This document shows, one piece after another, positions 1 through 36,092 of a stretch of DNA of 36,092 nucleotides (the first letter of the stretch is position 1; each line of letters begins with the position of its first letter). This stretch comes from Actinomycetes bacterium. Its GTDB lineage: Bacteria > Actinomycetota > Actinomycetes > Nanopelagicales > Nanopelagicaceae. The translations under genes were made by a program, and so were the position numbers. Location of the stretch: positions 1-36,092 of the forward strand of contig CAKKQM010000083.1 in assembly GCA_919902125.1 (NCBI GenBank), in the 5' to 3' direction. A model generated the notes under the pieces. It did not search any database, was not told the DNA's origin, and was given only the letters and a program-made list of their open reading frames with translations.

Positions 1-71
1 ATCGCCTCCCCGTTTTCATCCACGAAGAGGCACCCGATTGGATCGGCGCGTTGTACTAGATCTCGAACTTT
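1..71 (-). other. Left-edge stretch downstream of the TetR gene
   Basis: This short stretch follows the TGA of the TetR gene on the minus strand. The frame stays open past the TGA to the window edge (about 23 codons, including VDENGEA), and a purine-rich GGGGAGG sits at the extreme edge. It may be the leader and ribosome binding site of a downstream minus-strand gene starting outside the window, or the start of a short coding stretch. I cannot decide which, and no gene is called. Confidence 0.25.
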
Positions 72-611
72 TCAGGAGGTTATTGCACGTGCCTGCTGGC
101 GGCTCTCATCTGGCGTCAAAGGCTGTAAGACCTGCCCAATAAGCCAGCGGAGGGCCAATTCCACGGTGTTAGGGGCACCCAAGGCCTGAGCAAGAGATGC
201 ACGAATCTGCTCCCAGAGTGGACCTGCTCCACTACTTAAGATTTGAGTCAAGACGGCTGGATCGGTTGCGCGTATTGTCGCGAGCGCGGAATCAGATGAG
301 ATCTCAATGGAGATTCGAGCAAGTGTCTGGTCGAGCGATCTTTCATTACTCGCTAATTCAAGAATGCGGGCAACTTCATACTCCAACAAACCGGCAAGGA
401 CGCTCTCTTTGTTGCGGAAATGATTATATAGAGTAGCGCGCGAAACTTCTGCAGTATCGGCAATCTCGATCATGCTCATTAGTTGTAAACCATGCATGGC
501 AATAAGAGTTCTAGTTGCTTCAAGAATTGCGCTACGAGTGCGACGATACGACGTCATTTGACGATGGTAGGGCTCATCAATTGGAGCAATCGAACTATCA
601 GTAAATGACAC
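72..611 (-). CDS. TetR/AcrR family transcriptional regulator
   Basis: This 179-residue protein has the TetR family layout. An N-terminal three-helix DNA-binding domain covers roughly residues 20-70, with recognition-helix sequence VSRATLYNHFRNKESVL. The C-terminal helical ligand-binding domain is poorly conserved, so the effector and target genes cannot be named. The ORF begins with GTG at 611; an internal ATG (MTSYRRTR, residue 19) just before the HTH domain is an equally plausible start, and neither has a convincing Shine-Dalgarno sequence. The gene follows clgR by 5 nt on the same strand, so the two are probably co-transcribed. TetR proteins usually repress a nearby or divergent gene; the likely target lies beyond the left edge or is the gene itself. 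Confidence 0.85.
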   Translation of the reverse strand: MSFTDSSIAPIDEPYHRQMTSYRRTRSAILEATRTLIAMHGLQLMSMIEIADTAEVSRATLYNHFRNKESVLAGLLEYEVARILELASNERSLDQTLARISIEISSDSALATIRATDPAVLTQILSSGAGPLWEQIRASLAQALGAPNTVELALRWLIGQVLQPLTPDESRQQARAITS

Positions 612-616
612 GCTTT

Positions 617-886
617 TTAAGCAGCGTCAACAACTGTGAGCTTGACGGTTTCGCAGGTTGTAAGTTCATGAGCGACATCGGTGATGACCGATGAGAGCGT
701 TAGACCAAGAGCGGTACAGATTGCATTGAGCAACTCGGAAGATGCTTCCTTCTGACCGCGTTCCACTTCAGAGAGATAGCCCAGTGAAACGCGGGCTTCG
801 CGCGCAACATCGCGCAGGGTGCGATCTTGCGCATTTCGCGCGGCGCGCAGGGACTGACCAATATGTGTGCGCAGTAAAATCACCAT
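617..886 (-). CDS. clgR: ClgR-type XRE-family transcriptional regulator
   Basis: This 89-residue protein is a single Cro/CI-type helix-turn-helix domain (about residues 7-65, [20 protein letters not shown] then [17 protein letters not shown]) with a short acidic tail. This form and its position next to cinA and pgsA match actinobacterial ClgR, which activates clp protease and stress genes in corynebacteria and mycobacteria. The ORF track extends the frame to 1147, but that extension only shadows cinA. The ATG at 886 has a strong purine-rich site (GAGAGGGGA) at proper spacing and gives the family's usual length. The gene lies 31 nt downstream of cinA, so it may be transcribed from the cinA promoter. 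Function is inferred from homology and context. Confidence 0.85.
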
Positions 887-917
887 TGGAGTCCCCTCTC
901 TCGCTTCGCTTAGTTGT

Positions 918-1397
918 CTAAACCGTACGAGAGCCAAGGATACGCGCAAAAGTGGTAATCGCGCTCGATACAGTGGCGTTTCGTACAACTTCACGCTCAC
1001 CATCGATCTGCAGTTGGGTGCTCTGATTGATCGGGCCACGGATTGCGACCCAGACCGTACCCGCGGCATGGCCATCGGCAGGACCAGGGCCAGCAACACC
1101 CGTCGTGGCAATTGCCCATGTGGTGCCAAATATCTCGCGGACGCCATCAGCCATTGCTACAGCTACTTCTTCACTAACAACGGTATGTGTCTCAATCAAT
1201 GAGTGTGCGACTTTGAGCAGTGATTCCTTGGTTGATGGCTGATACGCAATGACGCCGCCCACAAAAACATCTGATGCTCCAGCAATTGCGGTGATTGCCG
1301 CGCCGACTCCGCCACCCGTTAAAGACTCCGCCACGGCCAGAGTCTCACCTCGATCGCGCAGCAAGGCGATAATTGCCTCCGTTGCTCTGGTTGACAT
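918..1397 (-). CDS. pncC: Nicotinamide-nucleotide amidase, stand-alone CinA C-terminal domain (PncC)
   Basis: PncC deamidates nicotinamide mononucleotide to nicotinic acid mononucleotide, recycling NMN produced by NAD-dependent DNA ligase and other reactions. The 159-residue protein is only the CinA C-terminal domain; the N-terminal molybdopterin-binding-like domain of full CinA is absent, as in many bacteria. The catalytic-serine motif AESLTGG (Ser25) and the [12 protein letters not shown] loop (about residues 98-109) are intact. The ATG at 1397 lies 6 nt after a TAGATT -10 element, so translation is probably leaderless. The gene starts 9 nt after pgsA ends and precedes clgR, the usual actinobacterial arrangement. 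Confidence 0.9.
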
Positions 1398-1403
1398 AAG
1401 TCG

Positions 1404-1409
1404 AATCTA
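1404..1409 (-). promoter_or_regulatory. -10 element of a leaderless cinA/pncC promoter
   Basis: TAGATT ends 6 nt before the pncC ATG, placing the predicted transcription start on the A of the start codon. The first three bases are also the TAG stop codon of pgsA. No good -35 element was seen. Confidence 0.5.
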
Positions 1410-1949
1410 CCTTCTGCGCGCTTCGATAACATACCAGAGCCCAGTTGCTAGAGTGAGAATAATCGCAACCGCCATAAAAAGATCGCGGAACCAGAACAAT
1501 GACGCACTTAGCGGCAAGATATAGAAGCCAACTGCGATGTTCTGAATAGTGGTCTTGATCTTGCCTCCACGATTGGCTGGAATTACCCCATTGCTGATAA
1601 CTGCAAATCTAAAGATCGTTATTCCAATTTCGCGGGTCAAAATAACAATCGTGATCCACCATGGCAAATTTCCCAGGATGCTTAGTCCCACCATCGCAGT
1701 TCCGATCAGCGCTTTATCTGCAATTGGATCGAGTAGTTTGCCAAATTCAGTGACGCTGTTGCGACTACGAGCGAGTTTGCCGTCCAGTACATCGCTCATA
1801 ACCACAATAAAGAAGAGCAGCCACGCGATGATTCTCCATGTTGGATCATCTCCACCATTCTTAAAGAGAGCGTAAACACATAATGGCAAAGCCAAGATTC
1901 GCAAGATTGTAATTGAGTTTGGAAGATTTAATTCCGAAGGACGTCTCAT
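1407..1949 (-). CDS. pgsA: CDP-diacylglycerol-glycerol-3-phosphate 3-phosphatidyltransferase
   Basis: PgsA makes phosphatidylglycerophosphate from CDP-diacylglycerol and glycerol-3-phosphate, the committed step to phosphatidylglycerol and cardiolipin, in the cytoplasmic membrane. The 180-residue protein carries the complete CDP-alcohol phosphotransferase signature D53-VL-DG-KL-AR-x8-G-x3-D-x3-D78, and several hydrophobic segments (about residues 12-30, 38-55, 80-110, 145-172). The ATG at 1949 overlaps the rimO stop by four bases (ATGA), so the two are translationally coupled. Other CDP-alcohol transferases share the motif; the context between rimO and cinA supports PgsA. Catalytic residues all appear present. 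Confidence 0.9.
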
Positions 1950-3358
1950 AATGCTTGCGCAATTCCCGACTGCTCCGCCTGCGGCTGCGCAATCAAATCG
2001 GCGCCTAAGGTATCGACAATGCGTGCTACAACATATTGACCAACATTAAAATTGGTACCGACAAATGAGGTCGTTCCATCCACTTCAGGACCCTGATGTT
2101 CTGCGCGCCCTTCTTGCGCTTCGGCATCCTCAATCAATACCAATACTTCTTCGCCAATACGCTGGGCTGCCCGCTCGCTCACCAATTCATCGACCAACAT
2201 TGAAAGCGTATCCACCCGTTCGCGGATCAACTCAGGGTCCACTTTGTCGTTGAGATCAAGAGCTTCAGTGTTATCTTCATCGGAATAGCCGAAGACGCCA
2301 ACTGCATCTAAATTGGCATGGGTGATGAACTCCGCCAACTCTTGATAATCCTCCTCAGTCTCACCAGGAAATCCAACAATAACGTTGGATCTAATTCCTG
2401 CTTCCGGCGAGAGCGCACGGATTTGGGTAATGAGATGTAAAAATTTCTCGCTATCACCAAAGCGGCGCATTCGGCGCAAGACCGGACCGCTGGCATGCTG
2501 GAAAGAAAGATCAAAGTACGGAACAACCTTTTCAGTCTCAATCATCGCTTGCATCAAGGTTGGACGCATCTCCGCAGGTTGCAGATAGGAAAGCCGGACT
2601 CGTTCGATGCCGTCGATTGCAGCAATCTGCGGCAGAATCTTCTCCATTAAGCGTAGATCCCCGAGGTCTTTCCCGTAAGAAGTGGTGTTCTCGCTGACTA
2701 AGAAAACTTCAGTGACGCCTTCGTTAGCCAACCAGCGAGCCTCTTCAATAATCTCAGCGGGACGGCGTGAGACGAATGAGCCGCGGAAATAAGGAATCGC
2801 ACAGAATGAACAACGACGATCACAGCCTGATGCAATCTTCAGCGGTGCCCACGGCGCAGTGCCTAAACGTTTGCGAAAGAGTGAGCCGCCTGCGCCAACG
2901 GATGAAGCAAAATTAGCATCACGCGCTGCTGCTCGTTCCACTGGAGCAATCGGCAACAACGCTCGACGATCGACAGGAGTGTGCGGCACATGTTTTTCGC
3001 CAGCGACTATTCTCTGTAATCGTGCACTGATATCGCGGTAATCGTCAAAACCTAAAATTGCATCTGCCTCCGGCAAGGCCTTGGCGAGTTCTTCTCCATA
3101 GCGTTCGGCCATGCATCCAACAGCAACCACTGCGCGCGTGACTCCATGCCCTTTGAGGGAATTTGCTTCCAAAAGAGCGTCGATGGAATCTTTCTTTGCC
3201 GACTCAATAAAGCCACAAGTATTTACTAGTGCGACTTCGGCTGATTCAACATCATCGACGAGGGCCCAACCATCGGCAGCTAGGCGTCCGGCTAATTCTT
3301 CAGAGTCCACCTCATTGCGCGCGCAACCTAAAGTTACAATTGCAACGCTACGACTCAT
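1946..3358 (-). CDS. rimO: Ribosomal protein S12 methylthiotransferase RimO
   Basis: RimO is a radical-SAM enzyme that adds a methylthio group to the conserved aspartate of ribosomal protein S12. The 470-residue protein has the N-terminal UPF0004 domain with three cluster cysteines (Cys12 in [11 protein letters not shown], Cys48 in NTCGF, Cys82 in GCMAERY). A radical-SAM core follows with the CxxxCxxC motif CDRRCSFC (Cys179, 183, 186), and a TRAM domain lies near the C-terminus. The [12 protein letters not shown] signature favours RimO over the tRNA enzyme MiaB. The ATG at 3358 is preceded by TATCAT at 7 nt, suggesting a leaderless transcript that also carries pgsA. Confidence 0.94.
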
Positions 3359-3365
3359 TGAAGTG

Positions 3366-3371
3366 ATGATA
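3366..3371 (-). promoter_or_regulatory. -10 element of a leaderless rimO promoter
   Basis: TATCAT lies 7 nt before the rimO ATG, in the short gap after the RodZ-like gene. A TTGACC upstream resembles a -35 element, but the 14-nt spacing is short. Confidence 0.5.
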
Positions 3372-3398
3372 CAGAGTTATTTGGAGGTCAAGGGGTGG

Positions 3399-4148
3399 TT
3401 AATTGGGAGAATTGGCCGTAAAACTATGATCTACCACCTCGCCCATCGCTCCAAGGGTTGGAATTGCCTTGCTATTGAGAACGATATCGACCGCTCCGGC
3501 ATTTCCAAAGCGAATATTGACCTTATCGTTGCTTGAAAAAGTATTGCTCGCACCACGGGCCAAAAGACCAGAAAATAGTGTTGCGCCTGCACCATCTGAA
3601 ACAGAGAGCCAACATGATCCCCGAGTTGCAGTGACTTGCACTGTTACAGCAGCAACTACCACATCCGATGCAGTTGGTGTCGGGGTTATGCTAGGCGAAG
3701 GCGAAAGTGAAGGCGAAGGCGAAGCAGTTGATGCAAGCGGCTTTGCGGTGATTTTACTGTCGGATTGAAAATTAGAAAAAATAATCTGACCTGCCACGGC
3801 AATAAGAACTGCACTGCCTGAAATAATTGCAAGGGTCTTTAACGAGATTCGTGCTTTCTCGGCTCTGGGCACTGCCACATTACTCTCAACGAGCAAGTCA
3901 TACATCGGACGCTTCTCGGTTAATTGTTCCGTGCTATAAAGTTCTAGAAAAATATTTGGATCAACACCCAATGCATGAGCCAAATTACGAAGGTGTCCGC
4001 GAGCATATGTTTCACCACCGCATTTTGAAAAATTATTGTTCTCAAATTCGCGCAAAAGACTAGGTCGAATACTGGTACGTTCAGCAAGGTCGTCAAGGCT
4101 CATGCCAGCGCTCTTACGCACTTGTTGTAGAGACGAACCTAGCGACAT
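3399..4148 (-). CDS. RodZ-like membrane-anchored helix-turn-helix protein
   Basis: This 249-residue protein has the bitopic RodZ architecture. A cytoplasmic XRE-type HTH domain covers residues 3-68 (LQQVRKSAGMSLDDLAERT ... LREFENN). One membrane segment spans about residues 103-125. A Ser/Pro/Thr-rich linker follows at about 138-160 (repeated SPSP), and an extracytoplasmic DUF4115-like beta domain covers about 165-245. RodZ links MreB to the cell-wall elongation machinery; in actinobacteria the homologue next to ftsK/rimO is less well characterised, and no mreB is visible here, so the role is inferred. Start at the ATG at 4148 is supported by AAAGG at about 7 nt. The linker DNA is built of short GGCGAA repeats. 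Confidence 0.8.
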   Translation of the reverse strand: MSLGSSLQQVRKSAGMSLDDLAERTSIRPSLLREFENNNFSKCGGETYARGHLRNLAHALGVDPNIFLELYSTEQLTEKRPMYDLLVESNVAVPRAEKARISLKTLAIISGSAVLIAVAGQIIFSNFQSDSKITAKPLASTASPSPSLSPSPSITPTPTASDVVVAAVTVQVTATRGSCWLSVSDGAGATLFSGLLARGASNTFSSNDKVNIRFGNAGAVDIVLNSKAIPTLGAMGEVVDHSFTANSPN

Positions 4149-4251
4149 AGAAAAACCTTTACCTGCCGGGGAACTATGAAACGTAAGCGTAACCCCATAT
4201 CACCGCGGACGGGTACCCCAAAGGTCTATATAGCTCCTCAAGTTCACCCAA

Positions 4252-6549
4252 TTAGTCGTGGATGGTGTCCAGCACTGCATCTAACTCCTCTACCTTCACC
4301 AAAACCACTCTCGCCTTAGATCCTTCCGAGGGGCCAACGATCCCCCGTGATTCCATGAGATCCATCAAACGTCCTGCCTTTGCAAAACCGACTCGTAGTT
4401 TTCGTTGCAACATCGAGGTCGAACCAAACTGCGTGGTTATCACCAGATGAACGGCTTGCAGTAAAAGATCAAGGTCATCACCAATATCTTTATCAACCAA
4501 CTTGACTGTGACGTGAGACGCAGTGACATCACTGCGATAACGCGGCGAAAGTTGGCCCTTCACATGGTTAACAATAACTTCGATCTCGCGCTCAGAGACA
4601 TAGGCACCTTGGATACGCACCGCGCGACTTGTCCCCATTGGGATGAAGAGAGCATCGCCTTGGCCCACCAATTTTTCCGCGCCGCCGCTATCGAGAATAA
4701 CTCGGCTATCTGCCAAACTGCTTGTAGCAAAAGAAAGACGAGAGGGAACATTGGCTTTTATCAGACCAGTGACCACGTCAACACTAGGGCGCTGGGTAGC
4801 CACCACTAAGTGAATACCTGCAGAACGCGCCAACTGCGTGATACGCACGACACACTCTTCGACCTCTTTTGCCGAGATCATCATGAGATCGGCTAACTCA
4901 TCAATAACTACAAGGAGATATGGATACGGCTCAAGGATCCGATCACTACCGGGGGGCGCTACCGCTTTACCTGCGCGCACCGCCTTGTTGAAATCATCAA
5001 TATGACGATAACCAAAAGTTGCAAGATCTTCGTATCGCAAATCCATCTCACGCACGACCCATTGCAGTGCATCTGCTGCTTTTTTTGGGCTGGTAATGAT
5101 TGGTGTAATGAGATGTGGGATTCCTTCATAAGCCGTCAGTTCAACGCGCTTGGGGTCGATCAAAATTAAGCGCACATCATCTGGCGTAGATCGCATCAAA
5201 ATCGAAACAATCATGGAGTTAATCATCGATGACTTACCGGAACCAGTTGCACCTGCCACTAACAGGTGAGGCATCTTGGCCAAATTAGCACAGACAAAAT
5301 TACCTTCTACATCTTTACCTAATGCCACCAACAATGGATGGTGATCTTGCCCAGCAACCGATGAACGCAAGACATCGCCGAGTGCGACAATTTCGCGATC
5401 AGCGTTAGGGATCTCAATACCAACTGCTGATTTGCCCGGAATAGGCGAAAGAATACGCACTTCAGCACTAGCAACTGCGTAAGAAATATTCTTTGCTAAC
5501 GCCGTGATTCGTTCAACTTTGACTGCATTGCCGAGTTCAACCTCATAACGTGTAACAGTTGGTCCCCGCATAAAACCAGTAACTGTTGCATCAATTTCAA
5601 ACTGCAAAAAGACTTCGGTTAGCGAGGCTACAACGGCGTCATTCGCCTTGCTTCTTGCCTTCCCAGGAGGCCCTGCGCGCAGTGCATCAGGCGGTGGCAG
5701 AACGTACTTAGCATCATTGGTCAACAGAAGTTGTATAGGGCGTTTGGTGTCAGATTTTTCCACCGCAGAAACTGGCGCGTGTTCAATTGGTACAGTGAAC
5801 TCTTCATCAAAGCTTTCTTCATCAAGTTCCTCATCAACCTGATGGTGCCAATCTGCGACAAGTGGCGTTTCAAAAGGCTCAGATTCAGAAATTTGAAAGT
5901 CGTCGACCACTTTCTTCAAATGCCCCGAGGCCTTGGCAAATACCCATCTCGTAATTGTGCGAACACGTGTGAAAACTTGCGAAACCGGAGTGGCGGTTAT
6001 AACAAGAATTCCGAAAATAAAAAGGAAGATCAGCACTGGATAAGCTAGAAGCGAGGTCATCAGTCCGATAAGAGGGCGCGAGACTGCGTATCCCAGCCAA
6101 CCGCCACCATGATGCATTGCCGTTGTGCCAGTGCCAATTGATCCATTGAGCATATGGGAAAGACCAGTTGCACTCAGAAGTAGTGCCACGGTGCCAACGC
6201 TTATGCGGCCTGTCGCGGCTTTCTCATCTGGAACACGGAAAAGACGGAGTGCAAAGTAAAGAAGAAGAAGCGGTGTGAAAAAACCAATACGACCGAAGCC
6301 ACCGTACACAAAAGAATACAGTGCGCGACCAAGAAGATTGTTGAAATGGAACCAGGTACCCGCTGCTGCAATAATTGACATCACTAAAAAAAGAAATGCA
6401 ACCCCGTCGCGCTGATGAACAGGATCTAAATCCCGCGCTCCCCTAGCGAGAAAACGAACAGCACTCCCCAAGGCCGTTGCGATGAAACGCCAGATTCCAC
6501 GCAGACCACGTCCGACACTTTTGGGCGCGCGTTTTTTCCTTTTAGCCAT
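4252..6549 (-). CDS. ftsK: DNA translocase FtsK
   Basis: FtsK pumps chromosomal DNA through the closing septum and helps resolve dimers at the terminus. In this 765-residue protein four hydrophobic segments (about residues 48-65, 78-103, 117-135 and 155-187) form the membrane domain. A short acidic linker (about 215-255) is followed by the alpha/beta RecA-like motor with Walker A GATGSGKS (433-440), Walker B LLVVIDELADL (545-555) and ATQRPSVDVVTGLIKANVP (584-602). A winged-helix gamma domain (about 690-765) reads the KOPS polarity sequence. The linker is much shorter than in E. coli, as usual for this phylum. The ATG at 6549 follows TACGCT by 7 nt, suggesting a leaderless mRNA. Confidence 0.96.
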   Translation of the reverse strand: MAKRKKRAPKSVGRGLRGIWRFIATALGSAVRFLARGARDLDPVHQRDGVAFLFLVMSIIAAAGTWFHFNNLLGRALYSFVYGGFGRIGFFTPLLLLYFALRLFRVPDEKAATGRISVGTVALLLSATGLSHMLNGSIGTGTTAMHHGGGWLGYAVSRPLIGLMTSLLAYPVLIFLFIFGILVITATPVSQVFTRVRTITRWVFAKASGHLKKVVDDFQISESEPFETPLVADWHHQVDEELDEESFDEEFTVPIEHAPVSAVEKSDTKRPIQLLLTNDAKYVLPPPDALRAGPPGKARSKANDAVVASLTEVFLQFEIDATVTGFMRGPTVTRYEVELGNAVKVERITALAKNISYAVASAEVRILSPIPGKSAVGIEIPNADREIVALGDVLRSSVAGQDHHPLLVALGKDVEGNFVCANLAKMPHLLVAGATGSGKSSMINSMIVSILMRSTPDDVRLILIDPKRVELTAYEGIPHLITPIITSPKKAADALQWVVREMDLRYEDLATFGYRHIDDFNKAVRAGKAVAPPGSDRILEPYPYLLVVIDELADLMMISAKEVEECVVRITQLARSAGIHLVVATQRPSVDVVTGLIKANVPSRLSFATSSLADSRVILDSGGAEKLVGQGDALFIPMGTSRAVRIQGAYVSEREIEVIVNHVKGQLSPRYRSDVTASHVTVKLVDKDIGDDLDLLLQAVHLVITTQFGSTSMLQRKLRVGFAKAGRLMDLMESRGIVGPSEGSKARVVLVKVEELDAVLDTIHD

Positions 6550-6556
6550 GGGATTG

Positions 6557-6562
6557 AGCGTA
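6557..6562 (-). promoter_or_regulatory. -10 element of a leaderless ftsK promoter
   Basis: TACGCT lies 7 nt upstream of the ftsK ATG in the 58-nt gap after rnj. No clear -35 element and no well-placed Shine-Dalgarno sequence are present. Confidence 0.4.
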
Positions 6563-6607
6563 ATTCCTTAACAAAATCTATGAGAGCAGGCGCGCCGAGG
6601 TTGAACG

Positions 6608-8290
6608 TTATACCTCAATGATTAAAGGCACAATCATTGGACGTCGACGATGTTCGCCACCGACCCAACCACCAACGGTCTTACGAACAACTTGCGATAA
6701 CTGATGAGTTCCATTGATGCCATCTGCCACAGCGACCGCAAGGGCCTTCTCAATCCGTGCTTTCACTTCATCAAACAAAGCAAGGTCTTCAGCAAATCCG
6801 CGAGCATGGATATCAGGGCCAGCAACAATCTTGCCACTCTGTGAATCAATCACAACCACTACTGAAATAAAACCTTCTTCTCCAAGAATGCGGCGATCTT
6901 TAAGTGATGACTCTGTGATGTCTCCAATGCTCTGACCATCAACATAAACGAATCCAACGGGAACACTTCCTACTACCTCTGCTCTGTGATCAATGAGATC
7001 GACCACGATACCGTTTTCAACAATAATGACATTGCTGCGAGGGACTCCGGTTTTAATTGCTAATTCAGCATTTGCCCGCAGATGGCGCCACTCGCCATGC
7101 ACTGGCATAACATATTTTGGCTTAACAATGTTGTAGCAATAAAGAAGTTCGCCAGCAGCTGCGTGTCCTGAAACATGTACCAATGCATTGGCTTTGTGGA
7201 CTACATTCGCTCCAAAACGCGTAAGTTCATTGATAACACGGAAAACGGGATTCTCGTTACCGGGAATCAATGATGACGCCAGAATAACGGTGTCACCCTC
7301 GCCGACGCGGATTGCGTGATCGCCATTGGCCATCCGTGATAACGCTGCCAATGGCTCACCTTGCGACCCCGTGCAGATCAAAACTACATTGTCGCCGTAG
7401 TTTTCAAGTTCCTTAGAATCAATCATGAGGTTCTCAGGAATTGTGAGATAACCCATCTCTTGGGCGATCTTCATATTGCGCACCATCGAACGCCCCACGA
7501 AAGCAACCTTGCGTTTATGTATTACTGCGGTGTCAATAATCTGTTGCACGCGATGAACATGGGATGCGAAAGACGCAACAATAACCCGACGTCTGGTCTG
7601 TCGAAAAACTCGATCCAAAACCGGCATGATCTCGCGTTCGGACGGGGTAAAACCAGGGACATCAGCATTGGTGGAATCGACCAGGAAAAGATCTACACCC
7701 TTCTTGCCTAGTGCGGCAAAGGCGCGTAGATCAGTAATTCGACCATCAAGCGGTAGTTGATCCATTTTGAAATCACCCGTATGCAGAACGCTTCCCGCGG
7801 GAGTATGAATCGCAAGAGCAAGCGCATCGGGGATTGAATGATTGACAGCAACAAATTCAACAGTGAATGGTCCGATGTCCTCAGTACCGCCAGCGCGAAC
7901 TTCGCGTGTTAACGCAGTGATGCGGTGTTCCTTCAACTTGGCACCAAGGAGTCCCAACGTTAACGCCGAGCCATAAACGGCAATATCCCCGCGTTCGCGC
8001 AATAGATATGGGACAGCGCCTATGTGGTCTTCATGGCCATGCGTAAGAACGATTCCGATTACATCATCGAGGCGATCACGGATGTAAGAAAAATCAGGCA
8101 GAATTAGATCGATACCTGGCTGCGTCTCCTCTGGAAAAAGAACACCCACATCCACAATCATTAACTTGCCAGCGGTTTCAAAGACCGTCATATTGCGGCC
8201 AATTTCGCCTAGGCCGCCAAGTGCGACGATACGCAATCCCCCCGCAGGTAACTTTGCTGGCGTACCCAGTCCTGGATGCGGATGCGTCAT
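6608..8290 (-). CDS. rnj: Ribonuclease J
   Basis: RNase J is a metallo-beta-lactamase/beta-CASP nuclease with 5'-3' exonuclease and endonuclease activity used in mRNA decay and rRNA maturation. The 560-residue length is typical. Residues 84-89 (HGHEDH) form the zinc-binding motif, followed by HTGDFKMDQ, the beta-CASP region (VIVASFASHVHRVQQ) and the late metal ligand region VSGHAAAGEL/MPVHGEWRHL. A C-terminal domain completes the protein. The start ATG overlaps the dapA stop by four bases (ATGA), so rnj is coupled to dapA; the dapA-rnj pair is a recurring actinobacterial arrangement. One copy only is visible. Confidence 0.95.
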   Translation of the reverse strand: MTHPHPGLGTPAKLPAGGLRIVALGGLGEIGRNMTVFETAGKLMIVDVGVLFPEETQPGIDLILPDFSYIRDRLDDVIGIVLTHGHEDHIGAVPYLLRERGDIAVYGSALTLGLLGAKLKEHRITALTREVRAGGTEDIGPFTVEFVAVNHSIPDALALAIHTPAGSVLHTGDFKMDQLPLDGRITDLRAFAALGKKGVDLFLVDSTNADVPGFTPSEREIMPVLDRVFRQTRRRVIVASFASHVHRVQQIIDTAVIHKRKVAFVGRSMVRNMKIAQEMGYLTIPENLMIDSKELENYGDNVVLICTGSQGEPLAALSRMANGDHAIRVGEGDTVILASSLIPGNENPVFRVINELTRFGANVVHKANALVHVSGHAAAGELLYCYNIVKPKYVMPVHGEWRHLRANAELAIKTGVPRSNVIIVENGIVVDLIDHRAEVVGSVPVGFVYVDGQSIGDITESSLKDRRILGEEGFISVVVVIDSQSGKIVAGPDIHARGFAEDLALFDEVKARIEKALAVAVADGINGTHQLSQVVRKTVGGWVGGEHRRRPMIVPLIIEV

Positions 8291-9180
8291 TGGGCCAGAG
8301 TTACGCCGCCGGCGATCAGATCAGCGCGCAATTGCGTGATCTGATCTGGCGTTGCATCCACTAAAGGCAGTCGGGTGTAGCCGCCAGGAAGTCCCATCAA
8401 GGTGAGGGCGGCCTTACTTAAGATCGCACCTTGCGTGCGGAAAGTTCCAGTAAAGACTGGCAAGATTTTTTGATGAATCTCTAATGCGCGCGCTGCATTG
8501 CCAGCAAACCACGCATCGAGCATCTCGCGCAGTTGTGGGCCAACGCTGTGGCCGCAGACTGAAACAAAACCGACTGCACCAACAGAGAGCAGCGGCAAAT
8601 TTAGAATGTCATCGCCGGAATAGACGGGAATACCTGAACGTTTAATCACCCAAGAGGTTGCAGCGACATCGCCTTTGGCATCTTTAAGCGCTGCAATACG
8701 TGGATGTTCGGCAAGACGCACAATGGTGTCGGATTCAATCTGTATTCCAGTCCGTCCGGGAATGTCATACATCATTACTGGCAAGTCAGTTGCATCTGCA
8801 ATTGCGCGAAAGTGAGCTTCAATTCCGGTCTGCGGTGGTTTGTTGTAATACGGGGTGACAACCAATAGCGCGTGCGCACCCACTTTCTGAGCGCGTAATG
8901 CTTGTTCTACCGAATGAGATGTTTCATTATTTCCAGCCCCTGCAATAACTTTGGCGCGATTGCCAACTGCTTCTAACACAACCTTGATGATCTGATCTTT
9001 CTCGTCATCACTTGTAGTTGGAGCCTCCCCTGTAGTGCCGTTAACGACAATGGCATCATGTCCGGTGGAAACTAAGTGGTTGGCCAGAGTTGAAACGCCC
9101 TCCCAATCAATCGACAGATCCTTCTTAAAAGGCGTCACCATCGCAGTGGCTAAGCGCCCAAATGGCGGAAGGATCCTCAT
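8287..9180 (-). CDS. dapA: 4-hydroxy-tetrahydrodipicolinate synthase
   Basis: DapA condenses pyruvate with aspartate semialdehyde, the first committed step to diaminopimelate and lysine. The 297-residue TIM-barrel has NGTTGE (47-52), the YYNKP loop (111-115), Tyr139 in MYDIPGRTG and the Schiff-base Lys166 in ALKDAKGD. The ATG at 9180 sits 6 nt after TAGCCT, so the message is probably leaderless. This start gives the family-typical N-terminus PPFGRLATAMVTPF. dapB, the next pathway enzyme, is in the same window at 16371 but separated by an accessory block. The gene is translationally coupled to rnj. Confidence 0.95.
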   Translation of the reverse strand: MRILPPFGRLATAMVTPFKKDLSIDWEGVSTLANHLVSTGHDAIVVNGTTGEAPTTSDDEKDQIIKVVLEAVGNRAKVIAGAGNNETSHSVEQALRAQKVGAHALLVVTPYYNKPPQTGIEAHFRAIADATDLPVMMYDIPGRTGIQIESDTIVRLAEHPRIAALKDAKGDVAATSWVIKRSGIPVYSGDDILNLPLLSVGAVGFVSVCGHSVGPQLREMLDAWFAGNAARALEIHQKILPVFTGTFRTQGAILSKAALTLMGLPGGYTRLPLVDATPDQITQLRADLIAGGVTLAQ

Positions 9181-9186
9181 GGGGTA

Positions 9187-9192
9187 AGGCTA
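9187..9192 (-). promoter_or_regulatory. -10 element of a leaderless dapA promoter
   Basis: TAGCCT ends 6 nt before the dapA ATG. It lies inside a small inverted repeat (GGGGTA/TACCCC, 9181-9196) that abuts the start codon, so the same bases could act in DNA recognition. Confidence 0.5.
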
Positions 9193-9216
9193 CCCCGTCG
9201 AGGAACCACTTTGTCG

Positions 9217-9242
9217 CGCTCCTTAAGCATGCTTAAGGAGCG
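9217..9242 (-). terminator. Perfect palindrome at the thyX stop codon, likely thyX terminator
   Basis: A perfect inverted repeat with 11-bp arms (CGCTCCTTAAG) and a CATG centre spans the end of thyX; its TAA stop lies inside the hairpin. Because dapA has its own -10 element further downstream, the hairpin most likely ends the thyX transcript. It lacks a U-tract on either strand, as reported for many actinobacterial hairpin terminators. A protein-binding operator for dapA is an alternative. Confidence 0.55.
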
Positions 9243-9958
9243 ATGCGCCCCGATTTTTCAAAAGCAGCATACGTGAGCGGCATTAAACGTGCGAAATGTT
9301 CTTCCATCTTCTCTGCAACCATCTCGATTTCGCGCTGTGGGTAGCTCGGAAAAAGTGAGCCCTCTCGGGAGGTACGCAACGAAAGGAAGTTCATTAAAGC
9401 ACGGGCATTCATGGTGACATACATTGACGAATAGAGCCCCACTGGTAGAACTGCGCGGGCAACTTCTCGTGCAACTCCCGCTTCTAGCATCGTTTGATAT
9501 CTCTCATAAACAAAGAGGTAACTTTCCTTCATCGCTTTGACCGTGATGTCGTACTGCTCTTGTGTGCCATCTATAAATGTATAGGCGCCGGTCTTACCGA
9601 TCTGCACCAATTTGCGTTCAGGTGCGGGCACATAAAAAACTGGCTGCAATTCGCGATAGCGACCACTCTCCTCGTTATAGGAGGCAATGCGATGGCGCAT
9701 AAATTCGCGAAAAACGAAGATAGGGGCTGAAACAAAAAATGTCATCGAGGTGTGCTCAAAGGGTGAACCATGACGTTCGCGGGCCAAGTAATTAATCAGA
9801 CCGGCAGAGCGGGCTGGATCCTCACCCACTTCTTCCAGCGATTGCTCGCCAGCAGTTGAAACTCGTGCCGCCCAGATTACGTCAGCATCACTGGCGCTGG
9901 CTTTGACGAGTTCGACGGACATATCGCTACGGAAGATTGGAAAAATTGCTTCAGGCAT
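9233..9958 (-). CDS. thyX: Flavin-dependent thymidylate synthase
   Basis: ThyX makes dTMP from dUMP using FAD, NADPH and methylene-tetrahydrofolate. The 241-residue protein has the diagnostic RHRx7S signature at residues 88-98 (RHRIASYNEES) and the downstream RxxLP-type region (AREVARAVLPVGLYSS). Its position next to dapA and near dapB is conserved in actinobacteria. The ATG at 9958 follows a TAGGGT -10 element by exactly 6 nt, supporting a leaderless message and this start; an internal Met13 (MSVELVKAS) also fits the family N-terminus. No thyA is seen in the window. The azlC gene is divergent, with only 51 nt between them. Confidence 0.95.
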   Translation of the reverse strand: MPEAIFPIFRSDMSVELVKASASDADVIWAARVSTAGEQSLEEVGEDPARSAGLINYLARERHGSPFEHTSMTFFVSAPIFVFREFMRHRIASYNEESGRYRELQPVFYVPAPERKLVQIGKTGAYTFIDGTQEQYDITVKAMKESYLFVYERYQTMLEAGVAREVARAVLPVGLYSSMYVTMNARALMNFLSLRTSREGSLFPSYPQREIEMVAEKMEEHFARLMPLTYAAFEKSGRIAP

Positions 9959-9964
9959 ATTGTG

Positions 9965-9970
9965 ACCCTA
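9965..9970 (-). promoter_or_regulatory. -10 element of a leaderless thyX promoter
   Basis: TAGGGT ends 6 nt before the thyX ATG in the 51-nt divergent gap with azlC. The predicted transcript would begin on the A of the start codon. Confidence 0.5.
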
Positions 9971-10009
9971 CCTAGCCAAGTGCGTCCAACTTCGGATTGA
10001 TACGGCAGA

Positions 10010-10714
10010 ATGCGGGGTGTGTCTGCCACTCCCCGATCGACTATCCGCGATTCCCTCAGTGTCTCCCTCACGGTCGGGGCTTATGGAATTGCTTTTGGAG
10101 CAGCAAGCGTAGCCGCCGGGTTTTCGGTTCTGCAAAGTTGCCTGCTTTCGCTACTCACCTTTTCGGGGGCATCGCAATTTGCCATCGTCGGCGTTATCGG
10201 TGCAGGTGGCACGGCGCTCAGCGGCATTGCAACGGCAACTCTGCTCGGTTTTCGCAACGGGCTCTACGGCTTGCGTATGGCTCCGTTACTTAAAGTAAAA
10301 GGTACAAAACGAATCATTGCGGCACATATCACGATTGATGAATCCACTGGGATTGCCTTATCGCAAGAGAGCCTTGGCGAAGACGCAATGCGTGCAGGAT
10401 TTTGGCTCACCGGCTTTGGAGTATTTATTTTCTGGAATCTCTTCACCTTAGCTGGCGCACTTGGCGCGCAAGCAATGGGCAATCCTGCTGCATGGGGCCT
10501 GGATGCAGCAGTACCCGCAGCCTTCTTGGGTCTGGTGTGGCCACGTTTGGAATCAACTTCTGAACGCGCCCTTGGCGCATCTGCAGTATTCCTCGCGCTG
10601 GCACTGACTCCGTTGGTTCCTGCAGGTCTGCCAATCATCGCAACTGCTTTATTAGCGGTCGGCATGGGAATTCGCAATCTCAAACCGCTCCGCCTTCGGC
10701 TGCGCAAATCATGA
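10010..10714 (+). CDS. azlC: AzlC family branched-chain amino acid exporter, large subunit
   Basis: AzlC, with AzlD, forms a membrane exporter for branched-chain amino acids or analogues. The 234-residue protein has the family's N-terminal segment (TVGAYGIAFGAAS), LLTFSGASQFAIVG at about residues 48-61, the LGFRNGLYGLRMAP motif at about 79-92, and several further hydrophobic helices. A GTG nine bases downstream of the ATG (MRGV|SATP) could also be the start; neither has a strong ribosome site. The stop overlaps the azlD start by four bases (ATGA). The exact substrate is inferred from the family. The gene is plus-strand in an otherwise minus-strand region, consistent with an accessory insertion. 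Confidence 0.88.
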   Translation: MRGVSATPRSTIRDSLSVSLTVGAYGIAFGAASVAAGFSVLQSCLLSLLTFSGASQFAIVGVIGAGGTALSGIATATLLGFRNGLYGLRMAPLLKVKGTKRIIAAHITIDESTGIALSQESLGEDAMRAGFWLTGFGVFIFWNLFTLAGALGAQAMGNPAAWGLDAAVPAAFLGLVWPRLESTSERALGASAVFLALALTPLVPAGLPIIATALLAVGMGIRNLKPLRLRLRKS

Positions 10715-11019
10715 CTGCTATGTGGTGGGGTGTTATCGGTACCAGTGTTGCAGCATTCGCACTGAAGTATCTCGGTCAATCAATTCCGGAACGATATTTA
10801 TCGCACCCGAAAATTCAAAAGATCAACACGCTCATCCCCATTGCACTCTTAAGTGCACTCGTGGCGGTACAAACTTTTACAGAAAAAACGAAATTGGTAA
10901 TTGATCATCGCGCCCTAGGTGTTGGGGTTGCAATTGTTGCATTGCTGCTTCGCGCACCATTCCCTATCGTTGTTCTTTCCGCCGCTGCGTCATCGGCGTT
11001 GCTGTATCACTTTGTTTAA
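10711..11019 (+). CDS. azlD: AzlD family small subunit of branched-chain amino acid exporter
   Basis: This 102-residue protein consists almost entirely of four hydrophobic helices (about residues 4-20, 38-56, 67-83 and 85-101) and has the AzlD-type LGQSIPERYLSHP segment near residues 22-34. It starts within the azlC stop codon (ATGA), so the two subunits are translationally coupled. Its end overlaps the convergent isomerase gene by four bases, leaving no room for a terminator between the opposing units. Confidence 0.85.
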   Translation: MTAMWWGVIGTSVAAFALKYLGQSIPERYLSHPKIQKINTLIPIALLSALVAVQTFTEKTKLVIDHRALGVGVAIVALLLRAPFPIVVLSAAASSALLYHFV

Positions 11020-11900
11020 CCCCAGTGTTGGGCGATTTTCTTTTTCAAGAATTGAGCGCTCTCAACCATCTGCTCCATACCTTCGACGCCATCCTCAATA
11101 CTGATCCAGCCATCAAATCCCACTGCCTTAAGGGTTGAAAAGATCGCGTCGTAATCGTTGAGTCCTTTGCCGATAACACCATGGCGGAAAAACTTCACAT
11201 ATCCAGCGCTACCGCCTTCTTCACGGCGCAGATCTTCGATCGTGCCTTGCGCGAGATAGCGGTCACTGGCGTGCATAGTGACAACACGATGCTTTATTGC
11301 TTCCAATAAATCTAGCGGGTTTTCTCCTGCAGCAATTGCATTGCTGGGGTCAAAATTCACTCCAAACCACGGTGAATCAATGCGACCAACAAGTTCAACG
11401 AAGACATCCATCATTTGCGCAAATTCAGGCTCGGTCCAGAAATCATCTTTGTAATGGTTCTCCAAAGTTAAAGTCACGCCAAGTTTTTCTGCCTCTGGCA
11501 AGCACGCCTCAATGGATTCCACGACATAACCGAGTCCTTGTTCGCGGGTGATCTCCTTGCGACGTTGACCCGAGAGCACGCGGCAGTACTTTGCGCCGAG
11601 TTCAGCACTCATGCGAATCCATGAAATTTCTTTCTCAACTTCACGGCGCCGACCTTCAGGATCGGCAATAGTGAAATCTGGCGAGCAACACATCATCGGA
11701 ATGACCATGCCAGTGGCTTCAACTGCTCTGCGAATCTTCGGCCACTGTGCTGGATCTTTAAGGTCGGCAAAATTGCTATAGAACTCAAGGCCATCGATCT
11801 CGAGAGAGGTTGAGATATCTATCCACTCATAAATACTCATCTCGTTTTCGGCAACGAGTTGATGGATAAATCCTTTGGGGAATGCGGCCAACTTAGGCAT
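11016..11900 (-). CDS. Sugar phosphate isomerase/epimerase-like TIM-barrel protein
   Basis: This 294-residue protein belongs to the xylose-isomerase-like TIM-barrel (AP endonuclease 2) superfamily, whose members isomerise or epimerise keto sugars, inosose or 3-dehydroshikimate using a divalent metal. Candidate metal ligands are Glu147 (LTLENHY), Asp184 (NFDPSN), His210 (MHASD) and Glu269 (ISIEDG), all at the family's expected strand ends. The substrate cannot be read from sequence. It is the last gene of a four-gene minus-strand cassette; its ATG directly follows the SDR stop codon (TAA|ATG), implying tight coupling. It probably interconverts an intermediate produced by the two dehydrogenases. 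Confidence 0.8.
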   Translation of the reverse strand: MPKLAAFPKGFIHQLVAENEMSIYEWIDISTSLEIDGLEFYSNFADLKDPAQWPKIRRAVEATGMVIPMMCCSPDFTIADPEGRRREVEKEISWIRMSAELGAKYCRVLSGQRRKEITREQGLGYVVESIEACLPEAEKLGVTLTLENHYKDDFWTEPEFAQMMDVFVELVGRIDSPWFGVNFDPSNAIAAGENPLDLLEAIKHRVVTMHASDRYLAQGTIEDLRREEGGSAGYVKFFRHGVIGKGLNDYDAIFSTLKAVGFDGWISIEDGVEGMEQMVESAQFLKKKIAQHWG

Positions 11901-12671
11901 TTAGAGTTTCTCCGGGTTTCTTCCAATGATGGAAAATTGTTCCAACTCAAGAATGGTGCCAGTAAATGGGCGGGATTCATCACCGAGCCAATAAATCGCA
12001 GCCTCGCCCATCTGCTGCGATGTTGTCATCGTGCCAAATGGAATTGAAGTGCGATCTAAGCGCTGGTGCCAACCAGGTTCAAGACCCCTTGCCACTTGGT
12101 CACGATCTTCGCGCTCTGTCAGCACCCAACCAGGATTGATCTGATTGATCCGAATTCCGTGGACGCCATGGGCGTTGGCAAGGTTGCGCGTCATGGTCGC
12201 CATCGCGCCTTTGCTGATGCTGTATGCAAGCAGGCTTGACTCCCCCGCATATGCGTTGACGGACCCGATATTGAGTACCGAACCTCGTGCTGCTTTGAGA
12301 TGTTCATAAGCGGCTTGGATAAGAAAAAGTGGCGCTTTGAGATTTACTTGCAATAAGCGTTCAAGTTCACCTGGCGTCAATTCAGCAAGGTTTGATCTGG
12401 CAACAATTGCAGCATTATTTACCAGACCATCGATACGACCAAAGGCGTTGATGGCCGCGGCAACTATCTTTGCTGGCGCGGCATTATCGGCTAAATCTGC
12501 AATGCAAAGTTGGGTCGAACTACCCAGCTTTGCTACAACCGCCTTGCCTTCTTCTTCATTAATTCCATGAACTAGAACTTTGGCGCCTTCTCGAACGGCT
12601 GCTTCAGCGATAGCCCTGCCAATACCTGAAGTTGCACCAGTAACAATGATCGCTTTATCTTTAAGACGCAT
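11901..12671 (-). CDS. SDR family NAD(P)-dependent oxidoreductase
   Basis: This 256-residue classical short-chain dehydrogenase/reductase has the cofactor motif TGATSGIG (11-18), NNAA (85-88), catalytic Ser137 (NIGSVNAY), Tyr150 and Lys154 (YSISK), and the INPGWVLT loop (about 178-185). It probably oxidises or reduces a hydroxyl of a sugar, polyol or sugar acid handled by this cassette; the substrate is unknown. A purine-rich AAGAGG lies about 8 nt before the ATG. The gene lies 14 nt downstream of the zinc-type dehydrogenase and abuts the isomerase gene. The family call is secure, the role inferred from context. Confidence 0.87.
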   Translation of the reverse strand: MRLKDKAIIVTGATSGIGRAIAEAAVREGAKVLVHGINEEEGKAVVAKLGSSTQLCIADLADNAAPAKIVAAAINAFGRIDGLVNNAAIVARSNLAELTPGELERLLQVNLKAPLFLIQAAYEHLKAARGSVLNIGSVNAYAGESSLLAYSISKGAMATMTRNLANAHGVHGIRINQINPGWVLTEREDRDQVARGLEPGWHQRLDRTSIPFGTMTTSQQMGEAAIYWLGDESRPFTGTILELEQFSIIGRNPEKL

Positions 12672-12685
12672 TAACTTGACCTCTT

Positions 12686-13711
12686 TTATTCAGGTTTCAA
12701 GACTGATTTGAGAATTTCGCCCGAGTGCATCTTCTCGAAAGCGCTCTGCCATTCTTGAATCGGCCAGACACCTCCAAGTACTGGTGCGATATCCAATCTG
12801 CCAGTACCCAGCATACGGAGCACGCGCTCCCACATTGGCCAGTTATGGCTAAAACTTCCTTGTAGTGTGACGTTCTTCTGTACCAAAGGATCGAGTGAGA
12901 AATCCAACGGTTGTGGACCCCAACCGACTTTTGCAATCCATCCAGCGGGGCGCACGAGTGAGAGCGCCATTTTTAATGTGGCCGAAACTCCTGCCGCATC
13001 AACAACTCCATCTGCACCAAGTCCATCGACTGCAAGCGCCCACTCAGTGGCATCACCAATGATAATTTCACAGCCATAAGCAAGCCCCGCTTGTAGTCGT
13101 GCGCGGTCGCGCTCTAAGCCAACAACGGCCACCTCAGCCCCGGCAAGACGTGCCATAGCCGCACAGAGAATGCCAATCGGGCCAGGACCTAGTACAATAA
13201 TGCGATCGCCTGGGCGGATATTTCCTGGTGCAATCACTGCGCTATACGCCACTGCACATGGTTCGGTCATCGCTGCGTGTTCAAAAGAAACACTCTCTGG
13301 AATGCGGTGCAAACAACGGGCTGGCACCTTGACAAAGCGTGTCATGCCACCATTGACGCCATAACCGAAACCTTTCCGGTTGGGATCAAGGTTGTAACGG
13401 CCACTGCGCGACATAGGACTAGACATATCTACTTCCGCTGCAGTTTCGCTTACAACACGATCGCCTTGGGCCCAAGATTTGACGTTCTTACCCAGTTCAA
13501 CAATGTGGCCGCCAAATTCGTGGCCAAGGACCACGGGGTAGTTCACTGGCCAACTCTGGCTACCGCTCCATTGATGTAGATCACTTCCGCAGACGCTGAC
13601 TGCTTCCACCTGCATAATGACATCATCGTCACCCGCTACTGGGCGATCAACCTCACGCAATTCAACGCTATGCGGCGTGGATGAATAGTTAACGACACCG
13701 ATTGATCCCAT
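12686..13711 (-). CDS. Zinc-type medium-chain dehydrogenase (Tdh/sorbitol dehydrogenase-like) lacking the structural zinc site
   Basis: This 341-residue medium-chain dehydrogenase has catalytic zinc ligands Cys41 (CGSDLHQW), His64-Glu65 (GHEFGG) and Glu150 (TEPCAVAY), and a Rossmann motif GPGPIGI (175-181). Relatives oxidise polyols, threonine or sugar alcohols with NAD(P). The lobe that normally carries four structural-zinc cysteines (about residues 88-115) contains none, reading SETAAEVDMSSPMSRSGRYN instead, so this copy probably folds without that zinc. The ATG directly follows the TAA of the upstream HUMPS gene (TAA|ATG). Substrate is unknown; the context suggests carbohydrate or polyol catabolism. 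Confidence 0.85.
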   Translation of the reverse strand: MGSIGVVNYSSTPHSVELREVDRPVAGDDDVIMQVEAVSVCGSDLHQWSGSQSWPVNYPVVLGHEFGGHIVELGKNVKSWAQGDRVVSETAAEVDMSSPMSRSGRYNLDPNRKGFGYGVNGGMTRFVKVPARCLHRIPESVSFEHAAMTEPCAVAYSAVIAPGNIRPGDRIIVLGPGPIGILCAAMARLAGAEVAVVGLERDRARLQAGLAYGCEIIIGDATEWALAVDGLGADGVVDAAGVSATLKMALSLVRPAGWIAKVGWGPQPLDFSLDPLVQKNVTLQGSFSHNWPMWERVLRMLGTGRLDIAPVLGGVWPIQEWQSAFEKMHSGEILKSVLKPE

Positions 13712-14422
13712 TTACTTCTCACCTTTCACGGGTACATCGCCAAATCCATGAACACTTTCGCAAATCTTTCGTAGTACTTCTTCAACATTGCCCGCACCTG
13801 CGCTAAAGGAATCAGCGTCGATAGCAAGAGGAGCTCCAATGACAACTAGAGGGGCGCCATAAGCAGGAGTTTGAATCGCTTGCTCGAGGGAGAGACCCCC
13901 AACTGCTTGCACTGGCACACGGACCGCGTCGACCACTTCACGCAATTGATCGAGCGGATTTGGTGCACGTTCTCCACGCGCTGCAATTCCACGACGCTCG
14001 TCATATCCAATGTGGTGAATCACCATATCGCAACCTAATTCTTCGAGTTCGCGCGCACCTTGGATCATGTCAAGACAACCTAAATTATCTCCCATAACAA
14101 ATACACCGTAATCTTTTCCAGCAGCAACAACGCATTTAATTGTCTCTGGATGCGAACGCGCCATCACAACAACATGGGTTGCGCCAGCTTTGGCCATCAT
14201 CTCGGCTTCAAGATACCCACCATCCATCGTCTTTAAATCAGCGACGATTGGCACTCCGGGAAATTCTGCACGGAGTGCACGGACGCCATGCAGTCCTTCA
14301 GCAAGAATGAAGGGAGTACCTGCCTCAAGCCAATCAACACCAGCTCGCATGGCGGTATGGGCCATCTCCATTGCTTCTTTGATATCTGTGAGATCTAGAG
14401 AGACTTGAACAATTGGTTTCAT
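13712..14422 (-). CDS. HUMPS-family decarboxylase/aldolase (hexulose-6-phosphate synthase / 3-keto-gulonate-6-phosphate decarboxylase-like)
   Basis: This 236-residue protein belongs to the orotidine-phosphate-decarboxylase suprafamily. It has EAGTP (33-37), the DLKTMDGG active-site strand (62-69) with Asp62, Lys64 and Asp67, and VIHHIGYDERR (134-144). It ends with the phosphate-binding VQAVGGLS (171-178) and VVIGAPL (193-199) loops. Members either condense formaldehyde with ribulose-5-phosphate or decarboxylate 3-keto-L-gulonate-6-phosphate; I cannot say which applies. No phosphohexulose isomerase or sugar kinase lies nearby. The ORF track starts at 14458, but the ATG at 14422 fits the family N-terminus and lies 7 nt after TAGGAT, a leaderless -10. 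It leads the four-gene cassette. Confidence 0.8.
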   Translation of the reverse strand: MKPIVQVSLDLTDIKEAMEMAHTAMRAGVDWLEAGTPFILAEGLHGVRALRAEFPGVPIVADLKTMDGGYLEAEMMAKAGATHVVVMARSHPETIKCVVAAGKDYGVFVMGDNLGCLDMIQGARELEELGCDMVIHHIGYDERRGIAARGERAPNPLDQLREVVDAVRVPVQAVGGLSLEQAIQTPAYGAPLVVIGAPLAIDADSFSAGAGNVEEVLRKICESVHGFGDVPVKGEK

Positions 14423-14429
14423 GCGTGGA

Positions 14430-14435
14430 ATCCTA
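14430..14435 (-). promoter_or_regulatory. -10 element of the sugar-cassette promoter
   Basis: TAGGAT lies 7 nt before the ATG at 14422 and decides that start. It would drive the HUMPS, dehydrogenase, SDR and isomerase genes as one leaderless operon. Confidence 0.5.
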
Positions 14436-14509
14436 CTTGCCACAGTCCCAAATTGCATTCCGTTTACGTGCCACTCTGTATAGACTCATTGCACTGATTG
14501 CTCGCGCTG

Positions 14510-15076
14510 TTAACTAATCTTTTGAATACCACCTTGCACCATGGCAACAGCAAGAGCCCGCTCTGGCCTGGGGTCGAATATTTCGACTTGCATGTCAGTG
14601 CCTTTAAGCCCGACATAAACATTTTTCGGATCTCGTGAATCATAGTAAATAGCATTGCCATCTGTATTAATAAGACCCACTCCATTGGGTTGCAATCCAG
14701 CTTTTTGAGTCAATGCGAAAGCATCTGGAGAAGCAAAGGTACCGACCTCATAGTAAGTCTCGCTTGCAGCAGTCGATCCTGTGCTAGCAGAGGCGTAGAT
14801 GACGCGGAGAGAAATTCCATCTGCGAGAGAGGTATCCAGGAGATACTTGGCTCCAGCCTCAGGCCCTAGCCAATAGACGGTTAGATTTTTGGCAGCAACC
14901 ATATTGCGAAGATCTTTCTCATTAACGGCAAGACGGCCACTCATAATGAAGGCAGCACTGTCAACGCTCTTCTGTTTCATACCAAGTACCTGTCCTGCAC
15001 CGAAGGCCAAAGTTGAAAAGACGATGGCAGTAATGAGATATGGAATGAAGCGTCTCATTCTTTTTTTTAAGATCAA
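14510..15076 (-). CDS. Unknown membrane-anchored protein
   Basis: I do not recognise this 188-residue protein. A basic N-terminus (KKRMRRF) and a hydrophobic segment (about residues 10-32) form a signal anchor or uncleaved signal peptide, so the remaining domain is probably extracytoplasmic. That domain has a predicted alpha/beta character with VYWLGPEAGAKYLLDTS and, near the end, YYDSRDPKNVYVGLKGTDMQVEIFDP; no cysteines or catalytic motif stand out. The start is TTG at 15076, because AGGGAG sits 5 nt upstream; the internal ATG (Met7) has no ribosome site. It is divergent from a LuxR-type regulator, with a 272-nt gap holding repeated operator-like motifs. Confidence 0.7.
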   Translation of the reverse strand: MILKKRMRRFIPYLITAIVFSTLAFGAGQVLGMKQKSVDSAAFIMSGRLAVNEKDLRNMVAAKNLTVYWLGPEAGAKYLLDTSLADGISLRVIYASASTGSTAASETYYEVGTFASPDAFALTQKAGLQPNGVGLINTDGNAIYYDSRDPKNVYVGLKGTDMQVEIFDPRPERALAVAMVQGGIQKIS

Positions 15077-15138
15077 TCTGGCTCCCTGTTTCTACTTAAC
15101 AGAAAACTTAAGGTAAAGATAAAAATATTTCTCTGTAA

Positions 15139-15159
15139 TGATCGGTCATTGCTTGGTCA
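15139..15159. promoter_or_regulatory. Paired operator-like repeats, proximal to the unknown membrane protein
   Basis: TGATCGGTCA (15139-15148) and TGCTTGGTCA (15150-15159) are related 10-mers spaced 11 bp, one helical turn. They match the second pair at 15242-15272. They probably bind the adjacent LuxR-type regulator; this is inferred from spacing and position. Confidence 0.45.
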
Positions 15160-15241
15160 TACCTTTACTCACTAGTAGTTACTTATTGCACACTCAGTCA
15201 TACAAGGTGTTTATCTTCAAGACAGATTAAGGGTAAAAACG

Positions 15242-15272
15242 TGACTGGTCAGTGCTATTGATGACTGGATCA
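15242..15272. promoter_or_regulatory. Paired operator-like repeats, proximal to the LuxR gene
   Basis: TGACTGGTCA (15242-15251) and TGACTGGATCA (15262-15272) start 20 bp apart, about two helical turns. They lie about 77-107 bp before the LuxR start codon and share the TGAyyGGTCA core with the pair at 15139-15159. Confidence 0.45.
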
Positions 15273-15348
15273 ATGTCAGAACTGAGACGTACCCTTTCTC
15301 AATTCGCTCTCAATAATTAGCAAAAGAGATCAGACGGAGGGAGAAACT

Positions 15349-16059
15349 TTGAATCGTTCTCAACGAATGCAGCGGCTTCTCGCTTGGCTCTCATTCATGC
15401 CACCATTGGAGAACGTCGCCAGATCCCTAGTTCTAGATCACCTCTCCTCGTTTAATCCTATTAAATCAATGATCTGGCACCTCGATAAGAGTGACTCACT
15501 CATATTGTTGGCCAGCTATGGAGACCAAGAGACACCGATAGGAAAATCTTTCGCAGGATCAATATGGCGAACTGGTTCAAAAGCGGCCCCTTTTGCCTTA
15601 CATACAGTTTCAGGAGATCCAATAATCTGGTCTGAAGGGAACACGCAGGTTGTGATCAACTTATACGCACAGAATCTGCTGATTGGATTCTTGTCGTTAA
15701 GTTTTGCAGAACCCGTCGGCAACGTGGAAGATTTTAATTCTGACGCTGAAGAATTTTCTTGGCAAATTTCACTGTACTTAGCACTCCGGTTCCATGGATT
15801 CTTAGGACTAGACGACAGGGCATCAATGTCTAATGGGGCACCATTAACAAATACGGTAAATAAAAGGATCGAGTTAACAACTAGGCAAGTTTCGATCCTA
15901 TCAAGAGTCGCAGCAAAGAAAACAAACCATGAGATTGCCAAAGAACTTGGCTATAGTGTTAGCACCGTTCGTCATGAGACGATGCGAATTTTTGAATCAC
16001 TTGGTGTTTCGGACCGAGTCACAGCTGCATCCGAAGGGCACAGATTAGGACTGCTTTAA
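15349..16059 (+). CDS. LuxR-family (GerE-type HTH) transcriptional regulator
   Basis: This 236-residue regulator has a C-terminal LuxR/GerE helix-turn-helix at about residues 172-232 (LTTRQVSILSRVAAKKTNHEIAKELGYS, then STVRHETMRIFESLGVSDR). Its N-terminal region (about 1-150) has GAF-like alternating beta strands and helices, suggesting a small-molecule or redox sensor, but no specific ligand motif is visible. No receiver-domain phosphorylation site is seen. The start is TTG at 15349, supported by GGAGG at about 7 nt. It lies divergent from the unknown membrane protein, which is the most likely target besides itself. It could also influence the sugar cassette. Confidence 0.82.
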   Translation: MNRSQRMQRLLAWLSFMPPLENVARSLVLDHLSSFNPIKSMIWHLDKSDSLILLASYGDQETPIGKSFAGSIWRTGSKAAPFALHTVSGDPIIWSEGNTQVVINLYAQNLLIGFLSLSFAEPVGNVEDFNSDAEEFSWQISLYLALRFHGFLGLDDRASMSNGAPLTNTVNKRIELTTRQVSILSRVAAKKTNHEIAKELGYSVSTVRHETMRIFESLGVSDRVTAASEGHRLGLL

Positions 16060-16082
16060 TTGACAACGTGTAGTTGCCAGAA

Positions 16083-16337
16083 TCAAATAATCGCCAGTTC
16101 TTCTAACTTCGCCCTGAGAGCGATATCGGATGGCTCGGTTAGATGAGTGCCATCGGAAAAAATAAGCACGGGGATTGATTGCGCTCCCCCGTTGATTTCA
16201 ATAACTTTATCCGCCGCTGTGCGATCTGCTTCTACATCGATCAGGGTGTACTTCACGCCGAGTGAGTCAAGTAAGCGTTTGGAACGACGGCAATCCCCAC
16301 ACCAATCGGCTGCGTATATCGTAATTCCTGAAGACAT
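16083..16337 (-). CDS. Mycoredoxin/glutaredoxin-like thiol oxidoreductase
   Basis: This 84-residue glutaredoxin-fold protein has the redox motif WCGDC (Cys13 and Cys16), the SIPVLIF cis-proline loop (about 54-60) and the DGTHLTEPS thiol-binding region. Actinobacterial relatives such as mycoredoxin reduce mycothiol mixed disulfides; the CGDC active site differs from the CGYC or CPYC of studied mycoredoxins, so the partner is uncertain. The ORF track starts at a TTG (16352), but that sequence is the ribosome site (GAGGGAGAG) of the ATG at 16337, which is chosen here. Its 3' end converges with the LuxR gene. A promoter overlapping the dapB stop serves it. Confidence 0.85.
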   Translation of the reverse strand: MSSGITIYAADWCGDCRRSKRLLDSLGVKYTLIDVEADRTAADKVIEINGGAQSIPVLIFSDGTHLTEPSDIALRAKLEELAII

Positions 16338-16369
16338 TGTTCTCTCCCTCAACCCTATGAGATACGTTA

Positions 16370-17117
<748 letters not shown>

Positions 17118-17129
17118 TTAGCCACCCCG

Positions 17130-18404
17130 CTAGCCGAGAACTTTGGCAAACTTCGATTCATCCTTAAATGGACCGACAAGTGCAAGAGTAGGTCTTTGGA
17201 GCAATATCTCGCCAGCGACTTTACGTACCGCCTCGGGAGTCACGTCTGAGATCTCCTTGAGGATCTCATCAAAACCCATGATCTCGCCGTAGACGATCTC
17301 GCTCTTGCCAATACGGCTCATTCGAGATCCTGAATCTTCCTGACTTAAGACAAGAGAGCCTTTCACGGCGCCCTTTGCGCGGGCAATTTCTTCATGCGAC
17401 ATTCCGTTTTCAGCAACGTCATTAAGGACTTCCCGGATGATCTTGACAACTTCAATGGCCTTGGATGGATGAGAGCCGGCGTAAAAACCCAAGATCCCAG
17501 AGCCTGCAAACTGTTGGGCGTAAGAATAGACCGAATATGCCAGGCCGCGCTTCTCACGAATTTCTTGGAAGAGGCGCGATGACATTCCACCGCCTAGGGC
17601 TGCCGCAAGAACACCCAACGTAAAACGGCGATCATCATTGCGATCCACGCCTGCCATGCCATAAAACATATGCGCTTGCTCGGTCTTGCGATGGATCAAT
17701 CCAACCGATTGTTGTGCGCGTACTTTGACAGGGGTATTTGGCCGCACTTGCGGCTTGCCGGTAACATCAAGGAAGCCATCGCGTGAAAGAGCTTTCTTCA
17801 CCATTGCGACAACTTTTTTATGTTCGATATTGCCAGCAACTGCGACAACGAGATCTTGTGGCAAGTAACGCTTCTTATAATAATTGAAGACGTTTTTGCG
17901 TGACATTTCGTTGATGGATTGAACTGTGCCAAGAATCGAGCGACCCAAGTGAGTATCGCCATAATAGGACTGCGCAAAAAGATCGTGCACGAGATCACTG
18001 GGGTCGTCATCGCGCATTGCGATCTCTTCCAGAATAACTTTGCGTTCGGCATCAACATCAGATGCCGTCACAAGCGATGAAGTAATCAGATCAGAGATGA
18101 CATCTACAGCCATCGGTAAATCAGTATCAATCACGCGTGCGTAGAAGCAGGTGTACTCCTGACTGGTAAAAGCATTCATCTCTCCACCAACAGATTCAAT
18201 GGAGGATGAAATCTCTAACGCAGTCCGAGTCTTGGTGCCTTTGAAAAGTAAATGCTCCAGAAAATGAGAAGCCCCAGCGACTGCCGGAGTTTCATCACGT
18301 GAACCAACATTGACCCAGATTCCTATTGCGGCGCTACGTACCGAGGAAACTTCCTCTGTGACGATACGCAGGCCACTAGGTAGAACTGTGCGTCGAACGC
18401 TCAC
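17130..18404 (-). CDS. M16 family zinc peptidase (processing-peptidase-like)
   Basis: This 424-residue protein is an inverzincin metalloprotease. It has the HxxEH zinc motif HFLEH (47-51) with the downstream glutamate in the VILEEIAMRDDDP helix (about residues 123-135). Two M16 domains follow, the second with GGGMSSRLFQEIREKRGLAYSVYSY, the usual R/Y substrate-binding signature. Its position between pnp and dapB is conserved in actinobacteria, where it is often annotated as a pitrilysin-like or PepR peptidase. The natural substrate is not established. It follows pnp by 15 nt in the same operon. Confidence 0.92.
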   Translation of the reverse strand: MSVRRTVLPSGLRIVTEEVSSVRSAAIGIWVNVGSRDETPAVAGASHFLEHLLFKGTKTRTALEISSSIESVGGEMNAFTSQEYTCFYARVIDTDLPMAVDVISDLITSSLVTASDVDAERKVILEEIAMRDDDPSDLVHDLFAQSYYGDTHLGRSILGTVQSINEMSRKNVFNYYKKRYLPQDLVVAVAGNIEHKKVVAMVKKALSRDGFLDVTGKPQVRPNTPVKVRAQQSVGLIHRKTEQAHMFYGMAGVDRNDDRRFTLGVLAAALGGGMSSRLFQEIREKRGLAYSVYSYAQQFAGSGILGFYAGSHPSKAIEVVKIIREVLNDVAENGMSHEEIARAKGAVKGSLVLSQEDSGSRMSRIGKSEIVYGEIMGFDEILKEISDVTPEAVRKVAGEILLQRPTLALVGPFKDESKFAKVLG

Positions 18405-18419
18405 TATTTATTCGGCTGA

Positions 18420-20618
18420 TTATTCAGCTGATAAGGCTGAGTCTTCGAGGACAGGAATAAGCGACAACTTGCCTTTGGGATCAATCTCGCCGATCTCAAC
18501 TTGAATCTTGTCGCCAACCTTCATTACCTCTTCGAGGTTATCGATGCGCTTGCCGCCGTGCATCTTCCGTATCTGCGAGACGTGGAGCAAGCCATCTTTT
18601 CCTGGAAGCAATGAGATAAACGCGCCAAATGCAGCAAGCTTTACAACGGTACCGAGGTAGCGCTCTCCCACTTCTGGCATCTGTGGATTGGCAATAGCGT
18701 TGATCTGGGCGCGAGCGGCTTCCGCCTTCGGGCCATCAGTTGCCCCAATATAGATCGTGCCGTCATCTTCAATGGAGATCTCAGCACCAGTTTCATCTTG
18801 AATCTGGTTGATGATCTTGCCCTTAGGCCCGATCACTGCACCGATCTGATCCACTGGGATTTTGATCGAAATGATGCGAGGAGCAAATGGGCTCATCTCA
18901 TCTGGAGTATCAATGGCTTCTGCCATAACATCCAGAATTGCTAAGCGAGCTTCCTTTGCCTGATGCAGTGCGCCAGCAAGAACTGATGCAGGAATTCCAT
19001 CGAGTTTGGTGTCGAGTTGAAGTGCTGTAACAAATTCGCGGGTACCAGCAACTTTGAAATCCATATCGCCGAATGCATCTTCAGCTCCAAGGATGTCAGT
19101 TAGTGCTACGTACTCAACCTTGCCATCAACATTATCTGAAATCAGACCCATAGCAATACCTGCAACAGGTGCGCGAAGTGGCACACCAGCGTTGAGAAGT
19201 GCCAAGGTTGAAGCACAGACTGAACCCATGGATGTTGACCCATTGGAACCGAGTGCTTCAGATACCTGACGAATTGCGTAAGGAAATTCTGCGCGACTTG
19301 GAAGAACTGGCAGGAGTGCGCGTTCTGCAAGTGCACCATGACCAATTTCGCGGCGCTTAGGAGTACCTACGCGACCGGTCTCACCAGTTGAATATGGTGG
19401 GAAGTTGTAATTGTGCATATAACGCTTATGGTTTTCCGGGTTCAAAGTATCGAGTTGCTGCTCCATCTTGAGCATGTTCAAGGTGGTGATACCAAGGATC
19501 TGGGTCTCTCCACGCTCGAAGATTGCTGAACCATGCACGCGAGGAACAACTTCGACCTCAGCAGACAATGGGCGGATATCGCGAAGACCACGACCATCCA
19601 TACGGATCTTCTCGCGCAATACGCGCTGACGGACCAATGTCTTGGTCAATGAACGGAATGCTGCTGGAATTTCCTTCTCACGACCTTCAAATTGCGTTGC
19701 AAGAGTTTCTTTAACTGATGCATTTAAGCGATTAGTCTCAGTTTCGCGATCTTGCTTACCAGTAATGGTCAGCGCCTTGGCAAGATCTGTGCTTACGGCT
19801 GCAGAGACTGCATCCAAAACATCAGTCTGGTAATCCAAGAAGATTGGAAATTCAGCAGTTGGCTTTGCGGCCAACTTGGCAACAGCCATTTGCGCTTCGC
19901 AGAGTGCGCGGATAAATGGCTTGGAGGCCTCAAGGCCTTGAGCCACAACCTCCTCTGTAGGAGTTGGTGCTCCACCCTTAATCAATTCAATGGTGTGGAC
20001 GGTAGCTTCTGCTTCGACCATCATGATTGCAACGTCATCGCCAGCGATACGTCCTGCAACCACCATGTCGAAGACTGCATTTTCAAGTTGTGAGTGGTTA
20101 GGGAACGCAACCCACTGGCCAGAGATCAAGGCGACGCGGACGCCACCGATTGGACCAGAGAATGGCAATCCAGCTAACTGCGTTGACATAGATGCCGCGT
20201 TGATTGCAACAACGTCATACATGTGGTCTGGGTTTAAGGCCATGACGGTTACAACAACCTGAACTTCATTACGCAGACCCTTAACGAAGGATGGACGCAA
20301 TGGGCGATCGATCAGACGGCAGGTAAGAATCGCATCCTCTGATGGACGACCTTCGCGACGGAAGAACGATCCTGGAATGCGACCAATTGCGTACATACGC
20401 TCTTCAACATCCACGGTGAGTGGAAAGAAGTCGAATTGATCTTTTGGTTGCTTGGAAACTGTTGTAGCGGACAAGAGCATGGTCTCATCGTCAAGATAAA
20501 CGACGGTACTTCCACCTGCTTGGCGCGCTAAGCGACCTGTTTCAAAACGTATTTCTCTTTTTCCGAATTTGCCGTTATCAATTTTTGCAACGGCGGACGA
20601 AATTCCTTGACCCTCCAT
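18420..20618 (-). CDS. pnp: Polyribonucleotide nucleotidyltransferase (PNPase)
   Basis: PNPase degrades RNA from the 3' end by phosphorolysis and can add tails. The 732-residue protein has two RNase PH-like domains (catalytic second core with [29 protein letters not shown] and [17 protein letters not shown]), a KH domain ([20 protein letters not shown], about residues 600-640) and a C-terminal S1 domain ([26 protein letters not shown]). The ATG at 20618 has an AGGAG site. It follows rpsO, a very widely conserved pair, and its intergenic leader can fold into a long-range stem (20635-20735), suggesting autoregulation as known for other pnp messages. Confidence 0.96.
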
Positions 20619-20634
20619 GGGTCACTCCTGTTCT

Positions 20635-20735
20635 CGATCAACCCGAAGGAGTTAATGAATCTTCGATCGAAGTCCACGGATATCTATTAGTAGTTCCGTA
20701 AACCACTACCGAGGACCATTGCTCCCGGTTGATCG
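20635..20735 (-). promoter_or_regulatory. Structured rpsO-pnp intergenic RNA leader
   Basis: On the minus strand CGATCAACC (20727-20735), just after the rpsO stop, pairs perfectly over 9 bp with GGTTGATCG (20635-20643), close to the pnp ribosome site. Inside lie a 5-bp hairpin (GTAGT/ACTAC) and the 12-nt palindrome CTTCGATCGAAG (20661-20672). This is a good candidate for a nuclease-controlled or PNPase-controlled leader; function is inferred. Confidence 0.45.
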
Positions 20736-20741
20736 GTGTAA

Positions 20742-21011
20742 TTAGCGGCGAATACCGAGTTTTTCGATAATCGCTCTGTAACGTTCGATGTTTGTCTTTG
20801 CGAGGTACTGAAGAATTCGGCGACGCTGACCTACTAAAAGAAGCAGACCACGACGGTTGTGGTGATCATGCTTGTTGGTCTTCAAATGTTCTGTGATTTC
20901 TTCAATACGCTTGGAGAGCAGAGCGACCTGAGTTTCAGGGCTTCCCGTGTCAGTAGGTGAGCTACCGTACTTTGCGATGATTTCTTTCTTTACTTCTGAG
21001 GTTAGTGCCAT
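20742..21011 (-). CDS. rpsO: 30S ribosomal protein S15
   Basis: S15 binds 16S rRNA at the central domain three-way junction and nucleates platform assembly. The 89-residue protein has the normal length and the conserved run [20 protein letters not shown] followed by [29 protein letters not shown], which contains the rRNA-contacting His/Arg residues. The ATG at 21011 has AAGGAG about 10 nt upstream. A 73-nt leader from an extended -10 promoter (21091) may carry an autoregulatory S15-binding element. Confidence 0.97.
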
Positions 21012-21043
21012 TTCTTGGTACTCCTTCTACTGTTCACGAGGGC

Positions 21044-21063
21044 TTCCGGTGTGCCTCACGGAA
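21044..21063 (-). promoter_or_regulatory. Candidate S15 autoregulatory hairpin in the rpsO leader
   Basis: In the rpsO leader UUCCGUG pairs with CACCGGAA across an AGGCA loop, giving seven pairs with one bulged C. S15 leaders that bind their own protein occur in many bacteria, but no published motif was matched here, so this is a suggestion. Confidence 0.3.
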
Positions 21064-21090
21064 ACTCGCTTTCTCGTATGGACGGGGCAA

Positions 21091-21099
21091 AGGCTACCA
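21091..21099 (-). promoter_or_regulatory. Extended -10 promoter of rpsO
   Basis: TGGTAGCCT on the minus strand is an extended -10 (TGn plus TAnnnT) about 80 nt before the rpsO ATG. Its predicted start gives a leader containing the hairpin at 21044-21063 and the AAGGAG ribosome site. Confidence 0.4.
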
Positions 21100-21128
21100 G
21101 CGCACGCACGCTTGAGAGAAATCGAGCC

Positions 21129-22046
21129 TTACTGAGTCAATTTACGCGCTTGATCGCAGTCATTTTTCATCTGATCTAGCAATGAATCTAAGCCGTCAAA
21201 TTTCAAGGTATCGCGCAATCTCCAACCAAAATCAATCTTCGCATTGCGATCATAAAGATTGAGGTCGCTTTGATCGAGTGCATAAGCCTCCACTTGCCGT
21301 GATCGCTCCCCCGCAAATGTTGGATTCGTGCCAATCGATATTGCTGCCGGCCAACGCTGCGCATCGACTTCCAGCCACCCTGCATAGACGCCATCTCTGG
21401 GAATTGTATTGGCCGTAACCGAATAACCAAGATTTGCTGTGGGGTAGCCAATCTCTCGTCCACGTTTTTCACCATGAACAACCACACCCTCAACCCGATG
21501 TGGCCGCGACAATAATTTCTCCGCCGTTTCGACATCGCCTTGAACAACTGCTGTGCGGATGCGTGTTGAGGAAACAACTGCGCCATCCATTTCTTCCAGA
21601 GGTACCTCTTCGGCTACAAAGTTGTTTTTTAAGCCCGCCGCAATAAGGTCATCCACCCGCCCGGCAGCTCTGTGACCATAAGTAAAGTTTTCGCCAACAA
21701 CAACACCTGAAATCTGCAATCTCTTAAGAAGCACTTCTGCAATAAAATCTTCGGGCGATTTGGCTGCAAACTCGCGATCGAATTCGCAGATAACAACAGC
21801 ATCAACGCCATAACTCTTAAGCAATTCAACCCGTCGCTCCAGTGATAACAGCATGGTCGGAACTTTATTAGGCGCAAAAACTTGCGCGGGATGTGGATCA
21901 AAAGTCAGCGCCAGCACTCCACGACCATTGCTGACTTCTTTGGCTCTTGTCAGAATCGCTTGATGTCCTAGGTGTACTCCATCAAAAATTCCGATAGCAA
22001 CGGTCGCTCCTGCAATTTGTTCATCACGCCATTGCAGTCGATTCAT
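21129..22046 (-). CDS. ribF: Bifunctional riboflavin kinase / FAD synthetase
   Basis: RibF phosphorylates riboflavin to FMN and adenylates it to FAD. The 305-residue protein has an N-terminal nucleotidyltransferase domain with GIFDGVHLGHQ (19-29) and the ISSTRIR-type motif (VVSSTRIRTAVVQGDVE, about residues 157-173). A C-terminal flavokinase domain follows, with GYPTANLGYS and DGVYAGWL. The ATG at 22046 lies 6 nt after GATAAT, so a leaderless transcript is possible. It lies 18 nt downstream of truB. The truB-ribF-rpsO order is common across bacteria. Confidence 0.95.
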   Translation of the reverse strand: MNRLQWRDEQIAGATVAIGIFDGVHLGHQAILTRAKEVSNGRGVLALTFDPHPAQVFAPNKVPTMLLSLERRVELLKSYGVDAVVICEFDREFAAKSPEDFIAEVLLKRLQISGVVVGENFTYGHRAAGRVDDLIAAGLKNNFVAEEVPLEEMDGAVVSSTRIRTAVVQGDVETAEKLLSRPHRVEGVVVHGEKRGREIGYPTANLGYSVTANTIPRDGVYAGWLEVDAQRWPAAISIGTNPTFAGERSRQVEAYALDQSDLNLYDRNAKIDFGWRLRDTLKFDGLDSLLDQMKNDCDQARKLTQ

Positions 22047-22052
22047 TCGGTC

Positions 22053-22058
22053 ATTATC
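22053..22058 (-). promoter_or_regulatory. -10 element of a possible leaderless ribF promoter
   Basis: GATAAT ends 6 nt before the ribF ATG in the 18-nt gap after truB. No ribosome site is visible, so either a leaderless message or readthrough from truB would express ribF. Confidence 0.4.
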
Positions 22059-22064
22059 GCATTC

Positions 22065-22958
22065 TTATGACTGTGCCGCGAAAACGGTGATAGGACGAGC
22101 GGCGCCATCGCGATTAGACAGAAGCGCCACAAGCTGGCCTTGGGCCATTGCTGCCATTATCGCCTCCGAAGTCCCCAACGTTAGCGAGCGACCAAAGGAG
22201 ATTTCATGGGCCTCATCGCTAGAAAGTTCGCGAATAGGGAAGATTGCTGCAGCAACTTCCGCAACCGTCAATGCCTCAAACTCGTTGGCTTTAAGTTTTT
22301 CAATTGTCACTGCCCGAGTTAGGTCAAAACTTGCAACTCGGGTGCGACGCAGTGCGTTGAGGTGGCCACCGACATCCAGGGCAACTCCGCAATCACGGGC
22401 AATGGCGCGAATATATGTTCCGGCCGAACAAGTCACTTCAATATCAATCTCAATCATTCGTTCGCTACGGCGAATAGCCTTGATATCCAATTGCGAGATT
22501 GTTACTTCCCTGGCAGGGAGTTGCACATCTTCGCCCGCACGCACTCGTGCATATGCACGCTCGCCATCAACTTTAATCGCGGATACAGAACTGGGGCGCT
22601 GCATAATCTTTCCGCACATTTTCGCAAGTTCTTCCCTAATGGCCTGATCCGTAATCGCGGCAATCTCTATCGGCGATGCAGTCGTTTCTATTGCACCTTC
22701 CACATCATCAGTGACCGTACTTGCACCCAGAACAATCGTTGCTGCGTAAGACTTATCGCCATCGGTGATGTACTGCAATAAACGAGTCCCTCCGCCAAAT
22801 CCCAGAACCAGAACGCCCGTTGCCATGGGATCGAGAGTTCCTGCATGACCCACTTTGCGTGTGCCAAATGCACGTCGTGCAATCGCCACAACATCGTGAC
22901 TTGTCATTCCTGCAGATTTATCAATGACGAGAAAACCGTCAGTGCTCAAGCTTTTCAT
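22065..22958 (-). CDS. truB: tRNA pseudouridine(55) synthase
   Basis: TruB makes pseudouridine 55 in the T-loop of tRNAs. The 297-residue protein starts with [18 protein letters not shown] and has the catalytic Asp43 in [14 protein letters not shown], then [10 protein letters not shown] and [13 protein letters not shown] later. The ORF track extends to 23018, but the extra 20 residues lie inside rbfA and are not family-like. The ATG at 22958 overlaps rbfA by 20 nt; a TTG at 22949 with AGGA 8 nt upstream is an alternative start. The C-terminal PUA-like region is short, as usual for TruB outside enterobacteria. Confidence 0.93.
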
Positions 22959-23385
22959 CCTGAATTTCGTGCGGAGTCTTATACGGATCAGCTTCGCCTG
23001 CGTATTGCGCATTGGCACGAAGAGCGATCACTTCTGCATCGCGTTGATGCACGGTCTCCAGCAGTGATTCGAGGGCGAGCGCGCTTTCGGGCAGTCCATC
23101 AGGAAAGAATTGAATTGATGGAGTAATGCGCACACCTAAATCTTTACCTACGGCAGAACGGATAACGCCCTTTGCGCTTTCCAGCGCTGCCGCAGTTGCG
23201 GCGCGTTGGTCATCGTCACCGAGAACAGTGTAGAAAATCGATGCATGTTGCAGATCGCCAGTAACACGAGTATCAGTAATCGTGACAAACCCCAGGCGAG
23301 GATCTTTGATCTTCCCCTCAAGGAGTTGTGCCACAACTACTTTGATACGGTCGGCAACTTTCTGCGAACGATGCGATTGGCTCAT
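22939..23385 (-). CDS. rbfA: 30S ribosome-binding factor A
   Basis: RbfA is a KH-fold factor that assists late 30S subunit maturation and 16S rRNA 5'-end processing. The 148-residue protein has the conserved [36 protein letters not shown]-type start (about residues 10-46) and [23 protein letters not shown]-like core (about residues 92-115), with an acidic C-terminal tail. It lies 6 nt downstream of infB and overlaps truB, in the standard infB-rbfA-truB order. No ribosome site of note is seen, so coupling to infB is likely. Confidence 0.94.
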
Positions 23386-23391
23386 GACTAG

Positions 23392-26067
23392 TTATGCCCG
23401 CTTCTTCTCGCGCATCTCAAATACCTGGACCGTGTCACCTATCTGAACATCCTTGAATGATCCAATGCCGATACCGCACTCGAATCCTTCACGAACTTCA
23501 GTGGCATCCTCCTTGAAGCGCTTAAGAGATTCAATGGTGAGGTTATCGACCACGAGTTCGCCCTTACGCAGCAAGCGAGCCTTGGCATTGCGTCGAATAA
23601 TTCCATCCAGAACGATGGAACCGGCGATATTGCCGATCTTGCTGGATTTGAAAATTTCGCGAATTTCGGCATTTCCAAGAATTACCTCTTCGAATTCTGG
23701 CTTGAGCAGACCCTTGAGCGCAAGCTCAATCTCTTCGATTGCTTGATAAATAACAGAGTAGAAGCGGACTTCCACACCCTCTCGATCAGCGAAGATTGCA
23801 GTCTGTGGCTCAGGCTTCACATTAAAGCCAATAACAACGGCAGTTGATGCAGAGGCAAGAGTGATATCGCTCTTGGTAATTGCGCCTACGCCACGATGGA
23901 TAACACGTAGATCAACTTCGGCGCCGACATCAAGTTGTAGCAAGGCATCTTCGAGGGCTTCCACTGAACCACTAACGTCACCCTTGAGGATGAGATTGAG
24001 TGTCGTGATCTTGGATTGCTCCATGAAGTCTTCGAGCGAAACCTTCTTGCGGGCCTTGGCAAGTTGTGCGTTCCGCTCTGCTGCCTGACGCTTTTCAGCA
24101 ATCTGACGTGCAGTGCGATCTTCATCGGCAACAAGGAACGTGTCTCCGGCACTTGGCACTGAGGTGAAACCAAGAACCTGCACTGGACGTGATGGACCAG
24201 CAGTAAGAACGTTTTCACCTTGTTCATCCAACATCGCACGAACGCGGCCGAAGGAGCCTCCGGCAACAATTGCGTCTCCCACTTTGAGCGTTCCACGCTG
24301 GATAAGAACGGTGGCAACTGGGCCGCGACCGCGATCCAGGTGCGCTTCAATTGCAACACCTCGCGCATCATCATCGGCAACTGCCTGAAGATCAATTACA
24401 GCATCTGCGGTAAGAAGAATGGAATCGATCAGTTCTTTGATTCCTTCACCTGTTTTTGCTGAAACATTTACGAAGATGGTCTCTCCGCCATACTCCTCAG
24501 CAACTAAGTTGTACTCAGTCAACTGCTGGCGGACTTTATCTGGGTTAGCACCCTCTTTATCAATCTTGTTTACGGCAACAACGATTGGAACATCAGCTGC
24601 TTGCGCGTGGTTGAGCGCTTCAATCGTCTGCGGCATCACGCCATCATCGGCCGCGACTACCAAAACTGCGATATCGGTGACCTTGGCACCACGAGCACGC
24701 ATGGCGGTAAATGCTTCGTGACCCGGAGTATCGATAAAGGTAATCGCGCGATCTACGCCATTGTGATTATGGTGAATCTGGTAAGCACCGATGTGCTGAG
24801 TAATTCCGCCGGCTTCGCTCTTGACAACCTCAGTCTTGCGAATCGCATCGAGCATACGTGTCTTACCGTGATCCACGTGGCCCATGACCGTGACAACTGG
24901 GGGGCGCGTTATGAGCATCGAAGAATCAAGGGTCGCTAATTCATTATCAAGGTCAATATCGAAGGTCTGCAAGAGTTCGCGATCTTCATCCTCGGGGCTA
25001 ACAATGTGGATGACATAACCCAATTCAGCGCCAAGCAGTGCGAAGGTATCTTCATCCACTGATTGTGTTGCTGTCACCATTTCACCTAAGTGGAATAGCG
25101 CTGCTACTAACGCCGCTGGATCTGCATTAATTTTGTCGGCGAAATCCGCAAGAGATGCACCACGTCGCATACGGATGGGAGTTTTTCCGTCTCCGTGCGG
25201 AACAACTGCGCCACCCAATTGTGGCGCTTGCATATTGTCGAATTCATCGCGCAACGCTTTTCTACTCTTTGGTTTTCTCTTGCTGCTCTTGCTGGCATTT
25301 TTACCAAATGCACCGCCAGTACTTCCGCGTTGTGGTCGCCCGGCGCCACCTGGACGCGCCGGAGCACCAGTTGCTCCACCTGTACTTGGTGTGCGATATG
25401 GACTTCCTGGTGCACCAGTTGTAGGAGCACCACTACGGGGTGGGAAATTTCCTTGTGGCGGACGTGGAGATGAAGGACGTGCAGCAAAACCTGGACGGAC
25501 AGAACCTGGACGCGGTCCTGACATTCCTGGACGCGGTCCGCCTGTTCTGGCTGGTCGCTGTGGCGGACGTGGCATAGATGTTCCACCAGAGAATGGATTA
25601 TTACCAGGACGCGGCGCTGCCGGGCGTGGCGTACCAAATGGATTATTACCAGGACGCGGCGCTGCAGGGCGTGGCATCGCCGGACGCGGTGTTGGCGCAG
25701 CATCGCCAGAGGGCGCAGTCGGTGTCACAGGGGCAATGGGTCTTGCTTCGGCAGCAACCTTCTGTGCGGTGGCTTGCTCCGCTAAATCTGGCGCAATCTC
25801 TGCGAGGAGTTCGGTAGCGGCTTCTGACGTAAGAGCGTTCTGCGCCGGCTTGGCAGCAACTTTTTTGGCAGCGGTTTTCTTCACTGGCTTTTTCTCTTCA
25901 ACCGGCTTTGCATTCGGGAAGAGTTCAAGCATCTTGCGCACGACTGGCGCTTCTACTGTTGATGATGCAGATCGGACGAATTCGCCCATCTCTTGGAGTT
26001 TTACAAGGACGACCTTGCTCTCCATACCGAGTTGTTTTGCTAACTCATGTACGCGGACCTTTGCCAC
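23392..26067 (-). CDS. infB: Translation initiation factor IF-2
   Basis: IF-2 is the GTPase that recruits initiator tRNA to the 30S subunit. The 891-residue protein has an N-terminal IF2_N helix domain (1-50) and a long Pro/Gly/Arg-rich disordered region (about 105-260). The G domain follows with GHVDHGKT (396-403), DTPGHEAF and NKID, and then domains II-IV. The start is GTG at 26067 with AGGAG about 5-6 nt upstream. The disordered region contains a 15-residue tandem repeat (see the repeat feature) and is the most variable part of the family. The gene heads infB-rbfA-truB and follows ylxR by 137 nt. Confidence 0.96.
25592..25675. repeat. 45-bp tandem repeat inside infB
   Basis: Two 39-nt blocks starting AATGGATTATTACCAGGACG are repeated at a 45-bp period with a single visible mismatch. 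They encode two consecutive [13 protein letters not shown] units in the disordered N-terminal region of IF-2. The near identity points to recent slippage or strong conservation. Confidence 0.8.
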
Positions 26068-26204
26068 AGTTCTCCTGTCTTGGCCCGCGATTTCTAAAGA
26101 CGCGAGCCTTAGTTGCCTGACCTCATGATCGGTTCGAACTCATTTGAGTGTCATATCTTTCGCATCCATTTCGTCATTGCTAATTGGAAGTACGTTAGTA
26201 GGTA

Positions 26205-26474
26205 CTACTTTTGTGGATTCACACGTGCGATGTAATCGAGTAACTCGCTGCCATCAACGTTTTCGTTCCGTCGGAATGCCCAACGAAATGCCCCGCGTTC
26301 GACTGCTCGTACTGCACATTCACGGTGTACCCATGCGCCCCGACCTGGAGCGCTGCGATCAGGATCTGGAAGAACTCTTCCGTCAACACAGATCACGCGA
26401 AGTAGCGCCGCTGGATTTTCACGTTTTCGACAATCAATGCAACTCCGCACAGATATCCGATGCGAGGGGTTCAT
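26205..26474 (-). CDS. ylxR: YlxR family RNA-binding protein
   Basis: This 89-residue protein is a DUF448/YlxR domain. It begins RSCIDCRKRENPAALLRVI and ends with PGRGAWVHRECAVRAVERGAFRWAFRRN, the RGA-type RNA-binding signature of the family. YlxR proteins sit between nusA and infB in most bacteria and have been linked to RNA binding and, in Bacillus, to RNase P and gene regulation. The ORF-track extension to 26714 only shadows nusA; the ATG at 26474 gives the normal length. The 73-nt gap to nusA and 137-nt gap to infB are longer than elsewhere in this operon. Confidence 0.92.
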   Translation of the reverse strand: MNPSHRISVRSCIDCRKRENPAALLRVICVDGRVLPDPDRSAPGRGAWVHRECAVRAVERGAFRWAFRRNENVDGSELLDYIARVNPQK

Positions 26475-26547
26475 GGCAGCCGTCCGCTTAAATTCAACGG
26501 TGCCAACCTTACCTGCCCAGGGGTCGAAACCCCTAAAATACCGCTCG

Positions 26548-27528
26548 TTACTGCCCCGCTCGGACTTCGGCATCGGAATGAATATCGATCCGCCATCCGG
26601 TAAGGCGGGCGGCAAGACGGGCATTTTGGCCATCTTTCCCAATCGCCAAGGAGAGTTGGTAATCGGGCACAGTAACTCTTGCCGATCGCGTCTGTAAATC
26701 AATAATTTCCACACGTTCTACCCGCGCAGGGGCGAGGGCATGGCCAACAAAAATTGCAGGATCCTCGGACCAATCCACGATATCGATCTTCTCGCCATGG
26801 AGTTCATCCATTACCGCACGAGCACGAGAGCCCATAGGACCAATAAGTGATCCCTTGGGGCTAACGCCAGCGCGATGCGTCCGCACCGCAATCTTGGTGC
26901 GATGTCCAGCTTCACGCGCGATCGCCATGATTTCGACAATACGATCGGAGATTTCGGGAACTTCAAGAGCAAAAAGTTGTTTCACTAACGCAGGATGACT
27001 GCGCGAGAGCGTCACTTCTGGGCCGCGCATGCCCTGCTTTACATCAATCACAAAACATTTGATGCGCTCTCCGTGTGAATAAACCTCACCAGGTACTTGT
27101 TCCTGTGGTGGAACTTTTCCCTCGACGCGCCCTAAATTGACATAGACCATCCGCGGATCGCGGCCCTGTTGAACAACTCCAGATACAACATCGCCAACCG
27201 ATGCGGTGAATTCACCGACGATCTCAGCATCATTTGCTTCGCGCATTTTCATCTTGATGATCTGGCGCGCTGTTGAGGTGGCGATTCGACTAAAGCCATC
27301 TGGGTCATGGACAACTTCGTCGATTTTCTCCCCGTTTTCTCCGAAGACTGAGACCATGATCCGAATTTCACCGGTTTCGCGATCTAAATGGGCAGCAGCA
27401 TGCTGGCGAGGTTCCGGAGTATGCATGTAGGCGGTAAGAACGGCAGCTTCAATGGCCAGAATTAAACGATCAAGCGGAATCTCGCGTTCGATCGTCAGTG
27501 AGGCAAGAGCCTTCATATCTACATGCAT
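26548..27528 (-). CDS. nusA: Transcription termination/antitermination factor NusA
   Basis: NusA binds RNA polymerase and modulates pausing, termination and antitermination. The 326-residue protein has the N-terminal polymerase-binding domain (1-115), an S1 domain (about 120-195, VGDVVSGVVQQGRDPRMVYVNLG) and two KH domains. The KH domains carry HRAGVSPKGSLIGPMGSRARAVMDELHGEKIDIVDW and IGKDGQNARLAARLTGWRIDI. It lacks the C-terminal acidic repeats of the E. coli protein, as usual in actinobacteria. Its ATG overlaps the rimP stop by one base (TAATG), so translation is coupled. Confidence 0.96.
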   Translation of the reverse strand: MHVDMKALASLTIEREIPLDRLILAIEAAVLTAYMHTPEPRQHAAAHLDRETGEIRIMVSVFGENGEKIDEVVHDPDGFSRIATSTARQIIKMKMREANDAEIVGEFTASVGDVVSGVVQQGRDPRMVYVNLGRVEGKVPPQEQVPGEVYSHGERIKCFVIDVKQGMRGPEVTLSRSHPALVKQLFALEVPEISDRIVEIMAIAREAGHRTKIAVRTHRAGVSPKGSLIGPMGSRARAVMDELHGEKIDIVDWSEDPAIFVGHALAPARVERVEIIDLQTRSARVTVPDYQLSLAIGKDGQNARLAARLTGWRIDIHSDAEVRAGQ

Positions 27529-28001
27529 TAGAGATCATCCCCTTTACGGTTGAACTCAATCTCCACGAGCGCTCTCTTGATATCGGCAAACGGGACGACT
27601 ACTTCTTTGGGATCTTTTTCTCCAACGAGAAGGGAAACTCCTGTTTCATCTACCGCAAGGATCCGACCAGTAATAGCATCACCATTGAGCATCACAATGC
27701 GCACTAAACGGGTCTTGTTCTTCGCCCAATGTCGCATTTGCGTCAGTGGGCGATCAACGCCAGGGGAGGTAACTTCAAGAGTAAAAGGTGTATCGCCCAT
27801 AAAGGGAGCAACATCAAGAACGGCGGCAATCTCGCGCGAGACTACTGTGACTTCATCCAGATTTAAATTATTCTCGCCATCAATGATGCATGTAACGACG
27901 CGGCGATTACCAGGGGATACAATATGGACTTCTTCAAGAAAGAAACCAGTCGCTTCAACTACGGGCGCTATAGCCTCATGAATTATTTCTACGAGCGACA
28001 T
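27528..28001 (-). CDS. rimP: Ribosome maturation factor RimP
   Basis: RimP binds the 30S subunit early in assembly. The 157-residue protein has the N-terminal domain with GFFLEEVHIVSPGNRRVVTCIID, LEVTSPGVDRPL (the family signature, residues about 83-94) and a C-terminal SH3-like domain. The ORF track begins at 28037, but the ATG at 28001 gives the normal N-terminus (MSLVEIIHEAIAPVVEATG) and has a GGAAG site. It is the first gene of the rimP-nusA-ylxR-infB block and follows the TSUP transporter gene by 54 nt on the same strand. Confidence 0.93.
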   Translation of the reverse strand: MSLVEIIHEAIAPVVEATGFFLEEVHIVSPGNRRVVTCIIDGENNLNLDEVTVVSREIAAVLDVAPFMGDTPFTLEVTSPGVDRPLTQMRHWAKNKTRLVRIVMLNGDAITGRILAVDETGVSLLVGEKDPKEVVVPFADIKRALVEIEFNRKGDDL

Positions 28002-28055
28002 AATCTTCCACTTTCTATGAAGTTGTAGTTTGAGCATAACCCAGATTTCTTCCAG

Positions 28056-28844
28056 TTACCAGTACGCGATAGTGTCCATTCCCACTTTAAGAATGAGCAC
28101 CACGGTGACAAGGAGGAAGACTCGGCGCACGAGTGGTGACCCTCCACGAATGGCAATATGCGCACCGAGCAGACCGCCAAGAACATTTGCTAGAGCCAAG
28201 ACCAAGCCTAGGCGCCACAAAATCACACCATGAAGTCCAAAAACTACGATAGCTCCCAGATTGGTTGAGACGTTAACCACTTTTGCAATTGATGATGCCG
28301 TTAAGAAAGCAAAACCCAAGAGGGCAACCAATACCAACATTAGAAACGTGCCGGTTCCTGGACCAAAAATTCCGTCGTAAAAACCAATCCCAGCACCTGC
28401 AAGTATCGCGATTGCTGTTCGCCGACGCGGCGTATGACGCAATACTTCTATTTTACCCAACGTTGGATTGCGCCAGGTATAGATCACAACAGCGATGAGC
28501 AAAATAAGGACAAGCGGACGGAGCGAATGTGTTGGAATCTGTGCGGCAAGGAATGCACCAGACATCGAACCAAAAAACGCGGGCAGTGCCATCGTTAACG
28601 TAAAAGCGAGATCTGGCTTTACTCGCCTGCGATACATAATCGCGGCAGCGCTAGTACCAAAAAATGATGAAAGTTTGTTAGTTCCCAGAACTTGCACTGT
28701 TGCGGATTCCGGTAAACCAATGAGCAACGCAGGTAATTGGACCAACCCGCCACCGCCTGCAATTGCATCCACAAAACCTGCGCAAAGGGCGGCGACCACC
28801 ATAAATGCCCCAGCAGCGAATGAAATTTCGCCAAAAAAATGCAT
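28056..28844 (-). CDS. TSUP (TauE/SafE) family membrane transporter
   Basis: This 262-residue protein has about eight hydrophobic helices and the two TSUP half-repeats: FVDAIAGGGGLVQLPALL (about residues 24-41) and FYDGIFGPGTGTFLMLVLV (about 155-173). Family members export or import sulfite, sulfonates and other small organic anions; the substrate here is unknown. It sits between proS and rimP, 11 nt after proS and 54 nt before rimP, a place where core actinobacterial clusters usually have no transporter, so it may be an insertion into the operon. The call is at the family level. Confidence 0.87.
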   Translation of the reverse strand: MHFFGEISFAAGAFMVVAALCAGFVDAIAGGGGLVQLPALLIGLPESATVQVLGTNKLSSFFGTSAAAIMYRRRVKPDLAFTLTMALPAFFGSMSGAFLAAQIPTHSLRPLVLILLIAVVIYTWRNPTLGKIEVLRHTPRRRTAIAILAGAGIGFYDGIFGPGTGTFLMLVLVALLGFAFLTASSIAKVVNVSTNLGAIVVFGLHGVILWRLGLVLALANVLGGLLGAHIAIRGGSPLVRRVFLLVTVVLILKVGMDTIAYW

Positions 28845-28855
28845 ATAAAAGTTAC

Positions 28856-30580
28856 CTAGGGCAGGAGTTTGGCAATTTCGCTGGCTGCGTCGGCAATAAG
28901 AACTTCCCTGCGTTCGGCGCTGCGACGAATGCGAACTTCTACTTTTCCTTCGGCCAAGGCTTTGCCAACAACAACAATGATTGGATTGCCAATTAATTCA
29001 GCATCCTTAAATTTCACACCGGGGCTTGCATCGCGGCGATCGTCCAACATTACACTAACGCCTAGTTTTTCTAATGTTAAAGCCAACGAATCTGCGACGT
29101 TAAAGGGATTGTCGTCTTTACCTGTAGCAACGATATGAACTTGCGCTGGTGCAACTTCAGCAGGCCAACATAAGCCGATTTCATCATGAGTCTGTTCGGC
29201 AATTGCAGCCACAGCACGAGAGACGCCAATTCCATAAGAACCCATTGTCACAACTCGCGATTTTCCATCACTATCTAGAACAGTGAGGTCAAGTGCTTGC
29301 GCAAACTTGCGACCGAGTTGAAAAATATGACCAATTTCAATGGCATGATCGATAACCACTGGCGCAGAACATTCAGGACATGTGTCACCCTTGCGAACTT
29401 CCGCTGCATCCACATAATCATCAACAGTAAAGTCGCGACCATTAACAACATTGAGCGCGTGGCGATCTTTCTTATTAGCCCCGGTGACCCATGACGTTCC
29501 TGGAGCGACACGTGGATCGGCGTAAACGGTAAGACCAAATTTCTGTGCATCTTGTGGACCTACATAACCTTTTACCAAACTAGGATTCTTGGCAAAATCA
29601 GAATCCTCAAAGAGGCGAATTTCCTTTACGCCAGGCAGATTTGCTTCCAACCGCTTCAGATCAACTTCCCGATCGCCAGGAACTAAGACAGAAATATTTT
29701 TACCGTCAGCAATCAAAAGTACATTCTTAAGCGTCTGTGCACCTGTGTATCCGCTACCAAATTTTTCATTTAATACGTTCACTAAAGAATCGATAGTGGG
29801 CGTATCTGGGGTATCTACTATTTTCATTTTAGGGGCACTTGAAAAATCAACGGCTACCACCACGGTTTTCATTGCTTCTACATTTGCCGCATAGCCGCAT
29901 TTTTCGCAGAGTACGTAGGTATCTTCACCAGTGGGGCACGGGGCAAGGAATTCTTCTGAGCGTGATCCGCCCATTGCGCCGGACATTGCACTGACAATGT
30001 TGTAGCGCATTCCAAGGCGATCAAAAGTTTTAATGTAAGCATCACGATGCTTGTTGTAGGACTGGCTTAAGCCTTCATCTGTAAGATCAAAAGAATAGGA
30101 ATCTTTCATGACAAATTCGCGACCGCGAATGATTCCACTGCGTGGCCTTGGTTCATCGCGATACTTGGTCTGAATTTGATAGAGCGAAAGAGGAAGATCC
30201 TTATATGAGGAGTACTCCCCTTTAACCATGAGCGTAAACATTTCCTCATGCGTGGGTCCTAATAAATAGTCGCCGCCTTTGCGATCTTGGAGGCGGAAGA
30301 TATCGGCGCCGTACTCACTCCAGCGATTGGTCTTTTCGTAAGCATCGCGTGGCAGCAGGGCAGGAAAGTGCACTTCCTGAAATCCAGCCTTGTCCATCTC
30401 TTCACGGATAATCCGTTCAATATTACGAAGTGTGATGTAACCCAGTGGCAACCATGAATAAATACCGGCGGCGATTCGGCGAATGTATCCAGCCCGCACT
30501 AGTAAACGGTGGCTGGCAACTTCCGCATCAGCTGGGTCGTCGCGCAGGGTACGCAGGAAGAGAGTGGACATTCGCAACAT
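28856..30580 (-). CDS. proS: Proline-tRNA ligase
   Basis: ProS charges tRNA-Pro. The 574-residue bacterial-type enzyme has class II motif 1 (AAGIYSWLPLGYITLRNIERIIREEM region), motif 2 (TKYRDEPRPRSGIIRGREFVMKDSYSFD) and motif 3 (MGSYGIGVSRAVAAIAEQ). An editing insertion domain (about residues 225-390) clears mischarged alanine. The ATG at 30580 gives the common MLRMSTLFLRTLRDDPADAE start and lies 7 nt after TAGGCT, so its message is probably leaderless. It lies 47 nt downstream of ispG in the same strand run. Confidence 0.96.
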   Translation of the reverse strand: MLRMSTLFLRTLRDDPADAEVASHRLLVRAGYIRRIAAGIYSWLPLGYITLRNIERIIREEMDKAGFQEVHFPALLPRDAYEKTNRWSEYGADIFRLQDRKGGDYLLGPTHEEMFTLMVKGEYSSYKDLPLSLYQIQTKYRDEPRPRSGIIRGREFVMKDSYSFDLTDEGLSQSYNKHRDAYIKTFDRLGMRYNIVSAMSGAMGGSRSEEFLAPCPTGEDTYVLCEKCGYAANVEAMKTVVVAVDFSSAPKMKIVDTPDTPTIDSLVNVLNEKFGSGYTGAQTLKNVLLIADGKNISVLVPGDREVDLKRLEANLPGVKEIRLFEDSDFAKNPSLVKGYVGPQDAQKFGLTVYADPRVAPGTSWVTGANKKDRHALNVVNGRDFTVDDYVDAAEVRKGDTCPECSAPVVIDHAIEIGHIFQLGRKFAQALDLTVLDSDGKSRVVTMGSYGIGVSRAVAAIAEQTHDEIGLCWPAEVAPAQVHIVATGKDDNPFNVADSLALTLEKLGVSVMLDDRRDASPGVKFKDAELIGNPIIVVVGKALAEGKVEVRIRRSAERREVLIADAASEIAKLLP

Positions 30581-30587
30581 ATCTGCC

Positions 30588-30593
30588 AGCCTA
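30588..30593 (-). promoter_or_regulatory. -10 element of a leaderless proS promoter
   Basis: TAGGCT lies 7 nt before the proS ATG, in the 47-nt gap after ispG, and would add a start site inside the core cluster. Confidence 0.45.
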
Positions 30594-30627
30594 CCTGAGT
30601 AATTTGGTCTGGTGTGTGACGTTGGTG

Positions 30628-31779
30628 CTAACGAACCTCAACTATTGGCTCGCCCCAGCCGACTCCTGCTGCTTCCATCTCTTCGGCTAGGCGCATCGCC
30701 TCTTCGATAAGTGTCTCGACGATTGCAGATTCGGGAACAGTCTTAATGACCTGACCTTTGACAAATATTTGCCCCTTTCCGTTTCCTGAGGCCACGCCAA
30801 GATCTGCTTCGCGAGCCTCCCCTGGGCCGTTAACAACGCAACCCATGACAGCAACGCGCAGTGGAACTGTCATGCCTTGCAAACCTGCCTGTACTTTCTC
30901 GGCCAAGGCGTACACATCCACTTGTGCGCGACCGCATGATGGGCACGAGACGATTTCTAGTTTTCGCTGGCGCAAATTGAGTGATTCAAGGATCGATATT
31001 CCAACTTTAACTTCCTCGACAGGTGGAGCAGAGAGTGAGACACGGATGGTGTCTCCGATCCCCTCTGCCAGAAGTATTCCAAAAGCCGTGGCAGACTTAA
31101 TTGTTCCTTGAAAAATGGGACCGGCTTCTGTAACACCAAGGTGTAATGGATAATCACATTTCTGTGCGAGCAGACGATATGCGCGGACCATCGTAACGGG
31201 GTCATGATGCTTGACAGAGATCTTGATATTGGTAAATCCGTGCTCTTCAAATAATGAACATTCCCAGAGCGCGGACTCAACAAGCGCCTCGGGGGTTGCT
31301 TTACCGTACTTTGCGAGCAGACGAGGGTCGAGCGAACCAGCGTTAACACCAATACGAATCGGAATGCCAGCGTCACCTGCAGCTTTCGCTACCTCTTTCA
31401 CTTTGTCATCAAACTGTTTGATATTCCCAGGGTTAACTCGTACCGCTGCACAACCAGCATCAATTGCCGCAAAGATGTACTTGGGTTGGAAATGAATATC
31501 TGCGATAACGGGGATCTGCGATTTTTTAGCAATCTGAGCAAGCGCGTCGGCATCATCTTGACTTGGTACCGCAACCCGAACAATCTGACAACCCGCTGCT
31601 GTTAATTCAGCGATCTGTTGCAAAGTTGCATCGACATCAGAGGTCAACGTGGTGCACATTGATTGCACGCTGACTTGTGCTTCACTTCCAACGGCGACAC
31701 TGCCTACCTGGAGTTGGCGGGTCTTGCGTCGTGGAGCAAGAGTGGGCAGCGAAACTGCCGGCATACCTAGATCGACCAT
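30628..31779 (-). CDS. ispG: 4-hydroxy-3-methylbut-2-en-1-yl diphosphate synthase (flavodoxin/ferredoxin)
   Basis: IspG performs the penultimate step of the non-mevalonate isoprenoid pathway using a [4Fe-4S] cluster. The 383-residue TIM-barrel plus reductase-like domain shows [17 protein letters not shown] near the N-terminus. The cluster cysteines lie in [12 protein letters not shown] and [15 protein letters not shown] near the C-terminus. The ORF-track start at 31821 is a TTG giving non-family residues; the ATG at 31779 gives [22 protein letters not shown], the actinobacterial N-terminus. It follows the M50 protease gene by 51 nt, a conserved pairing. Confidence 0.95.
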
Positions 31780-31830
31780 CTTCTCATTCTGCCCTAATGC
31801 GCCCGCGGCTTCACCTTCCAAGGCTCGTCA

Positions 31831-33057
31831 TTACAGATTAAAGTTTACTGGATTGACGATATCTGCCACTAAGAGCATGAGCGTCAGTCCAACTAAGAGA
31901 ACAAAGACCACCATGGTGACGGGTGTTAAAACAGCCACATCAATCGCAGCAGGTCGTGCGCGCCCACGAAGGCGCGCCAAGAATGCACGTATTTCGTCAG
32001 CAATTGCCACAGCCATATGCCCGCCATCAAGGGGCAAAATAGGCAGGAGATTAAAGATGCCTACAAAGATATTGAGGCTGGCGATAATTACGATAAATGT
32101 TGCCAGGCGCTCAGGAATTGAAAGTTTTGCGCTACCAACAGCTTGACCAGAAACTCGAGCAACTCCAACAACTCCCACCAGACCTGCAGAGTCACGAGGT
32201 TTGCCACCAATAGTTTGTGACCAGAGGGCGGGGATTTTACTCGGAAGCGCGATCAAAGATTTTAGGGAGGCAGCGATGAAAAGGCTTGTAGTAGAAGTTG
32301 ATTGCTTTACCGCCGTGACCGGATCGCTTCGTACAAACGCAAATTGATTAACAATGCCCACAAAACCAATCGTTTTGCCATTGATAACTCTGGCTTGCGG
32401 TACCACAGTAATTTCAAAATCTGGAAGACCAGACCCATCAACATTTTGCAGTTTCTGACTACCACGATCAATTCCAAGAATAAGAGACTTGCCAGCAGAA
32501 CTACGGATCAGTTCGACATCCTTGGCCCACTCTTTGATGGGTATGCCATTAATAGAGACAATTTTGTCGCCAGCTTTCAAACCTGCGGATTTAGCGGGAG
32601 AGATCGGCGATTGTGCTGTGCACTCTTGAGCGCCGGTGACAGGCGGAACGCAGGAACTGACCTGCGCAATGGTTGATGTGACCTGCGCAGTTCCAACCCC
32701 CATAAAGAGTGCTAGAAGTAGAACAAAACCAAGGACGAAATGCAGGAATGATCCAGCGCCAAGGACGATGAGTTTTCGACCGCCACTAGCGCGATAAAAC
32801 GCGCGACCTTCTTCACCTGGGTCCATGACGTCATTTGGCACCATGCCTTCAATACGGCAATACCCACCTGCCGGGATTGTCTTAATACCAAATTCTGTTT
32901 CCCCGCGCTGGGTTGACCAGATTTTCTTACCAAAACCTAGGAAAAACTCCGTTACTTTCATGCCAAAATGTTTAGCCATAATGAAATGGCCAAACTCATG
33001 GACCATAACCGAGAATAAAAGCGCAACAATAAATGCCACAATTCCAAGTAACTGCAT
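31831..33057 (-). CDS. rseP: Site-2 (M50) intramembrane zinc protease, RseP-like
   Basis: This 408-residue protein is a regulated intramembrane protease of the RseP/Rip1 type. It has HEFGH (20-24) in the first transmembrane helix, a PDZ domain (about residues 150-200, SAGLKAGDKIVSINGIPIKEW) and the second zinc/active-site motif NLLPILPLDGGH (about 335-346), with a final helix. In actinobacteria such proteases cleave anti-sigma factors and other membrane substrates; the target is unknown here. The gene heads the M50-ispG-proS run. dxr, often just upstream in relatives, is not visible; gabT is divergent instead. AGAGGA lies about 7 nt before the ATG. Confidence 0.92.
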   Translation of the reverse strand: MQLLGIVAFIVALLFSVMVHEFGHFIMAKHFGMKVTEFFLGFGKKIWSTQRGETEFGIKTIPAGGYCRIEGMVPNDVMDPGEEGRAFYRASGGRKLIVLGAGSFLHFVLGFVLLLALFMGVGTAQVTSTIAQVSSCVPPVTGAQECTAQSPISPAKSAGLKAGDKIVSINGIPIKEWAKDVELIRSSAGKSLILGIDRGSQKLQNVDGSGLPDFEITVVPQARVINGKTIGFVGIVNQFAFVRSDPVTAVKQSTSTTSLFIAASLKSLIALPSKIPALWSQTIGGKPRDSAGLVGVVGVARVSGQAVGSAKLSIPERLATFIVIIASLNIFVGIFNLLPILPLDGGHMAVAIADEIRAFLARLRGRARPAAIDVAVLTPVTMVVFVLLVGLTLMLLVADIVNPVNFNL

Positions 33058-33071
33058 TTGGCTATCCTCTC

Positions 33072-33077
33072 AGATTA
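33072..33077 (-). promoter_or_regulatory. -10 element of the M50 protease-ispG operon
   Basis: TAATCT lies 14 nt before the M50 protease ATG. It would give a leader of about 8 nt or, with a slightly earlier start, keep the AGAGGA ribosome site. Confidence 0.35.
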
Positions 33078-33107
33078 GACTGACAAATGGGTATTTATGC
33101 GAAGTAG

Positions 33108-33113
33108 TAGCAT
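33108..33113 (+). promoter_or_regulatory. -10 element of a leaderless gabT promoter
   Basis: TAGCAT lies 7 nt before the ATG at 33121 and supports that start over the upstream ATG at 33097. GAGG just before the ATG is an alternative but closely spaced ribosome site. Confidence 0.4.
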
Positions 33114-33120
33114 TGAGGCC

Positions 33121-34452
33121 ATGACATCAATTCCACAGGTACGCAAACTGGTCACCGCAATCCCCGGCCCAAAGTCACAAGAAATTCTCAAACGCCGTGC
33201 AGATGCAGTTTCTGCCGCCCTTGGAATGGCGATCCCGATGATCGTTGAACGCGCCGGTGGCGGAATCTTGGTCGATGTCGACGGCAACTCCATCATTGAT
33301 ATGGGCGCTGGTATTGCGGTAGTAAATGTTGGCAATAGCGCCGATCGAGTCGTTGCAAATGTAAAAGCACAAGTGGAAGCGTTCACTCATACCTGTTTTA
33401 TGGTTGCGCCGTATCTGGGTTACATTGAAGTTTGCGAAGCCCTCAATCGCTTAACTCCTGGAACGCATAAGAAAAAATCAATTCTTCTTAATTCGGGGGC
33501 TGAAGCCTTAGAAAACGCCGTGAAAATTGCCCGTAGTTACACCAAACGCCAAGCGGTCGTTGTCTTTGAACACGGCTATCACGGTCGCACAAACCTCACT
33601 ATGGCCATGACTGCAAAAAATATGCCATACAAAGAAGGTTTTGGTCCGTTTACTCCTGAAATTTATCGCATGCCGATGGCCTATCCATTGCGTTGGCCAG
33701 GTGGTGCGCAAAATTGCGCGAGTGATGCTCTAAATGTCGTCATCCATAAAATGGAGAAAGAACTTGGCGCCAAAAATATTGCTGCGATAGTTATCGAACC
33801 TATCCAAGGCGAAGGTGGTTTCATCGTTCCACCAAAAGGTTTCTTGCCAGGCTTGGCAAAGTTCGCAACAGAAAATGGCATCGTATTTATCGCCGATGAA
33901 GTGCAGACAGGTTTTGCACGCACTGGTCAGATGTTCGCCTCTGAAGATGAAGGCGTAGTTCCTGATCTGATTGCAACCGCAAAAGGAATTGCAGGTGGAC
34001 TTCCGCTTGCTGGCGTCACTGGACGTGCTGAAATTATGGATTCAGTTCATGCCAGCGGACTCGGCGGAACTTTTGGGGGCTCCCCGATCGCATGCGCAGC
34101 TGCTCTGGGCGCAATCGCCACTATTGAACAGGAGAACCTCTGCGATCGCGCAAAAGAGATTGGCACAATCATCTCCGACGCACTTAATGCGATGAAAGCG
34201 AAATATTCCATCATTGGCGAGGTCCGTGGCCGCGGTGCAATGCAAGCCATCGAACTTGTCATTCCTGGCGGCATCGAACCCAACCCTGTTGCCCTAACTT
34301 CGATTATTAAATTCTGTCAGAGCGAAGGCGTACTTATTCTTTCGGCTGGAACTTACGGCAACGTCATCCGTTTGCTGCCACCGTTAGTAATACCAGAAAA
34401 TTTATTGCGCGAAGCGTTGGAAATTCTCGATCGCGCTATTGCGCAGGCATAG
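33121..34452 (+). CDS. gabT: 4-aminobutyrate aminotransferase
   Basis: GabT transfers the amino group of 4-aminobutyrate to 2-oxoglutarate, giving succinate semialdehyde. The 443-residue class III aminotransferase has NSGAEA (124-129), FEHGYHGRT (149-157), EPIQGEGGF (226-234), DEVQTGFARTG (259-269) and the PLP lysine 288 in TAKGIAGGLP. The start at 33121 (MTSIPQVRKL) matches actinobacterial GabT, so the track start at 33097 is not used. The last 24 codons (34378-34452) are repeated in diverged form at 35252-35326 beyond deoD, so the present gene may be a hybrid whose 3' end came with deoD. No gabD is seen nearby. Confidence 0.92.
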   Translation: MTSIPQVRKLVTAIPGPKSQEILKRRADAVSAALGMAIPMIVERAGGGILVDVDGNSIIDMGAGIAVVNVGNSADRVVANVKAQVEAFTHTCFMVAPYLGYIEVCEALNRLTPGTHKKKSILLNSGAEALENAVKIARSYTKRQAVVVFEHGYHGRTNLTMAMTAKNMPYKEGFGPFTPEIYRMPMAYPLRWPGGAQNCASDALNVVIHKMEKELGAKNIAAIVIEPIQGEGGFIVPPKGFLPGLAKFATENGIVFIADEVQTGFARTGQMFASEDEGVVPDLIATAKGIAGGLPLAGVTGRAEIMDSVHASGLGGTFGGSPIACAAALGAIATIEQENLCDRAKEIGTIISDALNAMKAKYSIIGEVRGRGAMQAIELVIPGGIEPNPVALTSIIKFCQSEGVLILSAGTYGNVIRLLPPLVIPENLLREALEILDRAIAQA

Positions 34453-34472
34453 CCGAAGCGTGGACCTTGGCA

Positions 34473-34478
34473 TATTAT
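34473..34478 (+). promoter_or_regulatory. -10 element of a leaderless deoD promoter
   Basis: TATTAT lies 7 nt before the deoD ATG, which has no ribosome site. It is the best -10 match among the leaderless candidates in this window. Confidence 0.5.
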
Positions 34479-34485
34479 CTCCACA

Positions 34486-35187
34486 ATGAGCAAACACATA
34501 AGCGCAGCCCCGGGTGAGATAGCCGAGCGAATTCTGCTTCCTGGAGACCCCCTTCGGGCCAAATGGGTCGCCGAAAACTACCTCGAACGGGTTCATCAGT
34601 ACACCTCGGTCCGCAATATGTTCGGATTTACCGGTATGTACAAAGGTGAGCGGCTCTCAGTCCAGGGCACTGGTATGGGACTGCCCTCCCTTGCCATCTA
34701 TGTCAATGAGCTTTTTACTGAATACGGGGTCCAAAGTGCGATCCGAATAGGAACCTGCGGGGGCTTATTAGAAAAGACCAAGATAGGTGATGTCATCTTG
34801 GCTATGACTGCATCCACTGATTCCAATATTAACCGGAGAATTACACATGGATTGGATTTTGCACCGCACGCAGATTTTCAACTCTTGCTTGCCGCATATG
34901 AAGCATCGAAATACTTACCCAATGTTCATATCGGAGGAGTTTCATCAATGGATTATTTTTACGATGAAACAGATGCTGCACAAAAATTAATTCAACATGG
35001 AGTGCTCGGTGTTGAGATGGAAGCTAATCAACTCTACTCAATCGCTGCACGCAAACAAAGACGTGCACTTACCATTCTTACCGTCTCTGATCATGTGATC
35101 ACACATGAATCCATGGATTCAATCTCGCGCGAGCAATCATTAAACACAATGGTCGAGATCGCCCTTACAACTTTACTAAAAGGATAA
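34486..35187 (+). CDS. deoD: Purine nucleoside phosphorylase, DeoD type
   Basis: DeoD splits purine (deoxy)nucleosides with phosphate into base and (deoxy)ribose-1-phosphate. The 233-residue hexameric-type enzyme has LPGDPLRAKWVAE (18-30), GTGMGLPS (61-68), IGTCGGL (88-94), the ribose-binding VEMEA (176-180) and the catalytic Asp202 in SDH. It lies 34 nt after gabT on the same strand, with its own leaderless -10. It is flanked by gabT and a leftover gabT 3' end, so it probably arrived with the incoming DNA. Its codon use looks more AT-rich in the second half than in nearby core genes; this was judged by eye. Confidence 0.95.
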   Translation: MSKHISAAPGEIAERILLPGDPLRAKWVAENYLERVHQYTSVRNMFGFTGMYKGERLSVQGTGMGLPSLAIYVNELFTEYGVQSAIRIGTCGGLLEKTKIGDVILAMTASTDSNINRRITHGLDFAPHADFQLLLAAYEASKYLPNVHIGGVSSMDYFYDETDAAQKLIQHGVLGVEMEANQLYSIAARKQRRALTILTVSDHVITHESMDSISREQSLNTMVEIALTTLLKG

Positions 35188-35193
35188 ACCACG

Positions 35194-35271
35194 ATGAAAA
35201 CTTCTGAATGGTTATTACTTGGCATAGTCACTTTTGTTCTCATTGATTTTGCCTCCGCTGGTGATGCCTGA
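35194..35271 (+). pseudogene. Truncated start of a hydrophobic membrane ORF at a recombination junction
   Basis: This 25-codon ORF (MKTSEWLLLGIVTFVLIDF...) begins 6 nt after deoD, with AAAGGA about 10 nt upstream, and encodes a charged start plus one hydrophobic helix. Its last codons run out of frame into the gabT remnant that begins at 35252, and it stops at 35271. It is best read as the start of a membrane-protein gene that followed deoD in the donor and was cut at the junction. A genuine small membrane peptide is the alternative. Confidence 0.45.
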
Positions 35272-35326
35272 GAATCTCTTACGCGAAGCGCTAGAAGTAC
35301 TGGATCGGGCCATCGCTTCGGTTTAA
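35252..35326 (+). pseudogene. Remnant of a second gabT 3' end
   Basis: In one frame this stretch reads PPLVMPENLLREALEVLDRA... and ends in TAA at the same point as GabT. It matches 20 of the last 24 residues of the intact GabT (34378-34452) but only 49 of 72 bases, mostly through third-position changes. It is therefore a diverged homologue's end and not a fresh tandem copy. No start codon context or upstream homology is visible before about 35246. It is interpreted as the resident gabT end displaced when foreign DNA carrying deoD recombined in. Confidence 0.85.
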
Positions 35327-35341
35327 CCCAAGCTAAAATCT

Positions 35342-35740
35342 CTAAAGATCAAAAATTGCAATATCGGTTTCGAGGAAATCGCCGCCTTTACAAATCAGTT
35401 TTCTGCGTGTGGTCGCAGCCAGTGCATAGGCAAAAACATCTCCATAGTTCAGTCTGGCTGGATGACCAGTACCTTTTCCGTAATCACGATAAGCCGCGCG
35501 CGCAACATCAACTTGTTTTGAATCTACTGAAAGTATTTCAATGCCGCCCTCTTTAATAAGAGCGTTAAATTTACGGATCGCAACTGGATCCTTCGTGGAA
35601 TCTACGACTATCGCTGTCTCCAAGTAATTTCCAGCAGAGATAGCGCATTCGTTCTCATTAATAGCGATAAGAATCTCATCGCTATCGGGTTCAGCAAATA
35701 GAATGGATAAAATTGCCGAACTATCGACAACTACCTTCAT
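35342..35740 (-). CDS. vapC: VapC-family PIN-domain toxin ribonuclease
   Basis: This 132-residue PIN-domain protein has the acidic residues of the active site at Asp6 (VVDSSAIL), Glu41 (NYLETAIV), Asp101 (NYGDVFAYALA) and Asp121 (KGGDF). VapC toxins cleave specific RNAs, often tRNA or rRNA, when freed from their antitoxin. Its ATG overlaps the vapB stop by four bases, so the pair is co-translated. It ends 15 nt after the gabT remnant and is convergent with it. The RNA target cannot be predicted. Confidence 0.92.
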   Translation of the reverse strand: MKVVVDSSAILSILFAEPDSDEILIAINENECAISAGNYLETAIVVDSTKDPVAIRKFNALIKEGGIEILSVDSKQVDVARAAYRDYGKGTGHPARLNYGDVFAYALAATTRRKLICKGGDFLETDIAIFDL

Positions 35741-35982
35741 CGTGGTAGGCCAGATTCGTCGTAAAGCATGGAATCGACCGATTCTCTGGTCATGCCTTTT
35801 GGCATTCGTATCGAGATTTCGTGAGCCAGAGTGCGCAACCTCTCAAGACGATCCTCGGCTTTTGCCCGAGCCAAACGCTCGCGTAATGCGACAGTCACAG
35901 CCTCCGTGAGCGTTTCATCATAAATCGAAGCCACCTGGATAGCTAGGCGGTGCGCCTCTTCATTCTTAATGTTCATTCCCAT
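35737..35982 (-). CDS. vapB: VapB-family antitoxin (Rv0623/PSK-type)
   Basis: This 81-residue protein has a predicted ribbon-helix-helix-like N-terminus (NIKNEEAHRLAIQVASIYDETLTEAVTVALRERLAR) and a charged C-terminal tail (residues 50-81) that would bind and inhibit the adjacent PIN toxin. The family is the Rv0623-like antitoxin group common in actinobacteria and proteobacteria. The ATG at 35982 follows TAACAT by 7 nt, suggesting a leaderless message; Met3 is an alternative start. The complex usually represses its own promoter, and the AT-rich TATAACATATAA at this promoter could be its operator. Confidence 0.88.
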   Translation of the reverse strand: MGMNIKNEEAHRLAIQVASIYDETLTEAVTVALRERLARAKAEDRLERLRTLAHEISIRMPKGMTRESVDSMLYDESGLPR

Positions 35983-35989
35983 GATTTAT

Positions 35990-35995
35990 ATGTTA
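35990..35995 (-). promoter_or_regulatory. -10 element of a leaderless vapBC promoter
   Basis: TAACAT ends 7 nt before the vapB ATG within an AT-rich near-palindrome. The same bases may be the VapBC binding site. Confidence 0.4.
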
Positions 35996-36092
35996 TACCT
36001 TTTGATTATTGGTTTCTACCATTTTCCAGTCAGTTCGGATCAAACTCTCACTCGATCTGCGGTTATGCGAAGTCAGAGCGCAGCGGGCAACC
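35993..36092 (-). other. Right-edge open frame upstream of vapB
   Basis: One minus-strand frame is open from the window edge to a TAA at 35993 (about 32 codons, including HNRRSSESLIRTDWK). It could be the end of a gene lying to the right, but a run of this length can occur by chance and I recognise no family. No tRNA or repeat was seen here. Confidence 0.2.

Follow-up and report, generated by a model that had tools for sequence, protein, structure and literature searches.

A palindromic site conserved upstream of luxR-type genes of Nanopelagicaceae and its possible role in a divergent intergenic gap

The intergenic gap that separates a luxR-type regulator gene from a divergent gene of a predicted exported protein (hereafter MEM) in the window, i.e., in the whole analysed stretch of 36,092 nucleotides, carries a palindrome, TGACYRGTCA, which recurs at a fixed distance from a -10 element upstream of orthologous luxR genes in related genomes. 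We suppose that the gap probably holds operators of the adjacent LuxR/GerE regulator, which would activate its own gene and perhaps keep MEM under the same control. The interpretation given in the initial annotation is largely supported: the kind of circuit is familiar, and the DNA site apparently has not been described before in this group; the literature searched yielded no precedent for the exact palindrome in this group and no account of this operator. The source genome is a 1.63-Mb draft, and its closest relatives are records titled as Nanopelagicaceae-type freshwater actinobacteria.

Sites in the gap

If MEM starts with TTG at 15076 and luxR with TTG at 15349, the gap, flanked by MEM on the minus strand and luxR on the plus strand, is 272 bp long. 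The features are as follows.

11016..14458, minus strand: four-gene operon encoding a sugar-isomerase-like TIM barrel, an SDR, a zinc alcohol dehydrogenase and an OMPdecase/HUMPS family protein (Pfam, synteny)
14510..15076, minus strand: MEM, gene of a predicted single-anchor exported protein from a multicopy lineage family, no Pfam match
15110-15105, minus strand: candidate MEM -10 TAAGTT, 39 nt after TGACCAAGCA, read from sequence
15115-15110, minus strand: candidate MEM -10 TACCTT, read from sequence
15139..15148, unstranded: putative MEM-side operator TGATCGGTCA (TGACCGATCA on the minus strand), second-best matrix match in the window
15150..15159, unstranded: weak partner TGCTTGGTCA, 11 bp from the 15139 site, matrix rank 24
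15242..15251, unstranded: putative primary operator TGACTGGTCA with the core palindrome TGACYRGTCA, best matrix match in the 36-kb window
15262..15272, unstranded: weak secondary site TGACTGGATCA, 20 bp downstream of the 15242 site, matrix rank 65
15290..15295, plus strand: putative luxR -10 element TACCCT, separated from the primary site by exactly 38 nt
15349..16059, plus strand: luxR-type regulator gene, 236 aa, TTG start, with a putative GAF/autoinducer-binding-like N-terminal domain and a GerE HTH (Pfam, AlphaFold2, Foldseek)

All four motif strings are read on the plus strand within the gap, at 15139, 15150, 15242 and 15262, the first pair being 11 bp and the second 20 bp apart, exactly as the initial annotation had it. 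The repeats are real, but the directional form TGAyyGGTCA ascribed to them was wrong, the core being the symmetric TGACYRGTCA. With up to two mismatches, TGAYYGGTCA gave 84 matches in the window versus 100 expected, and this loose pattern, showing no enrichment, was rejected as the motif. For scoring, a symmetric matrix was derived from 18 sites that precede LuxR orthologues in other genomes of the Nanopelagicaceae type, with the window excluded. Among the 36,075 window positions the sites at 15242, 15139, 15150 and 15262 ranked 1st, 2nd, 24th and 65th, respectively; by these ranks the four related motifs are of unequal grade (15242 strong, 15139 good, 15150 and 15262 weak), and each pair consists of one strong or good site and one weak site. 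Matches of the 15139 grade are expected in the gap 0.016 times by the matrix. Its score, the second best in the gap, was reached in none of 1000 dinucleotide shuffles of the gap, and in 500 further shuffles the third-best score was never reached and the fourth-best was equalled in 0.2%.

Conservation and geometry of the luxR promoter

LuxR orthologues were collected from 8 of the 21 genomes of the genus, from 46 of the 201 genomes of the family and from 45 loci of a named genome collection. The palindrome TGACNNGTCA (TGACYRGTCA) was found upstream of the gene in 20 of 50 non-redundant orthologue regions, with a mean of 0.2 in shuffled sequences, and the next best gapped palindrome of the same shape in 5 of 50; sequences within one clade are related, so that the 20 regions should not be counted as that many independent events; those genomes that bear the site and have a handle come from at least two genera of the family. 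Of 21 sites in front of LuxR orthologues, 11 are followed by a TANNNT hexamer at exactly 38 nt and two more at 39 nt, the other spacings observed between 30 and 45 nt occurring once each, and the combination of the palindrome, 38 nt and TANNNT never appeared in shuffled sets. Since the 90-nt promoter stretches are otherwise only about 30-45% identical between clades, both the motif and the spacing should be under selection. Lack of conservation in relatives had been named in advance as a result that would refute the proposal; on the luxR side relatives keep both the palindrome and the 38 nt that separate it from the -10 element. The MEM-side pair is beyond such footprinting, because MEM stands next to luxR in the window's genome only. 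Three congeners that possess a LuxR orthologue (G008, G009 and G013) have no good site upstream of it, which means that autoregulation of luxR is not universal.

Chance similarity, or membership of the repeats in RNA hairpins, is hardly a credible explanation. The motifs are short and the loose directional pattern is not enriched in the window; however, the shuffles argue against chance, no terminator-like site was found in the gap, and the fixed spacing conserved across genomes already contradicts such an explanation.

The centre of the primary site is located 43 nt upstream of the -10 element TACCCT. With a transcription start placed 7 nt beyond this hexamer, it would be at about -55, and the partner 20 bp away (15262) would be centred near -35 and overlap the position of the -35 box. 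A sigma-70 -35/-10 pair was not found in the gap, and no -35 consensus is recognisable there. In one relative (L066), TGACTGGTGC occupies exactly the same +20 offset from the primary site; 11-bp site pairs recur in the luxR promoters of relatives L108, L110, L113 and L118. Arrays with sites at -26, -15, 0 and +10, in which 11 bp separate the first two, also occur in relatives other than L066. This geometry would suit an activator that binds along one side of the DNA helix, and, with the start point placed as above, dyad sites on one face with the proximal one overlapping -35 are what is found in promoters of the NarL/DosR kind. The helically phased operator of a dimeric regulator, as proposed initially, gains support from the conservation of the palindrome and of the 38-nt spacing before the -10 element.

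Based on this arrangement, the following course of events may be envisaged. A dimer of the regulator would bind the strong site at 15242-15251 (centre at about -55) and help another one onto the weak site at 15262-15272, which lies on the same helical face two turns further on and overlaps the missing -35; there the regulator would hold RNA polymerase on the -10 element TACCCT at 15290, resulting in self-activation of luxR. The trigger could be the gain or loss of a signal by the GAF-like N-terminal domain. Judging from the promoter, autoregulation of luxR is very likely. Negative autoregulation by the same protein seems quite improbable: many solo LuxR-type proteins can repress, and a protein on the secondary site would lie over the -35 region, but the conserved primary site lies well upstream at a fixed distance from the -10 element, and the absence of a recognisable -35 box is what is expected of activator-dependent promoters.

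The regulator and its sites elsewhere

The GerE HTH at the C terminus of the LuxR-type protein was identified by Pfam (PF00196, residues 176-227, 33.7 bits with a cut-off of 23.5, E=2.8e-8), which places the protein in this family. In the AlphaFold2 model (pLDDT 87) the N-terminal 150 residues are confidently predicted as an alpha/beta domain, which may be GAF/autoinducer-binding-like and is joined to the HTH by a disordered linker; in Foldseek searches this predicted fold matched LasR, RhlR, SdiA and GAF domains with low TM scores. The N-terminal part has no Pfam match, the autoinducer-binding family included, and residues 1-160 gave no Pfam or NCBIfam match to a receiver domain, as would be found in a two-component response regulator. 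Neither was a luxI-type synthase, the usual companion of a quorum-sensing LuxR, recognised among the neighbouring proteins scanned, and no plasmid-borne relatives of the regulator were found. At locus L127 (5429-8959), two proteins come after a LuxR orthologue: an ECF sigma-like one of 471 aa, which has a long extension, and one of 705 aa without a Pfam match.

The closest described arrangement is that of DevR/DosR of Mycobacterium, a member of the NarL subfamily which also has a GerE-type HTH, and whose promoters combine packed sites, the proximal one overlapping -35, with cooperative filling of weak secondary sites and positive autoregulation (PMC3029386). The strong upstream site and the weak proximal site of the luxR promoter resemble this layout. 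DevR, however, works as a response regulator that is phosphorylated and governs a large regulon, whereas the regulator of the window has a predicted GAF-like N-terminal domain, a different motif (TGACYRGTCA) and essentially one locus with a site in the genome. Among the best sequence matches of its HTH in solved structures are VraR/LiaR; these are receiver-domain proteins of two-component systems, unlike the protein of the window, which lacks that domain. LiaR is known to use primary and secondary sites, and its relatives form tetramers (PMC7191749).

As to solo LuxR proteins and LuxR/RhlR/SdiA, the domain order and the predicted fold are similar (a putative ligand-binding-like N-terminal domain followed by GerE, with LasR, RhlR and SdiA as the best Foldseek matches). 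Local autoregulation is typical of solo and quorum-sensing LuxR regulators. The differences from them are the lack of a Pfam autoinducer-binding match and of a luxI-type gene among the scanned neighbours, and also the operator, which has a 10-bp core with a 2-bp centre and is shorter than the lux box of roughly 20 bp.

The genome-wide statements that follow are based on pattern searches. A search for the motif near other promoters, suggested in the initial annotation, returned the full pattern TGACNNGTCA-N37..39-TANNNT only once in the whole genome, at the luxR promoter of the window. The exact palindrome has two copies in the genome, the other being TGACCGGTCA at C70:51, within an open reading frame; five other genomic TGATCGGTCA sites are likewise each within an open reading frame, and TGATTGGTCA has ten matches. 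A broad regulon in the organism's own genome was also considered and rejected, as the motif followed by N38 and TANNNT, with one mismatch allowed, gave 9 matches versus 14 in the control. Because the full pattern is single and the other examined sites are intragenic, the regulator should be local rather than global in this organism.

The palindrome, with one mismatch in G009, also precedes an orphan receiver-domain gene in five congeners (L218-L222 in G013, G008, G009, G019 and G020). The distance to the -10 TANNNT is 38 nt in G008 and G013 and 48-49 nt (counted by eye from the sequences) in G009, G019 and G020, the difference being approximately one helical turn. This gene, absent from the window's genome, is a probable second member of the regulon in congeners. 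In a genome of another genus of the family (G219), the palindrome and a -10 element were observed upstream of small membrane-protein genes at L182 and L199, one of these loci having a second GACCAGTCA nearby.

The motif travels with luxR while the flanking genes vary between groups, and on this ground the LuxR-type protein is very probably what binds the palindrome. Another regulator, be it an unrelated repressor that acts as a dimer or a paralogue of LuxR sharing its recognition helix, might instead bind the palindrome and control luxR, which we consider unlikely. Several relatives have multiple LuxR-type proteins, whose paralogues share the recognition helix (in part a selection effect, since the named loci were retrieved with the conserved peptide ST[IV]RHETM), and in G019, whose genome is 84% complete, the site at the receiver gene is present and a close LuxR orthologue was not found. 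Against this, the motif tracks luxR across differing neighbourhoods, the single site of the full pattern in the organism's own genome, upstream of luxR, fits autoregulation, and the position of the site together with the missing -35 fits activation rather than repression.

The exported-protein gene beside luxR

In relatives the neighbourhood of the orthologous luxR is azlC-azlD-luxR-grx-dapB, without MEM. In G009, G008 and the window, the four-gene operon is located between azlD and luxR, a place from which it is absent in other genomes; it is divergent from luxR with no MEM between them in G009 and G008, and directly downstream of MEM in the window. A conserved luxR/MEM divergent pair was rejected, because MEM adjoins luxR in the window's genome only; judging by gene order, MEM is a lineage-specific arrival beside luxR. 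Its homologues were found in 10 of 60 genomes, in up to 10 copies. Roughly half of the congeners possess this unnamed family of exported proteins (L041 among its loci), whose genes are frequently arranged in tandem and which has no Pfam match. In G012 (L080 3659-5187) a member is divergent to a gene of a GerE-type response regulator, and in G002 (L081 1287-2858) to a LuxR/GerE-type gene encoding a 343-aa protein; pairing of this family with GerE regulators may recur.

Via the 11-bp pair, MEM would most likely come under the regulator that acts on luxR, and the four-gene operon behind it could follow by read-through; from the position of the sites, we lean slightly towards such control of MEM. 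It is indicated by the 15139 site, the second best in the window, by the location of the 15139/15150 pair, which precedes the MEM start by 63-83 bp, and by the 11-bp pairing in relatives. Conversely, the pair on the luxR side alone may be functional, with the MEM-side pair being accidental or vestigial and MEM controlled otherwise, a reading that we hold possible though doubtful. It draws on the presence of MEM beside luxR in the window's genome only and on the scarcity of the motif in MEM-family promoters elsewhere: 52 upstream regions contain 6 motifs versus about 4 expected, i.e., the chance level, for which reason the motif was rejected as a promoter feature of the family, and no similar pair was found upstream of the paralogue in the same genome (77% identity, G000:C8:9627-10235, L061 9627-10235). 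The geometry differs as well, the most promoter-like MEM -10, TACCTT, being 23 and 34 nt from the sites instead of 38. On the other side, a match ranking second of 36,075 positions falls in the very same gap (0.016 expected), the 15150 site is above chance too, 11-bp pairs exist in the luxR promoters of relatives, and 15139, which precedes the primary site by 103 bp, is far for a role at luxR only.

A more far-reaching and rather less probable reading is that small, often rewired circuits of streamlined freshwater actinobacteria are run by a solo LuxR specific to this lineage, which would combine a GAF-like sensor with an operator code of its own (TGACYRGTCA at 38 nt from a -10 element, or one helical turn further away). 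Its targets would be luxR itself, in some species also the orphan receiver gene, and in the present genome the exported-protein gene newly inserted beside luxR. Nanopelagicaceae are abundant and mostly uncultured, and their regulation is almost uncharacterised. The conserved site offers a concrete candidate operator, promoter geometry and regulator, with which members of the regulon could be predicted in different genomes and, with no need for cultures, tested in vitro, and the gap itself would represent a small case of regulatory rewiring, in which a gene arrived between a regulator and its neighbour.
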